Below, piece after piece: positions 1-64,000 of a stretch of 64,000 bases of DNA (within the stretch, counting starts at the first letter, position 1; each line of letters starts with the position of its first letter). Under the pieces are notes generated by a model. It was not told the DNA's origin, made no database searches, and was given only the letters and a program-made list of their open reading frames with translations. The position numbers and the translations under genes are program-made. The DNA is from Bacteroidota bacterium. Its GTDB lineage: Bacteria > Bacteroidota > Bacteroidia > UKL13-3. The stretch spans positions 1 through 64,000 of the forward strand of contig JAIXSO010000005.1 in the NCBI GenBank assembly GCA_027484685.1, written 5' to 3'.

Positions 1-51
1 AAGTTCCTTCTTCCGCTTTGGCGGAATCAGGATGATGTTCCCGCACCGTTT
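1..51. repeat. Fragment of dispersed hairpin repeat (tail module)
   Basis: The first 50 bases match the tail of the repeat units found near 29480-29535, 29611-29672 and 29838-29897: each has an AAGTTCCTTC block, a variable GCGGAAT/GCGTATTC block, then TTCCCGCACC. The unit is cut by the window edge, so its upstream hairpins cannot be seen. It lies downstream of the secDF gene. This is a dispersed non-coding repeat; no protein is encoded. Confidence 0.7.
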
Positions 52-94
52 AAGTGAACATTTTGTCAATTATTGAATCAAATAAAAATCCAGA

Positions 95-132
95 AAAAAA
101 GCCCAACTGAATTTATTTCAATTGGGCTTTTT
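95..132 (-). terminator. Terminator of secDF
   Basis: A stem with GCCCAA pairing to TTGGGC (101-106 with 122-127), extended by TGAA/TTCA beyond one mismatch, is flanked by A and T runs. On the minus strand it ends in a U-run and lies 20 bases past the secDF stop codon. Confidence 0.75.
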
Positions 133-150
133 GATGTTATTTATAATAGC

Positions 151-3087
151 TTATTTTTTAGCTTTTCTATCAAAGTCGATAACAATTGGTGTTGCAATTG
201 CTAATGAAGAGTAAGTACCAAATATGATACCAACTAATAATGAGAATGTAAATCCTCTAATTACTTCACCTCCAAATATGAATAATACCAATGTTACCAT
301 AAATACTGTTAATGAAGTAATAATGGTTCTATTTAAAGTATTGTTCAATGCATTATTGATAATTGAAGCTGTATCTTCCTCGCGTTTGTGAATGTTTAAG
401 AACTCACGAATACGGTCAAACACTACCACAGTATCGTTAATAGAGAAACCTATAATGGTTAATATAGCAGCTATAAACGTTTGATCTACTTCCATGGCAA
501 ATGGTAAAATTCCATCAAAAATTGAATAGAAACTTAACATCATCAATACGTCATGGGTTAATGCAATAATAGCACCAATGGTATATTGAATTTTGCGGAA
601 ACGAACTAAAATGTATAAACCAATACCAACCAAAGAAATAATTACTGCCCAGAATGAACCTGTTTTAACATCATTAGCAATAGTTGGTCCTACTTTAGCC
701 GAACTTAGAATAGTTGTTTTATCATCAACTTTATTTAATCCTTCAACAACTTTAGCTTGAACTTCATCAGCAACTGTAGGTGTAATATCGTCAATACGGT
801 AAGTTGTAGTAATTTTAACTTTATTATCAGTACCAAATTTTTTAACCTCAGGTGCACTTCCTAATACAGTTTCTAAAGAATGGCGGATATCAGTTGTTTC
901 AACAGGTTTGCTTAATTGAACAACATAAGTATAACCACCTTTAAAATCAACACCTAAAGTAAATCCTTTGGTAAACATTGAAATGAAACCACAAATAATA
1001 ATAGCTCCTGAGAACATATAGAATTTTTTACGGTTACCAACCCAATCGTAATGGAAGTTTTTAAATGCATTCATGGTTTTGGCAGTAGCATATTTTACTT
1101 CATTACCTTTATCCAACCACCATTCGGTAACTACACGGGTAAATAATACCGCAGTAAACATAGATGATAAAATACCAATAATTAAAGTGATAGCAAAACC
1201 TTGAACAGGACCTGTACCAAAAATATACATTACAAATCCTGCTAATAAAGTAGTTAAGTTAGAGTCAATAATAGAAGAACTAGCGTGTTGGTAACCATCA
1301 GCAATGGCGTTTTTTAAACTACGTGCATTTTGTAATTCATCTTTTACACGTTCGTTAATTAGCACGTTTGCATCTACCGCCATACCAATTGTTAGAACTA
1401 TACCAGCAATACCAGGTAAGGTTAATGCTGCTCCCATTGAGGCCAATACACCTATAATAAAGAATACGTTTAATAATACTGCAAAATCGGCAATATAACC
1501 TGAGTTATTGTAGTACAATACCATAAAAATTAAAATGATAATGGTAGCAACAATCATACTCCATAAACCTTGGCTAATAGCCTCAGCTCCTAAAGTTGGT
1601 CCAACTACTGCTTCTTCAACTATACGAGTAGTAGCAGGTAATTTACCACTTTTTAATACGTTTGACAAATCCATGGCTTCTTCTTCTGAGAAACCACCGT
1701 TAATTACAGAGCGTCCGTTAGGAATTTCGTTTTGTACATTAGGTGATGAATAAACTAAATTATCTAATACAATAGCGATTGAATGACCAACATTTTCTCG
1801 TGTTAAATTTTTCCACTCAGTAGTTCCTTGTCCGTCCATTGCCATGTTTACTTCTACTTGGCCTGTAACTTGCGAAATATCACGGTTAGCTTGAATTACT
1901 CTTTCGCCACTCATAGCAGCTTCGCCATTACGCTCTGTTTTTAAAGCATGTAAACGAACTGCTCCACCATTTTCTCCAATTCCTTTGTATTCCCATGCAA
2001 ATTTTACATCAGAAGGAATTACAGCGCGAACTTCAGGACGAGCTAACATGGCGTTAATTTTAGCGGTATCTCTAATAGCAGAAGTACCACACCAAGAACC
2101 ATTAGGCGATAATTGACCTTTTTCGTCAGCTACTGGCATAATTAAAGCCAATAGTGGATTTTCTTTTTGAAACTGCTCAGCAGTCATTTGTTGCTTGTTA
2201 GCAGTATCTTTTTTAGCAGCCGTAGTATCAGTTTTTGTTTTAGCACCTCCAATATCAGCTAAAGCATTAGTAGCTTTTGCGCTATCAGCTTTTGTAGTAT
2301 CAATAGGTGCAATATTTAACTTTTTAATTACTTCATTTGCTTGGGTTAAAAAGTTATAAGCTACTGGATTATCGTAGGTGGTGTAAAATTCTAATTTAGC
2401 CGTTCCTTGTAATAATTTACGAACACGCGCTGGATTGTCAACACCTGGTAATTCAATAATAATTCTACCAGTTCCTTCTAATTTTTGAATGTTAGGTTGG
2501 GTTACACCAAATTTATCGATACGAGTACGTAATACTTTGAACGAACGCTCAATGGCTAAATCAGTTTCTACCTTTAAGTAACTTAAAACCTCAGCGTTGC
2601 TTGAGGTTAATTTGACTTTATCTTTATTGCTTGAATTAGCAAAGATTGCAGCCAATTGACCATTGGGGTCAACTTGCTTATAAGCATCTCCAAATAATTC
2701 AACAAAATCTTTTTGACTGGTTTTATGGGCCTCCGCAGCCATTGTTACAGCTTTGTTAAAGTTTGCATCAGGATTATTGTTGGCTAATCCTCTTAGCAAC
2801 TCATCTTGACTTAACTCTAAAGTTACGTTCATACCACCTTGTAAATCTAACCCAAGGTTTAATTCACTTGCTTTGCACTGTAAGTAAGTATATTTTTTTA
2901 CACCTATGTTATACACTACTTCGCGGCCTATTGAATCTAAGTACGCTCTTTCTTTTTCTAAATCACCATTAGCAAAAGCTTTTGCTTTTTGCTCTACTCG
3001 GTAAGTTACCCACGAAAATGATAGCTGGAATAGGGAAACTATCACTAAGGCAATGGTAAAAAACTTAACTGCTCCTTTAATTTTCAT
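151..3087 (-). CDS. secDF: Protein translocase subunit SecDF (fused SecD-SecF)
   Basis: This is the accessory subunit of Sec-dependent export; it sits in the inner membrane and uses proton motive force to pull proteins out on the periplasmic side. The SecD signature LGLDLQGGM is near residue 78, and the SecF counterpart GVDFKGGYTY near residue 714. Each half has a block of about five membrane segments after its periplasmic domain, and an N-terminal segment spans about residues 5-25. At about 978 residues it is the usual length for the fused form common in Bacteroidota. I chose ATG at 3085-3087 because MKIKGAVKFF starts a normal membrane anchor; the frame is open for 26 further upstream codons that look like leader. 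Residues about 266-294 form an Ala/Lys/Thr-rich linker inside the first periplasmic domain. The gene stands alone. Confidence 0.96.
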   Translation of the reverse strand: MKIKGAVKFFTIALVIVSLFQLSFSWVTYRVEQKAKAFANGDLEKERAYLDSIGREVVYNIGVKKYTYLQCKASELNLGLDLQGGMNVTLELSQDELLRGLANNNPDANFNKAVTMAAEAHKTSQKDFVELFGDAYKQVDPNGQLAAIFANSSNKDKVKLTSSNAEVLSYLKVETDLAIERSFKVLRTRIDKFGVTQPNIQKLEGTGRIIIELPGVDNPARVRKLLQGTAKLEFYTTYDNPVAYNFLTQANEVIKKLNIAPIDTTKADSAKATNALADIGGAKTKTDTTAAKKDTANKQQMTAEQFQKENPLLALIMPVADEKGQLSPNGSWCGTSAIRDTAKINAMLARPEVRAVIPSDVKFAWEYKGIGENGGAVRLHALKTERNGEAAMSGERVIQANRDISQVTGQVEVNMAMDGQGTTEWKNLTRENVGHSIAIVLDNLVYSSPNVQNEIPNGRSVINGGFSEEEAMDLSNVLKSGKLPATTRIVEEAVVGPTLGAEAISQGLWSMIVATIIILIFMVLYYNNSGYIADFAVLLNVFFIIGVLASMGAALTLPGIAGIVLTIGMAVDANVLINERVKDELQNARSLKNAIADGYQHASSSIIDSNLTTLLAGFVMYIFGTGPVQGFAITLIIGILSSMFTAVLFTRVVTEWWLDKGNEVKYATAKTMNAFKNFHYDWVGNRKKFYMFSGAIIICGFISMFTKGFTLGVDFKGGYTYVVQLSKPVETTDIRHSLETVLGSAPEVKKFGTDNKVKITTTYRIDDITPTVADEVQAKVVEGLNKVDDKTTILSSAKVGPTIANDVKTGSFWAVIISLVGIGLYILVRFRKIQYTIGAIIALTHDVLMMLSFYSIFDGILPFAMEVDQTFIAAILTIIGFSINDTVVVFDRIREFLNIHKREEDTASIINNALNNTLNRTIITSLTVFMVTLVLFIFGGEVIRGFTFSLLVGIIFGTYSSLAIATPIVIDFDRKAKK

Positions 3088-3401
3088 TTTGTATGTATGT
3101 ATTCTATTTAGTTTCTGTTTTAAATTGCTGTAAATTAACAAATTAACGTTCAGCGCAATGACCAATAAAGTTTAAGTTGTTGCTAAAACTTCAAAGGAGC
3201 GCAAATATATGTTTTGACTAGTTAAATGCAAAGATTTTAAGTTTATTGATTTTCAAGTACTTGTGTTTTTATTGATAAAATTTAGTGCTTGATAAAGGCA
3301 GAATAACACCTTTTTTAAACCGTTTTAAAAAATCATCAACTTTGAATACTTTAATAGAATATTTTATTGAAATTTATACATAGTGTTTATAACTGATAGG
3401 G

Positions 3402-3429
3402 TTGTTCAAATAAAGTGCAATTACTTTCG
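3402..3429 (+). promoter_or_regulatory. Candidate promoter of exbB
   Basis: TTG at 3402-3404 and TACTTTCG at 3422-3429, 17 bases apart, resemble the Bacteroidota -33 (TTG) and -7 (TAnnTTTG) elements, with one mismatch in the -7 box. They lie 27 bases before the ExbB start codon. The call rests on pattern only. Confidence 0.4.
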
Positions 3430-3456
3430 TTTCATTAATATATAAATTATTTAGAA

Positions 3457-4083
3457 ATGGAAAATACACAAGAAGGTTTGAACTTTTTAGAATTAATTTT
3501 TAAAGGTGGAGCAGTAATGATTCCAATTGGTTTACTGTCTATTATAACTATTTACATCATTATAGAACGTATGGTTTATATTAGCAAAGCATCAAAATTG
3601 GAAGTTAATTTTTTAAATAATATAAAAGATTTATTGGCCAAAGGCGATTTAAAAGCAGCACGCGCATATTGCCAAAGAGTAAACTCTCCAATTAGCCGTA
3701 TTATAGAAAAAGGTGTAATGCGTATTGGCAAGCCTATTAAAGATATTGAAAGCAGTATTGAAAGTATGGCAAGTATTGAAACTGGTATTTTAGAAAAAAA
3801 TATTAACTGGTTAGGTATTATTGCTGGTGTGGCTCCAATGCTTGGTTTTATTGGAACAATTTCGGGTATTATCAAAATTTTTTACAATATTTCAGTAAGC
3901 GATAATATTAGTATAGGTTTAATTGCTGGAGGTTTATACGAAAAAATGATTACCTCAGGTTCAGGTTTAATAGTTGGGGTAGTAGCATACACAGGTTACC
4001 ATTTTTTAAATAGCATGATTGATAAATTTAATGCTAAACTAGAGCGCACAGCCGTTGATTTTATTGATATTTTAGATAGCTAG
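3457..4083 (+). CDS. exbB: MotA/TolQ/ExbB proton channel family protein
   Basis: This inner-membrane subunit of a proton-driven energy transducer works with the ExbD-like protein 18 bases downstream. The 208 residues show the family plan: an N-terminal segment (about 19-37, VMIPIGLLSIITIYIII), a long cytoplasmic loop, then two membrane segments at about 111-132 and 153-175. The family core GIIAGVAPMLGFIGTISGII is present. Pairs like this drive TonB-dependent outer-membrane receptors or Tol-type complexes; no tonB or tolB lies beside it, so the partner is unknown. Confidence 0.93.
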   Translation: MENTQEGLNFLELIFKGGAVMIPIGLLSIITIYIIIERMVYISKASKLEVNFLNNIKDLLAKGDLKAARAYCQRVNSPISRIIEKGVMRIGKPIKDIESSIESMASIETGILEKNINWLGIIAGVAPMLGFIGTISGIIKIFYNISVSDNISIGLIAGGLYEKMITSGSGLIVGVVAYTGYHFLNSMIDKFNAKLERTAVDFIDILDS

Positions 4084-4101
4084 TTTTAACCAAACCAAAC
4101 A

Positions 4102-4500
4102 ATGAAATTACGCAAAAAAAAGCAGTTTGAGGCTGAAGTTGCTACTTCTTCGCTCAACGATATTATGTTTTTCCTCTTGCTTTTCTTTTTAATTATTTCA
4201 ACCATTGCTAACCCCAATGTTATAAAAGTATTATTGCCAAAGGCAGAAAAAGGTCAAACTTTAGCTAAAAAACAATTTTCGTTAACTGTAAACGAACATA
4301 AAGAGTATTATTTTGATAGAGAATTAGTTGATTATGCTACTTTAGAGCAAACACTTAAAGCTAAAACTGCTGGAGTAGATGATCCAACTATTGTATTGCG
4401 TATGGATGCTACTTTAACAGTTCAAGAGTTGGTTGATATTTTATCAATAGGAACGCGATTAAAGATAAGAATAGTAATGGCAACTCAGGTTGGTAAATAA
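4102..4500 (+). CDS. exbD: ExbD/TolR family biopolymer transport protein
   Basis: This is the partner of the ExbB-like gene just upstream, in one operon. It has a short basic N-terminus (MKLRKKKQ), the family signature LNDIMFFLLLFFLIISTIANP at about residues 18-38 containing the membrane helix and the conserved proton-pathway Asp (ND, residue 20), and a periplasmic domain of about 95 residues. Length (132 residues) is normal. Gene order exbB-exbD is standard. Confidence 0.93.
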   Translation: MKLRKKKQFEAEVATSSLNDIMFFLLLFFLIISTIANPNVIKVLLPKAEKGQTLAKKQFSLTVNEHKEYYFDRELVDYATLEQTLKAKTAGVDDPTIVLRMDATLTVQELVDILSIGTRLKIRIVMATQVGK

Positions 4501-4516
4501 TATAACTTATAAAATA

Positions 4517-4552
4517 AAAGAGCTCGATTTGATATTCAAACCGAGCTTTTTT
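4517..4552. terminator. Bidirectional terminator between exbD and ACP-like gene
   Basis: AGCTCG and CGAGCT arms, extended by TTTGA/TCAAA past one mismatch, are flanked by an A-run on the left and a T-run on the right. It can end exbD on the plus strand and the convergent 4571-4801 gene on the minus strand. Confidence 0.7.
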
Positions 4553-4570
4553 ATTTACTAATGTTGGAGT

Positions 4571-4801
4571 TTAGTTATGCACTAAACTTGCTACGTAATC
4601 GCCTACTTCGCCAATAGTTTGAAAACTTAAGAACTGTTCAACAGTAACATTGGTTCCAAATGAAGAGTTAATGGCATCAACTGCCACTTGGGCATTAGTT
4701 GCATCGTAACTTAATTCTGGTCCAAGAGTTATATTATCGCTTGGTGCAGCAGATTTGTCCATGATAATGTTTTTTACTTTTCCTTTTGTAGTTTCTGACA
4801 T
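4571..4801 (-). CDS. Acyl-carrier-protein-like small protein lacking the carrier serine
   Basis: This 76-residue acidic protein aligns by eye without gaps to the helix II-IV half of bacterial acyl carrier protein. VKNII matches the ACP start VKKII, the central part ends in SSFG where ACP has EEFG/EEFD, and TIGEVGDYVASL matches the last helix. Where ACP has the DSL motif whose Ser carries phosphopantetheine, this protein has D-A-T (in LSYDATNAQV). It therefore should not be modifiable, unless another residue is used. No fatty-acid or polyketide genes adjoin it; the nearest neighbour, 82 bases upstream on the same strand, is an acyl-CoA ligase. Function is unknown. ATG at 4801 follows an AT-rich leader. 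Confidence 0.65.
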   Translation of the reverse strand: MSETTKGKVKNIIMDKSAAPSDNITLGPELSYDATNAQVAVDAINSSFGTNVTVEQFLSFQTIGEVGDYVASLVHN

Positions 4802-4883
4802 AATTTTTTTGTTTTAAGTGAATAATTGAAATGTAAATGTATTTAATTTCAATTATTTAACAAATTATTTGTTTTATAATTAG

Positions 4884-6782
4884 TTACTGAAATGCATTTC
4901 CTAATTTTCTACTACTAAGTTTTAGTTCTATTTCGGTTAACGATTCAGGATCTTCAATGGTTGAAGGAATATTATAAGCCAATCCATCAGCAATATGCCT
5001 TATGGTTTTGCGTAAAATTTTCCCCGATCGAGTTTTTGGTAAACGCTTTACTACTACAGCATTTTTAAATACAGCCACAGCACCTATTTTTTCTCTAATT
5101 AATGCAACCAATTCATTTTCCAATATTTCTTCAATACATTCAATACCATCTTTTATTACTACCAAAGCAATAGGTCTTTGTCCTCTTAGTTCATCGGCAA
5201 TTCCAAGCACAGCACATTCAGCTACACTTGGGTGTGCAGCAATTAATTCTTCCATTTCTCCCGTGCTCAATCTGTGGCCGGCTACATTTATAACATCGTC
5301 AATTCTACCCATAATATAAAAATAGCCATCTTCATCTTTGTAACCACCATCTCCAGTTAAATAATAGCCTAAAAAATGCTCTAAATAACCTTTTCTAAAA
5401 CGTTCATCGTTGTTCCATAAAGTAGGTAAACATCCAGGAGGTAGTGGTAATTGAATGGTTACAAATCCTTCTTGGTTTGGTCCTAGTTTTTCGCCTTCTT
5501 CCGACAGTATTTGAATATCGTATCCGCATACTGGTAATCCTGCTGAACCTGATTTGGCTTCAAACTGTTCTACTCCCATCATAATTCCAATCATTGGCCA
5601 ACCACTTTCGGTTTGCCACCAATGGTCAATTACTGGTTTTTGCAATAAGTTTTTTATCCAACTAAAAGTTGCAGGGTCTAATCTTTCGCCTGCTAAAAAC
5701 AAGGTTCTTAACGATGAGAGATTGTATTGTTTTAAAATAGTTCCTTCATCATCTTCCTTTTTTATGGCTCTAATGGCTGTTGGTGCGGTAAACATTAAGT
5801 TAACTTTATGTTGTTCAATTACGCGCCAAAAGCCGCCACAATCAGGTGTTTTTACTGGTTTTCCTTCGTATAAAACAGTGGCGCAACCATTTAATAATGG
5901 TCCGTAAACTATATAACTATGTCCAACTACCCAACCCACATCGCTAGCAGCCCAAAATACATCACCTTCTTTAGCATTGTAAAAATGGGTCATACTAAAT
6001 TTTAGGGCAGTGGCATAACCTCCTGTATCGCGCACTATACCTTTGGGTGTTCCTGTTGTACCCGAAGTGTAAAGAATATAAAGCGGATGTGTAGCCTCAA
6101 CTGCAATATAGTTTACAGGTTCCGATTGGTTTAAAAGTGTTTCAAAATCAATTTCGTTGGCATTGTTTATGGTGTCATTACCATTTGTTCTTCTGTATAA
6201 AATGGTATAGTTAGGTTTGTGGTTTGCTTCATCAATGGCCTTATCCACTAAATGTTTGTAATGAATCACTTTATCTACTTCTAAACCATAAGAAGCAGTT
6301 ATAATAGCTTTAGGTTTTGCATCATCTATACGCATGGCCAATTCATGTGGAGCAAATCCTCCAAACACTACAGAATGTATAGCACCTATTCTAGCGCAAG
6401 CCAACATAGCTATAACTGCCTGTGGAATCATTGGCATATAAATTACCACTGTATCGCCTTTGGTTATGCCTAAATTTGTTAAGCCTCCGGCAAATTTTGA
6501 AACTAAATGAGTAAGTTCATTATAGGTAAAATGTTGAACAATTAAAGTAACGGGAGAATCATATATTAATGCTACTTCATTGCCTCTGCCCGCTGCTATA
6601 TGCGCATCTAAACAAAGTGCCGACATGTTTAATTCACCATCGGTAAACCATTGGTAAAAGCCTTTTTCGTTAACTGATAAAGTGTTAGTTGGATGTTTTA
6701 TCCAATTTATTGCTGTGGCTTGTTTAGCCCAAAATGCTTCCTTATTGGTTATGCTATCTTGGTATAGTTCTGAGTATTTCAT
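4884..6782 (-). CDS. prpE: Acyl-CoA synthetase, propionate-CoA ligase type
   Basis: This AMP-forming enzyme of the acetyl-CoA synthetase family activates a short carboxylic acid with ATP and CoA. The phosphate-binding loop YTSGTTGTPKG is at about residues 236-246; the following IVRDTGGYATALKFSM block is typical of propionyl-CoA synthetases rather than Acs. The adenine-binding WWQTESGWP motif and the C-terminal TRSGKILRK with the catalytic/acetylatable Lys (about residue 590) are present. Length of 632 is normal for PrpE. It lies 72 bases downstream of a receiver-kinase pair on the same strand, so it may be co-transcribed with, or controlled by, that pair. Substrate (propionate, acetate or another C2-C4 acid) cannot be fixed from sequence. 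Confidence 0.88.
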   Translation of the reverse strand: MKYSELYQDSITNKEAFWAKQATAINWIKHPTNTLSVNEKGFYQWFTDGELNMSALCLDAHIAAGRGNEVALIYDSPVTLIVQHFTYNELTHLVSKFAGGLTNLGITKGDTVVIYMPMIPQAVIAMLACARIGAIHSVVFGGFAPHELAMRIDDAKPKAIITASYGLEVDKVIHYKHLVDKAIDEANHKPNYTILYRRTNGNDTINNANEIDFETLLNQSEPVNYIAVEATHPLYILYTSGTTGTPKGIVRDTGGYATALKFSMTHFYNAKEGDVFWAASDVGWVVGHSYIVYGPLLNGCATVLYEGKPVKTPDCGGFWRVIEQHKVNLMFTAPTAIRAIKKEDDEGTILKQYNLSSLRTLFLAGERLDPATFSWIKNLLQKPVIDHWWQTESGWPMIGIMMGVEQFEAKSGSAGLPVCGYDIQILSEEGEKLGPNQEGFVTIQLPLPPGCLPTLWNNDERFRKGYLEHFLGYYLTGDGGYKDEDGYFYIMGRIDDVINVAGHRLSTGEMEELIAAHPSVAECAVLGIADELRGQRPIALVVIKDGIECIEEILENELVALIREKIGAVAVFKNAVVVKRLPKTRSGKILRKTIRHIADGLAYNIPSTIEDPESLTEIELKLSSRKLGNAFQ

Positions 6783-6854
6783 GAGTGAAAAATTTTTATA
6801 AAATTATTCATCTTTACTCATAAAAAATATGACCACTATATCAATTTAGCAACA

Positions 6855-7226
6855 TTAATCCAAAAGTGCTGATATTTTATTTACAATATCTTTGTTAGAG
6901 AACGGTTTGGTAATGTATAACTCTGCTCCTAAATCGTAGCCTTTTTGTATATCGGCTTCTTTCGATTTTGCGCTTATAAATACCACTTTACAAAGCCTAT
7001 GTTTTTCGCTGCTTTTTATATGCTTGCAAATGGCATAACCATCTACATCGGGCATCATAATATCAAGTAAAACTACATCAGGAACATTTTGGTCTAGTAG
7101 TTCTAAAGTTTCAGTTCCATTACGCGCAATCATCACATCAAACCCATTTTTGCGCATTAAAAATTCTAACGACATTAATATATATGGGTCGTCATCCACT
7201 ACCAATATTTTATAAGCTTGATTCAT
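6855..7226 (-). CDS. Free-standing response-regulator receiver (CheY-like)
   Basis: This protein is a single receiver domain of about 123 residues with no DNA-binding or enzymatic output. The acidic pocket DDD (about 11-13), the phospho-acceptor Asp55 in VVLLDIMMPDVDG, the Ser of FISAKS and the Lys of ITKPFS are all present. I chose ATG at 7226; an in-frame TTG lies at 7235. The start lies inside the last codons of the upstream kinase gene (17-base overlap), which implies translational coupling and that the kinase is its partner. Output must go through another protein. Confidence 0.9.
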   Translation of the reverse strand: MNQAYKILVVDDDPYILMSLEFLMRKNGFDVMIARNGTETLELLDQNVPDVVLLDIMMPDVDGYAICKHIKSSEKHRLCKVVFISAKSKEADIQKGYDLGAELYITKPFSNKDIVNKISALLD

Positions 7227-9948
7227 TGTGTGCAATTAAATTTTTACTGGGCTCAAAGTTAGGAATTGTAAATGTAAAGCGTGAACCTTTTTCTATTTCA
7301 CTTTCAACCCAAATTTTCCCATTATGCATTTCAATTATTCGTTTACAAATAGCTAATCCTAAGCCTGTTCCTTCAGGTTTTTTAATGGTTTGGTTCCTTG
7401 CTTGAAAAAATTTATCAAAAATGAGTTCATGTAATTCGGCAGCAATTCCTTTTCCGTTATCCATAATACATATTTGAACATCGTTTTGGAGCTCAGTAAT
7501 TATAATTTGAATTTGGCCATTTTCAGGAGTAAATTTAAGCGCATTACTTAGTAAATTTACCACTACTTGTTGTATCAAATCTTTATCTGCATGAACCAAT
7601 AACATGCTATTGGGCTTTTGAAACGATAATTCAATTTTTTTATCGTTAGCTACTAAGCTATATGAGGTATAAAGTTCTTTAACTAATGTTATAATATCGA
7701 ATGATGTTAAGTTAAGTTTTTGTTTACCACTTTCGTATTTCTCTAAGTTAAGAACCTTGGTAATTAAATGACTTAATCTTTCAGCCTCTTTAACTACTGC
7801 GGCTAAAAACTTTTCTCTTTCTTCGGTTTCTAAATCTGGATTATCGTGAACAATTTCGGTTAATGAACGTATGGAAGTTAACGGTGTTCTAAGCTCATGA
7901 GTAACAGTATATAAAAACTCATCTTTTAATTCATCCATGGTTTTTAACTGTAAGTTAGCCTCCTTCAACTGCTCGGTAGCTTTGGTTAACTCAATTGATT
8001 TTTTGCGCAACTCTTTGTTAAGTTCTATCATTTGTTGCGACTCGTGCAAAATTTTAAATACTTCGTTTAAGCTGAGTTCTTCTTCTTTAGTTACAGAGCT
8101 TACCATAATACGGGCCGATGCAGAGCCTATAACACCTGCTAAAATTTTCTCAGAGAAACTTACTATTCGTGGATCAGCTTTGGCATTATGGTCAATTGAT
8201 ATTTTATGCCTATGGGCATAATTTTGAATGAGGTTTGTAGCCCTTTCTTTTCCTAAAAAATTTTCTAACAACGAGTATAAATCGGGCATGTAAGCTGTTC
8301 CACGCCAAATGCTGTTGCTTTCTGGTGTATTGTATCTGTCAATATCTACAAATATTTCGGCTTGATATACTTCTTGTGGACTTTGTTTGCTATAAACTGA
8401 AAAAACAAAGTAGGCACAGCAATTAAAAAACATACTCCAAAACAAAGCATGTGTTATAGAATCAAATCCTTCTAAACCAAAAAGTGCATTGGGTTTTAGC
8501 CATGCTATATTAAATGGCCCATTCTGAATAATGCTATCATTAATAATGTGAGCATGCGCAATGGATGGAATGATTAATGTATAAAACCAAATGATAAAAC
8601 CAATGATGATACTTGCCAATGCGCCATTTTTGCTAGCCGTTTTCCAATAAATGCCACCAATGATTGCAGGTGCAAATTGTGCAACTCCAGCAAATGATAT
8701 TAAACCAATAGATACCAATGAAAAATACTGAGCCACGTATTGATCGTATAAATAAGCAAATAATAAAATAAGTATAATACTTAATCGCCTAACAGTTAAA
8801 ATGGTTTTTCTAATTGATTTATCAATGGAGTTTTTAAAGTTATCTTGCCTAAATAAAACTGGCATAACCAAGTTATTACTCACCATGGTACTTAATGCAA
8901 TGGTCTCCACTATAATCATGCTGGCAGCAGCCGAAAATCCGCCAATAAATACCAACATGCTTAGTATAGGTTTGTTAAAATGTAAGGGCAGTGCAAGTAC
9001 ATAAGTATCTGCATCTACACTCATATTATAAAAAATTAATTTACCACCAAATGCAATTGGGATTACAAAAATATTGATTACAAATAAGTAAAGCGGAAAC
9101 AACCATACTGCTTTTTTTAAGTGTTCTTCACTTACATTTTCAATTACCCCAACTTGAAACTGACGCGGTAAAAATAACACGGCCATCATAGATAGTAAAA
9201 TACCCGAAAACCAACCAGCATGCGCATTTTCACCTTCTAATGTAAAAAGTTTTTTAAATTCTTCTACTTGCGATGCTTTGTAAAATATATCATCAAAACC
9301 ATCGAAAATGCCATAAGTAACAAATATACCTGCAACTAAAAATGCCACTAATTTTATAACCGATTCAAAAGCTACAGCAGCTACCAAGCCTTCGTGTTTT
9401 TCGGTAGCATCAACACTACGCGTTCCAAATATGATAATAAATATGGCTAAAAATACTGAAAAATAAAGTGTATTATCTGAAATAAAGTTGTGTCTAGCAG
9501 CAGTATTATTGGTTAAAATATCAAAGCTTATAGCAATGGCTTTTAGCTGCAAAGCAATATAAGGAAGCACACCTATGATACAAAAAATGCTTACAACTGC
9601 TGCTAAACTTGCATTTTTTCCATATCGGGTAGAAACAAAATCAGCTATACTATTTATGCGCTGCGCTTTGGTAATGCGGATAATTTTTCGCAGCACAGGA
9701 AAAAACAAAGCGGCCATAATAGTTGGCCCAATATATATGGTTAAAAAACTAATTCCATTAGTAGTAGCTCGGCCAACACTTCCGTAGTAAGTCCAAGCGG
9801 TGCAATACACGCACATTGATAGTGCATATACATAAGCATTATTAATGATACTCTTTCCTTTTTTTAAGCGATTTTCAGCAAAATAGGCTACCCCAAATAA
9901 TAATAATAGGTATAATAAAGAGCATATAATAATTAATGCATTACTCAT
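7210..9948 (-). CDS. Sodium/solute symporter-like sensor histidine kinase
   Basis: This 912-residue hybrid has an N-terminal half (about 1-510) that is a polytopic Na+/solute symporter (SSS, PutP-like) module, with TAWTYYGSVG and an N-terminal plan typical of the family. A coiled-coil linker at about 630-670 leads to a HisKA domain with the phospho-acceptor His684 in TVTHELRTPL. An HATPase domain follows, with N box LLSNALKF, G1 DNGKGIA and G2 GTGLGLAI. Related proteins are CbrA and CrbS, which sense or transport nutrients; CrbS controls acetyl-CoA synthetase. Here the kinase is followed by a receiver and a short-chain acyl-CoA ligase, which supports control of acid use. The ligand is not known from sequence. 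Confidence 0.92.
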   Translation of the reverse strand: MSNALIIICSLLYLLLLFGVAYFAENRLKKGKSIINNAYVYALSMCVYCTAWTYYGSVGRATTNGISFLTIYIGPTIMAALFFPVLRKIIRITKAQRINSIADFVSTRYGKNASLAAVVSIFCIIGVLPYIALQLKAIAISFDILTNNTAARHNFISDNTLYFSVFLAIFIIIFGTRSVDATEKHEGLVAAVAFESVIKLVAFLVAGIFVTYGIFDGFDDIFYKASQVEEFKKLFTLEGENAHAGWFSGILLSMMAVLFLPRQFQVGVIENVSEEHLKKAVWLFPLYLFVINIFVIPIAFGGKLIFYNMSVDADTYVLALPLHFNKPILSMLVFIGGFSAAASMIIVETIALSTMVSNNLVMPVLFRQDNFKNSIDKSIRKTILTVRRLSIILILLFAYLYDQYVAQYFSLVSIGLISFAGVAQFAPAIIGGIYWKTASKNGALASIIIGFIIWFYTLIIPSIAHAHIINDSIIQNGPFNIAWLKPNALFGLEGFDSITHALFWSMFFNCCAYFVFSVYSKQSPQEVYQAEIFVDIDRYNTPESNSIWRGTAYMPDLYSLLENFLGKERATNLIQNYAHRHKISIDHNAKADPRIVSFSEKILAGVIGSASARIMVSSVTKEEELSLNEVFKILHESQQMIELNKELRKKSIELTKATEQLKEANLQLKTMDELKDEFLYTVTHELRTPLTSIRSLTEIVHDNPDLETEEREKFLAAVVKEAERLSHLITKVLNLEKYESGKQKLNLTSFDIITLVKELYTSYSLVANDKKIELSFQKPNSMLLVHADKDLIQQVVVNLLSNALKFTPENGQIQIIITELQNDVQICIMDNGKGIAAELHELIFDKFFQARNQTIKKPEGTGLGLAICKRIIEMHNGKIWVESEIEKGSRFTFTIPNFEPSKNLIAHNESSL

Positions 9949-10162
9949 CTTTTAGTTTCTTCACTTTGTTTATAGGCTTGGCCTCGGCAGCTATTATCAA
10001 AAGAAATAATGCAATGATCCAAGCCACTGCAATATAAATATATAGTAGGGGAATATTCCCAACTAATTTTTGCTTATTAAATATTGTAAAAATGGGATAA
10101 CAAAATATGATTAACATAATAATGCTAAGGATAATATTTTTTTGTTTTCTGTTGTTTACCAT
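9941..10162 (-). CDS. Small two-helix membrane protein upstream of the transporter-like kinase
   Basis: This is a 73-residue protein with a basic N-terminus (MVNNRKQKN), two membrane helices (about 10-28 and 40-60) and a charged tail (KPINKVKKLKDE). Its last eight bases overlap the start of the SSS-kinase gene, so the two are translated together. SSS transporters often have a small two-helix partner encoded just upstream (for example YjcH with ActP), so I infer an accessory subunit of the sensor. I do not recognise a named family. Confidence 0.75.
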   Translation of the reverse strand: MVNNRKQKNIILSIIMLIIFCYPIFTIFNKQKLVGNIPLLYIYIAVAWIIALFLLIIAAEAKPINKVKKLKDE

Positions 10163-10275
10163 ACCGTGAAAGTAAATTTTACAAATACAATTGCAAGTTA
10201 AATTTTACAAATAGGGTTAATTGTGCTGCTATACTAAAACATTTTAATTTTGATTTTAGGGCGCTATAATTTTTG

Positions 10276-10310
10276 TAGTAATATTACTATTTTGCAACAT
10301 GATGTTACAA
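10276..10310. promoter_or_regulatory. Twin palindromes in a divergent promoter region
   Basis: TAGTAATATTACTA (10276-10289) is a perfect 14-base palindrome. TTGCAACATGATGTTACAA (10292-10310) is a near-perfect 19-base one, with only one unpaired position pair around a central G. The second resembles Crp/Fnr-family operators (TTGnnACA half-sites). They sit between the divergent 9941-10162 operon and the lipoprotein gene at 10327. Confidence 0.45.
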
Positions 10311-10326
10311 GATAATTAATGTGTTT

Positions 10327-10956
10327 ATGAATAAACAAACAACTAATTTTTACGCTTTTGCTAATTACGTTGGTAGTATCAAGATGCTATTTGTGTTAAT
10401 GGCCATTGGATTTCTTCAAAGTTGCTCAAAAGACACTAGTTGTGGCAATACGAACGACATTGTAAACAATTACAATATTTCTGCCGATGACAAAAGTAAA
10501 ATCCCTTTTAAAGGAAATGACACACTAATTTACATAAGCGATGTTGGTGATACAGCAGTTCTTGTTGGTACTGGAAAAATGGTATTTATAGACCAAGTTA
10601 GAAAAAATATTTCTGGAAATGCTGATTGTCCTAAATATAGTGTAGATAACAACGAATCCATAAGCATTGAATATACAGGAGATAATAATGAGCTCAACAA
10701 ACTTAAATATAAAATTTATGGTAATATGGAAAAAACTGAAATTGAGTTCACATTTAATAATTTTTACGGAATAACGTATCCGTATAATTTTAATACACCT
10801 GTTTTTTATACAGATTCAGTTAGTATTGGAAATCAATTTTATATCGGCAGACCCTTAGGTTTAAATAGCCCGAATTATAAGGCATTGTATAATTACAACT
10901 ATGGTTTTTTAAAAATTCAAATAAGTGGTAGTAAAACATGGCTACTAAAAATATAA
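10327..10956 (+). CDS. Putative lipoprotein of unknown function
   Basis: This is a secreted lipoprotein of about 209 residues. The hydrophobic stretch MLFVLMAIG runs into a lipobox-like FLQSC followed by SKD, so the mature protein should begin at that Cys and sit in a membrane facing the periplasm or outside. The start is uncertain: ATG at 10327 gives a long signal peptide, GTG at 10321 is in frame, and ATG at 10384 would give a compact signal peptide. The mature part is rich in Asn, Tyr and beta-forming residues and resembles no family I know. Confidence 0.75.
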   Translation: MNKQTTNFYAFANYVGSIKMLFVLMAIGFLQSCSKDTSCGNTNDIVNNYNISADDKSKIPFKGNDTLIYISDVGDTAVLVGTGKMVFIDQVRKNISGNADCPKYSVDNNESISIEYTGDNNELNKLKYKIYGNMEKTEIEFTFNNFYGITYPYNFNTPVFYTDSVSIGNQFYIGRPLGLNSPNYKALYNYNYGFLKIQISGSKTWLLKI

Positions 10957-10969
10957 TTGCTGTTTATAA

Positions 10970-11005
10970 AAAAAGCCGCATGTTATATTAACAATGCGGC
11001 TTTTT
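10970..11005. terminator. Bidirectional terminator
   Basis: GCCGCAT and ATGCGGC arms, extended by GTT/AAC with one bulge, are flanked by an A-run and a T-run. It serves the lipoprotein gene on the plus strand and the convergent small membrane gene ending at 11024. Confidence 0.8.
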
Positions 11006-11023
11006 AGTTATAGAAATTATTAT

Positions 11024-11275
11024 TTATAATTCATCAGAGCTGGTTGGCAATTGGTCGTATTCGCCCTTAACGCCATACAAACCAAATATGGCCAAACCTG
11101 CGCATATTGGAATAAATATAATCAAGATAATTGACCATTGTAAAAGGGTATTTGTTTTAGCAATACCTTCTGCAGCTTTACCTATTTTATCGCTAGCTTG
11201 CATAAACATAAATATTACCAATACGGGAGCTAATACTATCATTAAAGCCCCTACTAATTTTTTTATTGCGTTCAT
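11024..11275 (-). CDS. Small two-helix membrane protein downstream of MFS transporter
   Basis: This 83-residue protein has two membrane helices (about 8-25 and 43-65) separated by a polar loop (ASDKIGKAAEGIAKTN) and an acidic tail. The frame is open further upstream to 11347, but that overlaps the transporter gene; ATG at 11275, after an A-rich leader, makes MNAIKKLVG a natural start, and it then follows the MFS stop codon by 22 bases. It is probably co-transcribed with the MFS gene and may be its accessory subunit. I cannot give a function. Confidence 0.72.
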   Translation of the reverse strand: MNAIKKLVGALMIVLAPVLVIFMFMQASDKIGKAAEGIAKTNTLLQWSIILIIFIPICAGLAIFGLYGVKGEYDQLPTSSDEL

Positions 11276-11297
11276 AATTTTTTTCTTTTGTTTTAAA

Positions 11298-12827
11298 TTA
11301 GTCGTTAACGTTTTCGTCCACTTTATTGTTAATATATATTGCTCCAATTATTAGTGAGGCTATAGCTACTCCAATAGGATACCATAAGCCAGATAATGGA
11401 GTTGAACCACTAAAACTAGCTATTAATGTGGCTATAAATGGCACCAATCCGCCAAACACCCCATTACCAATATGGTAAGGTAACGACATAGACGTATAAC
11501 GTATTTTAGTTGGGAATAATTCAACTAAGAAAGCTGCTATTGGTCCATAAACCATGGTAACAAATATAATTTGAATAAATACTAAGAATACGAATACCCA
11601 AAAGTCACTATTCGATAATGTTTTGTCAATGTATTTTGTTTTAGCGTGGCCAATGGCTTTCGATGCATCAGCATAAACAGTATCAGTGGTTACTTCTTTA
11701 AAAGTAGCACCATCTTTTAACGTTTTTAAAGTAGTAGTTTTTACTAAAGTATCCATTGTTCCTGCTACCGCATCTTTTTTAATGGTAGGTTCAGCAGCAG
11801 TATTCAACTCTGTTTTTTGAAACTCGGCTACATTGGTTTTATCTAAGAATTTTTGATAAATAGGTCTATAACATACTATACCTAAAAACATACCAGCTAA
11901 CATAATCCATTTTCTTCCAACTTTATCACTCCAACTTCCAAATACTACAAAGAAAGGCGTAGCAAATAAAATGGCCCAAAGTATAATATAACGTGACTCG
12001 TTAAAGTCTAACATTACCGTATTTTCTAAGAAAGATTGCGCGTAGAATTGGCCAGTGTACCAAATTACACCTTGTCCCATAGTTGCACCAAATAAAGCAA
12101 GTAACACCATTTTAAAATTAGCTTTATTGCTAAAACTTTCTTTTAAAGGATTTTTTGAAATATTGCCTTCTTTTTTCAATTTACTAAACATAGGTGATTC
12201 GTGCATTTTCATACGGATGTAGATTGAAACTACTACCAATAAAATAGATATTAAGAAAGGAATTCTCCATCCCCAATCAGCAAATGCTTCAGCACCAATT
12301 AAATTTTTGGTTGCTACAATTACACCAATTGATAAAAATAAACCTAAAGTAGCAGTAGTTTGAATCCAACTGGTAAAAAATCCACGTTTGCCAGCAGGTG
12401 CGTGTTCTGCTACATAAGTGGCCGCTCCACCATATTCGCCTCCTAAAGCCAAACCTTGAATTAACCTAAGTATTAATACCAGAATAGGTGCTGCATAACC
12501 AATGGTGGCATACGATGGTATTAAACCAATTAAAAAAGTAGAACCACCCATTAACACCAATGTAAGTAAAAATGTTGATTTGCGGCCTATTAAATCACCT
12601 AAACGGCCAAATACTAGAGCACCAAAAGGGCGTACAATAAAACCTGCAGCAAAAATGGCTAAAGTGTTAATTAATGCAGATGCTCCAGCATCAGAAGGGA
12701 ATAGTTGCTTGCCTATGATTACGGCTAAACTACCAAAAATGTAAAAATCGTACCACTCAATTAAGGTTCCTAACGATGAGGCCCCAATTACCTGTACAAT
12801 ACTTTGTTTGTTGTCTTTGTTTTCCAT
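11298..12827 (-). CDS. MFS transporter, metabolite:H+ symporter (MHS) type
   Basis: This inner-membrane uptake carrier is related to ProP, ShiA and dicarboxylate symporters. The motif-A loops GRLGDLIGRK (between helices 2 and 3) and GSWSDKVGRK (between 8 and 9) and the GLALGGEYGGA helix-4 signature identify the MHS branch. At 509 residues it is longer than usual. Residues about 326-404 are a hydrophilic Thr/Lys/Asp-rich insertion in the loop between helices 9 and 10, on the periplasmic side. It lies 20 bases after the porin gene start region in the same direction (porin, MFS, small membrane protein), so the porin and carrier may form one outer- and inner-membrane uptake route. Substrate is probably a small organic acid, by context only. 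Confidence 0.87.
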   Translation of the reverse strand: MENKDNKQSIVQVIGASSLGTLIEWYDFYIFGSLAVIIGKQLFPSDAGASALINTLAIFAAGFIVRPFGALVFGRLGDLIGRKSTFLLTLVLMGGSTFLIGLIPSYATIGYAAPILVLILRLIQGLALGGEYGGAATYVAEHAPAGKRGFFTSWIQTTATLGLFLSIGVIVATKNLIGAEAFADWGWRIPFLISILLVVVSIYIRMKMHESPMFSKLKKEGNISKNPLKESFSNKANFKMVLLALFGATMGQGVIWYTGQFYAQSFLENTVMLDFNESRYIILWAILFATPFFVVFGSWSDKVGRKWIMLAGMFLGIVCYRPIYQKFLDKTNVAEFQKTELNTAAEPTIKKDAVAGTMDTLVKTTTLKTLKDGATFKEVTTDTVYADASKAIGHAKTKYIDKTLSNSDFWVFVFLVFIQIIFVTMVYGPIAAFLVELFPTKIRYTSMSLPYHIGNGVFGGLVPFIATLIASFSGSTPLSGLWYPIGVAIASLIIGAIYINNKVDENVND

Positions 12828-12847
12828 GTATATATGTTTTGTTTTTA

Positions 12848-14269
12848 TTATAAATAAATTTGGAATTGAATAGATAATTCGCCTTTGTATGAATCAAAAA
12901 TTACATCCTTAAATCGCTGAGTTGGGTCGTTAAATTTAAACACCGGACGCATTCTGTAATTTAAAGTAACTTTTGCTGAATGACCGTTTAAAAACCAATT
13001 AATACCCATATCTGGTGTAATTACATTGTCTTTTAGTCTTTCAAATTGCGAAACTGTGATTGCTCCATAAGGTTGAAACTTACCCAATGTTTTTGATTTA
13101 GGTAATAACAAACCAGCTTGTGCATAATAAATATTTCCTGTACCTGTAGTTGGCATGGTATTTCCACCACCATTAAATGCTACTTGACTTGCTATGGTTC
13201 CATTGGTTGGATTGTCAATGCCAATATTTCTTACATAGTTTGGACCCATGTCAAAATAATTATAAGCACCATAAAAAGTTACAGCCATATTTTTATATTT
13301 TAAAGGTAAATCTAAAAATACATCGGCCGATACAAATAATTGCTTGTGTAAAGCTGTATCCCATCTGCCAGTGTTGGTGTTTTGTTTAGCACTCCACATG
13401 GCATCGGGTTGATAGTATGCACCCAAACCTAAATTTAATACCTTTTTTGTACCCAAATAACTCCCTACTGTAAATGGCAATAAATTGCTCTCAACATCCC
13501 AAAATTGATATTGAAAATAGCCTTGGTATGAATTTTTAGGTTGTCCGCCTCCTTTGTAATTTGCAATTTCAACGTTATTTTTAGCTGCTGTAGTATCTAA
13601 TGTAGTTAGCCCTGTTCCTCTTTGTAAAGCATAAGGAAAATTAATGCTCATACGGTAATCAATGCGTTTGTTTTTTAAAAGTTTGCCTTTGGCAAAAATT
13701 CCAAATTGGCGAGCAAATTGATCAGTAGCTTCAATATTTTGCCAATTAAAAATAGGTGCATCAATGGCTAAAAAGTTTAAAGTTGAACCAGAGCTAAGCC
13801 TTGATGGGCCTTGCCAATAATGTAAACCTGCTCCAATACTTAAATTGTCTTTAAAAACTTTATGTTCCACCCAAGCATCATGTAAAAATAGTTGAGGTTT
13901 TTTGCCATCTAATCCGCTAGCTCCTTGTCCTGCTCCGCCTCCACTTACTTGGTTTGAGTTGTTTATACCAAAATGAGTTAAAATTAAGAAATTAGGATTT
14001 ATTTGAGCATACATCAAAAAACGAGATCTACGCAAACTCATATCCCATTGGCTGCTACTTGCTTCTCCATTAATAGTTGAACCAGGATTATTTTCATTAT
14101 TTCTCAACCATACTTGATGCCAAGTAAGCATACGTACGTATTTTTTTCCGGTTGAGTCTAAATTAAATTTTAAACCCGCCCCATAATTGTCGGTTCCTTG
14201 AGCTTTAAGGCCTGCTGTTGAGGCCAACACTAAAGCAATTAAAAAGATAGCATGTGTAATTTTTTTCAT
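12848..14269 (-). CDS. Outer-membrane porin
   Basis: This 473-residue secreted beta-barrel starts with a signal peptide (MKKITHAIFLIALVLASTAGLKAQ, cleaved near residue 23). Alternating aromatic/polar strands run to a C-terminal strand ending in an aromatic-rich LSIQFQIYL, typical of outer-membrane barrels. Conserved-looking blocks include LRRSRFLMYAQINPNF and LGAYYQPD. It resembles phosphate-selective-porin-like proteins. It is the first gene of a porin-MFS-small protein set, so it likely lets the substrate of that carrier through the outer membrane. Confidence 0.82.
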   Translation of the reverse strand: MKKITHAIFLIALVLASTAGLKAQGTDNYGAGLKFNLDSTGKKYVRMLTWHQVWLRNNENNPGSTINGEASSSQWDMSLRRSRFLMYAQINPNFLILTHFGINNSNQVSGGGAGQGASGLDGKKPQLFLHDAWVEHKVFKDNLSIGAGLHYWQGPSRLSSGSTLNFLAIDAPIFNWQNIEATDQFARQFGIFAKGKLLKNKRIDYRMSINFPYALQRGTGLTTLDTTAAKNNVEIANYKGGGQPKNSYQGYFQYQFWDVESNLLPFTVGSYLGTKKVLNLGLGAYYQPDAMWSAKQNTNTGRWDTALHKQLFVSADVFLDLPLKYKNMAVTFYGAYNYFDMGPNYVRNIGIDNPTNGTIASQVAFNGGGNTMPTTGTGNIYYAQAGLLLPKSKTLGKFQPYGAITVSQFERLKDNVITPDMGINWFLNGHSAKVTLNYRMRPVFKFNDPTQRFKDVIFDSYKGELSIQFQIYL

Positions 14270-14362
14270 ACGTTTTTATTTGTTTATCATAGAACAAACA
14301 TCCTAACATATTCCTATACTTTGCGGCTATATCTATTTTGTTGTAAAATGGTATAGGTGGCA

Positions 14363-14788
14363 TTATTTTTTTCCTTTTAATCTTTCCCATTTTATAAGCA
14401 TGTATTTATCACCTAGTTCAGTAATAATCATACCTGTATTTTTTGTATTCTCTCTGTTGCTCATGTAGCTAATTAGCTCGTCATGGCGCATTACTTTATA
14501 GGTTGGATGGTAGTCGTTATTTTCTGGAGCTTTTAAGTTAAATTTTTTAACCCAGTTCATAACCGATACATGACTCACGCCAATTAATCTTTCAATTTCT
14601 CGTAAACTTACACCTTCAATATATAGTTGCAAAGCTTTTATAACATAATAATTATCTATGTTTTTACCTTCCTTCATTACTGAAAAAAAGTAATTGCAAT
14701 CTTTACACAAAAAGCGTTGACGGCCTTTAACAAAGCCACTTTTGTTAATATTTTCGTTTTTACATTTGGGGCAGTTGATTGTTTCCAT
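14363..14788 (-). CDS. Zinc-ribbon plus helix-turn-helix protein, IS1 InsA-like
   Basis: The 141-residue protein opens with a four-Cys zinc ribbon: CPKC at about residues 5-8 and CKDC at about 28-31. A helix-turn-helix follows (about 50-80) with EGVSLREIERLIGVSHVSVMNWVKK. This is the layout of the N-terminal DNA-binding part of IS1/InsA-type transposases. No DDE catalytic domain follows and there are no flanking inverted repeats that I can see. The unrelated C-terminus (about 95-141) ends TELGDKYMLIKWERLKGKK. I infer a domesticated DNA-binding protein, possibly a regulator of the porin-MFS genes 94 bases downstream. A decayed insertion sequence is the alternative. Confidence 0.75.
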   Translation of the reverse strand: METINCPKCKNENINKSGFVKGRQRFLCKDCNYFFSVMKEGKNIDNYYVIKALQLYIEGVSLREIERLIGVSHVSVMNWVKKFNLKAPENNDYHPTYKVMRHDELISYMSNRENTKNTGMIITELGDKYMLIKWERLKGKK

Positions 14789-14897
14789 ATGGTAAATATA
14801 AAAACTTAACTATATATATTTAGCATAAATATACTAATTTAGCAAGAAATGAAATTTTTAGAATTATTAAATAGTATCCTAAAAAAGTGTAGTGCAT

Positions 14898-14920
14898 AAA
14901 AAAATCCCTTACGGGATTTA
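14898..14920 (-). terminator. Terminator of AraC-type regulator gene
   Basis: AAATCCC (14902-14908) pairs with GGGATTT (14913-14919) around a four-base loop. On the minus strand this is followed by seven U residues, 20 bases past the end of the AraC gene. Confidence 0.75.
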
Positions 14921-14941
14921 GTGTTGATAGCTTATTTTACT

Positions 14942-15871
14942 TTAATTTATAAGTAATGTATTTAGCCTATATTGATTTGGAGTAATACCTTCTAATTTTT
15001 TAAATACGCGTATAAAATAGTTAGCATCGGAAAAACCAAGTTCATCGCTAATGGTAGCTATTTTTAATGTTGGATTTCTTAAAAGCTCTTTTGCTTTGCT
15101 GATTTTTTGGGTAAAAATAAAATCCAAAGGGCTTATTCCCAATTCCTTTTTAAACACTCTGTAAAAGGTAGCTTTACTCATACAAGCTCTATTGCTAAGG
15201 TATTCTATTTGAAACTTTTCGTGAATATTGTCTTTTATATATCCAATAATACATGCCAATGGATTGATATTTTTTTCTGCATAAGTATTCAAAGTTAAAT
15301 GATTCAATTTTTGACTTTGCATGATGCTTACCAATAATTCTTTTAAAGTTAAGTCTGCATAAATGTCTTTATTTAACTTAGTGCCTGTGCATATACCAAT
15401 TAGTTTATTAGAAAGCATGGCAATTTCTTCATTATTATAATAATGGTATTGGCTATAATTTAATTGCCAAGGTTGAGAATCGCTTTCTCTTGGAAAACGT
15501 TCATTTAAATAGTTAAGGGTGTTTTCAATATGAGAACTTTCAATAGCTAATGCTGTGCATTGAGTTGGGTTTCCTAATTCAGCCTCTGGAAAATCAATTT
15601 TCATGGTAACATTTGCAGGTACAATTACACTTTCACCAGGCAAATAATCAAATCCTTGATTGTCGAATAAATGCATAACCTTTTTGCCCCTGAGCATGCT
15701 CGTTATTACAAGGCTATCAAAAATAAGAGGAACTTTAAAAGAGGCAGCGTGTGTTTCAAAAACATTTAACTCACATTGGTTAAGCGAGTATGCAGTTCTA
15801 TTTTCTACCAATGTTTTTAATTGCGATTGGTTAGATAAAGCAACTGGTTTTATGGTATGTTTAAATGACAT
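14942..15871 (-). CDS. AraC family transcriptional regulator
   Basis: A DNA-binding regulator of 309 residues. The N-terminal 200 residues are a sensor domain; the C-terminal 100 hold two helix-turn-helix motifs. The second is followed by the classic AraC tail in ISDELGFSDANYFIRVFKKLEGITPNQYR, seen here as pieces ELGFSDANYF and GITPNQYR. It is divergent from the aldehyde dehydrogenase gene, 274 bases away, and a direct repeat in that gap suits AraC binding. The likely role is control of that dehydrogenase in response to an alcohol, aldehyde or related inducer. Confidence 0.9.
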   Translation of the reverse strand: MSFKHTIKPVALSNQSQLKTLVENRTAYSLNQCELNVFETHAASFKVPLIFDSLVITSMLRGKKVMHLFDNQGFDYLPGESVIVPANVTMKIDFPEAELGNPTQCTALAIESSHIENTLNYLNERFPRESDSQPWQLNYSQYHYYNNEEIAMLSNKLIGICTGTKLNKDIYADLTLKELLVSIMQSQKLNHLTLNTYAEKNINPLACIIGYIKDNIHEKFQIEYLSNRACMSKATFYRVFKKELGISPLDFIFTQKISKAKELLRNPTLKIATISDELGFSDANYFIRVFKKLEGITPNQYRLNTLLIN

Positions 15872-16048
15872 AACTATTCTTTCTTTTTATCAAACTTAGT
15901 AATTTTTACCAATTGTTTTGCTTGTTTAGTAAAAATATTGCCAATTAGGTATAGTTTTTTAAATGTTTTATAATCTGTTTATCCAAACAAGGCTTGCAAG
16001 TATTTTAGTATGAATTGGAGTGTTTAAACATCAAGGTTTTTTGCTAGT

Positions 16049-16087
16049 GATACAATTGTGCTATTAAATGATAGGATTGTACTATCA
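16049..16087. promoter_or_regulatory. Direct repeat, candidate AraC operator upstream of aldehyde dehydrogenase
   Basis: GATACAATTGTGCTATTA (16049-16066) and GATAGGATTGTACTATCA (16070-16087) match at 14 of 18 positions. They start 21 bases apart, two DNA turns, as in AraC-type operator pairs. Just downstream lie TTG (16089-16091) and a -7-like TATGTTCG (16107-16114) with a short gap, as expected of an activator-dependent promoter. Confidence 0.6.
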
Positions 16088-16145
16088 CTTGCATATTGCT
16101 AACTCATATGTTCGTATTTCAAAAAATAATAATTAAATAATATAT

Positions 16146-17651
16146 ATGACAACATTAGCACAAAAACCAACTTTTAAAGCCAAGTATGATAATTTCATAG
16201 GTGGTAATTTTGTAGCTCCAGTTAGTGGAGTTTATTTCGATAATGCAAGTCCAGTTGATGGAAAAGTATTTACTCAAGCTGCTCGTTCTGGAAAAGAAGA
16301 TGTAGAGTTAGCTTTAGATGCTGCGCATTTAGCTTTTGCTACTTGGAGCAAAACATCGGCTGCTTACCGTTCAGGTATTTTAAATAAAATAGCCGATGTA
16401 ATGGAAGCTAATTTACAATATTTAGCAGCCATTGAAACTTATGATAATGGTAAACCAATTAGAGAATCTATTAATGTAGATTTACCTTTATGTATTGACC
16501 ATTTTCGCTACTTTGCTGGTGTAATTCGTGCAGAAGAAGGTTCCATTTCGGAGCATGATGAAACCACAGTTAGTATTTGTTTACACGAGCCTTTAGGTGT
16601 TGTTGGTCAAATTATTCCTTGGAATTTTCCATTATTAATGGCTACTTGGAAAATAGCTCCTGCATTAGCAGCAGGTTGCACAGTGGTAGTTAAACCAGCC
16701 GAACAAACACCAACTTCTATTATGTGTTTAATGGAATTATTAAAAGATGTAGTTCCTGCAGGTGTAATTAATATTGTTACAGGTTTTGGTCCTGAAGCAG
16801 GTAAGCCTTTGGCTCAATCTCCTAGAGTTTCAAAAGTTTCGTTTACAGGTGAAACTACGACAGGTAGATTAATTATGCAATATGCATCAGAAAATTTAGT
16901 TCCTGTTACTATGGAGTTAGGTGGTAAATCTCCAAATATTTTCTTCCCATCAGTTGCTGATCATGATGATGATTTTTTTGATAAAGCAGTTGAAGGCGCA
17001 GTATTATTTGCAGTAAATCAAGGTGAAGTTTGTACTTGTCCTTCTCGTATTTTGGTACACGAAAGCATTTACGATAAATTTATGAGTAAAGTAATTGAGC
17101 GTACCAAAGCTATTAAAATGGGTAATCCATTAGATAGCAATACCATGATGGGAGCTCAAGCTTCAAACGATCAGTATGAAAAAATTCAATCCTACTTAAA
17201 GTTAGGAAAAGAAGAAGGTGCTGAAGTGCTTTGCGGTGGTGATGTTCATAAATTAGATGGCGAATTAGCAGGTGGATATTATATTCAGCCAACTTTATTT
17301 AAAGGCCACAATAAAATGCGCATTTTCCAAGAAGAAATTTTTGGCCCAGTAGTTTGTGTTACCACATTTAAAACTACAGAAGAAGCCATTGCCATTGCAA
17401 ACGATACTTTGTATGGTTTAGGTGCAGGTGTTTGGACAAGAGATGCACATGAATTATACCAAGTACCACGTGCTATTCAAGCTGGTAGAGTTTGGGTAAA
17501 TTGTTACCATGCTTATCCGGCACACGCGCCATTTGGTGGTTATAAAAAATCAGGATTTGGTAGAGAAAATCACTTAATGATGTTAGGTCATTACCGTCAA
17601 ACTAAAAACATGTTGATTTCTTACAGCAAACAAAAATTGGGTTTCTTTTAG
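16146..17651 (+). CDS. NAD(P)-dependent aldehyde dehydrogenase (AldB/ExaC type)
   Basis: It oxidises an aldehyde to the acid. The 501 residues show the full ALDH pattern: [12 protein letters not shown] with the coenzyme-binding segment, the Rossmann-type [11 protein letters not shown], the general base Glu in MELGGKSPN, and the catalytic Cys296 in [11 protein letters not shown]. The GEVCTCPSR wording and the [25 protein letters not shown] block fit the acetaldehyde/chloroacetaldehyde branch (AldB, ExaC). The DUF779 gene 84 bases downstream often partners this branch. Acetyl-CoA synthetase lies 2 kb on, so acetaldehyde to acetate to acetyl-CoA is a reasonable inferred route. Confidence 0.93.
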
Positions 17652-17735
17652 TAAATAGAAAACTGTAAATAATTTTTAACTTGTAACCACAAACACATTT
17701 TTATATGTGCTTTGTGGTTACTTATTTTATAAAGT

Positions 17736-18110
17736 ATGGTAAAAAGAATTTTAATTACTGCTGAAGCAATTGCTGTAATAGCTCAGTTAAAAGAAAAATT
17801 TGGTGAGTTAATGTTTCATCAAAGTGGTGGCTGTTGCGATGGTTCGCAGCCTATGTGTTTTGAAAAAGGTGATTTTATAATTGGTTCGAGCGATGTATGC
17901 TTAGGTCAAATAGAAGGCTGTGAGTTTTGGATGAGTAAAGACCAATTTGAATATTGGCAACATACCCAGTTAACTGTTGATATAACAAAAGGGCGTGGTT
18001 CAAGCTTTTCACTAGAAATACCTTTAGGACTAAGGTTTATTATTCAATCAAAAATGTTAACGCAAGAAGAAACTGAAAATTTAGAACCAGTTTATTTTAA
18101 AGAAGATTAG
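17736..18110 (+). CDS. DUF779 protein, aldehyde dehydrogenase partner
   Basis: This 124-residue protein carries the DUF779 signature: FHQSGGCCDGSQPMCF, with a paired Cys, followed by a conserved FWMSKDQFEYWQHTQLTVDI block. Its function is not established; the family is repeatedly found beside AldB/ExaC-type aldehyde dehydrogenases, as here. The Cys cluster could bind metal, which is inference. It is transcribed in the same direction as the dehydrogenase. Confidence 0.88.
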   Translation: MVKRILITAEAIAVIAQLKEKFGELMFHQSGGCCDGSQPMCFEKGDFIIGSSDVCLGQIEGCEFWMSKDQFEYWQHTQLTVDITKGRGSSFSLEIPLGLRFIIQSKMLTQEETENLEPVYFKED

Positions 18111-18137
18111 CATGGTTTGTTTTTTTGAGTTCAACAG

Positions 18138-18512
18138 CTAATCATATTGAAGTATCTCATTTGATTTTTTCAAGTAAATAAAATCGAATAAGAAGGTATT
18201 TTTTTTAACAAAAAAATTTCTGAAATTCTTATTTAATTTTACTGTTTTGTATGTTTTACTTGATTTTATTGTAACCTCAGGTTCAGTTCCTATTATTTCA
18301 AACAATTCAACATCTACTGACGGGTCTATTCTTATTGTATCTTTATAAATTAATGAATCATTATTATATAATTCTATGTATTCATTGTTAAATTCTTTAC
18401 CAAACACCAAAATTTTTGATTTGTAAATGTGTTCTTGCTGACAAGAGTAAAACCAAAAAATAACAACAATAATTGAGATTACTTTTAGAATTAAGTTTAA
18501 ATATATTTTCAT
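18138..18512 (-). CDS. Small putative lipoprotein
   Basis: A 124-residue protein with a hydrophobic signal (about 6-22) ending in FYSC followed by QQEH, a plausible lipobox. The rest (about 100 residues) has alternating beta-type character, for example VTIKSSKTYKTVKL, and resembles no family I know. It is convergent with the DUF779 gene (28 bases between) and stands alone. Confidence 0.68.
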   Translation of the reverse strand: MKIYLNLILKVISIIVVIFWFYSCQQEHIYKSKILVFGKEFNNEYIELYNNDSLIYKDTIRIDPSVDVELFEIIGTEPEVTIKSSKTYKTVKLNKNFRNFFVKKNTFLFDFIYLKKSNEILQYD

Positions 18513-18606
18513 TTCCTTAGGTACTTATTATCTACTAATATAAAGATTTATTTGAAATTCAAATGCGCAGTTTTTATTATCATTGCCATTAGTTTAACAT
18601 ATATTC

Positions 18607-19506
18607 ATGATATCATTTGTATTAATAGCCATTTGTATTTTAGTAGGTTATATTTTTAACTATAAAAAACTATTGCCGCCTCAGTCGCATAAAGGCATTA
18701 ATGCATGGATTATTTATGTGGCTTTACCTGCTGTTTCGCTAAAGTATATTCCTCAAATAAATTGGAACTATACCATGTTGGTTCCAGTAATTGGCCCCAT
18801 ATTGGTTTGGATAGGTGCTTATGTATTTGTAAAAATAATTACCTATAAAAGAAATTTATCAAAAGCAACCATTGGCGCTTTGTATTTATGTACTGGTTTA
18901 AGCAATACTTCGTTTGTAGGTTTTCCTTTAATTACGGCTTATTTTGGCGAACCACAAATTAGTATAGCTGTAATATGCGATCAAGTTACTTTTGTATTGC
19001 TTTCTACTGTTGGAATAGCTATGGCCATAAGGCATTCAGATAAACATACTTTAACCACTAATTTGGTCGTAAAAAAAATGGCTTCTTTCCCGCCTTTGTG
19101 GGGTTGTTTGTTGGCTTTTATTTTGCCTCATTTTATGGATTTAGAGCCTTTTATGCAGTTGTTTGATAAACTAGCAGGTACGGTTGCTCCTTTGGCTTTA
19201 TTCTCCATTGGCTTGCAGTTAAAACTATCAGGTTTAAAAAATGATTGGAAAGCTATTTTATCTATACTTGGTTATAAATTAATATTGGCACCAGCGTTGG
19301 TTTTAATATTAGTGTATGTATTAAATATAAAAGGTATGCCTAGTAATATAGCTGTGTTCGAAGCAGCTATGCCAACCTTGTTAACGGCATCTGTGGTGGC
19401 CGATGAATACCATTTAAATACTAAACTGGTAAATATAGCAACAGGCATTACTATTTTAGCTGCATTTGTAACCACACTATTTTGGTATTTGGTTTTAACT
19501 TACTAA
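18607..19506 (+). CDS. AEC family transporter (auxin efflux carrier type)
   Basis: This is a membrane transporter of 299 residues with about ten helices arranged as two five-helix repeats. The half-repeat signatures LCTGLSNTSFVGFPLI (about 97-112) and AAMPTLLTASVVADEY (about 258-273) are typical. Bacterial members carry small acids such as malate or malonate. It lies 107 bases upstream of acs in the same direction; an acid-transport role fits but the substrate is unknown. Confidence 0.88.
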   Translation: MISFVLIAICILVGYIFNYKKLLPPQSHKGINAWIIYVALPAVSLKYIPQINWNYTMLVPVIGPILVWIGAYVFVKIITYKRNLSKATIGALYLCTGLSNTSFVGFPLITAYFGEPQISIAVICDQVTFVLLSTVGIAMAIRHSDKHTLTTNLVVKKMASFPPLWGCLLAFILPHFMDLEPFMQLFDKLAGTVAPLALFSIGLQLKLSGLKNDWKAILSILGYKLILAPALVLILVYVLNIKGMPSNIAVFEAAMPTLLTASVVADEYHLNTKLVNIATGITILAAFVTTLFWYLVLTY

Positions 19507-19612
19507 AATTGATTGTAAAACAAATCTTTGTCATTAATATACCAAATTAGCAAGAAACTTCCCATAGCATTTATTTCTACTTCTATATTCGTATTAACAA
19601 AACAGAAAAAAT

Positions 19613-21544
19613 ATGTCATACCCACATCAAATAAAAAGCTTAGAACAATATAACGAAGCCTATAAAAAAAGTATTGAAAACCCAGAAGAATTTTGGGGTG
19701 AAGTAGCAGAAAATTTTACTTGGAAAAAGAAATGGGATAAAGTTTCGAATTGGAACTTTAAAGAACCAAATATAAAATGGTTTGAAGGTGGTAAATTAAA
19801 TATTACCGAAAACTGTATTGATAGGCATTTAGCTGAACGAGGTGAGCAACCCGCTATTATTTGGGAGCCTAATAACCCTGAAGAAAAAACCCGCATTGTA
19901 ACTTATAACCGTTTACACAAACGTGTATGCCAAGTGGCTCAAATGTTAACCAATTTAGGTGTGAAAAAAGGTGACCGTGTTTGTATTTATATGGGCATGA
20001 TTCCTGAATTGACTTATGCAGTTTTAGGTTGCGCTCGTATTGGTGCTATTCATTCAGTAATTTTTGGAGGTTTTTCGGCTCAAAGTATTGCCGATAGATT
20101 AGAAGATGCAAGTGCTGAATACATTATTACTTGCGATGGTGCTTACCGTGGCAATAAAGATATTCCATTAAAAAGTGTAATTGACGATGCTTTAATTGGC
20201 AATAAAACAGTTAAAAAAGTTATTGTTTATACACGTACTCGCAATCCGGTAAGTATGATAAAAAACCGTGATTTGTGGTGGGAAGATGAAATGGAACAAG
20301 CCGAAGAGCAAGTAGAGAAAAATGGTAAAGTTAGTTTTCCTGCTGTTGAAATGGATTCGGAAGACCCATTGTTTATTTTATACACTTCAGGTTCAACAGG
20401 CAAACCAAAAGGAGTAGTTCATTCTACTGCGGGTTATATGGTTTGGACAAACTATACTTTTGTAAATGTATTTCAATACCAACCTGGACAAGTTCATTTT
20501 TGTACGGCCGATATTGGTTGGATTACTGGTCATAGTTATATAGTTTATGGTCCATTAAGTGCTGGAGGAACTTCATTGATGTTTGAAGGAATTCCTACTT
20601 GGCCCGATGCTGGCAGATTTTGGGAAATAGTAGAAAAATACAAAGTAGATGTTTTATATACAGCTCCTACAGCTATTAGAAGTTTAATGGCTTATGGTTT
20701 AGATTTTGTAAATAACAAAGATTTAAGTTCATTAAAAGTATTAGGTACCGTTGGTGAGCCAATTAACGAAGAGGCTTGGCAATGGTATTTTAAAAATATT
20801 GGTAAAGAAAAATGTCCAATTGTAGATACTTGGTGGCAAACAGAAACTGGCGGAATTATGATTTCTAATTTAGCTGGTGTTACACCACATAAACCTGCAC
20901 ATGCCACCTTGCCATTACCGGGAGTTAATCCTTGTTTGGTTGATGAAAATGGAGTAGAAATTTTAGGTAATTCTGTAAGTGGAAACTTATGTATTAAGCA
21001 GCCTTGGCCGGGTATTATTCGCACTACTTATAACGACCATGAACGTTGCCGTACTACTTATTTTTCAACTTATGAAAATATGTATTTTACAGGCGATGGT
21101 TGCTTGCGCGATGAAGAAGGAAACTATAGAATTACAGGCAGAGTTGATGATGTGTTAAACGTAAGCGGACACCGAATTGGAACTGCTGAAGTGGAAAATG
21201 CCATTAACATGCATAGCGGGGTGGTTGAAAGTGCTGTAGTAGGTTATCCTCACGATATAAAAGGGCAAGGAATTTATGCTTACGTTATATACGATAACAA
21301 GCATACAGCCGATGAAAACCTCACCAAGCAAGATATTATTCAAACTGTATCGCGTATAATTGGTGCCATTGCCAAGCCCGATAAAATTCAGTTTGTTAGT
21401 GGATTGCCCAAAACCAGAAGTGGTAAAATTATGCGTAGAATATTACGCAAAATTGCTGAAGGCGAAACCAGTAATTTAGGTGATACAACCACTTTGTTAG
21501 ACCCAAATGTGGTGGATGAAATTAAGAATGGTGCTTTACTTTAG
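19613..21544 (+). CDS. acs: Acetyl-CoA synthetase
   Basis: This AMP-forming acetate-CoA ligase makes acetyl-CoA from acetate, ATP and CoA. The 643 residues match the normal length. Visible motifs are the P-loop YTSGSTGKPKG (about 257-267), the acetate-pocket region with DIGWITGHSY, WWQTETGG, and the C-terminal PKTRSGKIMRR whose Lys (about 605) is catalytic and is the usual acetylation site. FFE-type N-terminus with NPEEFWGEVAENFTWKKKWD is standard. It is distinct from the second ligase at 4884, so this region holds two short-chain activating enzymes. Confidence 0.96.
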   Translation: MSYPHQIKSLEQYNEAYKKSIENPEEFWGEVAENFTWKKKWDKVSNWNFKEPNIKWFEGGKLNITENCIDRHLAERGEQPAIIWEPNNPEEKTRIVTYNRLHKRVCQVAQMLTNLGVKKGDRVCIYMGMIPELTYAVLGCARIGAIHSVIFGGFSAQSIADRLEDASAEYIITCDGAYRGNKDIPLKSVIDDALIGNKTVKKVIVYTRTRNPVSMIKNRDLWWEDEMEQAEEQVEKNGKVSFPAVEMDSEDPLFILYTSGSTGKPKGVVHSTAGYMVWTNYTFVNVFQYQPGQVHFCTADIGWITGHSYIVYGPLSAGGTSLMFEGIPTWPDAGRFWEIVEKYKVDVLYTAPTAIRSLMAYGLDFVNNKDLSSLKVLGTVGEPINEEAWQWYFKNIGKEKCPIVDTWWQTETGGIMISNLAGVTPHKPAHATLPLPGVNPCLVDENGVEILGNSVSGNLCIKQPWPGIIRTTYNDHERCRTTYFSTYENMYFTGDGCLRDEEGNYRITGRVDDVLNVSGHRIGTAEVENAINMHSGVVESAVVGYPHDIKGQGIYAYVIYDNKHTADENLTKQDIIQTVSRIIGAIAKPDKIQFVSGLPKTRSGKIMRRILRKIAEGETSNLGDTTTLLDPNVVDEIKNGALL

Positions 21545-21577
21545 AAATAGTTTTTTGTTTAAATAAATAGTTAGAAA

Positions 21578-21612
21578 TAAGCCCTTTCAACTTAAGTTGA
21601 TTGGGCTTTTTT
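21578..21612 (+). terminator. Terminator of acs
   Basis: AAGCCC pairs with GGGCTT, and TCAACTTAAGTTGA forms the inner palindrome, with a TT/TT internal loop. A run of six T follows, about 40 bases past the acs stop codon. Confidence 0.8.
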
Positions 21613-21704
21613 GTATTACCATTTTGATTTACAAACATGGCTAATACTTTTGAGGTAAATCTTAGATGGTATATTCTCGATGGCTATAGCATAGGCGTCA
21701 ATTT

Positions 21705-21970
21705 AATCTTTTTTCTTGTAAATAATTATAAACATTAAAGTTCCGTAGGAACGGTACTATTGTAACAACGGTCCCGATTTATCGGGATTAACCCGTTGAA
21801 AAAACAAACAGAACTTTCCGCAAGAAAACCCAAAAATCTTTGCGAAAGCCAGAGGCTTTCGCAAAGATTTTTGGGTTTTCTTTATATCTAATTATTCATT
21901 TTACCACCAGTTTTACTGGTGGCTATTGATATTAAACTCCGGAGGAGTTTTGCTTAGCTTTACGAACATG
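21705..21970. repeat. Five-hairpin repeat element, copy 1
   Basis: Five stems follow one another: GTTCC/GGAAC (21740-21752), TCCCGAT/ATCGGGA (21772-21787), a perfect 27-bp stem with a three-base loop (arms 21824-21850 and 21854-21880), CCACCAGT/ACTGGTGG (21904-21922) and AAACTCC/GGAGTTT (21934-21950). A diverged second copy is at 39281-39545 in the same orientation. The edges are where similarity fades by eye. It lies between the convergent acs and menC genes, beyond the acs terminator. No coding potential is seen. It could be a non-autonomous mobile element or a structured RNA. Confidence 0.8.
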
Positions 21971-22005
21971 CGATAAATATCTGGAGCCACAAAAAGTGTT
22001 ATTCT

Positions 22006-23046
22006 TCAACGCGTTATAAAATCCAGATCCCACTTTTTATTCAAGTCGTAGTAAATAAAACCTTTGCTTACTGTTAATGGACTTGGAATATTGTTTTTAT
22101 ATAAACTACCTGTTCCTAATCCTTGTGGCATTTCAGTATTTAGAGAACTACAAAATTGCGTAATGGCATTTAAACCAATATTACTTTCCAAAGCAGATGT
22201 TAGCCACCAACCTATGTTCAATTCCCTAGCTTTATTTATCCAAAATTGGCTTTGGGCTAAGCCTCCAATTAAGGTTGGTTTTAAAATAATGTAATGTGGT
22301 TTTATAAATTGCAATAAAGGTTTGGCATCAGCTTGTTTTACACCAATTAGTTCTTCGTCTAATGCTACAGCAATGGGCGATTTAGCGCAAATTTCTTGCA
22401 TCATTTCAGGCTGTTTGGCTTTAATGGGTTGCTCTATGCTATGTATGTCAAAACGTTTTAATTCATTTAATTTTTCTAATGCATCAGCATTGGCAAAAGC
22501 ACCATTGGCATCTGTTCTTATTTCTAACTTAAAAGCATTGTATCTGCTTCTTATTTTTTCTAATAAACGGCATTCTTCATCAAAATCTAAAGCGCCAATT
22601 TTAAATTTGATACAATTAAAACCTGCTTCTATTTTTTGCGATGCTTCAAGTAACATTTCATCTACTTGATTCATCCAAACCAAGCCATTAATAGCAATGG
22701 GCTTACCATTGATAAAACTGTTTTCGTAAATTTTTCGTTCACCACCAAAGTTATAATCAGCCATTGCTGTTTCTAAAGCAAATTGAATAGATGGCCAGTT
22801 TTCTAAATCTAAATCTTGAATGGTAAAACCATTGTTTAGTTGTTGTAAAAAATAATCAAGCTGTGTTTCAAATTGATCAACATAATCAATGCTCAGCCCT
22901 TTTAATGGAGCGGCTTCACCTAGTCCTATTTGTGTATTATTGGCATTGCTTTTTTTTATATAATAAACAGTATGTTGTTGTAAACTCCCACGACTGGTAG
23001 TGGCTGGTTTGTTAAACTCTAAAATGTGTTTTTGGTATGTAAACAT
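22006..23046 (-). CDS. menC: o-Succinylbenzoate synthase (enolase superfamily)
   Basis: It dehydrates SHCHC to o-succinylbenzoate in menaquinone synthesis. The 346-residue protein has the enolase-superfamily barrel with metal ligands in RTDANGAF (Asp), SIEQPI (Glu) and LDEEL (Asp), the catalytic Lys in KFKIG, and the second Lys in ILKPTLIGG. The ending SALESNIGLNAITQFCS is normal for the family. It ends a tightly packed minus-strand set: DciA-like, membrane/TPR protein, menC, with only 4 bases to the gene before it. A related dipeptide epimerase is the main alternative, but the KFKIG and LKPTLIGG wording favours MenC. Confidence 0.82.
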   Translation of the reverse strand: MFTYQKHILEFNKPATTSRGSLQQHTVYYIKKSNANNTQIGLGEAAPLKGLSIDYVDQFETQLDYFLQQLNNGFTIQDLDLENWPSIQFALETAMADYNFGGERKIYENSFINGKPIAINGLVWMNQVDEMLLEASQKIEAGFNCIKFKIGALDFDEECRLLEKIRSRYNAFKLEIRTDANGAFANADALEKLNELKRFDIHSIEQPIKAKQPEMMQEICAKSPIAVALDEELIGVKQADAKPLLQFIKPHYIILKPTLIGGLAQSQFWINKARELNIGWWLTSALESNIGLNAITQFCSSLNTEMPQGLGTGSLYKNNIPSPLTVSKGFIYYDLNKKWDLDFITR

Positions 23047-23050
23047 GTTG

Positions 23051-25342
23051 TTATTTTGCTCCGCAATTACTCAAACAGTTATTTGCTATATTTCTGTCTT
23101 CTATTGTTAGACCTTCATAATCTTTCACCTTTAAAAGAAAGGGTGTAGAAAGGTTACATTTTCCTTGTTTATAATAAGCCACACCCAGGTTCCATTCTAT
23201 ATTTGGATTATTTGGATTCATTTCATTGGCTATTTCTAAATGCGCAACTAAATTTGGCAAGTACTTTAATGCTTGGTTATTTTCAACCAAAGCTTTGTAA
23301 GTTTCTCCAGCATATAAATGCGCATTTAAACTATTGGGGTCAATATTGCAGCATTTTTCAAATTGCTTGGCAGCATTTACAAAATTACCTTGGTTTAAAT
23401 CAATTACACCCAATGAAAAATAGGCTTCAAAATATTGATTATTAAGTTTTATAGCCTGCTTTAAAAAGGTTTGCGCACTGTCGTTATAAATTGCTTTAAA
23501 TGAGGTGTCTGTAATGGCTTTGTTAATGTAGTATTGTGAGTTTATATAATATTTTGTAGCTTCATTTTTAGGTAAAATACTGTTGCTATTTATCAATTGT
23601 TTGGCCACTTTAAAATTACCAACACTTAAATAAAATTTAGCTGCTTCAATGGTATAATCTGTTTCTGTTTCGTTTATTGTTTTGTAAAATGGATTGAATA
23701 GGTAATTGATAACTTTACACAATCCATTGCTTGGAGTTGGTGCTAATTTACTTATGGGCAAAATTTCATTGTTGATGCTTGGTGTTTTAATAAAAACCGA
23801 AACTAATGGATCAAAATAGCTTAAAGTATAATTGCTATCGTTGTATAACCCTGTTTGTAGTTTTTTAAATTGACTATTAACGATAACCGCAGCTTTAAAA
23901 TGATATTGGTTGTCTAGGTTCATATAATCATGGTAATCGTTATAAGCAGCGGCATTTTGGTAAAAGAATGAATCTGGAAACACATCAAAATCGCGTAAAT
24001 CGATAAAGGTTTTAAATGCAGGTGTTAGTTTATAAAGTAAATACGATGATGACAAATAATCGGTAAAAATTGGTTGATTACTCAATTGATTTTTTTCTAA
24101 AAATTGCGCAGCACCCAACGGATTTTGCGAAGCAGAAAATTCCAAACCATAAGTATTTGATGATTTGTTAGCTTTGTAAAAATAGTTACTTACTACTGCA
24201 ATATAAAAAAACAATCCTACAAGTACTGAAGTTGCTAAAGTGGCCACAATAGGGAGTTTAAATGATATTTTATTACCAATAAATTGGATTAGGCTAAATA
24301 CCAAATGGACGGTAAAAGGCAATAAAATAACTTGAATAAAAACCACATTTCTAAATGCTGAACTTGCTAAAATAGCAAAGGCAAAAAGGAGTAAAATATT
24401 TCCCAAACCAAACTGGTTTATCAATGCTTTAAGTTTGGTTTTAAATAATGTTAATATCAAACTTAAAATAACTAAAACTAACAAAATCAAACTATAATAA
24501 CTGCTGTATTGCCAATACTCATGAGTGGTATAGTTTGAAAGTTCTGTGGTAAATTTATTGCTGTTTAATTGATTAAAAATTTCGAATGGGCGGCCAAGCA
24601 TTTCCAAACCATAAGGATTGATACAAATGCTAACCATGCTTAATAAAAAGGCAATGCTTAAATAAATTGGCTTTTCAATTCTATATTTTATACTAACAAA
24701 CCATTCAGATGCAAGGTAAATGGCAATGATTACAATGCCTATTCCAAATGCCTCGTGCATATTGGTCCAAATAAGTTGTATAGCAGGAAGTAGGTAAACA
24801 AGTTGTTTTTTATTTTTGAATTTGTTCAATAAATAAATAAAAATAACGGTAAACAAATGTGTAAACATTTCGGGCCTACCAATTATCCTGCTGCTTATAG
24901 CTGCCAAATAAGCCAATAGTAGCAAAACAATGATGCCATTAGCAAAAGGTTTATTTAAAAATGAAGCATTAAACAATTTAACTAATTTGATAGAGAAATA
25001 AACCAATGCCACTGTAACCAATGCTTGGATAATATAAATTGATTCTACGCCAAAAGCCTTACTCCATAAAGCAATAAGTACTTCAAATCCCCATTTAATA
25101 TTGATCCATTTTACTCCAAAATAAGTATATGAAAAAACATCAGTGGTAGGAATAGTTTTGTTTGCCAAAATCCAATCTCCTGTGGCTAATTGCCACCATA
25201 AATCGGGTTCTTTAATGGTTTTTAAGCTCAATACAATGGCTACTAAATAAACAATACCATACGCAAATAGGGTTAATTTTTGGTGCCATTTAGGCTCACT
25301 TGTATCGCTAACTTCTGCTGTTAAATGAATATTTTTAGCCAT
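23051..25342 (-). CDS. Large polytopic membrane protein with C-terminal TPR repeats
   Basis: The 763-residue protein has about eleven to twelve membrane helices in its first 400 residues. The first loop reads KEPDLWWQLATGDWILANKTI followed by TTDVFSYTYFGVKW; this DLWW-LATG-W-I-P-TD-FS pattern recurs in large uncharacterised membrane proteins with a lipid-linked-sugar-transferase-like plan. A soluble region follows, then at least three TPR units at about 640-745 (for example EAYFSLGVIDLNQGNFVNAAKQFEKC). Function is unknown; glycan or envelope work is a guess. It is packed against menC and 17 bases from the DciA-like gene. Confidence 0.8.
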   Translation of the reverse strand: MAKNIHLTAEVSDTSEPKWHQKLTLFAYGIVYLVAIVLSLKTIKEPDLWWQLATGDWILANKTIPTTDVFSYTYFGVKWINIKWGFEVLIALWSKAFGVESIYIIQALVTVALVYFSIKLVKLFNASFLNKPFANGIIVLLLLAYLAAISSRIIGRPEMFTHLFTVIFIYLLNKFKNKKQLVYLLPAIQLIWTNMHEAFGIGIVIIAIYLASEWFVSIKYRIEKPIYLSIAFLLSMVSICINPYGLEMLGRPFEIFNQLNSNKFTTELSNYTTHEYWQYSSYYSLILLVLVILSLILTLFKTKLKALINQFGLGNILLLFAFAILASSAFRNVVFIQVILLPFTVHLVFSLIQFIGNKISFKLPIVATLATSVLVGLFFYIAVVSNYFYKANKSSNTYGLEFSASQNPLGAAQFLEKNQLSNQPIFTDYLSSSYLLYKLTPAFKTFIDLRDFDVFPDSFFYQNAAAYNDYHDYMNLDNQYHFKAAVIVNSQFKKLQTGLYNDSNYTLSYFDPLVSVFIKTPSINNEILPISKLAPTPSNGLCKVINYLFNPFYKTINETETDYTIEAAKFYLSVGNFKVAKQLINSNSILPKNEATKYYINSQYYINKAITDTSFKAIYNDSAQTFLKQAIKLNNQYFEAYFSLGVIDLNQGNFVNAAKQFEKCCNIDPNSLNAHLYAGETYKALVENNQALKYLPNLVAHLEIANEMNPNNPNIEWNLGVAYYKQGKCNLSTPFLLKVKDYEGLTIEDRNIANNCLSNCGAK

Positions 25343-25359
25343 AAATATTGAAACTAAAA

Positions 25360-25656
25360 TTAGCGAATTACTACATCAGTTATCAACTGTTGGTTCGATT
25401 CGGTATTAACCAAAGCCATAATTTTGCCACGTTGGTAATTTAATTCATTGCGCAAGGCATTCGATTCTATTTTTAAGTATAATACCGTACCTCTAAACTT
25501 TATTTCGGTAGTATTTTTTGCAATCAAAGCGCCTACTAACTTTTCCCAATTATTTATAATATTCAATTCGGCCAGTTTGGTATCCAAATGTTGGTCGTGT
25601 AAAAAATCTGAAATGGCATTTTTTAACGTGTGTTCGTGCGATTTTTTAGGAATCAT
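25360..25656 (-). CDS. DUF721/DciA-like protein
   Basis: A 98-residue protein matching the DUF721 pattern: NIINNWEKLVGALIAKNT, then FRGTVLYLKIESNALRNELNYQR. Proteins of this family include DciA, which loads the replicative helicase in bacteria that lack DnaC or DnaI. It heads the menC-containing gene set. Bacteroidota genomes often have this gene near replication/recombination genes, which are not seen here. Confidence 0.82.
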   Translation of the reverse strand: MIPKKSHEHTLKNAISDFLHDQHLDTKLAELNIINNWEKLVGALIAKNTTEIKFRGTVLYLKIESNALRNELNYQRGKIMALVNTESNQQLITDVVIR

Positions 25657-25840
25657 AATTTTGGCAATTGGGCAACAATTATACTTAATAAATTTCTATT
25701 TTGATAAGTTTAGCTTGTAGCTTTTGTGGTTTAAATGAGATTAGGTTTTTGCTTTCAAAATAGGTAAGTAGTAATTTTATTTAAATTTGTTATAAATAAC
25801 TAGCTCAAAAACTGCAAATTTGCAGTTCATTTTATCAGGT

Positions 25841-28765
25841 TTGAAAATAGTATTTAGTATTCATAAGCAGTTTTTTATATTTATATTTTGTTTGGTATTG
25901 TTCTCTGAGTCAGCCGCTCAGGCAATTAACTGGAAAAAACAAAACGATTGGGTTGATAGCGTTTTTGCTACTTTAACCCCCGATCAACAAATAGCACAGC
26001 TAATGATGATAGCTGCTTATAACACCAAAGATAAAATTCATGAAAAAGATGTAGAGTGCCATGTACGCGATATTGGGGTAGGAGGGCTTATATTTTTTAA
26101 AGGCTCACCTTCAAGGCAAGTAATGCTTACCAATCAGTATCAAAAACTATCGAAAGTGCCTTTACTAATTGGAATTGATGGAGAATGGGGCTTGAGTATG
26201 AGGTTAGATAGTACACCTATTTTTCCTAGGCATTTGGTGTTTGGCAGCGCTAATAAAATTGAGTTAACCAAACAATTTGGCGTTTTAGTGGGTAAACAAT
26301 GTAAGCGCATGGGTATTCATTTTAACTTTGCGCCCGATGCCGATATTAATAATAACATGGCTAATCCGGTTATTAACGACCGTAGTTTTGGCGAAAACAA
26401 ATACATTGTGGCTAAAAATAGCATTGCGTACATGCAAGGCATGCAAAGCGAAAATATTTTAGCATCGGCCAAACATTTTCCAGGTCATGGCGATACCGAA
26501 AGCGATTCGCATTATGGTTTACCAGTAATTAAAGGCAATCGCAAAAGGTTAGATAGCTTAGAATTGTATCCATTTAAAGAGTTAATAAATAATGGTATTG
26601 CCGCTATTATGACAGCTCATTTAGCAGTTCCTGCGCTTGATACCATGCCAAACTATGCTGCATCTATTTCAAAGCCCATTATTACCGATTTATTACGCAA
26701 TGAAATGGAGTTTGATGGCATCATAATTACCGATGCTTTAAACATGAAAGGTGTAAGCAGTTTTTATGCTCCTGGAGAAGTTGCTGCCAAAGCATTTGCT
26801 GCCGGTAACGATATTTTACTTTTTGTAGAAGATGTGCCAATGAGCATTGCCTATATCAAAGATTATATAAAACGCGGTTTGATTACTTGGCAGCAAGTAG
26901 AGCGTAGTTGTAAAAAAATATTATTGGCTAAATATTGGTGTGGTTTAAATAAATATAAACCTATTGAACCTAAAAACTTAACCAACGATTTAAACAGTTT
27001 TGAAAGCGAATTTTTGGTAAAAGAAGTGGTTAAAAACGCAGTGGTAGTTGCCAGAAATCACGATAAAATTATTCCAATTCAAAATCCAGAAAAATACAAA
27101 ATAGCTTGTATCAATGTGGGTAGTTCGCAGTTAAGCGATTTTCAAACACAACTAAATAATTACCTAAAAGCCGATTATTATGCCATTGATAAAAACGATA
27201 GGAAAGAAAATTTTGACAGCCTTTTATCTATTTCCGATTATTATAATTTGGTTATTGTAAGCCTTCATAATACTAGCCGTTTTGTAAGTCGTAACCTTGG
27301 TTTAACACAAGTTGAAATTAACTTTGTACAAGCCTTGGGTAAGCGCAATAAGTGTATTTTAGTAAACAATGGCAATCCATATATTTTGCAACATTTTGAT
27401 ATGTATAAAAATGTAATTGTTGCCTTTGAAGATTTACCACTTTATAACCAAATGGCTGCTCAAATTTTGGGCGGAGGTTTGGAAGCCAAAGGTAAATTGC
27501 CTGTTTCTGTGCCTAATATGTATGCTTTAGGCAGTGGTTCAGAAACCGAAACCATTGGCAAGTTTGAATATGTTTATCCAAACGAGGCAGAAGTGAGCAA
27601 TGCAAAAATGGAAAAAATTGATAGCATTGTTAACAGTGCTATAGCTTTAAAAGCCATGCCTGGCTGCCAAGTTTTTGTGGCTAAAGAAGGTAAAGTAATT
27701 TATAACAAATCGTTTGGGTTTCATACTTACGATAGTTTAACACCAGTAAAAAATAACCATGTTTACGATATTGCTTCTGTTACCAAAATACTGAGCACCA
27801 CACTTGCTGTAATGAAATTATATGAGGAGAAAAAAATTAAGTTAGACGATAAAATAGGACTTTACTTACCTTGGCTTAAAGATAGTAATAAAGAAGATTT
27901 AAAAATTAGTGATATACTTACCCATCAGGCTGGTTTGGTGCCTTTTATTCCTTTTTACAAAGCTACTTTATTGCCTAGCGGACAATTAAATCCAATAGTT
28001 TACAGCGATACTTTTTCAACTGAATTTTCGCTTAAGGTGGCCGATAATATTTACATCAATAAAAATTACGAAAAGGTAATTTGGAAAACCATAGCCGATA
28101 CCGAGTTAAAAAAAGAAGGCCAATATGTGTACAGCGATTTAGGTTTTATGATGCTGCGCAAAATGGTAGAAACCATTACCAACAAAGACTTTGAGAGCTA
28201 TTTACAAGAAAATTTTTACAAGCCACTTAATTTAGGAAGCATGGTTTATAACCCCATAAAAACCATCAATTACAATTGGATAGTTCCTACCGAATACGAT
28301 TCAGTATTTAGAAAACAACAAGTAAAAGGTTACGTACACGATCCTGCTGCGGCCATGTTAGGCGGAGTAAGTGGACATGCAGGCCTTTTTGCTACAGCCA
28401 ACGATGTGGGCATTATTATGCAAATGCTTTTGAATAAAGGAATTTATGCTGAACACCGTGTGTTAAAAGCCAGCACAGTTGAATTATTTACCAAAAAGTT
28501 TAGTAAAAATAGCCGCAGAGGTTTGGGTTTTGATAAACCTGAAACCGACCCAACCAAAGATAGTCCAACTAGTAAAATGTGTAGCCCTGCCACTTTTGGT
28601 CACCAAGGTTTCACGGGTACTTGCACTTGGGTTGACCCTGAGTACGATTTGGTGTATGTATTTTTAAGTAACCGTGTTTACCCAAGTGCCGAAAACAAAA
28701 AGCTAGGCGAATTAAGCGTGCGCTCTAAAATACAAGATGCCATTTACGAAGCTTTGAAAAAGTAG
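25841..28765 (+). CDS. Glycoside hydrolase family 3 / serine hydrolase (beta-lactamase) fusion
   Basis: A secreted two-domain enzyme of about 974 residues. The signal peptide ends near ESAAQA. The N-terminal GH3 domain (about 40-370) has the NagZ-type acid/base dyad in KHFPGHGDTESDSH and the nucleophile Asp in IITDALNMKG, so it should cleave beta-N-acetylhexosamine links, as in peptidoglycan. A GH3 C-terminal domain follows. From about 590 there is a class C beta-lactamase/penicillin-binding fold with SVTK (SxxK), YSD (YxN position) and HQGFTGT (HxG position). The start is uncertain: TTG at 25841 is chosen because it starts a compact signal peptide; TTG at 25820 also fits, and there is no ATG before the mature part. 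This fusion is known in Bacteroidota and fits cell-wall turnover or recycling. Confidence 0.9.
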   Translation: MKIVFSIHKQFFIFIFCLVLFSESAAQAINWKKQNDWVDSVFATLTPDQQIAQLMMIAAYNTKDKIHEKDVECHVRDIGVGGLIFFKGSPSRQVMLTNQYQKLSKVPLLIGIDGEWGLSMRLDSTPIFPRHLVFGSANKIELTKQFGVLVGKQCKRMGIHFNFAPDADINNNMANPVINDRSFGENKYIVAKNSIAYMQGMQSENILASAKHFPGHGDTESDSHYGLPVIKGNRKRLDSLELYPFKELINNGIAAIMTAHLAVPALDTMPNYAASISKPIITDLLRNEMEFDGIIITDALNMKGVSSFYAPGEVAAKAFAAGNDILLFVEDVPMSIAYIKDYIKRGLITWQQVERSCKKILLAKYWCGLNKYKPIEPKNLTNDLNSFESEFLVKEVVKNAVVVARNHDKIIPIQNPEKYKIACINVGSSQLSDFQTQLNNYLKADYYAIDKNDRKENFDSLLSISDYYNLVIVSLHNTSRFVSRNLGLTQVEINFVQALGKRNKCILVNNGNPYILQHFDMYKNVIVAFEDLPLYNQMAAQILGGGLEAKGKLPVSVPNMYALGSGSETETIGKFEYVYPNEAEVSNAKMEKIDSIVNSAIALKAMPGCQVFVAKEGKVIYNKSFGFHTYDSLTPVKNNHVYDIASVTKILSTTLAVMKLYEEKKIKLDDKIGLYLPWLKDSNKEDLKISDILTHQAGLVPFIPFYKATLLPSGQLNPIVYSDTFSTEFSLKVADNIYINKNYEKVIWKTIADTELKKEGQYVYSDLGFMMLRKMVETITNKDFESYLQENFYKPLNLGSMVYNPIKTINYNWIVPTEYDSVFRKQQVKGYVHDPAAAMLGGVSGHAGLFATANDVGIIMQMLLNKGIYAEHRVLKASTVELFTKKFSKNSRRGLGFDKPETDPTKDSPTSKMCSPATFGHQGFTGTCTWVDPEYDLVYVFLSNRVYPSAENKKLGELSVRSKIQDAIYEALKK

Positions 28766-29056
28766 TTTAGTTATTCGGTTTATATATTAGCTAAAGAAAA
28801 ACTGTTTACAAACAATTCTCGACTGATGGATTATCACTACTATATTTTAGAAGAAGGTGACTACATCTATCAATTTGTAATAAATAGATTTAACAAGTTA
28901 CAAAAATGCATGGCGACTAATAATATACTTAGTTGGGCCGTAAATTTTTTAGTAAAATAAGTTGTTTGGGCAATGGCTGCCTGCATTTAATACCTAGTTG
29001 CTAGCGTTAAAAAATCTATCCTATCGAATTTGGAGAGTTTCCATAGGCTTCAAAAT

Positions 29057-29110
29057 AACTTCTATGTCATGCAAATTAACTTCTATGTCATGCAAACTAG
29101 TTTCTATGTG
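29057..29110. repeat. Tandem 21-bp repeat
   Basis: A 21-base unit (core CTTCTATGTCATGCAAA) occurs twice head to tail (29057-29077, 29078-29098) with one final-base-pair difference. A third, decayed half begins at 29099 (AGTTTCTATGTGG). No role is apparent. Confidence 0.75.
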
Positions 29111-29194
29111 GAGAATGGTAATTAATTAAATAATAAAAACCATAGGCTTTGGGATAAATTCACTTTTGGGGGATGTTATTAAATAAAGAATTTC

Positions 29195-29312
29195 TGACCT
29201 TGAAAAGGTCAAATGTTTATAGCTATTAAGATTTGTTGGTGGGTGCGACCCCAAAGGGGTCGTATGTTTTATGGCGATTATTTTCTATAAACATGTGACT
29301 CCGTTGGAGTCA
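29195..29312. repeat. Three spaced GAC-type hairpins
   Basis: TGACCTT/AAGGTCA (29195-29211), CGACCCC/GGGGTCG (29246-29262) and TGACTCC/GGAGTCA (29296-29312) each have a three-base loop. They are separated by similar A/T-rich spacers containing ATGTTTATAG or ATGTTTTATGG. Stem bases differ but pairing is kept, so the form rather than the sequence is repeated. Confidence 0.8.
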
Positions 29313-29348
29313 TTTTATTAATTTAATGACATTGCAGGAGCGGGCGAA

Positions 29349-30030
29349 GGGTCATGCTGTAAGCATCTTCTTGGCTGTAAATGAGTACTTTCTATTAATG
29401 AATGGGTTAAAACCCATTTCAAATGATTAAAAGGCAATGTGTTTTTTTAAGGGCTAAAGCCCATTGTTAAGAATAGTAACACCATATAAAGTTACTTCAT
29501 CTGCTAAAGCGTATTCAGGCTGATGTTCCCGCACCGAATGGGTTAAAACCCATTTTAAATGATTAAAAGGCAAAATGTTTTTTAAGGGCTAAAGCCCATT
29601 GTTATGATAATAACACCACCACATAAAGTTCCTTCATCTGCTAAGGCGTATTCAGGATGACGTTCCCGCACCTTTTACGGCTGTTTTCCTTTTGAACAAA
29701 TCGTTCGGGAGGGTCATGCTGTAAGCATCTTCTTGGCTGTAAATGATTACTTTCCATTAACGAATGGGTTAAAACCCATTTCAATTGATAGCAAAGGCAA
29801 AGTGTTTTTTTAAGGGCTAAAGCCCATTGTTTTGATGATAACACCATATAAAGTTCCTTCATCTGCTAAGGCGGAATAAGGATTAGGTTCCCGCACCTTT
29901 TATTCCTGTTTTTTGAGAAAATTGTTCGGGATGCGTTATGCTGGAAGCATCTCCTTGGCTGTAAATGATTGCTTGCTATTAGCTTTAACTTTGTCAAAGT
30001 TCCAAACTTTGACAAAGTTTTTCCCGCACC
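29349..30030. repeat. Array of four modular hairpin-repeat units
   Basis: Modules recur in order: A, GGGTCATGCTGTAAGCATC plus CTTGGCTGTAAATGA (29349, 29711, degenerate at 29930); B, AATGGGTTAAAACCCATT (29401, 29537, 29763); C, GGGCTAAAGCCC (29451, 29586, 29814); and D, AAAGTTCCTTCATCTGCTAA to TTCCCGCACC (ends 29535, 29672, 29897, 30030). In the last unit, B-C-D is replaced by a 15-bp inverted repeat (29987-30001 with 30005-30019). Open frames over this area are formed by the repeats, not by genes. Confidence 0.85.
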
Positions 30031-30412
30031 GTGAATTCCTGTTTTTTTTGAAGGAATCGTTCGGATGCTTTAAGCCTCATGCTGCATTCAGTTTTTTTGT
30101 TTTTAAGACATTAAAAATTATGCTAAAAGGTTAACGAAAAACAATATGCTTTGCTGTTGGTTTATAGGTTAAATAATTTTTTTAAACTTGATGGCTAAAA
30201 TTTATGCTAATTTTTGTTTTTTCGAAGGTAGAATTAATTCTACACACTTAAAAATTAATGCCGTTGGTTTTAAATAAACAGCCACTCGTAAAAATAATGA
30301 CTTATAAGCAGCTTAATCAACAATATTTAATTATTCATTAACAATTAAAACATACTAATAAATTTTATTTGTATGCTTTTTATAAACCAGAAAACAAACA
30401 AAATGAAATAAT

Positions 30413-33400
30413 ATGAAAACGAATGTTTTACAACTAAAAAACCTGCCTCCCACGCAAGGCAGGACTACATTTTTTAAATACCTAAGCCTGTTGGCCATGG
30501 TATTAATGCTTGGGATGAACGGGGTGAAGGGACAGGTTACAATTGCATCGTGTGGTTTTGAAACTTCTGGTGATACATGGTCATATACCAACACTGGCGG
30601 TTCAGCTTCAGCTACAAATACAGGCACACCTAGTGGCCAGAGAATTAGAAGTGGTTCTCAGTCCTATCAATTTACAAATATAGCAGGTGTGTTAACGTTT
30701 GCCGATATAATAACAACTGGTTATACTTCAGTTTCAGTTGTTGTTAGAATTTCAAGTATTTCAGGAACTGCCTCCAATGGGGCTGACGCTGCTGATTTTG
30801 TTAGGTTATTTACTAAACTGAACACAGCGTCTTTTGCAACTAATACAGAAGCAAATGCAGATATTGCAGTTAATGGAGATAATAATGCAAGATGGGGATA
30901 TAATGTCTCTGGTATAAGTACAAATTCTGGTACAAACGTTGTAGTCGCAGGTACAGGTAACGTTACCAATGGTGCAACCAACGCTGGAACAATTTATTCA
31001 ACCTTAACTATTAATATTCCTAATGGCACTAATACAGTTGGACTGAGAATTAATACGTCAAGTGGTTCAAATGAAATTTGGTGTATAGATGATGTAACAA
31101 TTACAGGAACAGCTTCTGCTTCTGAACCGATACTAACTACACCAACAGCATCATTAATAACAACAACAACAGCAACATTAGGTGCTACTGTAACTGCTGA
31201 TGGTGGAGCCTCTATTTCATCGCGTGGAACGGTTTGGGGAACTTCAGCCGCACCAACTGGTAATGTTTTAGCCGAGGGGGGAACTTCCGTTAGTGCTTTT
31301 ACACATGGTAGAACTGGATTTACAGCAAATACTTTATATACTTATAGAGGTTATGCCATTAATACTAATGGTACTGGTTATTCACCTGATGGGACATTTA
31401 CAACTTTATCACTTGCGCCAACTATTGGGACAGGTTCTGGTGCTACACAAACTTCATTTACGGCTAATTGGTCAGCACCTGCAAGTCAAGGTGCTGCTAC
31501 CTTTACTTATACAGTTGAAGCAGACGATGATATTAATTTTGGTTCAGTAAATTTTACACAGAGTTCAATTGCTTCTGGTACTACAACTGCAAATGTAAAC
31601 ACGGGTTTAAGTGCAGGTACAACTTATTATTACAGGGTTCGTGCTGTTAACGCAGGAGGAAATTCTGCTTGGTCAAGTATTTCGGCAGGTATTGCTACTT
31701 TGGCCGCAACTGCACCAGGTGCACCTACTATTGGCTTAGCTGTAGCAGGTAATACAAGCGCGACAGTTGCATTTACAGCACCAGCATCAAATGGAGGTTC
31801 AACTATTACATCTTACACTGCAACTTCTAATCCTGGAAATATTACAGGTACCTTAACTCAAGCGGGTAGTGGTACTATTACTGTAAATGGTTTAACAAAT
31901 GGAGTAGCTTACACATTTACAGTAACAGCTACTAATGGTATTGGTACAAGTACTGCAAGTGCTGCTTCTAACCAGATTACGCCAGCGATTATCTATTGTG
32001 CTTCAACAGGTCCAGCTAGTCAGGGTTCAGATTATTTTACCAATTTTACCACTACAGGTGGTAGTGCAAATATTAACAATACAAGTACATTTTCTTCGAA
32101 CGGATATGGCAATTTTACAGCACAAACAGTAACTCAAGCACAAGGTGGTACTATTAATTATTCAGCAACATCTCCTGGTATTGGTAACGGTTCTACATTT
32201 TCAATATTTGTAGATTGGAATCAAGATGGCGATTTTACTGATGGTGACGAAAATGTTGTTTCCTTAGGTGCTGCTACACAAATAACAACCAATCCTTCTG
32301 GAAGTTTTGCTGTTCCCGTGGGCGCGACACTTGGTAATACAAGAATGAGAATAATTATTAAGGATGCAGTTGGTGCAATTACTAGTTGTAATAATGCATT
32401 AGCAAATAGTGAAACTGAGGATTATACGTTTAATGTAGTTACTGCTGCAATCCCACCAACGCTTACTGCTGCTGTTGGTGCAACTGTTGATGGTGCCTTT
32501 GTTGTGACTTTTGCTGATGATGCATCTTGGCGTGCTGCAATTACAAGTATAACAGTAGGAGGCACACCCTTAACAGCAGGTTCTTCTTTATCATCAGGCC
32601 AAATAACTTTTACGCCTTCAGCTTCAATACCAGCCTCACTTTTACAAAGTAGCGGTTCTAAATCAATAGTAGTTATTGCAACTGGTTATTCCAATGCTAC
32701 TGTTACACAAAGTATAGGTTTTGGAGTGGCTACTAAATTAGGTATTACCACCCAACCAACAGCTCCTGTAAGCAATGGTGCCGTATTAGCAACACAACCT
32801 GCGGTTGCTATACAAGATCAATATGGAAATACCGTTACATCTAGTAATGCTTCAATTACAGCAGCCAAAAGCGATGCTGGAACTTGGACACTAGGCGGTA
32901 CAACTGCTGTTGCAGCTTCAAGTGGAGTTGTTACATTTGCTGGTTTAACTGCAACTAGTACTGCTTCTGTAAGTAATGCTACACTTGCTTTTACAAGTTC
33001 GGGTTTAACCACTTCTGGTAATTCAAGTACATTTAATATACCTGCACCAGATTATATAGAATTAACTTCATTAATACCAACTCAAACCCAAAACTTTGAT
33101 GGAATTGGTTCATCTGCAACTGCAAATTTGCCTCAAGGATTTGGAATACAGTTAGGTTTATCTGGAACATTAACCAATGCTACAACTGAGTTTGCAAGTT
33201 CTGGTTCACCTACTTCAGGTGGTACGTACAACTGGGGTCAAAACGGTACTTCAGACAGATCAATTGGTTTTATGTATAGCGGCAGTTATAGCAATAGGTC
33301 AATAGTACTAAAGGTTAGAAACAATACTGGTGCTCCATTGGGTTCTTTTACACTTTCATTTGATTATGAACAATACAGACGAAATACTGCTACACAAACA

Positions 33401-36253
33401 TTTAAATTGCAATATTCTACATCATTAACCTCTGGTTGGGTAGATGTTACTAACGGAGGCTTTAGCAGTCTTGTTACAGGTTCTAGCAGTTATAATTTTA
33501 CTACATTAATGTCTTCGCAGTCAATTTCAAATTTATCGTACACACCAGCAGTTAGTGTGCCTAATGGTAATGAGGTGTATTTTAGATGGATTTTAGATGG
33601 TAGCACAAGTAGTAATGGCGTTGGAATTGATAATTTTAGTATATCAGCAGGTGTAATTAATTATTATCACCAAACTACAGGAACTGGTTGCACAGGTGAT
33701 TTGCATGATTTAGACTGTTGGACAACAGGTACAGGTGGAACTGGTTCTGTAGCAACTTCTTTTACTATTGATAACCAGGTGTTTAATATTATCAACTCAA
33801 GTCCCTCAACAACTTCTGTATGGACTGTTTCAGGAACCAATTCAAAAATTGTTATAGGCGGTGTTTCTTATGGAGATAGGATGTTAACAATTACTTCTAG
33901 TAATCCTATAACAGGTACAATTGATATCAATCAATCTGGAGCTACATCAAATTCTCTAGTTATATCAGATGTAATTGTGCCGTCTTTAGGCACATTACAT
34001 AGTAGTGCAAATGTTACATATAATGCAACTGGATCTCAAACAGTAGCATCAAAAACATACAGAAATTTAACATTGGGAGGTTCAGGAACAAAAACTTTAT
34101 CAGGTAATACAGTCGTAACAAATACTTTGACTGTTTCAAGCGGTGTAACTTTAGATTTTGGAAGCAATGTAGTTTCAGGTACTGGAGATATTGATGTACA
34201 AAGTGGAGCTACAGTTATAACCGCTAATAACTCTGGTTTAAATGGTTCAAACACTACATCTGGTGGTTTATCAAGTTATAGTACTGGTGCTAACTATACT
34301 TTTAATGGTGGAAGCAGCCAAGTATTTGGTGCTTCTTTACCTAGTACAGTTAATAACTTAACTCTTAACAATGGTAATACCAATATGTTGTTGGGTGTAT
34401 CAAGAATAATTAACGGAACACTGACTATAACAAATGGTAAACTAGCCATTGGAGCTTCAAATACGTTAACATTAAATGGTGGTTTAACTTGCGATGCAAG
34501 CAATTCATTAATTAGTACTCCTACCTCAAACATTGCTTTATCAGGTGTTGCTAAAACAGTATTTTTTGACGCTGCTAACAATAGTTTAAGAAACTTAGCT
34601 ATAACAGGTTCAAACACCATGACATTAGGCAATGCCTTAAACATAACTGGTGGAACTAATTTTGGAGTGGTAACAGTTGGTTCAGGTGCAACATTAAACA
34701 CTGGAAGCGGATTTTTAACTTTAAGATCAACAGATCTTGGAACTGCAAGTATTGGAACTTCAGTAGGAACAATTACAGGAAGCGTAAATGTTGAACGTTT
34801 TGTAAGTGGCTCAGGTCGTAGATGGAGATTTTTATCTTCACCTATAACTTCAGCAAAAGTTTCAGATTGGATGACTCAGTTTTATGTAACTGGCCCTTGT
34901 ACCGCTGCACCTACAGGTGGATTAGGAAGTATAAATGATCAAGGTTGGCATACATCTCAAGCCAATATTGATTATCCAGGACCTTATAATGTATCAACTA
35001 ATAATAGAGCAGTAAGAACTACATCCATTAGAACTTACAACGAATCGGCAGCAGGAAACAATACCAATTTAAATGCAGGTTGGGCTGATGTTACCCCATC
35101 ATCTGATTTAACACCTGGTCAAGGTTTTAGAACTTTTGTTAGAGGACCAATTGGAACAATAGGTCAATTAAATGGTACTGTAACCTCGCAAGCTTCTGTT
35201 ACATTGGCTTTAACAGGAACTGTTAATCAAGGAAATGTAACACCTACTTTAACCAACACAACACAAGGATGGAATTTATTAGGAAATCCTTATGCATGTG
35301 GATATGATTTTAATGCGCAATATAATGCAGGTCAAGGCATTACAAACATTAACCCAACTGTTTATGTTTATGATGCAACAAGTAATAGTTATGTAAGTTA
35401 CAATGCAAGTAGTGGTACGCCAAGTGGTTTAGCAAGTGGGGTTATTCCATCAGGAGCAGGTTTTTTTGTGCAAGCTAATGGTGCTCCTACATTCCAATTT
35501 AGAGAAGTATATAAAACTACTGCTGTTAACCCTACTGCTGTTCACAAAACAGACGTTAGTACTGTTGATTTTGGTATTAAATACTATAAAGACAGCACCG
35601 AAAGCGATTATATGGTGGTAAAAATGTTTGAAGGCGCAACCTTGAATCATGAATTATTTGATACAAAAAAAGTATATAACGAAAACTTAAACTTATCGGC
35701 TTATGGAACAACAGATTCAGTTCAATTAACTGCAAGTTGTATTCCTTTTGTAACTAGCGAAACAAGGGTAAAATTAAATGTAGAAGCTACTGAAATAGGA
35801 ACTTACAACTTTGATTTTAAAAACATGGATAATTTCCAAAGCAATATTACCGTTAGTTTATTTGATAGATATACCAACAAAACTACCGATGTAAGAAAGA
35901 ATACCAAATACACTTTCGAAATGGGTGCAGGTGTAAACCAATGGGGTAATAACCGTTTTGAATTGATATTGAATTTAGACAAAACAGGTGTTGATGAATT
36001 TAGCTTATTAAACAAAACTCAAATGTTGGTTTACCCTAACCCTGCTACCGATGTATTGAACATCAATATCAGCAATGCCAATTTCAAAAACTCAGAAATA
36101 GTGGTTTATAATATATCAGGAACTGAAGTAATAAAAACCAATATGGAAGCTAATAATGCAGCTTTAAATATTGAAACATTAAGTGCAGGTGTTTATTTTG
36201 TAAAAGTAAGTAACCAAAACGGATTTAATAAAACAGTAAAATTTGTAAAATAG
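30413..36253 (+). CDS. Giant multidomain T9SS-secreted surface protein
   Basis: A cell-surface or secreted protein of 1946 residues, very rich in Thr, Ser, Gly and Asn. A signal peptide ends near residue 40 (GMNGVKGQ). Next come an N-terminal jelly-roll-like domain (about 42-240), two to three fibronectin-III-like domains (about 240-530), a GEVED domain (about 531-680) with the metal-site-like DWNQDGDFTDGDENV, a DUF1533-like domain (about 680-775), Ig-like folds, and long beta-helix-like repeats around 1080-1480. The type IX C-terminal sorting domain begins near 1873 with YPNPATDVLNI and ends in VKFVK. Adhesion or glycan binding is likely; no catalytic motif was seen. It is followed 62 bases on by a small PID-CTERM-like gene. 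Confidence 0.92.
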   Translation: MKTNVLQLKNLPPTQGRTTFFKYLSLLAMVLMLGMNGVKGQVTIASCGFETSGDTWSYTNTGGSASATNTGTPSGQRIRSGSQSYQFTNIAGVLTFADIITTGYTSVSVVVRISSISGTASNGADAADFVRLFTKLNTASFATNTEANADIAVNGDNNARWGYNVSGISTNSGTNVVVAGTGNVTNGATNAGTIYSTLTINIPNGTNTVGLRINTSSGSNEIWCIDDVTITGTASASEPILTTPTASLITTTTATLGATVTADGGASISSRGTVWGTSAAPTGNVLAEGGTSVSAFTHGRTGFTANTLYTYRGYAINTNGTGYSPDGTFTTLSLAPTIGTGSGATQTSFTANWSAPASQGAATFTYTVEADDDINFGSVNFTQSSIASGTTTANVNTGLSAGTTYYYRVRAVNAGGNSAWSSISAGIATLAATAPGAPTIGLAVAGNTSATVAFTAPASNGGSTITSYTATSNPGNITGTLTQAGSGTITVNGLTNGVAYTFTVTATNGIGTSTASAASNQITPAIIYCASTGPASQGSDYFTNFTTTGGSANINNTSTFSSNGYGNFTAQTVTQAQGGTINYSATSPGIGNGSTFSIFVDWNQDGDFTDGDENVVSLGAATQITTNPSGSFAVPVGATLGNTRMRIIIKDAVGAITSCNNALANSETEDYTFNVVTAAIPPTLTAAVGATVDGAFVVTFADDASWRAAITSITVGGTPLTAGSSLSSGQITFTPSASIPASLLQSSGSKSIVVIATGYSNATVTQSIGFGVATKLGITTQPTAPVSNGAVLATQPAVAIQDQYGNTVTSSNASITAAKSDAGTWTLGGTTAVAASSGVVTFAGLTATSTASVSNATLAFTSSGLTTSGNSSTFNIPAPDYIELTSLIPTQTQNFDGIGSSATANLPQGFGIQLGLSGTLTNATTEFASSGSPTSGGTYNWGQNGTSDRSIGFMYSGSYSNRSIVLKVRNNTGAPLGSFTLSFDYEQYRRNTATQTFKLQYSTSLTSGWVDVTNGGFSSLVTGSSSYNFTTLMSSQSISNLSYTPAVSVPNGNEVYFRWILDGSTSSNGVGIDNFSISAGVINYYHQTTGTGCTGDLHDLDCWTTGTGGTGSVATSFTIDNQVFNIINSSPSTTSVWTVSGTNSKIVIGGVSYGDRMLTITSSNPITGTIDINQSGATSNSLVISDVIVPSLGTLHSSANVTYNATGSQTVASKTYRNLTLGGSGTKTLSGNTVVTNTLTVSSGVTLDFGSNVVSGTGDIDVQSGATVITANNSGLNGSNTTSGGLSSYSTGANYTFNGGSSQVFGASLPSTVNNLTLNNGNTNMLLGVSRIINGTLTITNGKLAIGASNTLTLNGGLTCDASNSLISTPTSNIALSGVAKTVFFDAANNSLRNLAITGSNTMTLGNALNITGGTNFGVVTVGSGATLNTGSGFLTLRSTDLGTASIGTSVGTITGSVNVERFVSGSGRRWRFLSSPITSAKVSDWMTQFYVTGPCTAAPTGGLGSINDQGWHTSQANIDYPGPYNVSTNNRAVRTTSIRTYNESAAGNNTNLNAGWADVTPSSDLTPGQGFRTFVRGPIGTIGQLNGTVTSQASVTLALTGTVNQGNVTPTLTNTTQGWNLLGNPYACGYDFNAQYNAGQGITNINPTVYVYDATSNSYVSYNASSGTPSGLASGVIPSGAGFFVQANGAPTFQFREVYKTTAVNPTAVHKTDVSTVDFGIKYYKDSTESDYMVVKMFEGATLNHELFDTKKVYNENLNLSAYGTTDSVQLTASCIPFVTSETRVKLNVEATEIGTYNFDFKNMDNFQSNITVSLFDRYTNKTTDVRKNTKYTFEMGAGVNQWGNNRFELILNLDKTGVDEFSLLNKTQMLVYPNPATDVLNINISNANFKNSEIVVYNISGTEVIKTNMEANNAALNIETLSAGVYFVKVSNQNGFNKTVKFVK

Positions 36254-36290
36254 ACCATAGACCATAGAAAGAAAACTATGGTTTATGGTC
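36253..36290 (+). terminator. Inverted repeat after the surface protein
   Basis: Arms 36253-36267 and 36276-36290 pair at 14 of 15 positions around an eight-base A-rich loop. There is no clear T-run, so it may act as an RNA end-protecting hairpin instead of a terminator. Similar ACCATAG words recur at 36533-36575. Confidence 0.45.
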
Positions 36291-36315
36291 CATTAACCAA
36301 TAACTAATTAATAAA

Positions 36316-36528
36316 ATGAAAATCTTTAATCAAGCTAAAAGCATGAACATATCAAAATTAATAATGGCAGTAGCCATAGTAGTAGCAGTAAGTTTTGCAG
36401 CTAATGCACAACCGGGTAGCGGTGGAGGAGGATTTGATGATGAGCCTCAAGATGTACCCGTAGATGGAGGCATTGTATTATTAGCGGCCGCTGGTGCTGC
36501 TTATGGTTACAAAAAATTGAAAAAGTAA
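36316..36528 (+). CDS. Mini-protein with PID-CTERM-like sorting tail
   Basis: A 70-residue protein made almost only of a signal peptide and a C-terminal anchor. MKIFNQAKSMNISKLIMAV begins a signal ending at ANA-QP; a Gly-rich acidic spacer follows (GSGGGGFDDEP); then PVDGGIVLLAAAGAAYGYKK and a basic end. The P-[IV]-DGG motif, short hydrophobic helix and Lys tail match the PID-CTERM sorting-signal pattern of Bacteroidota. Mature protein after both cuts would be under 25 residues. A second ATG at 36343 could also start it. No exosortase-like gene lies in the window. Confidence 0.72.
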   Translation: MKIFNQAKSMNISKLIMAVAIVVAVSFAANAQPGSGGGGFDDEPQDVPVDGGIVLLAAAGAAYGYKKLKK

Positions 36529-36681
36529 AAAATAGACTATAGTTAATAAACCATTGACTATAGACCATAGTTTTTTGGACTATTTAACATTCCTCATGCC
36601 CTTGGTTGGTTCCTTACCAACTAAATAAAGTAGGGTGAGCAATGAGAGTTATAGGCAACTGACCTTGGATAACAAAATCAG

Positions 36682-36719
36682 AGAGCTGACAGGTTTTTAA
36701 AACCTGTTAGCTCTTTTTT
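36682..36719 (+). terminator. Terminator downstream of the mini-protein
   Basis: AGAGCTGACAGGTTTT pairs with AAAACCTGTTAGCTCT with one G-U/mismatch position and is followed by six T. It is 150 bases after the mini-protein stop, with no gene in between. Confidence 0.7.
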
Positions 36720-36786
36720 GTAACCATTGGTACTTAGTTAAAGTTCTTATCAATCGAATAAGTTGGAATGAGAACATGACAATGAA

Positions 36787-36945
36787 CCCTGCAAAAGCAG
36801 GGTCATGCTGCAAGCATCTTCTTGGCTATAAATGACTGCTTGCCATTAGCTAAGTTTCTCTTTCGTCATTGCGATTAAGCCAAAGCGCGAGTGGTAATCT
36901 CATTATAACAAAAAGATTGCTTCGTTCCTCGCAATGAGGTTTGTT
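36787..36945. repeat. Mixed hairpin repeats incl. module A and a CGTCATTGCGA-type repeat
   Basis: CCCTGC/GCAGGG (36787-36802) leads into module A of the 29349-30030 array (GGGTCATGCTGCAAGCATC, about 36800-36835). A CGTCATTGCGA repeat (36864-36874) then faces an inverted CTCGCAATGAG end (36928-36938), enclosing GTGGTAATCTCATT and AGATTGCTTCGTTCC. A shorter relative is at 53276-53311. The gap 36529-37051 holds no gene that I can support. Confidence 0.7.
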
Positions 36946-37051
36946 TATAGATAAGACCTCAGATAATACCTTAGAAAGTAACTATGAAAGCATTTTGTAA
37001 TTTTTACTAATTATGCTTGTGGGGCATTCAGATTAGATTTTTTTTATTAAT

Positions 37052-37672
37052 TTGCACATCCAATTTAAAAAACTTTTGAATTTATTTCAACAATCAAATA
37101 GCATTAAAGCATGGGCCTTACCTCAAATTATATTAGGCTTTAAGAACTTGTCAGTATCTACACTGATGTTGGGTTTGTTGCTTGCGTTTACTCAATTGGT
37201 TAAGTTTATTGTACTTTTAGTACAGGAATACATCCAATTGAATGATCAATTTGGATTTGAGCAAGAAACCATTTCAAGAACTTCGCAATATTATGTATAT
37301 AATCTTGTAAAAAATACTCGTAGGCTCGAATCGAGCCATGAACTTACTACTACTGCTCAACAACTGAGTGAGCAAATGTCGGAGCAAAAATTATTGTTTT
37401 TGGTACTAGGTATTCTATCTATTATAGGTTTTATAATTCTTTACTTTGCTTTAGATTACTTAATTGATTTTACTAGAAGATATAGACCTTGGAGTATTTT
37501 AGTACTTTTAATTGCTTTTGTAATCAGTGTAATTTATATCGAATTTATTGATTTACGTAATAATGGAAATGGTTATGCCTTTATGTTTACTACTTTAATC
37601 AGCATTATTACTGGTATTGTTTTAATAGGTTATTCTCTTATATTCCCTAATTATACTAAAGTGGAAGATTAA
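37052..37672 (+). CDS. Membrane protein of unknown function
   Basis: A 206-residue protein with four membrane helices (about 34-55, 112-132, 144-160, 175-198) and a hydrophilic loop between the first two (about 60-108, with the Glu/Gln-rich QQLSEQMSEQK). There is no ATG near the front, so the start is TTG at 37052 or 37076. It ends three bases from the convergent exonuclease gene. No known family is recognised. Confidence 0.65.
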   Translation: MHIQFKKLLNLFQQSNSIKAWALPQIILGFKNLSVSTLMLGLLLAFTQLVKFIVLLVQEYIQLNDQFGFEQETISRTSQYYVYNLVKNTRRLESSHELTTTAQQLSEQMSEQKLLFLVLGILSIIGFIILYFALDYLIDFTRRYRPWSILVLLIAFVISVIYIEFIDLRNNGNGYAFMFTTLISIITGIVLIGYSLIFPNYTKVED

Positions 37673-37675
37673 TTA

Positions 37676-38395
37676 CTAATCAACCATTAAAATATCTGCT
37701 TGTTTTAACAAGTTTTCACCTCTAAAACTTAGTAATATTTGGGCAACTGTTACCACATCTTTTTGGCAATAGTTTTTAATTCTTTCTAAGTTGTTTTCTT
37801 GCCAATAAACTTTCCAAACTTGGCTTCCATTTATATCGTCTTTTGGTGTTTCTATATTAAATAATGCAGCCAATAAATCAAGCGAAGTATAGCTTTTATA
37901 ATCACCAAATTTCCATAGTTCCATGGTGTCTAAATGTTTTACCTCCCAAGGTTTTTTGCCTTCGGTTTTGATGCTTTCAGGCAATTTAATTTTACTTACC
38001 ACACACCTTCTTGATATATAAGGAAAATCAAACTCTTTGCCATTATGAGCGCATAATAAATGGTCGGGTTCGTTAAAATGGCGGGTAAGCATATTGCAGA
38101 AATTGGTTAGTAATTCACCTTCGTTATGGCCATAAAATGATTTAACCCTAAATTGATAACTGTTGCCTTTTACAAAATAACCTACCGATATGCATACAAT
38201 TTTGCCAAACTCGGCATAAATACCTGAGCGAGGATAGAGCTCTTCGGTAGTTTGTAAACTGTCTTTTTTTATAGTGGCTGCTTTCTTTTCCCAAAGGTCT
38301 TTCCAACGTTCAGGTAATTGTTCAAAAGCAGCAAATTGCGGAACAGTTTCAATATCTAAAACAAGTATTTTGGTTAAATCGGTTTGTTCAAGCAT
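37676..38395 (-). CDS. Predicted 3'-5' exonuclease, PolB-type (DEDD)
   Basis: A nuclease-like protein of 239 residues with the DEDD pattern: exo I LVLDIETVPQF (metal ligands D and E), exo II LCAHNGKEFDFPYI (Asp), and exo III KNYCQKDVVTVAQ (Asp with a Tyr-like upstream position). This matches the family of predicted exonucleases related to the DNA polymerase B proofreading domain. ATG at 38395 is chosen because MLEQTDLTKILVLDIE begins right at the fold; the frame is open to 38437. It lies 51 bases after the DNA-alkylation-repair gene, so the two may be co-transcribed as repair genes. Confidence 0.82.
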   Translation of the reverse strand: MLEQTDLTKILVLDIETVPQFAAFEQLPERWKDLWEKKAATIKKDSLQTTEELYPRSGIYAEFGKIVCISVGYFVKGNSYQFRVKSFYGHNEGELLTNFCNMLTRHFNEPDHLLCAHNGKEFDFPYISRRCVVSKIKLPESIKTEGKKPWEVKHLDTMELWKFGDYKSYTSLDLLAALFNIETPKDDINGSQVWKVYWQENNLERIKNYCQKDVVTVAQILLSFRGENLLKQADILMVD

Positions 38396-38446
38396 AGTAA
38401 TTATTTTAAGTAAAACGAAAATATAAAAACCCTGCAATAAAATCAG

Positions 38447-39208
38447 TTAAATTTTGAGTTTCTTAAAATCGGCTCTTATTTTTTTCAGTTGTTCTTTGTC
38501 GTGAATGCTAATTTTTTCAGTAGCTGAGGCAAATGCCACACTGCTTATTTGAGGAGCATTTTTATATAAAAATTGCAATAATTCGTTTGGAAAACGCAAG
38601 CCAAATTCGCGCAATAACCAACCAATTGCTTTTTGCACAAAATACTCTTTATCGTTTATAAGAGGATTAATTAATTGAATGAAATCGGTTTCATTCAACG
38701 TGTATTTTTTGTTTTTTAAATGGTAAACAAGCGGCACTAACGATGTGTGTCTTTCCCATAAGTTTGTGCTTTTATTTAGTGTTTTTAAGTCGTTATAAAT
38801 AGCAGTTTCATCATACATCATATTTCGACCAATAATGCTCGAAAGGAAATCACTATGAGCCCAATTATCTATTTTTGGTAAAAAGATTATGGCGGTTTCC
38901 TGCGCTATTAAACCTTTGTTCTTTTTACTAAAAACGGTTAAGTACATTAAACTAAGGTACATTATTTCGTAGCAATTACTTTGTTTCCAAAGCCTTGTGT
39001 ATAGTTCCATTTGAGCACCCATTGGTTCATTACTAAAGGTAAACCCTTTTTTAAAAATGGCTTGAACAGATGGATTTTTTAAGGCATAAAAACGGTATTG
39101 GGTACCAATATAGTTTTGCAAATTAGCAATGCCCGATGGTTTTTCATTTAAGCTATGTTGCCCAAAAATGGTTTGAATTTCAGCTAAAGCGTTTTCGTAA
39201 TCTATCAT
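38447..39208 (-). CDS. DNA alkylation repair protein (AlkD-like)
   Basis: A 253-residue all-helical HEAT-like repeat protein of the AlkC/AlkD type, which removes alkylated bases. The typical later segments are visible: NKSTNLWERHTSLVPLVYHL, DKEYFVQKAIGWLLREFGLR (the Lys-x-Ile-Gly-Trp helix), then FLYKNAPQISSVAFASATEKI. Length is slightly above usual. It precedes the exonuclease gene on the same strand. Confidence 0.85.
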   Translation of the reverse strand: MIDYENALAEIQTIFGQHSLNEKPSGIANLQNYIGTQYRFYALKNPSVQAIFKKGFTFSNEPMGAQMELYTRLWKQSNCYEIMYLSLMYLTVFSKKNKGLIAQETAIIFLPKIDNWAHSDFLSSIIGRNMMYDETAIYNDLKTLNKSTNLWERHTSLVPLVYHLKNKKYTLNETDFIQLINPLINDKEYFVQKAIGWLLREFGLRFPNELLQFLYKNAPQISSVAFASATEKISIHDKEQLKKIRADFKKLKI

Positions 39209-39280
39209 TCAATTTTTTTAGTTAAGAGAAATACATTTCGTCCGAAAGCTTTCTCATTGGCTTTAAGTTAATCTATATTT

Positions 39281-39545
39281 TTCTTTGCAAACATGTATAC
39301 ACTTTAAAATTCCGTGGGAACGATACTTTTGTAACAACGGTCCCGATTAATCGGGATTAACCCGTTGAAAAAACAAACAAGACTTTCCGCACGAAAACGC
39401 CAAAACCTTTGCGAGAGCCATTGGCTCTCGTAAAGGTTTTGGCGTTTTCACTATGTCTAATAATTCATTTTACCACCAGTTTCACTGGTGGCTATTGATA
39501 TTAAACTCCTTCAGAGTTTTCCTAAGCTTTACGCAGATGCTAAAG
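39281..39545. repeat. Five-hairpin repeat element, copy 2
   Basis: The hairpins match copy 1 in order: TTCC/GGAA (39310-39320), TCCCGATTAATCGGGA (39341-39356), the long stem (arms 39393-39419 and 39423-39449, 26 Watson-Crick pairs and one G-T), CCACCAGT/ACTGGTGG (39473-39491) and AAACTC/GAGTTT (39503-39519). Four stem positions differ from copy 1 on both arms in matching ways. It fills the gap between the AlkD-like gene and the gene ending at 39602. Confidence 0.8.
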
Positions 39546-39601
39546 TTTAGGATGAAACGAATCTCAAAACGAGTAAGAAGACCTACCAAATCATATATTT
39601 A

Positions 39602-40054
39602 TCATGAACTTTTGTAAGCGTATTTTATCATAAAAATCCCTAAGAGGATCAATAATACACACGAAAACAGTTCAGAGTTTATCTCTGAATCTTTGTGTAT
39701 TTTAAATACTGCATTGTTCGGAAATGTGTTGTGAAAATACATCGGCACAGAATCGCCAAGTTTATAATCGTTACAAAACGATTTCCAGACCTTTCTATTG
39801 ATTACCTTATTGTTTAATTCAAAATTGGCATACATTCTTCTGCTGCCGCAATTATCAGGCATTTCAGTAATTGTAGCATTCACTATCGTGCCATTTTTAC
39901 TTACGTATAAGTCAATTAATTTTTCTGGAATAAATAAAAACAAAACAACTGCTGTCCAAATAATACCCGCATTTCTAATAAATTTATTCGACTTATCAAT
40001 ATTGTTAAATCGAAAAAAAAAGTTTTTCAGCCAATTAGGTTTGGATATCTTCAT
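39602..40054 (-). CDS. Membrane protein, DUF3592-like
   Basis: A 150-residue protein with two membrane helices (about 27-47 and 127-145) that bracket a soluble domain of about 75 residues: NGTIVNATITEMPDNCGSRR followed by YKLGDSVPMYFHN. The G-x-V-v-a-x-v start and the Y-x-x-G-d-x-v-x-v-y-Y element resemble DUF3592 proteins. Function is unknown. It is 15 bases downstream of the TPM gene and could belong to the LemA-TPM set. Confidence 0.6.
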   Translation of the reverse strand: MKISKPNWLKNFFFRFNNIDKSNKFIRNAGIIWTAVVLFLFIPEKLIDLYVSKNGTIVNATITEMPDNCGSRRMYANFELNNKVINRKVWKSFCNDYKLGDSVPMYFHNTFPNNAVFKIHKDSEINSELFSCVLLILLGIFMIKYAYKSS

Positions 40055-40069
40055 TACTAAATGGGTTAT

Positions 40070-40828
40070 TTACCAATCGCCACCAGCACCGCCTCCGCCA
40101 AAGCTTCCGCCACCAAATCCACCAAAACCGCTATCACCTCCACCACCAGAGCCACCTCTGCCAGAAAATCCGCCACTGGCTAATGTTCCCCAAAGCAAAG
40201 CTTCGGCTATTCCACCACCGCCACCACCTCTGCGTCCGCCTTTGCCTCCTCTTAAAAATACTGCAATCAATACAATGGCAATAATAATGATTAAGCCCCA
40301 AGGCATTTTTTCTTTATTGGCTTTTCTGTCGTTGGTAAAACCCTCGCCAGCTATGGTTTTGATAATAGCATCAGTGGCTTCGTTAAAGCCATTATAATAG
40401 GCTTGTTGTTTAAAATTAGGTTTTAAAATGCCATCAATAACGCGTTTTGAAATGGCATCCGTCATGGCACCTTCCAATCCGTAACCCACTTGAATACGCA
40501 TTTTACGTTCAGCTAAAGCCACATAAATAAGCAAACCATTTTTCTTGTCTTTTTCGCCTATTCCCCAGCTTTGTGCTAGTTTTTGCGAATATCCAAAAGC
40601 ATCATCACCTTCTAACGATTGCTCAATTACAATAACTATTTGGGTAGATGTTTGCTTAAAATAAGTATATAGTTTTTGTTCTAATGCAGCTTTTTCATCT
40701 GCTTGCAAGGCACCTGCATAATCGTTTACAAAAGTAGGAGGGTTGGGTAATGGAGGAGTTTCTTTGGCAAATAACTGAGTAAACAGCAGCAAACATAAAC
40801 TAAAAACCAGGGCGAATTTATGCTTCAT
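40070..40828 (-). CDS. TPM domain membrane protein with Gly-rich tail
   Basis: A secreted or membrane-anchored protein of 252 residues. A signal peptide (about 1-20, to LFAKE) is followed by a TPM domain (about 28-170) with FVNDYAGALQADEKAAL, QIVIVIEQSLEGDDAF, GLLIYVALAERKMRIQVGYG. Next come a membrane helix (about 182-200) and a tail of Gly/Phe/Ser repeats ending GGGGAGGDW. ATG at 40828 starts a clear signal peptide and overlaps the end of the upstream TPM gene by 11 bases. TPM proteins in LemA-TPM sets are linked to membrane stability and, in plants, to photosystem repair; role here is unknown. Confidence 0.88.
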   Translation of the reverse strand: MKHKFALVFSLCLLLFTQLFAKETPPLPNPPTFVNDYAGALQADEKAALEQKLYTYFKQTSTQIVIVIEQSLEGDDAFGYSQKLAQSWGIGEKDKKNGLLIYVALAERKMRIQVGYGLEGAMTDAISKRVIDGILKPNFKQQAYYNGFNEATDAIIKTIAGEGFTNDRKANKEKMPWGLIIIIAIVLIAVFLRGGKGGRRGGGGGGIAEALLWGTLASGGFSGRGGSGGGGDSGFGGFGGGSFGGGGAGGDW

Positions 40829-41264
40829 GATTACCTCCAAACGAAATATCGTTGCTCAATTCATTTACATCATTTTTTTGGTAAGGAAAATGTTCTTTGA
40901 GTCTTTGTCCTGCTTTTTCAATAGCAAGGCAAAGACCTTCGGTAAATTGCCCTTTGGAAAAATGAGTTTTCATTAATTCTTTTTCTTCATTCCAAAAAGC
41001 ATCAGTTACTTTTAGGTGAATGCCACTGTCGCCAAGTATGGCAAATTTTTTATCTAAATAGGCAAGGTAAAACAAAACACCATTTTTTAGTTCCGTTTGG
41101 TGCATATTAAGCTCTTCAAATACTTGTTTGGCGCGCTCCATAACCTCTTGTTTGCAATGAGGTTCTATATGTACACGAATTTCGCCCGAAGTATTTAGTT
41201 CAGCATTTTTAATGGCCGTAACTATGTTTTCTTGCTGGCGTTTACTAAAAAATTGTTCTGACAT
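40818..41264 (-). CDS. TPM domain protein (short, soluble)
   Basis: A 148-residue TPM-domain protein without signal peptide: ENIVTAIKNAELNTSGEIRV at the front, GVLFYLAYLDKKFAILGDSG in the middle and FTEGLCLAIEKAGQRLKEHF near the end. It is the middle gene of LemA - TPM - TPM, a common Bacteroidota arrangement. The 11-base overlap with the next gene implies coupled translation. Confidence 0.87.
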   Translation of the reverse strand: MSEQFFSKRQQENIVTAIKNAELNTSGEIRVHIEPHCKQEVMERAKQVFEELNMHQTELKNGVLFYLAYLDKKFAILGDSGIHLKVTDAFWNEEKELMKTHFSKGQFTEGLCLAIEKAGQRLKEHFPYQKNDVNELSNDISFGGNHEA

Positions 41265-41292
41265 GTTTGTTGGTTTTGAAATTTTTAGTGAT

Positions 41293-41349
41293 GTCAGTTC
41301 GAGCGAAGTCGAGAACAGTTAAATAGTTCTCGACTTCGCTCGAACTGAC
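41293..41349. repeat. Perfect 24-bp inverted repeat
   Basis: Arms 41293-41316 and 41326-41349 are exact reverse complements around a nine-base spacer. The arm core is GTTCGAGCGAAGTCGAGAAC. It lies between lemA and the TPM gene in the same transcription unit. It lacks a T-run, and its sequence style is that of dispersed intergenic REP-type repeats. Confidence 0.9.
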
Positions 41350-41373
41350 TAGTAGTAATAATTAAATTACTAA

Positions 41374-41964
41374 TTAAAACTTAACTTCTGGAGCTTTTTG
41401 CGCAGCAGCGTCAGCTTCAAAAAATCCTTTTTTATCAAAACCAAACATACCACTAAAAATTACTTGTGGGAATTTTTTGATATAAGTATTGTAATCAGTA
41501 ACAGCATCGTTAAAGTTATCTCTTTCTACTTTAATGCGGTTTTCTGTTCCTTCTATTTGGCTTTGTAACTCGCTAAAGTTTTGAGTAGCTCTTAACTGAG
41601 GATATTGCTCCGATACTACCATTAAGCGGCCTAAAGCTTGGCTTAACTCGCCTTGTGCACCTTGAAATTTCTTAATATTTTCAGGTGTTAATTTGTTAGG
41701 ATCCACTTGAATAGAGCTAGCTTTTGCTCTTGCCTCAATTACATCGGTTAAGGTTTTTTGTTCAAAATTTGCTGCACCCTTAACGGTAGCTACTAAATTT
41801 GGAATTAAATCTAACCTACGTTGGTAAGCACTTTGAACCTTGGCCCAAGCACCTTCGGTTGCTGTTTGTTTCGAAACCATATTATTATAACTTGAACATC
41901 CGTTCATTAATAATAAAACAATTCCGCCAAGCACTGCTAATAAAATAATCGTTCCTTTTTTCAT
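41374..41964 (-). CDS. lemA: LemA family protein
   Basis: A 196-residue membrane-anchored coiled-coil protein. The N-terminal helix (about 5-22) ends in NGCSSYNNM; a lipobox is possible but Gly-Cys is in a plausible lipoprotein site. The LemA core is clear: VQSAYQRRLDLIPNLVATVKG, LMVVSEQYPQLRATQNFSELQ, and ENRIKVERDNFNDAVTDYN. The last segment FPQVIFSGMFGFDKKGFFEA is also typical. It heads the lemA-TPM-TPM gene set. Confidence 0.93.
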   Translation of the reverse strand: MKKGTIILLAVLGGIVLLLMNGCSSYNNMVSKQTATEGAWAKVQSAYQRRLDLIPNLVATVKGAANFEQKTLTDVIEARAKASSIQVDPNKLTPENIKKFQGAQGELSQALGRLMVVSEQYPQLRATQNFSELQSQIEGTENRIKVERDNFNDAVTDYNTYIKKFPQVIFSGMFGFDKKGFFEADAAAQKAPEVKF

Positions 41965-42061
41965 TTTTGTTTATTTAAAAAATATAGTTGGCAATATACA
42001 AATTAACAACCAAGTTAAAATACTGACATAACTACCGATTTTTGTTGCTTAGTTTTAAATT

Positions 42062-42132
42062 GCAGGCGAGGACGCCTGCAATGGCGGAATTGATTACAGC
42101 TTCCTCTTGCCGTTGCAGGCGTCCTCGCCTGC
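42062..42132. repeat. Nested inverted repeat
   Basis: GCAGGCGAGGACGCCTGC (42062-42079) and its exact reverse complement GCAGGCGTCCTCGCCTGC (42115-42132) lie 35 bases apart. Each arm alone is also a seven-bp hairpin (GCAGGCG/CGCCTGC). The GC-rich arms contrast with the AT-rich surroundings. Confidence 0.85.
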
Positions 42133-42215
42133 GAACGATTAGCTTGATATGGCAGAAGATAAATTGGGTAACCAACCAATTTGTTTTAAAATTTGACTTT
42201 AAATTTAAATTTAAA

Positions 42216-42755
42216 ATGAAATATCTAATAACTATAAAAATTTGTTTTCTTGTTTTGTTGGCAAATGCACAAAATAAGTACTTCGGAGAGTATTCAGGTT
42301 ATAATGGAAATATCCTAATTGACAGTAATTATTGTTTTAAATATTATGTTCAAATTAATTGTTTTCAGGGTACTTTCATCATTGGTAAATGGACTCAAAA
42401 AAATGACACAATTTATTTTACAAAAACAGTGCTTTTTGATACAATTAGGACTGAATTGGAAAATCAAAGTTATATTGATTCACTTTTTGTATCAAATGAT
42501 GGCAGAGTAGAAACTATAAAAAAAGAAAATTATATTAAATACTTAGAAGAATCTGCTTGGGAGAGTCAATTCCTTCACAATACTGAAAAGCTATTTTATA
42601 AAAAAGATAAACTTTATGAAATTGAGCCCAATGGAAAGTTAAAAACCAATAAGATAAGAAAGCAATTTAAGAAGCCAACTTCATTAGGTATGTACTTCTA
42701 TTTATTGAAGCAAACAAAGAAATTTGTTCCTTGGTACACAAAATTAAAAAGTTAG
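42216..42755 (+). CDS. Secreted protein of unknown function
   Basis: A 179-residue protein with a signal peptide (MKYLITIKICFLVLLANAQN; cleavage after ANA or AQ). The rest is beta-rich with several Tyr/Phe, for example GTFIIGKWTQKNDTIYF, suggesting a small beta-sandwich. The start is set at ATG 42216 because the frame upstream runs through the 42062-42132 inverted repeat. No family is recognised. Confidence 0.65.
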   Translation: MKYLITIKICFLVLLANAQNKYFGEYSGYNGNILIDSNYCFKYYVQINCFQGTFIIGKWTQKNDTIYFTKTVLFDTIRTELENQSYIDSLFVSNDGRVETIKKENYIKYLEESAWESQFLHNTEKLFYKKDKLYEIEPNGKLKTNKIRKQFKKPTSLGMYFYLLKQTKKFVPWYTKLKS

Positions 42756-42790
42756 GGATTGATTAATTTTAGCTAAATGCATTTTTCTTT

Positions 42791-42880
42791 ACCCCCCAGA
42801 TAAATCAGGGGGCAATTCATCCTTTGTTTCAACATCATTTATACAGGATGAATTGCCACATGTTCCGAAAGCTTTCGGAA
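42791..42880. repeat. Cluster of three hairpins
   Basis: CCCCC/GGGGG with GAT/ATC (about 42793-42812), a 13-bp inverted repeat GGCAATTCATCCT/AGGATGAATTGCC (42811-42823 and 42845-42857), and the 18-base perfect palindrome TTCCGAAAGCTTTCGGAA (42863-42880). Half of the palindrome also occurs at 39241-39253. The rest of the gap, to 43132, holds nothing I can support as a gene. Confidence 0.75.
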
Positions 42881-43132
42881 ATAGCCTGTGGAATATAGAA
42901 AGACAATGAATAGAAATGTGTTTTGACTCATTTAATAAAAAAGGAACTATGGAATTGGCTTTAGCCAAAGTTGGAAATGCCGATAGAAGCATTTTATAAC
43001 AATTGAATTGACTAAATCACATGCAATCTTTTTGTTTGAAATATTTTGATTTACATGCTATAATAAATATAATTGCAAAAATGGATTCAATTGAGTCAAG
43101 TTTGAGTTTGTCTGAACCAATTATTTAAAACA

Positions 43133-44683
43133 TTGAATACATATTTAGCAAAATTAAAACATATTGTTCCTTGCTTTCTGATAATAAGTATTGGAAATGT
43201 AATTGGGCTTGGATTATTTAGATGGCTTTTAAGTATTCAATTTCAAATTATTAATATTAATGAAGAGGTTTGGGATTTTATTATTCCAATTGCTTTACCT
43301 CTAATCACAATTCTTATTTGGCTAAGACCAAGATTTAGAATTTTAACTTTTAAAGATAACAGTAATGGTAGATTTGGTTTTCAATTAATCTCATTGTTTG
43401 CTTTAATTCCTGTTATGATGATATCGCAGGCTTATTTATCTTCTGCAACAGGTAAATTAGTGCATTTGTTTAGTGTTGATCAAATTAATAGCATTGACAA
43501 AGCGAGATACTATAAACTAGATAAATTTGCTGTGGCAACACATTTTGGTGGAGCCTATACTGATTTTAGAACTAGTGGAAAATATAATCAGCATTTAAAT
43601 TTTGATATCTATTTTGTAACTCCAATATTATTAGACAGTGTAAAACAACTTCAATCTATTCCACAATTTTGGTATGGTGTAAAATTTACAAAGGAAATTA
43701 GTAATAGAAAAAGTGCCAAAGAAAAGGAAGAAATCTATAATGCATTTTATGAAGAAAGTCTATCTAAAATGATTAGGTTTCCATTCTATTATTTAGATCA
43801 TTTTGAGAGAACACCTAAATCAAATGATTTTAAAAATTACTTACGAGCAATTGAAAGTTCAATTAAACAAAATGCGAGCAGTAATTTTATTATATTAGAA
43901 CCAGTATTTGGGAAATACGAAGACAGAAATGGAAATAAATTACCTTGGATTTTCGGAAGTTTTGCTATTGGCTTAATCATTTTTTTGTTTGCTTTAATAT
44001 GGCCAAATTATAGTGAAAATGAAAGGGTAAAATTCTTAAAAGGGATAAAACCCCAAAAAGATGAGTTATTAGATATCATTCAATATTTGGTTCCAAAAGG
44101 AACACATTTTATATCCACAATTATTGTAGATTTAAACATTTTAGTTTTTATTCTAATGTTTTTTTCTGGGATTAATATTTTTTCAATTAAAACTAGAGAA
44201 TTATTGGAATGGGGGGCAAATAGGCGTTATGATACAATAGGTGAAAATGAATGGTGGAGATTATTTACAAACATTTTTTTACATAATGGAATTATTCACT
44301 TAGTTATGAATATTTCAGGATTAGCAATTGCAGCATTTTTAATAGAGCCGATTCTAGGTAGAAAAAAATACTTTGCATTGTATGTTTTATCAGGTCTATG
44401 TGCTAGTATTTCAAGTGTTTTATGGTATCCAAATGCTATTAGTGTTGGAGCTTCAGGGGCAATTTTCGGACTTTACGGGAGTATTTTTGCGTTGCTTTTA
44501 TTGAAAAAATTTAACTCAACTGATAAAGACTTTTTATTAACTTTTACAGCAATCTATGTAATTATAAATTTGCTTTGGGGGCTAATTGGAGGAATTGATA
44601 ATGCTGCACATATTGGAGGATTGATAAGCGGGTTTTTAGTAACTTTACTTTTATATGAACTAGAGGAAGATAATGTTATTTAA
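43133..44683 (+). CDS. Rhomboid family intramembrane serine protease with large N-terminal domain
   Basis: A membrane protease of 516 residues. The C-terminal rhomboid domain (about 345-510) has HNGIIHLVMNISGL (oxyanion-side His/Asn), the catalytic Ser in GASGAIFGLYG, and the catalytic His in NAAHIGGLISG. Ahead of it lie three or four membrane helices and a soluble region of about 170 residues (about 110-280) without recognisable motifs, perhaps a substrate- or partner-binding part. The start is TTG at 43133; no ATG is near the front. It stands alone. Confidence 0.88.
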   Translation: MNTYLAKLKHIVPCFLIISIGNVIGLGLFRWLLSIQFQIININEEVWDFIIPIALPLITILIWLRPRFRILTFKDNSNGRFGFQLISLFALIPVMMISQAYLSSATGKLVHLFSVDQINSIDKARYYKLDKFAVATHFGGAYTDFRTSGKYNQHLNFDIYFVTPILLDSVKQLQSIPQFWYGVKFTKEISNRKSAKEKEEIYNAFYEESLSKMIRFPFYYLDHFERTPKSNDFKNYLRAIESSIKQNASSNFIILEPVFGKYEDRNGNKLPWIFGSFAIGLIIFLFALIWPNYSENERVKFLKGIKPQKDELLDIIQYLVPKGTHFISTIIVDLNILVFILMFFSGINIFSIKTRELLEWGANRRYDTIGENEWWRLFTNIFLHNGIIHLVMNISGLAIAAFLIEPILGRKKYFALYVLSGLCASISSVLWYPNAISVGASGAIFGLYGSIFALLLLKKFNSTDKDFLLTFTAIYVIINLLWGLIGGIDNAAHIGGLISGFLVTLLLYELEEDNVI

Positions 44684-44771
44684 TCATTGCTTTTGCAATC
44701 GTTCTAGCTTGCAACCTTTCACACTTTTCATTTTATTTTCCTAAAAATTCCCTTTTAAAGTTCCTAAATGC

Positions 44772-44779
44772 TACTTTTG
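44772..44779 (+). promoter_or_regulatory. Candidate -7 element of lysS
   Basis: TACTTTTG matches the Bacteroidota -7 consensus TAnnTTTG exactly, 40 bases before the lysS start. No convincing -33 TTG is seen at the right distance. Confidence 0.4.
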
Positions 44780-44819
44780 CATTCTTTTTTAAAAAAAATA
44801 GCATCAATAAAAAGCATTT

Positions 44820-46538
44820 ATGAGCAATCAATTAAGCGAACAAGAATTATTACGCAGACAAAAATTAAACGATATGCGCCAATTGGGTATTGACCCTTAT
44901 CCGGCTGCATTGTTTCCTATTTCTCACACCTCGGTAGAAGCAGCAAATAAATATACCGCAAATACTGAAAGTGAAGAAATGAAACAGGTTGTTTTTGCTG
45001 GCCGAATTATGAGTGTGCGCGATATGGGTAAAGCGTGTTTTGTGTTATTGCAAGATAGTGTAGGCAAATTACAAGTATATGTGCGCAGAGATGATATTTG
45101 CCCTGACGAAGACAAAACTTTATACGATACCGTTTTTAAAAAATTAATTGATATTGGCGATATTATTGGTGTAACAGGTTATATGTTTACTACCAAAACG
45201 GGCGAAATTTCATTGCATGCCAAAACTTTGGTGGTATTAAGCAAATCAATTAAACCATTACCTATTGTAAAAGAAAAAGATGGCGAAACCTTTGATGCCG
45301 TTACCGATCCTGAGTTTCGTTACCGTCAGCGTTATGCCGATTTAATTATTAATCCACATGTAAAAGAAACTTTTCATAAACGAAGTATCATGGTTAAAAC
45401 CATCCGCGATTTTTTAAACAATCATGGAGCATTGGAAGTTGATACACCCGTTTTACAAAATATTCCTGGTGGTGCAGCTGCAAGGCCATTTACTACCCAC
45501 CACAATGCATTAGATGTTCCTTTTTACTTGCGAATAGCAAATGAACTTTATTTAAAGCGTTTAATAGTTGGTGGTTTTGATTTTGTATATGAGTTTAGTC
45601 GCAATTTCCGTAACGAAGGAATGGACAGAACGCACAATCCTGAATTTACCGTATTAGAGTTTTATGTGGCTTATAAAGATTATAATTGGATGATGGATTT
45701 TACAGAGCAATTATTAGAAAAAGTTGCTTTAGAAATGCATGGCACCACTGAAGTAACTGTTGGCGATAAAAGTATAAGTTTTAAAGCCCCATTTAAAAGA
45801 TTACCAATATATGAAGCCATTCAAGAATTTACTGGTTTTGATATTAGTAATATGAATGAAGAGGAACTGAGGGAAACCTGTAAACAATTAAATATTCCTA
45901 CTACTCCAAGCATGGGTAAAGGAAAATTGGTTGATGAAATATTTGGAGCTAAGTGTGAAGGCAATTTTAATCAACCTACTTTTATAATTGATTACCCTGT
46001 AGAGTTAAGTCCTTTAACAAAAAAACACAGAACCAAAGAAGGATTGGTTGAAAGATTTGAGTTAATGGTAAATGGAAAAGAAATTGCCAATGCCTATTCA
46101 GAGTTAAATGACCCAATTGAACAAAGAGAACGTTTTGAAGAGCAAGTAAAATTAATGGAGCGTGGCGATGATGAGGCTATGTTCATTGATCATGATTTTT
46201 TACGTGCGTTAGAATATGGAATGCCTCCTACCTCTGGAATAGGCTTTGGAATAGATAGATTGGCCATGTTATTAACCAACCAACATTCAATTCAAGATGT
46301 ATTGTTTTTCCCTCAAATGCGTCCTGAGAAAAAACAATTGGATTTAACCGCAGAAGAGAAACAAATTTTAGAAATTTTGAAACCAAATATCAGTATGCCT
46401 TTGGCCGATTTAAAACAATCGGTATCAAACTTAAGTGGCAAGCAATGGGACAAAGCCATGAAAGGTTTGGCAGGTCATGGTTTAACTAAAGTGGAGTTAA
46501 ATGGTGAAACCAAAATGGTAAGTTATATTGGGCAATAG
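44820..46538 (+). CDS. lysS: Lysyl-tRNA synthetase, class II
   Basis: It charges tRNA-Lys. The 572 residues contain an N-terminal OB-fold tRNA-anticodon domain (about 55-160) and the class II core with motif 2 FRNEGMDRTHNPEFT and motif 3 GIGFGIDRLAML. FRYRQRYADLI is also typical. A C-terminal extension of about 65 residues after the FPQMRPEKK end is predicted to be helical with a winged-helix-like look (EEKQILEILK to MVSYIG); such tails are seen in Bacteroidota LysRS. Confidence 0.97.
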   Translation: MSNQLSEQELLRRQKLNDMRQLGIDPYPAALFPISHTSVEAANKYTANTESEEMKQVVFAGRIMSVRDMGKACFVLLQDSVGKLQVYVRRDDICPDEDKTLYDTVFKKLIDIGDIIGVTGYMFTTKTGEISLHAKTLVVLSKSIKPLPIVKEKDGETFDAVTDPEFRYRQRYADLIINPHVKETFHKRSIMVKTIRDFLNNHGALEVDTPVLQNIPGGAAARPFTTHHNALDVPFYLRIANELYLKRLIVGGFDFVYEFSRNFRNEGMDRTHNPEFTVLEFYVAYKDYNWMMDFTEQLLEKVALEMHGTTEVTVGDKSISFKAPFKRLPIYEAIQEFTGFDISNMNEEELRETCKQLNIPTTPSMGKGKLVDEIFGAKCEGNFNQPTFIIDYPVELSPLTKKHRTKEGLVERFELMVNGKEIANAYSELNDPIEQRERFEEQVKLMERGDDEAMFIDHDFLRALEYGMPPTSGIGFGIDRLAMLLTNQHSIQDVLFFPQMRPEKKQLDLTAEEKQILEILKPNISMPLADLKQSVSNLSGKQWDKAMKGLAGHGLTKVELNGETKMVSYIGQ

Positions 46539-46556
46539 TTTTTATTTGAACCCAAC

Positions 46557-46586
46557 AAAAAAGCCTCGAAATTCGAGGCTTTTTTG
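46557..46586. terminator. Bidirectional terminator between lysS and icd
   Basis: AAAAAAGCCTCG pairs with CGAGGCTTTTTT around a short AT loop, giving A- and T-runs on both sides. It serves the convergent lysS (plus) and icd (minus) genes. Confidence 0.9.
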
Positions 46587-46622
46587 TGTTTTAAAAGTAT
46601 AAATTATATCGCTTACTTATTA

Positions 46623-47849
46623 TTAAGCTAATTTAGCTTTTAAGTTAGTATCAATTGCATCTAAAAAGTCTTGTGTATTTAGGTAATGTTCGCCTAAATT
46701 AACTTTATTTCCATGAATACAAACAGCTAAATCTTTGGTCATTTTGCCACTTTCAACAGTTTCAATACAAACAGCTTCTAATGCATGACAGAAATTAATT
46801 AACTCTTGGTTGCCATCTAATTTGCCTCTAAACTCTAATCCACGAGTCCAAGCAAAAATACTTGCAATTGGGTTAGTGCTTGTTGGTTTGCCAGCTTGGT
46901 GGTCGCGGAAGTGACGAGTTACTGTTCCGTGAGCTGCTTCTGCTTCCATTACTTTTCCATCAGGTGTAATTAAAGTTGAAGTCATTAAACCCAATGAACC
47001 AAAACCTTGTGCTACTGTATCACTTTGAACATCACCATCGTAGTTTTTACAAGCCCAAACAAAATTTCCATTCCATTTTAAAGCCGATGCTACCATATCG
47101 TCAATTAAACGATGTTCGTAAACAATTCCTGCTTCTACAAATTTTGCTTTGTAATCTGCTTGATAAATTTCTTCAAAAATATCTTTAAATCTACCATCGT
47201 ATTTTTTCAAAATGGTGTTTTTGGTAGAAAGGTATAAAGGCCATTTTTTACCTAAAGCTTGGTTAAAACAAGCATGAGCAAAACCACGAATACTTTCATC
47301 GGTATTATACATAGCCATTGCTACACCATCGCCCTTAAAGTTATAAACTTCAAATTCTTGAACAGTTCCGTCTTCGCCTTCAAACTTAACGGTTAGTTTT
47401 CCTTTTCCTTTGGTTACAAAATCAGTAGCGCGGTATTGATCACCAAATGCATGACGGCCAATACAAATTGGTGCGGTCCAATTTGGAACCAATCTTGGTA
47501 CATTTTTACATACAATTGGTTCGCGGAAAACAGTTCCATCTAAAATATTACGAATGGTGCCGTTAGGGCTTTTCCACATTTGTTTTAGGTTAAACTCCTT
47601 TACACGTTGTTCATCAGGTGTAATGGTAGCACACTTGATACCAACGCCATATTTTTTAATAGCTTCAGCAGCATCAATTGTAACTTGGTCGTTAGTTTCG
47701 TCTCTATATTCCATTCCTAAATCGTAGTATTTTATATCTAAATCCAGGTAAGGTAAAATCAATTTATCTTTAATAAATTTCCAGATAATGCGAGTCATTT
47801 CATCACCATCTAATTCAACCACAGGGTTGGCAACTTTTATTTTTGTCAT
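46623..47849 (-). CDS. icd: Isocitrate dehydrogenase, NADP-dependent (eukaryote-like type)
   Basis: It oxidises isocitrate to 2-oxoglutarate in the citric acid cycle. The 408 residues belong to the homodimeric branch shared with eukaryotic IDH1/2, as shown by [44 protein letters not shown]-like [17 protein letters not shown], and [38 protein letters not shown] contains the NADP loop. ATG at 47849 is the only sensible start. It stands alone. Confidence 0.96.
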
Positions 47850-48039
47850 TTTTTTATGAGTAAATTATAAATTTAAGGGCGAAAATAATTAGTTTTACTA
47901 AGCTACCAAATGTATAATTTGCTGTTTTATATTATTTTTCTAAAAGCAGTAATGAATTTCTATTTAAAAAATTGATTAATAAATGTTGGAGATTGATTAC
48001 AAAAAATTGAACCTTTAAAAGCACAGAATTCAATCAAAT

Positions 48040-48067
48040 CAAAAATCAAAAATCAAAAATCAAAAAT
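48040..48067. repeat. Tandem heptamer repeat
   Basis: CAAAAAT is repeated four times without a break. It lies in the 303-base icd-pdhA gap, upstream of pdhA. Copy number may vary by slippage. The rest of this gap shows no gene. Confidence 0.85.
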
Positions 48068-48152
48068 TTAGAACTGATTATCAGCTAATTATTTTAATAG
48101 AATACCTTTTTAACTTAGTTATTTTTTCGTTTTTTTGCATTCCTTTTAAATT

Positions 48153-49142
48153 ATGACAAGCTTTACAAAAGAAACTTACATGCGTTGGTTTGAGCAGATG
48201 ATGCTTATGCGCAGATTTGAAGAGAAAACTGCTCAACTTTATGGGCAACAAAAAATAAAAGGCTTTTGCCATTTATACATTGGCCAAGAAGCTGTAGTGG
48301 CAGGAACTATGAGTGCATTAAATAGTGATGATAGAATTATTACTGCTTACCGCGATCATGCTCATGCTTTAGCTTGCGGCATTTCGGCTAATGCTGTTAT
48401 GGCAGAGCTTTATGGTAAAGTAACTGGCTGCTCAAAAGGAAAAGGTGGTTCAATGCACATGTTTAGTAAAGAGCACAACTTTTTTGGTGGTCATGGTATT
48501 GTTGGAGGTCAAATTCCGTTAGGTGCAGGAATTGCTTTTGCCGATATGTACAGAGGTGGAAAACAAGTAACTGTATGTTATATGGGCGATGGTGCTGTTC
48601 GTCAAGGTGCATTACACGAAGCTTTTAATATGGCTATGCTTTGGAAAATTCCAGTAATTTTTGTTTGCGAAAACAATGGATACGCAATGGGAACATCTGT
48701 GGAGCGTACTACCAACCAAATGGATATTTATAAAATTGGTTTAGCTTACGACATGCCTTGCAAAGAGGTAGATGGTATGCAAGCTGAAACTGTTCATGAG
48801 GCAATTGCTGAGGCAGCCGAAAGAGCAAGAAAAGGCGATGGGCCAACATTTTTAGAAATTAGAACTTACCGATACCGCGGTCACTCTATGAGCGATCCGG
48901 CTAAATACCGAACCAAAGAAGAAGTAGAGGAATACAAAATGCGTGATCCTTTGGAAAGAGTAAGAAAAACAATTTTAGATAACAAATGGGCTACCGAAGC
49001 AGAATTAGAAGCTGCGGAAGAAAAAATAATGGCCGAAGTTTTAGCATCGGTTGAGTTTAGCGAAAACTCTCCTTATCCAGAAGGCTCAGCTTTATGGGAA
49101 GATGTTTACTCGGAGCCAAACTATCCATTTATTACCGAATAA
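48153..49142 (+). CDS. pdhA: Pyruvate dehydrogenase E1 component, alpha subunit
   Basis: It is the thiamine-diphosphate-binding half of E1, which decarboxylates pyruvate. In 329 residues the TPP/Mg site is GDGAVRQGALHEAFNMA followed by ENNGYAMGTS. The phosphorylation-loop region reads YRYRGHSMSDPAKYRTKEEV. The start LMRRFEEKTAQLYGQQKIKGF is standard for E1-alpha. The beta subunit and E2 are not in this window, so the complex genes are dispersed. Confidence 0.95.
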   Translation: MTSFTKETYMRWFEQMMLMRRFEEKTAQLYGQQKIKGFCHLYIGQEAVVAGTMSALNSDDRIITAYRDHAHALACGISANAVMAELYGKVTGCSKGKGGSMHMFSKEHNFFGGHGIVGGQIPLGAGIAFADMYRGGKQVTVCYMGDGAVRQGALHEAFNMAMLWKIPVIFVCENNGYAMGTSVERTTNQMDIYKIGLAYDMPCKEVDGMQAETVHEAIAEAAERARKGDGPTFLEIRTYRYRGHSMSDPAKYRTKEEVEEYKMRDPLERVRKTILDNKWATEAELEAAEEKIMAEVLASVEFSENSPYPEGSALWEDVYSEPNYPFITE

Positions 49143-49187
49143 AAATTAGATTATTTAATTAAAGAACTTATAAAATAACAAAAGGAA

Positions 49188-49886
49188 ATGTCAGAAAAAC
49201 ACAAAGAGTCGGGTTTAGATTTAGATGCAACACTTATGGAAACTACCCATAAGGTAGAGGATTTTTACCATAAGAATAGAAAAAACATTTTAATTGCTTT
49301 AGGTGTAATTGTAGTAGCAGTAGTAGGTTACTGGAGTTTTACTAAATTTTACTTAGAGGATAAAGAGAAAAGCGCTCAAATAGCTGTTTTCCCTGCGCAA
49401 GCTTGGTTTGAAGTTGATTCATTTAACTTGGCTTTAAATGGCGATGGTAAAGGTAAATTAGGTTTTATAGAAATAGCTAACGAGTTTGGCATGACTAAAA
49501 CTGGTAACTTAGCACATTATTATGCTGGTGTTTGCTACATGCAAAAAGGCGAATTTGCTAATGCTATTGAGCAATTAGAAGATTTTAGCACCGACAATAA
49601 ATTAATTGGCCCATTAGCAGTTGGTTTACTAGGCGATGCTTATAGCGAAACAAACGACTTTGATAAAGCAGTTAAAAACTATACCAAAGCAGCTAACATG
49701 AGTAAAAATAAATTAACAGCTCCTATTTTCTTAAAGAAAGCTGGATTTATTTACGAAGAGCAAAAAGATTGGGGTAATGCTTTAAGCATGTACGAAAAAA
49801 TTAAAAGCGATTATCCAGATGCTACTGAAGCAAGCGATATTGATAAATTTATTGCTCGTGCACAAGCAGCTAAAGACGCTAAATAA
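49188..49886 (+). CDS. Membrane-anchored TPR protein (YfgM-like)
   Basis: A 232-residue protein with a cytoplasmic N-terminus, one membrane helix (about 34-51, ILIALGVIVVAVVGYWSF) and about four TPR units outside, for example LAHYYAGVCYMQKGEFANAIEQLEDF. The layout resembles YfgM/UPF0070, which helps translocated proteins fold. It lies 45 bases after pdhA in the same direction, perhaps co-transcribed. Confidence 0.83.
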   Translation: MSEKHKESGLDLDATLMETTHKVEDFYHKNRKNILIALGVIVVAVVGYWSFTKFYLEDKEKSAQIAVFPAQAWFEVDSFNLALNGDGKGKLGFIEIANEFGMTKTGNLAHYYAGVCYMQKGEFANAIEQLEDFSTDNKLIGPLAVGLLGDAYSETNDFDKAVKNYTKAANMSKNKLTAPIFLKKAGFIYEEQKDWGNALSMYEKIKSDYPDATEASDIDKFIARAQAAKDAK

Positions 49887-49908
49887 TTGATAAACAAAAT
49901 AGTAAGAA

Positions 49909-49939
49909 ACCATCCAGTTAATAATGGATGGTTTTTTTA
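49909..49939 (+). terminator. Terminator between TPR gene and ribH
   Basis: ACCATCCA pairs with TGGATGGT around a seven-base loop and is followed by seven T. It should attenuate or end transcription from pdhA-TPR before ribH. Confidence 0.75.
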
Positions 49940-49957
49940 TTTATAAACAAAAATAAA

Positions 49958-50452
49958 ATGGCAACTAAATTAAAGAACTTATCAGATACAAACTTAGAGA
50001 ACAGCAAAGCTTTTACTAAAACTAAAATTAGTTTAGTAGTAGCTGAATGGAATAGCGAGATTACTTTTGCGCTTCGTGATGGTGCAATTGAGTTTTTAAC
50101 CAAAATGGGCGTTAAAGAAAAAAACATTTTAATTAGCTATGTACCAGGCGCATACGAATTAGCTTTTGGGGCTCAATTAGTAGCCGAAAAAACCAAGTGC
50201 GATTCAATTATTACCATTGGCTGCATAATTAAAGGCGATACTCCTCATTTTGATTTTATTAGCGATGCTTGCGCAAATGGCATAATGCAAGTAGGTTTAA
50301 GCTACGGTTTGCCAGTTATATTTGGTGTGTTAACCACCAACGATTTAAAGCAAGCACAAGAACGTAGCGGAGGAAAACACGGAAATAAAGGTGTAGAAGC
50401 AGCAGAAACTGCATTAAAAATGATTGCTTTACAAACACAATTAAGTAAATAA
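49958..50452 (+). CDS. ribH: 6,7-Dimethyl-8-ribityllumazine synthase
   Basis: It joins the ribitylamino-uracil and butanone-phosphate substrates in riboflavin synthesis. The 164 residues have VVAEWNSEIT, VPGAYELAFGAQ, IGCIIKGDTPHFDFI (the catalytic His and phosphate-binding Lys region), PVIFGVLTTNDLKQAQERSGG, and GNKGVEAAETALKM. ATG at 49958 is preferred to the in-frame 49928 because the latter lies inside the terminator hairpin region. No FMN riboswitch was seen upstream. Confidence 0.94.
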   Translation: MATKLKNLSDTNLENSKAFTKTKISLVVAEWNSEITFALRDGAIEFLTKMGVKEKNILISYVPGAYELAFGAQLVAEKTKCDSIITIGCIIKGDTPHFDFISDACANGIMQVGLSYGLPVIFGVLTTNDLKQAQERSGGKHGNKGVEAAETALKMIALQTQLSK

Positions 50453-50456
50453 AACT

Positions 50457-50540
50457 ATGGGAATATTTTTTTATATATTGATATTTTCAATAGGAGCAGG
50501 AATGATCTTTTTATTTAAAAAGTATTCGAAAAAAGACTGA
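50457..50540 (+). CDS. 27-residue candidate membrane peptide
   Basis: ATG starts four bases after the ribH stop codon. The predicted peptide has a hydrophobic helix (GIFFYILIFSIGAGMIFLF) followed by a Lys-rich end KKYSKKD, which gives a single-span topology. The terminator at 50561 lies 20 bases beyond its stop, so it is in the ribH transcript. It is too short for firm proof. Confidence 0.4.
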   Translation: MGIFFYILIFSIGAGMIFLFKKYSKKD

Positions 50541-50560
50541 TTGGAATAACAACGAATTGT

Positions 50561-50597
50561 AAAAGCCATTGAGAAAATTAATCTCAATGGCTTTTTT
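50561..50597. terminator. Bidirectional terminator after ribH unit
   Basis: AGCCATTGAGA pairs with TCTCAATGGCT around a seven-base loop, with A- and T-runs flanking. The convergent lipoprotein gene ends at 50618. Confidence 0.85.
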
Positions 50598-50617
50598 GTT
50601 GTTTTCTAGCTTTTTTA

Positions 50618-51028
50618 TTAATTATTATTCTGTACAGTCGGGTCAAAGATTGAATTTTCTTTGCACCATTCTTCAAAACCTTTTTCCCCAAGTGCTGCTT
50701 TTAAATCGGTTGAACTTATTGCTGTTCCTTCAACAACATATCCTGCTACAAAGGGATAGTTTTCAATTTTTACCACACCATCTATTAATAAATCATATTG
50801 AGTTCCCGCACTTTGAAGTGCTTTATCCATTGCATCTTTTATATTTGCCCCAATACCCAAAAAGCCAAAACTTTTACCTTTTACTCTGATTCCTTTTGCT
50901 TTATCAAACTTTAAACTGTGGTTTTTTGAGCTAATAACGGTAAAGTCAACTAGCCTTTGTGAGCAACTAGTAAAAATTAGTGTCAAACACACTAACGCTG
51001 CTAAAATTTTAATTTTTGTTGTTTTCAT
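50618..51028 (-). CDS. Putative lipoprotein, TRL-like
   Basis: A 136-residue lipoprotein with a signal ending LIFTSC-SQ. The mature part, SFGFLGIGANIKDAMDKALQ followed by YDLLIDGVVKIENYPFVAG, resembles small TRL-type envelope lipoproteins (a glycine-rich turn, a helix with Asp/Ala, then a short beta segment). Function is unknown. It lies 13 bases after the PKD lipoprotein gene in the same direction, so the two are probably co-transcribed. Confidence 0.7.
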   Translation of the reverse strand: MKTTKIKILAALVCLTLIFTSCSQRLVDFTVISSKNHSLKFDKAKGIRVKGKSFGFLGIGANIKDAMDKALQSAGTQYDLLIDGVVKIENYPFVAGYVVEGTAISSTDLKAALGEKGFEEWCKENSIFDPTVQNNN

Positions 51029-51041
51029 TGTTATTTATTTT

Positions 51042-51788
51042 TTATTCCCAAGTTAAACTTAATTCAACGGTTATTCCATTCTGAGTATTTGTAACTTTTG
51101 AAGGATATGGATTAGAGCCTGTGGTGTAATTGTTAAAGGCAAAACCTACATATCCTATATTGTCATCTGAGTCAGGGCTATCAAAATCCCAAACATCAAT
51201 AAATCTCGAGGTATTAATATCTGCTATTTCGAAAGGTGTTGTAAATGTCCAGCTTAATGGAAGTGTTGATGTAGTAACATCATTAATTCTTGAACCAGAA
51301 TTTGAACTTAATATATTGTTGGAAATATCAGTTATATTAAAATATACATCTGGTCCAGTTGAAAAATCCCAACTTGAACCTGTTCCATCAACGAATGGAA
51401 TATTTGTAATATTTACTTTTGTTATTTTTACCTTGGTTGGTGCACTACCAATATTTATAGTTTTAGAAGTAGTCGTCTTTCCACCAGCCCCTGTTGAGGT
51501 TAATTTTACTGTATAAACACCACCTGAGGCAAATGTATGTTCAGGGTTAACATCTGTTGATGTTGAATTGTCACCAAAATCCCAAACAAATGCCGTTGCA
51601 TTGGTTGATGTGTTTGTAAATGTTACTGTAGCTGGTGCTGGCAAATTAGCCCCTGTGTAAATAAAATCCGCAGTTGGTATTGGTGCAACTTGGGCAGGTT
51701 TTGTTTCTTCTTTTGTGCATGAAAAAATTGTAGTAAGTGCAACAAATAGAGTAATAATGCTTAATTGAATGTTTTTATTTGTGGTCAT
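51042..51788 (-). CDS. Lipoprotein with PKD domain
   Basis: A 248-residue surface lipoprotein. The signal ends LTTIFSC-TKEE; a Pro/Ala linker precedes one PKD domain (about 38-115) with the standard FVWDFGDNSTSTDVNPEHTF and GVYTVKLTSTG. The C-terminal half (about 115-248) is a separate beta-rich domain, LPLSWTFTTPFEIADI and DVWDFDSPDSDDNIG, possibly calcium-binding because of its Asp runs. Binding or adhesion is likely; no enzyme motif is seen. Confidence 0.85.
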   Translation of the reverse strand: MTTNKNIQLSIITLFVALTTIFSCTKEETKPAQVAPIPTADFIYTGANLPAPATVTFTNTSTNATAFVWDFGDNSTSTDVNPEHTFASGGVYTVKLTSTGAGGKTTTSKTINIGSAPTKVKITKVNITNIPFVDGTGSSWDFSTGPDVYFNITDISNNILSSNSGSRINDVTTSTLPLSWTFTTPFEIADINTSRFIDVWDFDSPDSDDNIGYVGFAFNNYTTGSNPYPSKVTNTQNGITVELSLTWE

Positions 51789-51894
51789 AATATTTAAATA
51801 TCTGCAAATAAAATAATTTTTATTAAAAAAACCACTAATAAGGTGTTTTTAATTAATGGTAACTAAAAAGGGGTATATTATTTTGGTTTGTAGT

Positions 51895-52161
51895 ATGCCT
51901 AAAGTTTCAAAAGAAAATAATCCTTATATTATTGCTTTGGCTTCTAGAATTAAGGAGTTAAGAATTGCTATGGGATATACTAGTTACGAATATTTTGCTT
52001 ACGAAAAAGGGTTCTCACGTTCACAATATGGCAGATATGAAAAAGGTGAAGATATTCGTTACTCAAGTTTAATGAAATTAATTTCAGCATTTGAATTGAC
52101 ACCAAATGAATTTTTTGATGATAGGTTTAGTCAGCTGTCTGTTCCTGTTACTTTTATTTAA
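51895..52161 (+). CDS. XRE family helix-turn-helix regulator
   Basis: An 88-residue DNA-binding protein. SRIKELRIAMGYTSYEYFA and GFSRSQYGRYEKGEDIRYSS form the Cro/C1-type HTH, with the recognition helix around RSQYGRYE. ATG at 51895 is preferred; the frame is open to 51856. The stop codon TAA shares its last A with the ATG of the next frame (52161). Confidence 0.78.
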   Translation: MPKVSKENNPYIIALASRIKELRIAMGYTSYEYFAYEKGFSRSQYGRYEKGEDIRYSSLMKLISAFELTPNEFFDDRFSQLSVPVTFI

Positions 52162-52451
52162 TGTACATAACATATTGGGATTTTGATGGGAAATACACTT
52201 ATAGCGAAATAAAAAAGGTAGGACTGGATAAAGAATTGGCATCTAAAATTTCATTGTATTATGAAAATAACAATCCAATTGTTAAAATAAATTCATTAAC
52301 AGAAACCAAAACCATTATTGAACTCATTAACCTAAATGGCACAAAATTATTTAGCAACGAACAAACAATCATTAGTGGTGAAAACACTTTTGCCATCAAT
52401 GGTAATATTAATACAGGTTTGTATTTATTAAAAGTACAAGTGGAAGATTAA
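52161..52451 (+). pseudogene. Orphan T9SS sorting-domain fragment
   Basis: This 96-codon frame has no signal peptide, yet reads like the last part of a T9SS-secreted protein. YITYWDFDGKYTYSEI matches the usual last bulk strand before a sorting domain. It continues as ISLYYENNNPIVKINSL and ends NTGLYLLKVQVED in sorting-domain style, although without the YPNP motif (YYENN in its place). The rest of the parent gene is missing. It overlaps the XRE stop by one base, so it may still be translated by coupling, but an exported product is not possible without a signal. Confidence 0.65.
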
Positions 52452-52564
52452 GTAAAGTATTTTAAAGTTTGGATAAGGTAGACAATAGCAAAGTTTATAT
52501 TAAACTGAAAGTATATTTAAACTCAGGTCAGTTAAAATGCTAATAGTAAGATAAAAACAAAAAT

Positions 52565-52692
52565 TGCCAGTCATTCCGTAGGAATCTTCCTTGATAACTT
52601 ACACCATTGAATTAAACAATAAATTTTGTAAAAATAAATGATTGGTTAAGTCCAGGAATTCCGCTTAGCGGGACTTCGGAATGACCCAACGT
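52565..52692. repeat. REP-type element pair
   Basis: GTCATTCCG (52569-52577) and CGGAATGAC (about 52677-52685) close a 117-base inverted arrangement. Inside it are smaller hairpins TTCCGTAGGAA and CCGCTTAGCGG. The remainder of the gap 52452-52806 holds no supported gene. Confidence 0.65.
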
Positions 52693-52806
52693 CTTTTAAA
52701 TTGTTTTTTTTGAAAAAAAATTATCTATCGTAATTACACAAATAGAAAGGCATTGAACTTAACAGCAGTCCAAGAATCAATAAAATGAACTTATATTTGT
52801 ATTGTA

Positions 52807-53268
52807 ATGAGTGAAATAGAAATATATAAATCTGCTGACGATGCAATTGAACTTCAAGTAAGTTTTGATAATGACACCGTTTGGTTAAATCGTCATCAAT
52901 TAGCTTTTCTTTTTGACAGAGATATAAAAACAATCGGTAAGCATATCAAAAATATTTTTGATGAAAAAGAATTAGATAATAATTCAACTGTCGCAAAATT
53001 TGCGACAGTTCAAATGGAAGGTGAAAGAGAAATAAAACGAGAAATTGAGCATTATAACCTTGATGTAATCATCTCGGTAGGTTACAGAGTAAAATCAAAG
53101 CAAGGCACTCAATTCAGACAATGGGCAACCCAACGTTTGAAAGACTACTTGGTGCAAGGTTATGCAATAAATGAAAAGCGTTTAAAAGAAGCCAATAGTA
53201 AATTACAAGATTTACAAAAAGCCATTACTTTGGCTGTGAAAGCATGGAGTAATTTTGCACATTCTTAA
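52807..53268 (+). pseudogene. Truncated RhuM/Rha-type virulence family gene
   Basis: The 153 codons match the front half of RhuM-family proteins: VWLNRHQLAFLFDRDIKTIGKHIKNIF, KFATVQMEGEREIKREIEHYNLDVIISVGYRVKS, and GTQFRQWATQRLKDYLVQGYAINEKRL. Complete members are more than 300 residues. Here the frame departs after LQKAITLAVKAW and stops where a CGTCATTGCGA-type repeat begins (53276), so the gene was cut by the repeat or a linked deletion. A perfect TATATTTG lies eight bases upstream of its start. Confidence 0.8.
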
Positions 53269-53275
53269 TACTTCA

Positions 53276-53311
53276 CGTCATTGCGAACGAAGTGAAGCAA
53301 TCTCATTTTCA
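53276..53311. repeat. CGTCATTGCGA-type REP copy
   Basis: CGTCATTGCGAACGAAGTGA followed by GCAATCTCATT is a partial copy of the repeat at 36864-36938. It starts just past the truncated RhuM gene. The rest of the gap, to 53577, holds no supported gene. Confidence 0.65.
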
Positions 53312-53577
53312 GTCAACTTAAAGATTATTTCACTTAGTTCGCGATTACGACTACATTATATTTTCAGAATTTTTTGACTTATGTAAAAGGTCTATTTTAA
53401 AATATATATTTATAAGCAAAAAGAACTCTAAGCATGATGCTTAAAAAACTTTTACAATTTTCAATCGTACATTTTGTTAAACAAGTACGCTTAAATGTGA
53501 GCAAAGCTTAGCATAAGGCTTTGTGGTAAAAAAAGTTTAGGCATTAATTTTGTTGATTACGAATTTTATTGATTGAT

Positions 53578-55212
53578 ATGAGGTATATTTTTAATATATT
53601 ATTGTGTTTTTGGGGTTTAGCAGCCTTGGCACAAGATGAGGTAAAACCAAAGTTAACGGTAGAGCAATACATTGAAAAGTACTCGGCTTTGGCAGTAGAG
53701 GAAATGTACCGCAGTCATATTCCGGCAAGTATTACTTTGGCGCAAGGTATTTTAGAAAGTGGTAATGGAAACAGCCGTTTAGCTACCCAAGCCAATAACC
53801 ATTTTGGTATAAAATGTAAAACTACTTGGAAAGGACAAACCATGTATGAAGATGATGATGCTCCGCAAGAATGTTTTAGAAAATACGATGCTGCCATTGA
53901 TAGTTACCGCGATCATTCTGACTTTTTGATGAACAATAAGCGTTATGCTTTTTTATTTGATTTGGATAGTAAAGATTACAAAGGTTGGGCTTACGGACTA
54001 AAAAAAGCCGGCTATGCCACCAATCCTCAGTACCCTGAATTGCTTATTACTTTTATTGAAAAGCATGGTTTGCATAAGTACGATGAAATAAAAAGAAGCG
54101 AAGAGGAAGAAAAAGAGCAAGCTGAGGAAAAAGCCCAAATAGTAAAAACTTATGGTAAAGAAATAATGATTAATGGAGTGCCTGCCATTACTGCCAAAGC
54201 CAACGAAAGTTTTGCGCAAATTGCGTTGAATTACGATATTAAAGTTTATCAATTATACAAATACAACGATTTACAAAAAGACGATGAATGCCATGAAGGC
54301 GATACCATTTTTTTAAAAAACAAAAAAAATAAGGCTGAAATAGAAACTTGTATTTTTGGAAAAGGCGATAATACACATAAAATTTCCCAACGTTATGCAG
54401 TTAAATTGGAGAAAATACTTTCTCGTAATAATTTGGTTTTGAATCAACAACCTGCTGTAGGCCAAGTTATTTACTTAAACAGCAAACGTGCTGATAATAT
54501 AGTAATTGCGGATACTGCCATTCAACGCGATTCGGTAGAAATAGTAAAAACTGAAACTGCTCCTAATGTAATAAAGGTAGATACAATAATAATGAACGAA
54601 ACCGTTTATGAAGACCCTAAAAAGAACATTGAAACCATGTTTCCTGTTAATGAAAATACATTAAGTTATTTTGACACTTTAGAGGAAAAAAAATCGGAAT
54701 TATCGTTTTTTCATACGGTGCAAGCAGGCGAAACTTTATATAGCATTGCCAAAAAATACAATGTAAAAGTAGATGCCTTGCAATTTTTGAACGCTATGAA
54801 AAATAACAATATTGAAGTTGGACAAAAGTTAATTATTAACCCAAATTTACCAAGTGCCGATACCAAAGAACCTCAGCCCGTTCCAGGTTATCACATTGTT
54901 CGTCATGGCGAAACTTTATTTGCTATTTCAAAAATGTATAATATTTCAGTTTCTGACTTGAAGGCTATTAATACATTGATAAACAATGATATAAAAATTG
55001 ACCAAAAGTTAATAATTGTTCCTGTAAAAAACAATTCAGGAGGCGAAGTAAAAACACCAACAAGCAGTGCAGATGCATTTTATTATACTATTGAAAAAGG
55101 CGAAACGTTATTTGGTATATGTCGAAAATTCAATGTTTCGATTACCGATTTAAGAAAACTGAACAACAATTTAAGCCAAGCAAAAGCAGGCGAAAAAATT
55201 AGAATCAGGTAA
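53578..55212 (+). CDS. Glucosaminidase-domain peptidoglycan hydrolase with LysM repeats
   Basis: An exported cell-wall hydrolase of 544 residues. A signal peptide (to LAALAQ) precedes a mannosyl-glycoprotein endo-beta-N-acetylglucosaminidase domain (about 25-165) with the catalytic Glu in GILESGNGNSRL, AYHFGIKC-like NNHFGIKCK, and AYGLKKAGYATNPQYPE. Then come four LysM-like units, the first weak (about 205-260) and three clear ones: TVQAGETLYSIAKKYNV, IVRHGETLFAISKMYNI, TIEKGETLFGICRKFNV. ATG at 53578 is preferred over in-frame TTG 53569. It should bind and cut peptidoglycan. Confidence 0.92.
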   Translation: MRYIFNILLCFWGLAALAQDEVKPKLTVEQYIEKYSALAVEEMYRSHIPASITLAQGILESGNGNSRLATQANNHFGIKCKTTWKGQTMYEDDDAPQECFRKYDAAIDSYRDHSDFLMNNKRYAFLFDLDSKDYKGWAYGLKKAGYATNPQYPELLITFIEKHGLHKYDEIKRSEEEEKEQAEEKAQIVKTYGKEIMINGVPAITAKANESFAQIALNYDIKVYQLYKYNDLQKDDECHEGDTIFLKNKKNKAEIETCIFGKGDNTHKISQRYAVKLEKILSRNNLVLNQQPAVGQVIYLNSKRADNIVIADTAIQRDSVEIVKTETAPNVIKVDTIIMNETVYEDPKKNIETMFPVNENTLSYFDTLEEKKSELSFFHTVQAGETLYSIAKKYNVKVDALQFLNAMKNNNIEVGQKLIINPNLPSADTKEPQPVPGYHIVRHGETLFAISKMYNISVSDLKAINTLINNDIKIDQKLIIVPVKNNSGGEVKTPTSSADAFYYTIEKGETLFGICRKFNVSITDLRKLNNNLSQAKAGEKIRIR

Positions 55213-55306
55213 AAAAATTAAATATTTAGGTGCATTGCAACTAATTTTACTTTGCTTAAATCAATCAAATCATTATCATTGTAATTATTATTAAACTTAT
55301 TCAATA

Positions 55307-56008
55307 ATGAAAAAAATATACTTTTCAGTAATTAGTACGTTGTTATTTTTTGGAGCTCAAGCTCAAATATCGTATGGTTTTGATTATAAAGAAAACTACG
55401 AAAGCTTTACCAATAAAGATGCTGGTTCTGCTATAACAATAGCTTTGTATAATGCTAACCAAGATAGCACTACACGTCCATATTCAGCTATTTTATCAGT
55501 AATTGATAACACTACTAAACCCAGCTTAAACGCAATTAACAAAACACATTTTGATATGCCAGCTCAGCAAAAAGTTGAGTTTTTACCTGGTCAAAAAGGT
55601 TATAGAAATATCATAAATGTACCTATTAATCCAATTGCTGATCCTGTATTTTGGGGACAAAGAGTTTTTGAATTAAATTTAGGAACTTTAGAAGGTTTTG
55701 AAGTTGGAAATTTGGTTAATGGACACGAGTATTTTACTATAGTAATTGATTACGATGGCAGTAAAATTGGTGTTCCAAGAGTTAATAAAAATATGTTTAC
55801 CATTTACCCTAACCCAAGTTCTAATAATATTTATGTTACCGGGGTTGAGTGCCAAAGTATTCAAGTTTTAGATTTAATGGGCAAAATAGTATTAGACCAA
55901 AATTTACCAGGTAATCAAATCAATATTGAAACATTGCCAGCAGGTATTTATGTTTTAAATGCAATGAGCGATAAAGGATTGGTTACTCAAAAAATTGTAA
56001 AACAATAA
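55307..56008 (+). CDS. T9SS-secreted protein of unknown function
   Basis: A 233-residue secreted protein. Signal peptide to FGAQA-QI; a soluble beta-type domain (about 20-165); and a C-terminal T9SS sorting domain starting at YPNPSSNNIYV with the GLVTQKIVKQ end. Since the mature domain is short, this is one of the small cargo proteins of type IX secretion. No enzyme motif is visible. A terminator follows. Confidence 0.88.
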   Translation: MKKIYFSVISTLLFFGAQAQISYGFDYKENYESFTNKDAGSAITIALYNANQDSTTRPYSAILSVIDNTTKPSLNAINKTHFDMPAQQKVEFLPGQKGYRNIINVPINPIADPVFWGQRVFELNLGTLEGFEVGNLVNGHEYFTIVIDYDGSKIGVPRVNKNMFTIYPNPSSNNIYVTGVECQSIQVLDLMGKIVLDQNLPGNQINIETLPAGIYVLNAMSDKGLVTQKIVKQ

Positions 56009-56025
56009 TTGATAAAAAAATATGG

Positions 56026-56057
56026 AAAAGCCGGAGTTTTATAAACTTCGGCTTTTT
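56026..56057 (+). terminator. Terminator after the T9SS gene
   Basis: AAAGCCGGAGTTT pairs with AAACTTCGGCTTT (one G-U) around a short TATA loop and is followed by seven T. It separates the T9SS gene from the serB-serA fusion. Confidence 0.8.
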
Positions 56058-56096
56058 TTATGTTCATTAGTTCGTAAATAGATTTATTTTTACCAC

Positions 56097-57893
56097 ATGC
56101 AACAACCTTGGTTTATAATTGATTTTGATAGCACTTTTACGCAAGTAGAAGCTATGGAAGAATTGGCTGCCATTAGCTTAAAAAACGATCCTGAAAAAGA
56201 GGCAATTATTGAGCAAATAAAACATTTAACTGATTTGGCTATGGATGGAAAAATGCCATTTAACAAATCGTTAAAGGCTCGAATTGCGCTGCTTTCCGCT
56301 AAAAAATACCATTTAAATATGTTGGTAAATAAGCTACGTAAAAAGGTGTCACCATCATTTGCTCGCAACAAAGAGTTTTTTAAAAAATACCAAGGCCGAG
56401 TTTTAATTGTGTCAGGTGGATTTAAAGAATTTATTGCGCCCGTAGTTAAAAGTTTTTTTATAGATGAAGATTGCATTTATGCCAACACATTTATTTACGA
56501 TAAAAAAAATAATATCATTGGTTCTCACGAAGAAAATCCTTTGGCACAAGAAGGAGGAAAAGTAAAATTACTAAAGCAATTAAAGTTAAAAGGACAGGTT
56601 ATAGCCATTGGCGATGGATACACCGATTACCAAATGCGCGAAAGTGGAATGGCTGAACAGTTTTTTGCTTTTACCGAAAATATAGCTCGTGAACGTGTAT
56701 TGGCCAAAGCCGATTACATTGCTCCAAGCTTAGATGAAATTTTATATAAAATGAAATTGCCTATGGCACTCTCTTATCCTAAAAGCCGAATAAATGCAGT
56801 TCTTTTAGGTAAAGAAACTTTTGCCACAGCACCTTATTTTAAATTAGAAGGATACAATGTTATCAAACGCGATTCATTATCGAATAAAGCATTAACTGAT
56901 TTGAAAAATGCTTCTATCATTGTTTCATCTTTAAAGCAAGAAATAACTAATTTAAATAGTTTTCCTAAACTAATAAGCTTGGCAGTTTGGGGTAATAATA
57001 ACCAGCAGTTTAATACAAACATGGCGCAACAAATGGCAGTGCCTATTTTTAGTTCGCCTTACGCCAATACACGGAGTGTGGTAGAGTTAGGTTTGGGTTT
57101 TATGTTTCAATTATCGAGGCAAACCAATACCGAATTGCGAGGCAAAAAAATTGGAATAATTGGTTATGGAAATGCGGGCAGTTTAATGGGTGTATTAGCG
57201 CAGAATTTGGGAATGGATGTGCTTTATTTTGATGAAAAAGACCGCGCACCATTAGGTAATGCAATAGCTTGTAAATCGGTAACTGATTTGCTAAAGAAGT
57301 CGAATTATGTGGTGCTACTTCAAAGTAAAAATACCGGAACTATTTTGGTAGAAAAGGAGTTAAAGCAAATGCAGCCAAAGGCATGTTTAATTAACTTAAG
57401 TTATGATGATTCTGTGGAGTTTCAAGCTGTGTTAAAACTGATTCAGCAAAAAAAATTATTTGGCTTCGCAATGGATTTTCAGCAAGAAGAAAATTATTTG
57501 AAACTAAAACAAAGTAGTCAAATTATTGTAACGCTTAATCAAAGAAATAATACCTTAGAAACACAACAAAACATTGCAAGTTTTACGAGTGAAAAAATCA
57601 TACAATACATTAACACTGGTAATATTAGCCGTAGTTTGAATTTTCCTGATATTCAGTTACCGGCCTTGCAGGGCTCACATCGTTTTATTCATATTCATCA
57701 AAACAAACCGGGTTTGTTAGCTAAAATAAATGCTGTTTTAGCTAAACATAAAATTAATATTACCGGTCAATATTTAAAAACAAACGAAACTTTGGGATAT
57801 GTGATTACTGATGTTTCTAAAAAGTATGATAATGAAGTGATTAGTGAATTAAAGAAAATTGAAGCAACTATAAAATTCAGGGTGATTTATTAG
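56097..57893 (+). CDS. Fused phosphoserine phosphatase and degenerate phosphoglycerate dehydrogenase (SerB-SerA)
   Basis: This 598-residue protein joins two serine-pathway domains. The N-terminal HAD phosphatase (about 1-225) has motif I DFDST (Asp9, Asp11), motif II VSGGF, and motif IV GDGYTD (Asp173, Asp177), so it should hydrolyse phosphoserine. From about 235 it follows E. coli-type SerA: the NAD fold GIIGYGNAG (356-361), YANTRSV near 320, and an ACT domain HIHQNKPG (His534, Asn536) with INITGQ (Asn554), which are the serine-binding positions. But the catalytic Arg of the NASRG motif is Tyr436 (NLSYD), and the catalytic His of LTPHIGG is Asn481 (VTLNQ). The Glu position remains. A dead dehydrogenase part is inferred. 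No other serine gene lies beside it. Confidence 0.88.
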   Translation: MQQPWFIIDFDSTFTQVEAMEELAAISLKNDPEKEAIIEQIKHLTDLAMDGKMPFNKSLKARIALLSAKKYHLNMLVNKLRKKVSPSFARNKEFFKKYQGRVLIVSGGFKEFIAPVVKSFFIDEDCIYANTFIYDKKNNIIGSHEENPLAQEGGKVKLLKQLKLKGQVIAIGDGYTDYQMRESGMAEQFFAFTENIARERVLAKADYIAPSLDEILYKMKLPMALSYPKSRINAVLLGKETFATAPYFKLEGYNVIKRDSLSNKALTDLKNASIIVSSLKQEITNLNSFPKLISLAVWGNNNQQFNTNMAQQMAVPIFSSPYANTRSVVELGLGFMFQLSRQTNTELRGKKIGIIGYGNAGSLMGVLAQNLGMDVLYFDEKDRAPLGNAIACKSVTDLLKKSNYVVLLQSKNTGTILVEKELKQMQPKACLINLSYDDSVEFQAVLKLIQQKKLFGFAMDFQQEENYLKLKQSSQIIVTLNQRNNTLETQQNIASFTSEKIIQYINTGNISRSLNFPDIQLPALQGSHRFIHIHQNKPGLLAKINAVLAKHKINITGQYLKTNETLGYVITDVSKKYDNEVISELKKIEATIKFRVIY

Positions 57894-58006
57894 TGTAAAT
57901 TAAAGTTTACGCAATATTTTATACTAAAACAGTTATTATTGCCTTTGTTCTCATTTAAACCTAAAAAACAATAGTAAATACTCTACTCTATATTTTAAAT
58001 TTATTA

Positions 58007-60514
58007 ATGCAAAAAATCTTTTGTTTTTTACTCCTTGTATTGGGTATTTCTATTGCAGTTAAAGCTCAAAACGATAAGGCAATTATTAGTGGTACAGTTA
58101 AGGATAGCATGGGGCAATTGGCCGAAGGTGTTACTGTTTCGGTAATTGGCCAAAAAAATACTGTGGTTACCAATGAAGATGGTTTTTATAAAATTTTGGT
58201 AGATGCCAATAATGCTGTTGAGTTAAAGTTTAATTATTTTAGTCAAAAAGGGCAAACATTTAGTTTACCTGCATTGGCTCCAAACCAAAAATACGAATTA
58301 AGTCCACGCTTAAATATTAGTCTAACTTTAGTAGATTTTATTGTTAAAGATGAAAGATACCGTGAACAAGCTAGTACATTTACCATAGATTCAAGGCAAT
58401 TAACCATTAATCCGGCTCCAATGCCTGGAGTTGAACAAATTTTAAAAACTTTACCCGGTGTTTCTTCTAACAATGAATTAAGTGCGCAATACAATGTGCG
58501 TGGAGGAAATTTTGACGAAAATTTAGTTTATGTAAATGATATTGAAATATACAGGCCTTTTTTGCCAAGAAGTGGTCAGCAAGAAGGTTTAAGTTTTATA
58601 CATTCTGATTTGGTAAAAAGTATCAAATTTAGTGCAGGTGGATTTGAAGCCAAATATGGCGATAAAATGAGTTCGGTATTAGATATTAAATACAAAACGC
58701 CTAAAAAAATTACTTCATCCATAAATATTGGATTATTAGGAGTGCAAGCTGCAACCGAAGGTGCTTCAAAGAATTTGCGTTTTACTTATTTAATTGGAGC
58801 CAGGTATTGGAGTAATAAATATGTGGTTTCAACCCTCGATACCAAAGGCGATTACCAACCTTCGTTTACTGATGTGCAATCACTTTTAACGTATCATTTT
58901 AGGTCTGATTTAAGCTTGAGTATTTTAGGAAGTTATGCTCAAAACAGGTATTTTTTAGTACCTACCGATAGGCAAACTACTTTTGGAACAGTGAAACAAG
59001 CTTTACAACTTAATGTGTATTTTGGTGGTGCCGATTTAATGGAATACCGAACAGCAACAGGTGCAGCTAGTTTGGTTTATAATCCAACACGTAGGCTGCA
59101 ATTAAAGTTAATTGGTTCTACATTTTATAGCAACGAAAATGAAATTTTTACCATTGAAGGTGCATATAGATTAAGTGAATTAGAAACCGACCAAAGTAGT
59201 AGCAATTTTGGAAGAGCAAAATCGCTTAGAGGTGTTGGTTATTTTATAAATAACGCCCGTAATGGAATTGAAGCAACGGTTATTAATATTGGCCATAGAG
59301 GTAATTACGATAAAGGAAAACACAATATTCAATGGGGTGCTTTTGTACAAACTGAAAATATTAACGATAGACTTAAGGAATGGAATTACAGAGATAGCGC
59401 AGGTTTTGCCCAACCTACTTTAGATGCCAATGGCAATATTACCTTACCTGATTATTTACGAACTCAGTTAAGTTTGAATACATTTAGGCTAAATGGTTAT
59501 GTGCAAAATACCATGGTTATTGATAGAAACAGCAATATGGTTTTTACTTATGGTGTGCGCAGCAATTGGTGGAGTTACACCAACGAAAATGTAATCAGTC
59601 CTAGGTTTCAGTTTGCTTTTGAACCCAATAGAAAACATAACAAACAAGTTTTAGATAACAGTAAAAATGATACCAATTGGGTAAAAAAAATGCGTAAAAA
59701 TTGGGTAATCAAAGCCTCGTATGGTTGGTATTACCAAACGCCTTTTTACCGTGAATTGCGTAATTTCCAAGGGGAATTAAATGATAACATAAAATCACAA
59801 AAATCAATTCATTATGTACTTGGCGCTGAAATGAATTTTAAGGCTTGGAAACGCCCTTTTAAATTTACTGCTGAAGCTTATTATAAAGATTTGAGTAACT
59901 TAATTCCATACGAAATTGACAATGTGCGCATTCGTTATTTTGCCGATAATACCTCAAGAGGATATGCCACAGGTGTTGATTTTAGGGTAAATGGGGAATT
60001 TGTAAGAGGAACCGAAAGTTGGGCTAGTTTAAGCTTAATGGATACCAAAGAAATAATTAGCAATCAGTTTACTACCCAAGGCGTGAAAGAAAGTGAAAGA
60101 TATATTCCAAGATTAACCAATCAAGCATTTCAGTTTGCTATTTTCTTTCAAGATTATTTGCCAAGCAATGATAAGTATAAAGTAAATTTAATGTTGGTTT
60201 ATGGTAGTGGTTTTCCATTTGGAATTCCTGACCGCAACAGGTATAACGATGTAAACTCTATGCCAAGTTACCGCAGGGTAGATATTGGTTTTACCAAAGA
60301 TTTGATTCCTGAAAAATTAAAAGCCTCTCAGCGTAATTCTTTCTTAAAGCGACATATTAAATATGCCAATCTTGCCTTAGATGTATTTAATTTATTAGGT
60401 GTTGATAATACCATTAGTTATACTTGGCTGCAAGATGCTACCGCACAAACATGGGCCGTACCCAATTATTTAACTAGCCGGAGGCTTAATATTAGGTTAC
60501 AAATGAAATTTTAG
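58007..60514 (+). CDS. TonB-dependent receptor
   Basis: An outer-membrane uptake receptor of 835 residues. Signal peptide to IAVKA-QN; a carboxypeptidase-regulatory-like domain (about 24-105, IISGTVKDSMGQLAEGVTVSVIG); a plug domain (about 120-235) with PGVEQILKTLPGVSSNNELSAQYNVRGGNFDENLVYVNDIE in pieces; and a barrel to the final LNIRLQMKF strand. Substrate is unknown, since no SusD-like gene lies beside it. It follows the SerB-SerA fusion by 113 bases, with no visible terminator in between. Confidence 0.92.
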   Translation: MQKIFCFLLLVLGISIAVKAQNDKAIISGTVKDSMGQLAEGVTVSVIGQKNTVVTNEDGFYKILVDANNAVELKFNYFSQKGQTFSLPALAPNQKYELSPRLNISLTLVDFIVKDERYREQASTFTIDSRQLTINPAPMPGVEQILKTLPGVSSNNELSAQYNVRGGNFDENLVYVNDIEIYRPFLPRSGQQEGLSFIHSDLVKSIKFSAGGFEAKYGDKMSSVLDIKYKTPKKITSSINIGLLGVQAATEGASKNLRFTYLIGARYWSNKYVVSTLDTKGDYQPSFTDVQSLLTYHFRSDLSLSILGSYAQNRYFLVPTDRQTTFGTVKQALQLNVYFGGADLMEYRTATGAASLVYNPTRRLQLKLIGSTFYSNENEIFTIEGAYRLSELETDQSSSNFGRAKSLRGVGYFINNARNGIEATVINIGHRGNYDKGKHNIQWGAFVQTENINDRLKEWNYRDSAGFAQPTLDANGNITLPDYLRTQLSLNTFRLNGYVQNTMVIDRNSNMVFTYGVRSNWWSYTNENVISPRFQFAFEPNRKHNKQVLDNSKNDTNWVKKMRKNWVIKASYGWYYQTPFYRELRNFQGELNDNIKSQKSIHYVLGAEMNFKAWKRPFKFTAEAYYKDLSNLIPYEIDNVRIRYFADNTSRGYATGVDFRVNGEFVRGTESWASLSLMDTKEIISNQFTTQGVKESERYIPRLTNQAFQFAIFFQDYLPSNDKYKVNLMLVYGSGFPFGIPDRNRYNDVNSMPSYRRVDIGFTKDLIPEKLKASQRNSFLKRHIKYANLALDVFNLLGVDNTISYTWLQDATAQTWAVPNYLTSRRLNIRLQMKF

Positions 60515-60520
60515 GTTTAA

Positions 60521-60556
60521 AACGTGACAGGTTTTTATAAACTTATCACGTTTTTC
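60521..60556 (+). terminator. Terminator of TonB receptor gene
   Basis: AAACGTGA and TCACGTTT arms, with weaker inner pairing, are followed by a T-rich run. It starts seven bases past the stop codon. Confidence 0.65.
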
Positions 60557-60665
60557 TTTTTCTACCGAAAAAATTAAATGATTGTACATATATAAAATTA
60601 GCTGAAAATCAAAAAGTTTTGCTTTTATAAAAAAACAGTATTAATTGCAGTTAAAAAAATAAATA

Positions 60666-61004
60666 ATGGTAGATTTATCCAATTTAGAAGGTGATATTCA
60701 AAAATATTTAGATGGTGGTTTTAGTAAAGATGAAATAATAAGTAGTTTATTAATTAAAGGTTATGCAAAGGCCGATATTGATGAGGCTTTAAACAAAATA
60801 CCTGAAAATAGTTATGGTGAAAACAGCACTCCTTCGTCTGATTCTGGAAGCTCTATAAAAAGTGTTCTAATCGGAATTGTTATGGTAATAATAATTATTT
60901 ACCGGTTTGCTAGGGTTGCCAACGGCAATGGAAATATTTTTTATATCATCAGTTTAATTGCCGCCATTATTATTGCTGTACTCTATTTTTCGAGGAAAAG
61001 ATAA
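60666..61004 (+). CDS. Small protein with UBA/CUE-like helices and two membrane segments
   Basis: A 112-residue protein. The first 50 residues form short helices reminiscent of UBA/CUE-type bundles: GDIQKYLDGGFSKDEIISSL then GYAKADIDEALNKIP. A Ser-rich linker (about 50-63) precedes two membrane helices (about 66-80 and 91-108) and a basic end, FSRKR. The GFSKDEI - GYAKADIDEA repeat looks like an internal duplication of a helix-turn unit. Function is unknown. It lies 33 bases upstream of the ClC gene and may be co-transcribed. Confidence 0.65.
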   Translation: MVDLSNLEGDIQKYLDGGFSKDEIISSLLIKGYAKADIDEALNKIPENSYGENSTPSSDSGSSIKSVLIGIVMVIIIIYRFARVANGNGNIFYIISLIAAIIIAVLYFSRKR

Positions 61005-61037
61005 CCTACAAGTAAATAAACTTGTTAAATTTGCTTA

Positions 61038-62819
61038 ATGGAATTTAAGCTAATAAAGAAAATGCACTCCGTTATAGAGTGGATTCAATTTAGGCTTACT
61101 AATAAGCAGTTTATTTTACTTTCTAGCGTATTAGTCGGCTTATCTGTAGGTTTAGCTGCCATTGTTTTAAAAACAGCAGTACATGCCATCTACCTTGCTT
61201 CTACTTACAAGGGGTTAGGAAATTACAAATACCTTTTTTTGTTTTTTCCATTAATAGGCATTTTTTTAACAGTTATAGTCATAAAGAATTTGTTAAAAGG
61301 AAAGTTAGAAAAGGGACTTTCACATATTCATTATGCTATTGCCAAAAAATCGAGCTTGCTGCCGCAAGAACAAATGTATGCGCAAATTACCACAAGTTCT
61401 TTAACAGTTGGTTTGGGTGGTTCAGCGGGGTTGGAGGCACCTATTGTACTTACTGGTGCTGCATTTGGAAGTAATTATGCCAAAACCTATAATTTAAGTT
61501 ATAGCGAACGAACACTTTTATTGGCTTGCGGAATAGCAGCAGGTATTGGTGCTACTTTTAATGCTCCCATAGCTGGAGTTTTATTTGCTTTAGAAGTACT
61601 GTTGGTTGATATTAGTATTTCGGCCTTTACACCTTTAATTATCTCGGCTGCTACAGGTGCACTCATCTCTAAAATTATTTTGCAAGATGATATTTTATTG
61701 AGCTTTAGCTTACAAATGCCCTTTAATTGTAACAATGTTCCGCAATATATTTTACTAGGTGTTTTTGCTGGATTAATATCTGTTTACCATTCACGTACTT
61801 TTTCGAAAATTGAAGGGTTATTTAGCAAGCGTAAGCAAAAAACGTATCCTAATGTAATAATAGGAGGGCTCTTGTTAGCAGGTTTAATTTTTGCATTTCC
61901 ATCCTTATTTGGCGAGGGTTATCAAAGCATTAAACATCTTGCCTTGCAACAACCTGAAGATATTTTAATAAACAGTTTTTTCGAAAAATTTAGAGGCAAT
62001 GAAGTGGTTGTTTTGGTTTTTGTTGGATTACTTATTTTTATTAAATCAATAGCTACAGGATTAACTTTAGGAAGTGGAGGTAATGGAGGTAATTTTGCAC
62101 CTTCTTTATTTGTAGGCGCCTATTTAGGTTTTTTCTTTTCAAGGCTTTTAAATATGTTAGGTTTTACCAATTTGCCTGAAAGTAATTTTACCATTGTAGG
62201 CATGGCGGGTATTTTAAGTGGATTGTATCATGCACCTTTAACTGCCATATTTTTAATTGCTGAAATTACCGGAGGCTACACTTTAATGATTCCCTTAATG
62301 ATTGTATCTTCTATAAGTTTTGCCATTTCAAAATATTTTGAACCATACTCTATGGATGTAAAAAAATTAGCTTTAAGTGGAAAAGTTTTTACCAATGATA
62401 AAGACCAAAACATATTGGCTACCATCTCAACATCTAACTTAATTGAAACCAATTTTCAGGCTGTTTTAGCTTCACTTAATTTAGGTGGATTGGTAAATGT
62501 TATAGCTCAATCAAAACGCAATATTTTCCCTGTTTTAGATAGCAATAACAAGTTGTTGGGAATTATTATTTTAGATAATATTAGAGAAATAATTTTTAAA
62601 ACGGAACTTTATGAAAAAATAATAGTTCGCGATTTGATGAATCCTGCGCCAGCCGTCATTTCCGCTAATCAAAGCATGGAAAGTGTAATGAAAATTTTTG
62701 ACGAAACAGGGGCATGGAATTTACCTGTAGCTGATAATGGAATTTATATTGGCTTTGTTTCTAAATCAAGTATTTTTTCAAGTTATAGGTCGCAACTTAA
62801 GTCAACTACCATTGAGTAA
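61038..62819 (+). CDS. ClC family chloride channel/transporter with CBS domains
   Basis: A membrane protein of 593 residues for chloride or other anions. The ClC core (about 20-430) carries the selectivity-filter segments GGSAGLEAPIVLTG (with the gating Glu in the GxEGP position, here GLEAP) and GSGGNGGNFAPSLFVGAYLG (GxFxP). Two CBS domains at the C-terminus (about 465-590) include VRDLMNPAPAVISANQSMES. The start ATG at 61038 is preferred; another ATG at 61062 (MHSVIEWIQ) is possible. Confidence 0.92.
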   Translation: MEFKLIKKMHSVIEWIQFRLTNKQFILLSSVLVGLSVGLAAIVLKTAVHAIYLASTYKGLGNYKYLFLFFPLIGIFLTVIVIKNLLKGKLEKGLSHIHYAIAKKSSLLPQEQMYAQITTSSLTVGLGGSAGLEAPIVLTGAAFGSNYAKTYNLSYSERTLLLACGIAAGIGATFNAPIAGVLFALEVLLVDISISAFTPLIISAATGALISKIILQDDILLSFSLQMPFNCNNVPQYILLGVFAGLISVYHSRTFSKIEGLFSKRKQKTYPNVIIGGLLLAGLIFAFPSLFGEGYQSIKHLALQQPEDILINSFFEKFRGNEVVVLVFVGLLIFIKSIATGLTLGSGGNGGNFAPSLFVGAYLGFFFSRLLNMLGFTNLPESNFTIVGMAGILSGLYHAPLTAIFLIAEITGGYTLMIPLMIVSSISFAISKYFEPYSMDVKKLALSGKVFTNDKDQNILATISTSNLIETNFQAVLASLNLGGLVNVIAQSKRNIFPVLDSNNKLLGIIILDNIREIIFKTELYEKIIVRDLMNPAPAVISANQSMESVMKIFDETGAWNLPVADNGIYIGFVSKSSIFSSYRSQLKSTTIE

Positions 62820-63037
62820 AACAACATTAGATAATCCATTTTTTTGAACTGTAAAGGGCTAAAATTTTTAAGAACATATTATTAGAAATTTGTACTAGAA
62901 AGTAATTTTTTTATCAAATAATTAAATCTTTACTTTTACTAAAACCACATCATTTGGATAAAATTTATTAGAAATTTATAAAAAATATTCTATCATTCCA
63001 CTTTATTTTAAATTTTCATAATTCATTTTTTTAAAGC

Positions 63038-64000
63038 ATGGCATTAAGTAGATTTTGGTCTTTTATTATAGCGTTAAGCATTATTTTTATTTTTTATATG
63101 CTTGGCAGCAACCAAATGTATAACCTTGGCCAATTGGTTAATGGAAAACAAAACGATGCTTTGGTGGTGGCCGAGTTTCAGGCAACTCATTTTCAACAAA
63201 CTGATTCGGTTTTATTTGCCAATATGCAATTAAATAAAGCTACCGGTTTTGCTCAAAACGATACCGTTTACAGGCTTTTAGATAACGGAATAGTAGAAGT
63301 TTGTAAAGGCAAACAATCGGCTGATGGCATTTTTGTTACATGTAAAAATACCATAATCGATATTTGGCTGCCCTTAATTGGCTATTTAACTTTTTTCTGT
63401 GGTTTATTGCATTTATTAAACGATTCGAATGCCATTACCAAATTAGCTAAAGTATTAACACCATTTTTTGTAAAAATATTTCCTGAATTGCCCAAAGGAC
63501 ATGCGGCTTACGGTTTTATGACCATGAATTTTGCCGCTAATTTTTTAGGATTGGATAATGCCGCAACTCCTTTTGGATTAAAAGCCATGGAAAGCATGCA
63601 GGAAGTAAATGCCGATAAAGAAAAGGCTTCTAATAGTCAAATTATGTTTTTGTGTTTGCATGCTGCTGGTTTAACTTTAATTCCAACCTCAATAATTGGT
63701 TATAGAGCAGCGCAAAATGCGGTAAACCCTTCAGATATTATGTTGCCAACCATTATTACTTCGTTTGTAGGAACATTGGCAGCTTTAATTTTTGTAAGTA
63801 TCAAACAACGAATTAACTTGATTAATTTAGTAGTTATTGGATTTGTAACAGCAGTGAGTGCTTTAATTGGTTTGGTTTTATTTTATGTAAATAAATTAGA
63901 TGGAATTGAAAAATTTCACTTTACGGGCAATTTGAGTAATGGTGTTTTGTTATTTATTATTTTAGCCATAATTGGGTATGGTATTTTAAACGAAAAAGTG
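63038..64000 (+). CDS. SpmA-like nucleoside-recognition membrane protein (partial, runs past the window)
   Basis: The frame opens with MALSRFWSFIIALSIIFIFY and is still open at the window's last codon (321 codons seen). FFCGLLHLLNDSNAITKLAKVLTPF, then MNFAANFLGLDNAATPFGLKAMESMQ and the conserved AAGLTLIPTSIIGYRA, match the spore-maturation-protein A / nucleoside-recognition (Gate) family. Bacteroidota members are fused SpmA-SpmB; the rest would lie beyond this window. An extra periplasmic domain of about 85 residues sits between the first two helices. Confidence 0.85.
   Translation, partial: MALSRFWSFIIALSIIFIFYMLGSNQMYNLGQLVNGKQNDALVVAEFQATHFQQTDSVLFANMQLNKATGFAQNDTVYRLLDNGIVEVCKGKQSADGIFVTCKNTIIDIWLPLIGYLTFFCGLLHLLNDSNAITKLAKVLTPFFVKIFPELPKGHAAYGFMTMNFAANFLGLDNAATPFGLKAMESMQEVNADKEKASNSQIMFLCLHAAGLTLIPTSIIGYRAAQNAVNPSDIMLPTIITSFVGTLAALIFVSIKQRINLINLVVIGFVTAVSALIGLVLFYVNKLDGIEKFHFTGNLSNGVLLFIILAIIGYGILNEKV

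Follow-up and report, generated by a model that had tools for sequence, protein, structure and literature searches.

The window, a 64,000-nucleotide stretch of Bacteroidota DNA, contains a short gene whose product we label dACP, for a serine-less paralogue of AcpP, the acyl carrier protein (ACP) of type II fatty-acid synthesis. The gene and its surroundings are as follows.

4102..4500, plus strand: ExbD-like gene, convergent neighbour of dACP, conserved in 4/4 carriers of genus g1
4516..4552: terminator-like hairpin 3' of dACP, common to the convergent exbD (-16.0 kcal/mol)
4571..4801, minus strand: dACP coding sequence, stop included (76 aa, ATG start, TAA stop)
4700..4702, minus strand: codon GCA for Ala34 in the phosphopantetheine-serine column (D33-A34-T35 versus D-S-L)
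4754..4786, minus strand: AcpP-like N-terminal segment (helix I), codons 6-16, KGKVKNIIMDK, the best-conserved part in common with the genome's AcpP
4821..4857: perfect 12-bp inverted repeat overlapping the promoter-like box of dACP; inspection by eye showed no intact copy upstream of the gene in G003 or G006
4834..4864, minus strand: promoter-like TTTG-N19-TACATTTA, between the ligase stop and the dACP start
4884..6782, minus strand: propionyl/acetyl-CoA ligase-like gene upstream of dACP, a neighbour and not a conserved partner

Relationship of dACP to acyl carrier proteins

The phosphopantetheine serine is the defining feature of an ACP, and helix II is regarded as the surface that partner proteins recognize. 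The initial annotation had described an ACP-like reading frame with Ala in place of this serine; it gave no strand, and its description is borne out by a gene on the minus strand. The motif is Y-D-A-T-N, and both MAFFT and a profile alignment to the genome's own AcpP place Ala34 in the column of the D-S-L serine. The D-S-L-type motif expected of a bona fide ACP is thus absent from the window protein, and the residue is not Ser in 11 of the 14 family members described below. An excerpt of work on Enterococcus faecalis names 4'-phosphopantetheine on the protein as the criterion for a bona fide ACP (PMC6509188).

The relatedness of dACP to ACPs exceeds chance. The dACP family and the genome's own AcpP align over 73 columns in hhalign (98.5%, E 2.6e-15), a profile of 12 family members matches AcpPs in the PDB at E 4.6e-9, and all 12 members match PF00550 at E <= 1. 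Taken alone, the window protein scores 16.6 bits against PF00550, under Pfam's curated cut-off of 20.8, and among eight members whose bit scores were read just one, L009 (23.3), exceeds it. Loop I is 4 to 5 residues shorter than that of AcpP in both MAFFT and hhalign, so that, of the gapless alignment to ACP helices first reported, the relatedness holds and the absence of gaps does not. Matches of 6 of the 12 members to DUF899 (PF05988; best E 0.0027, below its cut-off) were taken as chance.

The initial annotation had also proposed comparing a predicted structure with ACP. The AlphaFold2 model of the window protein (pLDDT 78) is ACP-like, with four helices at residues 2-16, 34-48, 54-59, and 63-74. 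All of the best 50 Foldseek rows have probability 1.00, with query-based TM of 0.67-0.83 and none reaching E 0.001; nearly all are ACPs or complexes that contain one. The best 50 VIA-align entries, whose titles point to ACP and PCP chains, have Z of 10.0-11.4; the program warns that helical bundles can give unspecific matches when Z is below about 13, and for this reason we rest homology on the sequence profiles. The model of a second, more typical member has helices II-IV only: helix I is not formed, and N-terminal pLDDT is 54 and 61. This leaves the state of the key N-terminal segment unsure. Either the model was built on too shallow an alignment or the segment is held only loosely; in the second case, we speculate, it would stand exposed instead of packing against the other helices, as would suit a role in recognition.

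Distribution, selection, and genomic setting

The 64 genomes of the window's order served for both the order search and the family search. Matches at E <= 0.001 occur in 61 of them, and 14 carriers, in three genera (g1, g3, and g7), each have two: a family member and an AcpP-level match. The carriers' AcpPs were read for 10 of the 14, and all are DSL. The 14 dACPs form one clade in a maximum-likelihood tree, apart from 21 AcpPs (100/100) and with long branches inside. Around the serine column they read DAT (2), DAS (2), NQP (2), DNN, TNT, SIG, TVA, TTP, and QSG (3), the motif serine being absent from 11/14 and present as Q-S-G in L010, L011, and L012. A survey of homologues had been suggested as a way to expose a recent Ser-to-Ala mutation; no homologue has D-S-L, and we reject a recent mutation. 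These data show that the dACP gene is a duplicate of acpP that has lost the phosphopantetheine serine and, as detailed below, most of the acidic recognition helix.

The family evolves under purifying selection. dN/dS is 0.12-0.42 in the nine pairs for which dS is finite (it is saturated in a tenth), and the reading frame is open in all 14 assemblies with dACP. Six positions are invariant in the 12-member alignment (I12, D15, K16, A43, N45, and F48), and a family-specific motif, A-x-N-x-E-F-G-T, lies at the end of helix II. Between G000 and G003, dACP is 76% identical, compared with 88.7% for exbD, 95.7% for exbB, and 96.8% for the ligase; this fast change relative to its neighbours indicates that constraint outside the N terminus is moderate.

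At class level (395 genomes, with a threshold of 1e-9 at which distant relatives elsewhere could be missed), family-level matches were found in G000, G024, and G040 only. The other 11 matching genomes gave 1.2e-11 to 8.3e-10, and their AcpPs listed (identical proteins skipped) are D-S-L. A scan of genome contigs returned nine loci, apparently from genomes already counted. No relative was found in viral contigs (156 pattern matches, none confirmed), phage records, or PHROGs, and a plasmid match at E 0.5 was taken as chance; we rejected a mobile or viral origin on these results. Among listings of open-licence papers, we found none that describes a family of free-standing ACPs without the serine. 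Carriers have larger genomes than non-carriers (median 3.6 versus 2.65 Mb, Mann-Whitney P = 0.003, uncorrected for kinship) in a comparison of 12 carriers with 12 non-carriers in g1, g3, and g7, all with completeness of 90% or more and contamination of 5% or less. Together, these results show that dACP, found here in one Bacteroidota order only, is a separate accessory locus kept by selection in part of that order.

The setting of the gene differs by genus. dACP lies beside exbD-exbB-secDF in all four g1 carriers, with one gene between in G006. All nine g3 carriers have bshA and/or purK nearby, where bshA is our presumptive name for a gene that Pfam places among glycosyltransferases; the single g7 carrier has neither. 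Ten g3 genomes lack dACP: in eight, bshA and purK are directly adjacent with no trace of the gene, in one bshA is near a contig end, and in the other purK was not found within the flank. No trace of dACP was seen around exbD in the available stretches of the six g1 non-carriers, some of which are cut by contig ends.

For the most part dACP appears to be its own transcription unit, judging from sequence signals. The box at 4834..4864, which we take to be a promoter of the Bacteroidota-type consensus, has the form TTTG-N19-TAnnTTTA upstream of dACP in the window, G003, and G006. Across the family, TAnnTTTG is found within 60 nt upstream in 9 of the 14 members (shuffle mean 0.35), TAnnTTTA in three, and neither in two. 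By eye, terminator-like hairpins follow dACP in several members. The exception is G009, which has no promoter box and in which a 237-aa open reading frame on the same strand ends 12 nt upstream.

dACP also lies apart from fatty-acid synthesis genes. The genome's true acpP is on contig C25 beside its sole ketosynthase match, and dACP is on C57, without such genes. As the original annotation remarked, no gene for fatty-acid or polyketide synthesis is apparent around the ligase. Ketosynthase matches number one in 61 of the 64 genomes and none in three, and with at most one per genome there is no extra fatty-acid or polyketide system. The phosphopantetheinyl transferase family PF01648 has one match in 59 genomes, two in two, and none in three. 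No additional ketosynthase or phosphopantetheinyl transferase accompanies dACP in the 64 genomes, and on these counts we rejected an association of dACP with fatty-acid or polyketide synthesis machinery of its own.

Several other genes were recorded in passing. A 912-aa protein (7210-9948, minus strand) has a C-terminal histidine kinase (HisKA, HATPase_c) and a long N-terminal part that looks like a multi-span transporter, with no Pfam transporter family at E 1e-5. A lone receiver-domain response regulator (6855-7235, minus strand) overlaps the end of this gene just upstream of the ligase; the pair is arranged much like the CrbS/R acetate switch. The window has a second acetyl-CoA synthetase-like gene (19613-21544, plus strand) near an aldehyde dehydrogenase-like gene (16146-17651), both of them named by eye. 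On contig C1 of G000 (L036/L037, 38922-39620, minus strand), a partial reading gave a long open frame in which several ACP-like segments surround a hydrophobic stretch.

Inverted conservation of helix I and helix II

The two helices differ in how far they resemble the AcpP of the window genome. In helix I, the 14 dACPs share 5 to 13 of 14 residues with it, versus 0 to 2 of 14 for six ordinary ACP paralogues taken from the window genome and other genomes. In helix II the order is reversed, with 2 to 4 of 16 residues shared by the dACPs versus 4 to 7 of 16 by the ordinary paralogues. The extreme case is G053, whose dACP is identical to its own AcpP over the first 15 residues and shares 10 of 56 in the remainder; at the other end, identity in the N-terminal segment is only 5 to 7 of 14 in L003, L007, L009, L058, and L059. 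The AcpP segment itself varies within the genus: L097, the AcpP of G005, a genome of the same genus without dACP, carries VEEKVKNIIVDK where the window genome has the KGKVKTIIMDK type.

The acidic helix II of ACPs is the surface read by fatty-acid enzymes and the phosphopantetheinyl transferase. Its net charge in dACPs is -2 to -4 versus -5, and the net charge of the whole protein is -4 to -7 versus -11 to -13 in AcpPs.

Gene conversion of the 5' end, or constraint at the nucleotide level, was considered as a source of the AcpP-like N terminus and rejected. At shared residues, 60 of 87 codons match the genome's own AcpP and 471 of 713 match the AcpPs of other genomes (10 of the 14 carriers covered). 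Matches to the own genome are not in excess, a result that speaks for selection at the protein level and not for gene conversion.

Proposed role and relation to known systems

Because the serine has been lost and selection has nevertheless kept the gene in several freshwater relatives, dACP probably has a different job from AcpP, most likely that of binding another protein. We favour, with a probability of about 0.5, an AcpP-derived, non-acylated protein-protein adaptor or regulator of ACP fold, kept as a separate accessory locus. Such a protein would not be an acyl carrier and would act through protein binding, for which it would rely chiefly on the N-terminal segment retained from AcpP, [KR]G[KR]VKxIIMDK, and additionally on the family-specific A-x-N-x-E-F-G-T motif. 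It would most likely engage a protein that AcpP also touches through its N-terminal segment, with no acyl carriage or hand-over possible. A structural or regulatory non-acylated ACP mimic was among the roles first suggested for the gene, and this suggestion gains support from the absence of the motif serine in 11/14 members, the ACP-like fold, and purifying selection. A narrower version, held tentatively and at odds somewhat short of even, is that this is a natural free-standing family of non-carrier ACPs that has kept AcpP's helix I, not helix II, for its function. It would be an AcpP mimic, acting where a partner reads helix I and there either competing with AcpP or reporting on it.

It is unlikely that dACP is a decoy of fatty-acid synthesis that titrates AcpP's enzymes or the phosphopantetheinyl transferase while itself unloadable, a role that had also been raised at the outset. 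The ACP fold and AcpP descent fit this role, as does the fact that an inactive ACP can still occupy partners, but helix II, through which those enzymes would bind, is poorly AcpP-like (2-4/16), and its net charge is down by roughly half. The neutralised helix weakens the decoy proposal.

Similarly doubtful is a structural role within a larger protein assembly or membrane complex, like that of the ACPs of respiratory complex I or on MmpL5. ACP chains from complex I, NFS1-ISD11, and MmpL5 entries are among the best 50 Foldseek rows, and dACP adjoins exbB-exbD-secDF in g1. That neighbourhood is limited to g1, however, and the MmpL5-AcpM contacts named in an excerpt of the structural report are mostly acidic (PMC11633376), whereas dACP is less acidic than AcpP.

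We consider it quite improbable that dACP is still a carrier, modified at another residue or, in some species, at the serine of Q-S-G. Ser does occupy the aligned column in L010, L011, and L012; L009, although its own residue there is Ile, scores above the PF00550 cut-off; and most genomes have one phosphopantetheinyl transferase match. Against this, none of the family-wide invariant residues is a serine, and Q-S-G has also lost the flanking D and L.

The initial annotation raised dACP as a partner of the acyl-CoA ligase, and in this role it could be a carrier subunit docking as ACP does on acyl-ACP synthetases. The ligase is indeed upstream on the same strand, at 4884-6782, and in 2 of the 14 carriers, the window genome and G003, the two genes lie side by side in the same orientation. 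An orthologue at E <= 1e-150 was found in 5 of 62 genomes (G000, G003, G006, G035, and the non-carrier G023), that is, in 4 of 13 carriers searched versus 1 of 49 non-carriers (Fisher P = 0.006), an association confounded by three of the four ligase-bearing carriers belonging to one genus. Nine of the 13 carriers have no orthologue at this threshold, the two genes are on different contigs in G035 and about 11.5 kb apart in G006, a separate promoter box lies between them, and dACP has no serine to load. Linkage to the ligase is thus not conserved, and we rejected the partnership on synteny and phyletic pattern, which make it very improbable.

A decaying or non-expressed duplicate without function would suit the fast divergence, patchy presence, and larger carrier genomes, but is equally hard to credit given open frames in 14/14, dN/dS well under 1, invariant residues, and promoter boxes; we rejected a pseudogene.

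If the helix-I mimic reading is true, dACP exposes a non-classical recognition surface of AcpP. A selected natural paralogue that lacks the serine and the recognition helix and keeps the N-terminal helix amounts to a ready-made separation-of-function AcpP. Its partner would reveal the role of AcpP's first helix and would tell whether ACPs serve in cells purely as ligands of other proteins.

The closest known system is AcpP itself (PF00550; NF002150, PRK00982), which dACP resembles in descent, length, and predicted fold and, in the best cases, nearly matches in the N-terminal segment; dACP differs in the missing serine (11/14), the shorter loop I, the neutralised helix II, and a locus away from fabF. 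AcpB of E. faecalis, according to the excerpt of PMC6509188, is an atypical, non-essential auxiliary ACP needed for regulation of fatty-acid synthesis. Like dACP, it is a second, strongly diverged ACP with an altered helix II beside a standard one, but it keeps the serine, is phosphopantetheinylated and acylated, and is apparently cotranscribed with plsX (PMC6509188). Ser-to-Ala inactivated ACP domains of PUFA synthases, as an excerpt of PMC5067506 describes them, likewise have a serine-less ACP fold, which can nonetheless exert an effect through its structure; they are engineered and sit inside a megasynthase, whereas dACP is a natural free-standing family. In the excerpt of PMC11633376, AcpM is, unlike dACP, a normal carrier with mostly acidic named contacts, and its complex with MmpL5 provides a precedent for an ACP bound to a protein outside its own biosynthetic pathway.

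Follow-up and report, generated by a model that had tools for sequence, protein, structure and literature searches.

Phosphoserine phosphatases that carry an ACT domain, SerA proteins with an ACT domain, and regulatory pseudoenzymes are all already known. In Escherichia coli SerA, the substrate phosphate is bound by Arg60 and Lys141 and the carboxylate by Arg240, with His292 serving in proton transfer, and the coenzyme is held by the Rossmann glycines and an Asp; serine is bound by His344, Asn346, and Asn364, and the substrate-binding/ACT unit rotates upon serine binding (PMC6300728). Type III PGDHs, in turn, are not serine-regulated (PMC6300728). In mycobacterial SerB enzymes, it is the phosphoserine phosphatase that shows ACT-linked inhibition by L-serine (PMC10564941).

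The locus described here lies in a window of 64,000 nucleotides, by which we mean the whole stretch of DNA that was analysed. A 598-aa ORF at 56,097–57,893 on the forward strand (stop codon included) couples a phosphoserine phosphatase of the HAD type with a SerA of the E. coli type (Type II). The Pfam domains assigned to its product were HAD (residues 7–180), 2-Hacid_dh (247–512), 2-Hacid_dh_C (341–468), and ACT (531–593, through the ACT_AHAS_ss model), and residues 224–598 matched the NCBIfam model for Type II SerA (PRK11790) at 294 bits, below its cut-off of 404 bits. The HAD phosphoserine phosphatase domain spans residues 1–222 (56,097–56,762), aligns with human PSP (1nnl) and 3kd3, and is followed by the first half of the SerA substrate-binding domain (residues 228–330, 56,778–57,086), the nucleotide-binding domain, which appears catalytically dead (residues 331–470, 57,087–57,506), the second half of the substrate-binding domain (residues 471–512, 57,507–57,632), and the ACT domain (residues 528–598, 57,678–57,890), all on the forward strand. 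Upstream of the gene, a terminator-like stem-loop (56,024–56,058, forward strand; one found vs 1.4 expected by chance) weakly suggests that the fusion gene forms its own transcription unit. An operon with serC and serA was considered and rejected, since the serC-serA pair of this genome sits on a different contig and the weak terminator-like stem precedes the fusion. No known RNA element was matched in an Rfam search of positions 55,000–58,600. Elsewhere in the window, a 153-aa ORF (52,807–53,268, forward strand) matches the RhuM family (PF13310) over just the first 73 of its 252 positions and looks truncated.

The fusion was present in 17 of the 64 genomes of the window's family (f1), at 46–96% identity, with one copy ended by a contig edge; an order-level search covered the same 64 genomes as the family-level search. 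The HAD phosphatase motifs had been described as complete in the initial annotation, which is borne out by alignment to 1nnl and 3kd3: the catalytic residues D9, D11, S106, K155, D173, and D177 are all present and are invariant in family f1. Equally invariant are E18, F55, and R62, which align with Glu29, Phe58, and Arg65 of human PSP (1nnl), residues that we take to contact the substrate. Although these specificity residues match, the TIGR00338 score was 71.8 bits, below the curated cut-off of 144.15, while the cut-off of the broader HAD-IB model TIGR01488 was passed (55.2 vs 45). The fusion was also the top SerB-like match in its own genome (E-values of 9e-21 and 1.6e-8 for the fusion and the runner-up, respectively). 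The fusion protein probably serves as the cell's phosphoserine phosphatase.

The dehydrogenase half presents a different picture. The initial annotation had assigned the catalytic Arg to Tyr436 and the catalytic His to Asn481, and exactly these correspondences to Arg240 and His292 were obtained by phmmer comparison with the E. coli SerA chains 1sc6, 1yba, and 1psd and by MAFFT alignment, neither of which placed a catalytic Arg or His elsewhere in the protein. Tyr436-Asp437 replaces Arg240-Gly241 (57,402–57,407, forward strand), and Asn481-Gln482-Arg483 replaces His292-Ile293-Gly294 (57,537–57,545, forward strand). In the alignment, the phosphate-binding Arg60 corresponds to Ser278, in the first half of the substrate-binding domain, and the 18-residue loop bearing Trp139 and Lys141 is absent, with its deletion site at residues 341–346 (57,117–57,134, forward strand). 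Glu269 corresponds to Glu465, and Glu occupies that position in just 6 of the 17 family members. Whether the two replacements are conserved, a question raised by the initial annotation, received a divided answer: Tyr is found at position 436 in 14 of the 17 homologues, but the position of Asn481 varies among Asn, Gln, Arg, and Lys. Replacement of Arg60, Arg240, and His292 and deletion of the Trp139/Lys141 loop were found in all 17 homologues; because these losses are common to 17 genomes of three genera, they reflect neither chance nor sequencing error, and a frame-shift or assembly artefact was rejected on this ground. A misaligned triad was also rejected, as phmmer, MAFFT with 113 intact fusions from other families, and the PGDH-like AlphaFold2 model all concur. 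Judging from the residues lost, the dehydrogenase half of the fusion is almost certainly inactive on 3-phosphoglycerate.

Signatures of purifying selection, together with a confident predicted fold, show that this apparently dead domain is maintained. The AlphaFold2 model of the fusion protein had a pLDDT of 90, and its top Foldseek matches were Type II PGDH structures (E-value of 6e-37 to 1sc6). Between relatives within the window's genus, the dN/dS of the dead NAD domain was 0.07–0.26, with dS near saturation in some pairs, which indicates selection and more than plain drift; a decaying pseudogene was rejected on the basis of these ratios and the open reading frames. The distribution of constraint nevertheless differs between the two forms: among intact fusions, pairwise identity is higher in the dehydrogenase domains than in the HAD domain (0.64–0.70 vs 0.56), whereas in family f1 the dehydrogenase domains are the least conserved part (0.36–0.44 vs 0.70 and 0.63 in the HAD and ACT domains, respectively). 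Several residues new to the family lie at old active-site positions, including Asp437 and Arg483 (each in 16 of the 17 members); taken together, Trp298, Gly299, Tyr436, Asp437, and Arg483 are fixed in 14–17 of the 17 members and absent elsewhere. The fixation of these residues near the former catalytic centre points to a remodelled site, as opposed to simple decay. It could also mean that the remodelled pocket has come to bind a different ligand or to catalyse a different reaction, a reading that we consider very improbable, as the changes could be packing shifts after substrate loss and the varied residues in the place of His292 provide no conserved catalytic base.

The GxGxxG loop for NAD, reported at residues 356–361 in the initial annotation, is indeed present there as GYGNAG (57,162–57,179, forward strand). 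Its glycines are retained in at least 16 of the 17 family members, with L024 lacking them, and the equivalents of Asp181 and Asp264 are likewise retained in at least 16 of the 17. These five sites are all among the 23 most conserved of the 140 NAD-domain columns (P about 8e-5), and NAD binding by the dead domain is plausible. Such retention while the catalytic residues were lost would be expected if the pseudo-dehydrogenase were an NAD(H) sensor that tunes serine output to the redox state, whether by itself or jointly with serine. We nonetheless regard such a sensor as quite unlikely: the same residues can have a structural role in Rossmann folds, the LHVD segment of intact fusions is gone in family f1 along with the Trp139/Lys141 loop (the adenosine-side motif ahead of LHVD being retained), L024 is without the loop glycines, and a clade from which the NAD domain has been deleted persists without it.

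The serine-binding positions of the ACT domain present a more uniform pattern. His534, Asn536, and Asn554, already recognised as retained in the initial annotation, align with His344, Asn346, and Asn364 of E. coli SerA and are invariant in all 17 members of family f1. The same His/Asn/Asn set is invariant in all 33 degenerate proteins, 15 of which are NAD-domain-deleted, and is likewise present in the 113 intact fusions; in terms of columns, all three sites fall within the 17 invariant of the 71 ACT columns (P about 0.012). ACT conservation could instead reflect dimerisation, and the whole SerA part might be an oligomerisation scaffold only, which would keep the phosphatase dimeric or tetrameric without responding to ligands. 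The fold kept under purifying selection, the relaxed constraint on the dehydrogenase domains, and the fact that Type II PGDH ACT domains form subunit interfaces (PMC6300728) all agree with a scaffold, but a bare scaffold would not need serine-contacting side chains that are invariant in both degenerate and intact proteins, and we consider it unlikely overall.

The SerB-SerA fusion itself is already visible in public genomes, including, within the named genome collection, Hymenobacter, Pontibacter, Echinicola, Belliella, Gramella, Salegentibacter, Tenacibaculum, and others, and full-length fusions of about 41–49% identity were found in other families of the class. Arg60, Arg240, Glu269, and His292 were all present in 113 of the 115 full-length fusions examined outside family f1. 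The two exceptions were L096 (f40), in which the triad is lost, and L040 (f23, genome G085), in which Arg60 and Arg240 are lost and Glu269 and His292 are kept; the latter genome also encodes a Type III SerA, and L040 is a possible intermediate in the loss of the dehydrogenase. Proteins of 424–447 aa in families f38, f34, and f13 consist of HAD, substrate-binding, and ACT domains, with the NAD domain exactly excised, and in genus g62 of family f11, SerB and SerA-ACT are encoded by separate adjoining genes. On an unrooted tree of the HAD and ACT columns, parsimony gave five changes between the intact and degenerate states, of which at least two are forced by well-supported branches. As the root was not inferred, the direction of change rests on the wide spread of the intact form and the known activity of Type II SerA. 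Read in this direction, the window protein would have arisen by degeneration from a SerB-SerA fusion that was putatively bifunctional, suggesting that an enzyme formerly serving two steps may have turned into a self-regulated phosphatase. In two genomes of genus g11, all that is left of the fusion is an N-terminal fragment of 72 residues with about 88% identity to the window protein (L025:1525–1740, reverse strand, and L026:1266–1543, forward strand), and in L026 stop codons come after it; the fusion gene was apparently lost recently at these loci.

A search of the window's genome for a separate complete serA, as the initial annotation had proposed, recovered a 322-aa Type III SerA with VNCSRGG and LSPHIGGST motifs and without an ACT domain, encoded just downstream of serC on a contig other than that of the fusion. 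A gene for a 23S rRNA-intervening-sequence protein (PF05635; L003:756–1127, contig C1) lies between serC and serA. Type III SerA homologues were found in 58 of the 64 genomes of family f1. At the class level, a Type III SerA match below 1e-45 accompanied the degenerate fusion in 26 of 28 genomes and the intact fusion in 21 of 46, some of the proteins in this count being classed by match length and family only; counted by family, the association was 5 of 6 vs 6 of 10, respectively. No such match was found in any of the 25 fusion-bearing genomes of families f2, f14, f47, and f66; where residues were read in these four families, the fusion is intact. This pattern is consistent with the fused dehydrogenase having been lost only in the presence of a second SerA, although the Type III SerA and degenerate-fusion lineages are phylogenetically clustered and so provide no independent statistic. 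Among the exceptions, G037 carries a degenerate fusion with no Type III SerA detected, its sole other strong dehydrogenase of the superfamily being the 314-aa L204, and G392 (f34) has other dehydrogenases of the superfamily in place of Type III SerA. Genomes of family f1 without the fusion (e.g., G012, G013, G042, and G063) retain Type III SerA. Such genomes yielded no TIGR00338 SerB candidate whatever from assemblies that are about 99% complete; either their phosphoserine phosphatase is unrecognised or serine is not made by this route.

Taken as a whole, the data are probably best explained by a serine-regulated phosphatase with a pseudo-SerA receptor, the first step of the pathway being carried out by Type III SerA. 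The ancestor would have been a SerB-SerA fusion, probably with catalytic activity in each half. Phosphoglycerate dehydrogenation would then have moved to the separate, ACT-less Type III SerA next to serC, and the fused SerA would have lost its substrate-binding and proton-transfer residues while retaining its fold and the serine-binding site at the ACT dimer. Serine presumably binds at this dimer, upon which the substrate-binding/ACT unit would move as in E. coli SerA. Either the movement or an altered oligomeric state may then be transmitted to the N-terminal HAD domain and lower the phosphatase activity, where both the path and the direction, inhibition, are inferred. Since the NAD-domain-deleted relatives keep the substrate-binding/ACT unit, the NAD domain probably lies outside the transmission path. 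The serine feedback of the pathway would thereby act on SerB and not on SerA, and SerB is most likely its present target. In its broadest form the proposal is more tentative, and we give it somewhat less than an even chance: the fusion may be a metabolic pseudoenzyme formed in cis, in which the first-step half became an allosteric receptor of serine, and possibly of NAD, for the last-step half, with feedback moving from SerA to SerB, this conversion having taken place more than once in Bacteroidota and one clade having gone on to excise the NAD domain.

The pairing of SerB with a pseudo-SerA had been flagged as an undescribed combination. A search of open-access literature recovered no paper on the SerB-SerA fusion or its degenerate form; the fusion as such is widespread in Bacteroidota, where its dehydrogenase triad is normally intact. 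The natural forms make up a graded series, from adjoining SerB and SerA genes through the intact fusion and the dead-dehydrogenase fusion to the fusion without an NAD domain, in which the serine sensor is retained at every stage from enzyme to regulator. With this series it becomes testable whether feedback control can pass from a pathway's first step to its last. Genes of this kind may be mis-assigned if annotated as phosphoglycerate dehydrogenase.

Among known systems, Type II PGDH such as E. coli SerA shares with the window protein the order of substrate-binding, nucleotide-binding, substrate-binding, and ACT domains over residues 224–598 and the same serine-binding His/Asn/Asn; identity to the solved structures matched by fold is 27–30%. 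The window protein differs from E. coli SerA in the absence of Arg60, Arg240, His292, and the Trp139/Lys141 loop, and in the HAD phosphatase placed in front. The SerB-SerA fusions of Cytophagales and Flavobacteriales have the same architecture, at about 41–49% identity over the full length, but both of their active sites look intact, whereas the dehydrogenase of the window protein is apparently dead and has one loop shorter by 18 residues. With the 424–447 aa proteins of families f38, f34, and f13 it shares the HAD domain, both halves of the substrate-binding domain, and the ACT serine triad; these proteins have fully excised the NAD-binding domain, which the window protein retains in its dead form. 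Mycobacterial SerB and SerB2 are likewise phosphoserine phosphatases with ACT domains, and the inhibition by L-serine reported for them (PMC10564941) is presumed here. Their order is ACT-ACT-HAD, with two ACT domains instead of one and no remnant of a dehydrogenase, and the serine contacts of SerB2 (E33, R103, and T136) differ from those of the fusion.
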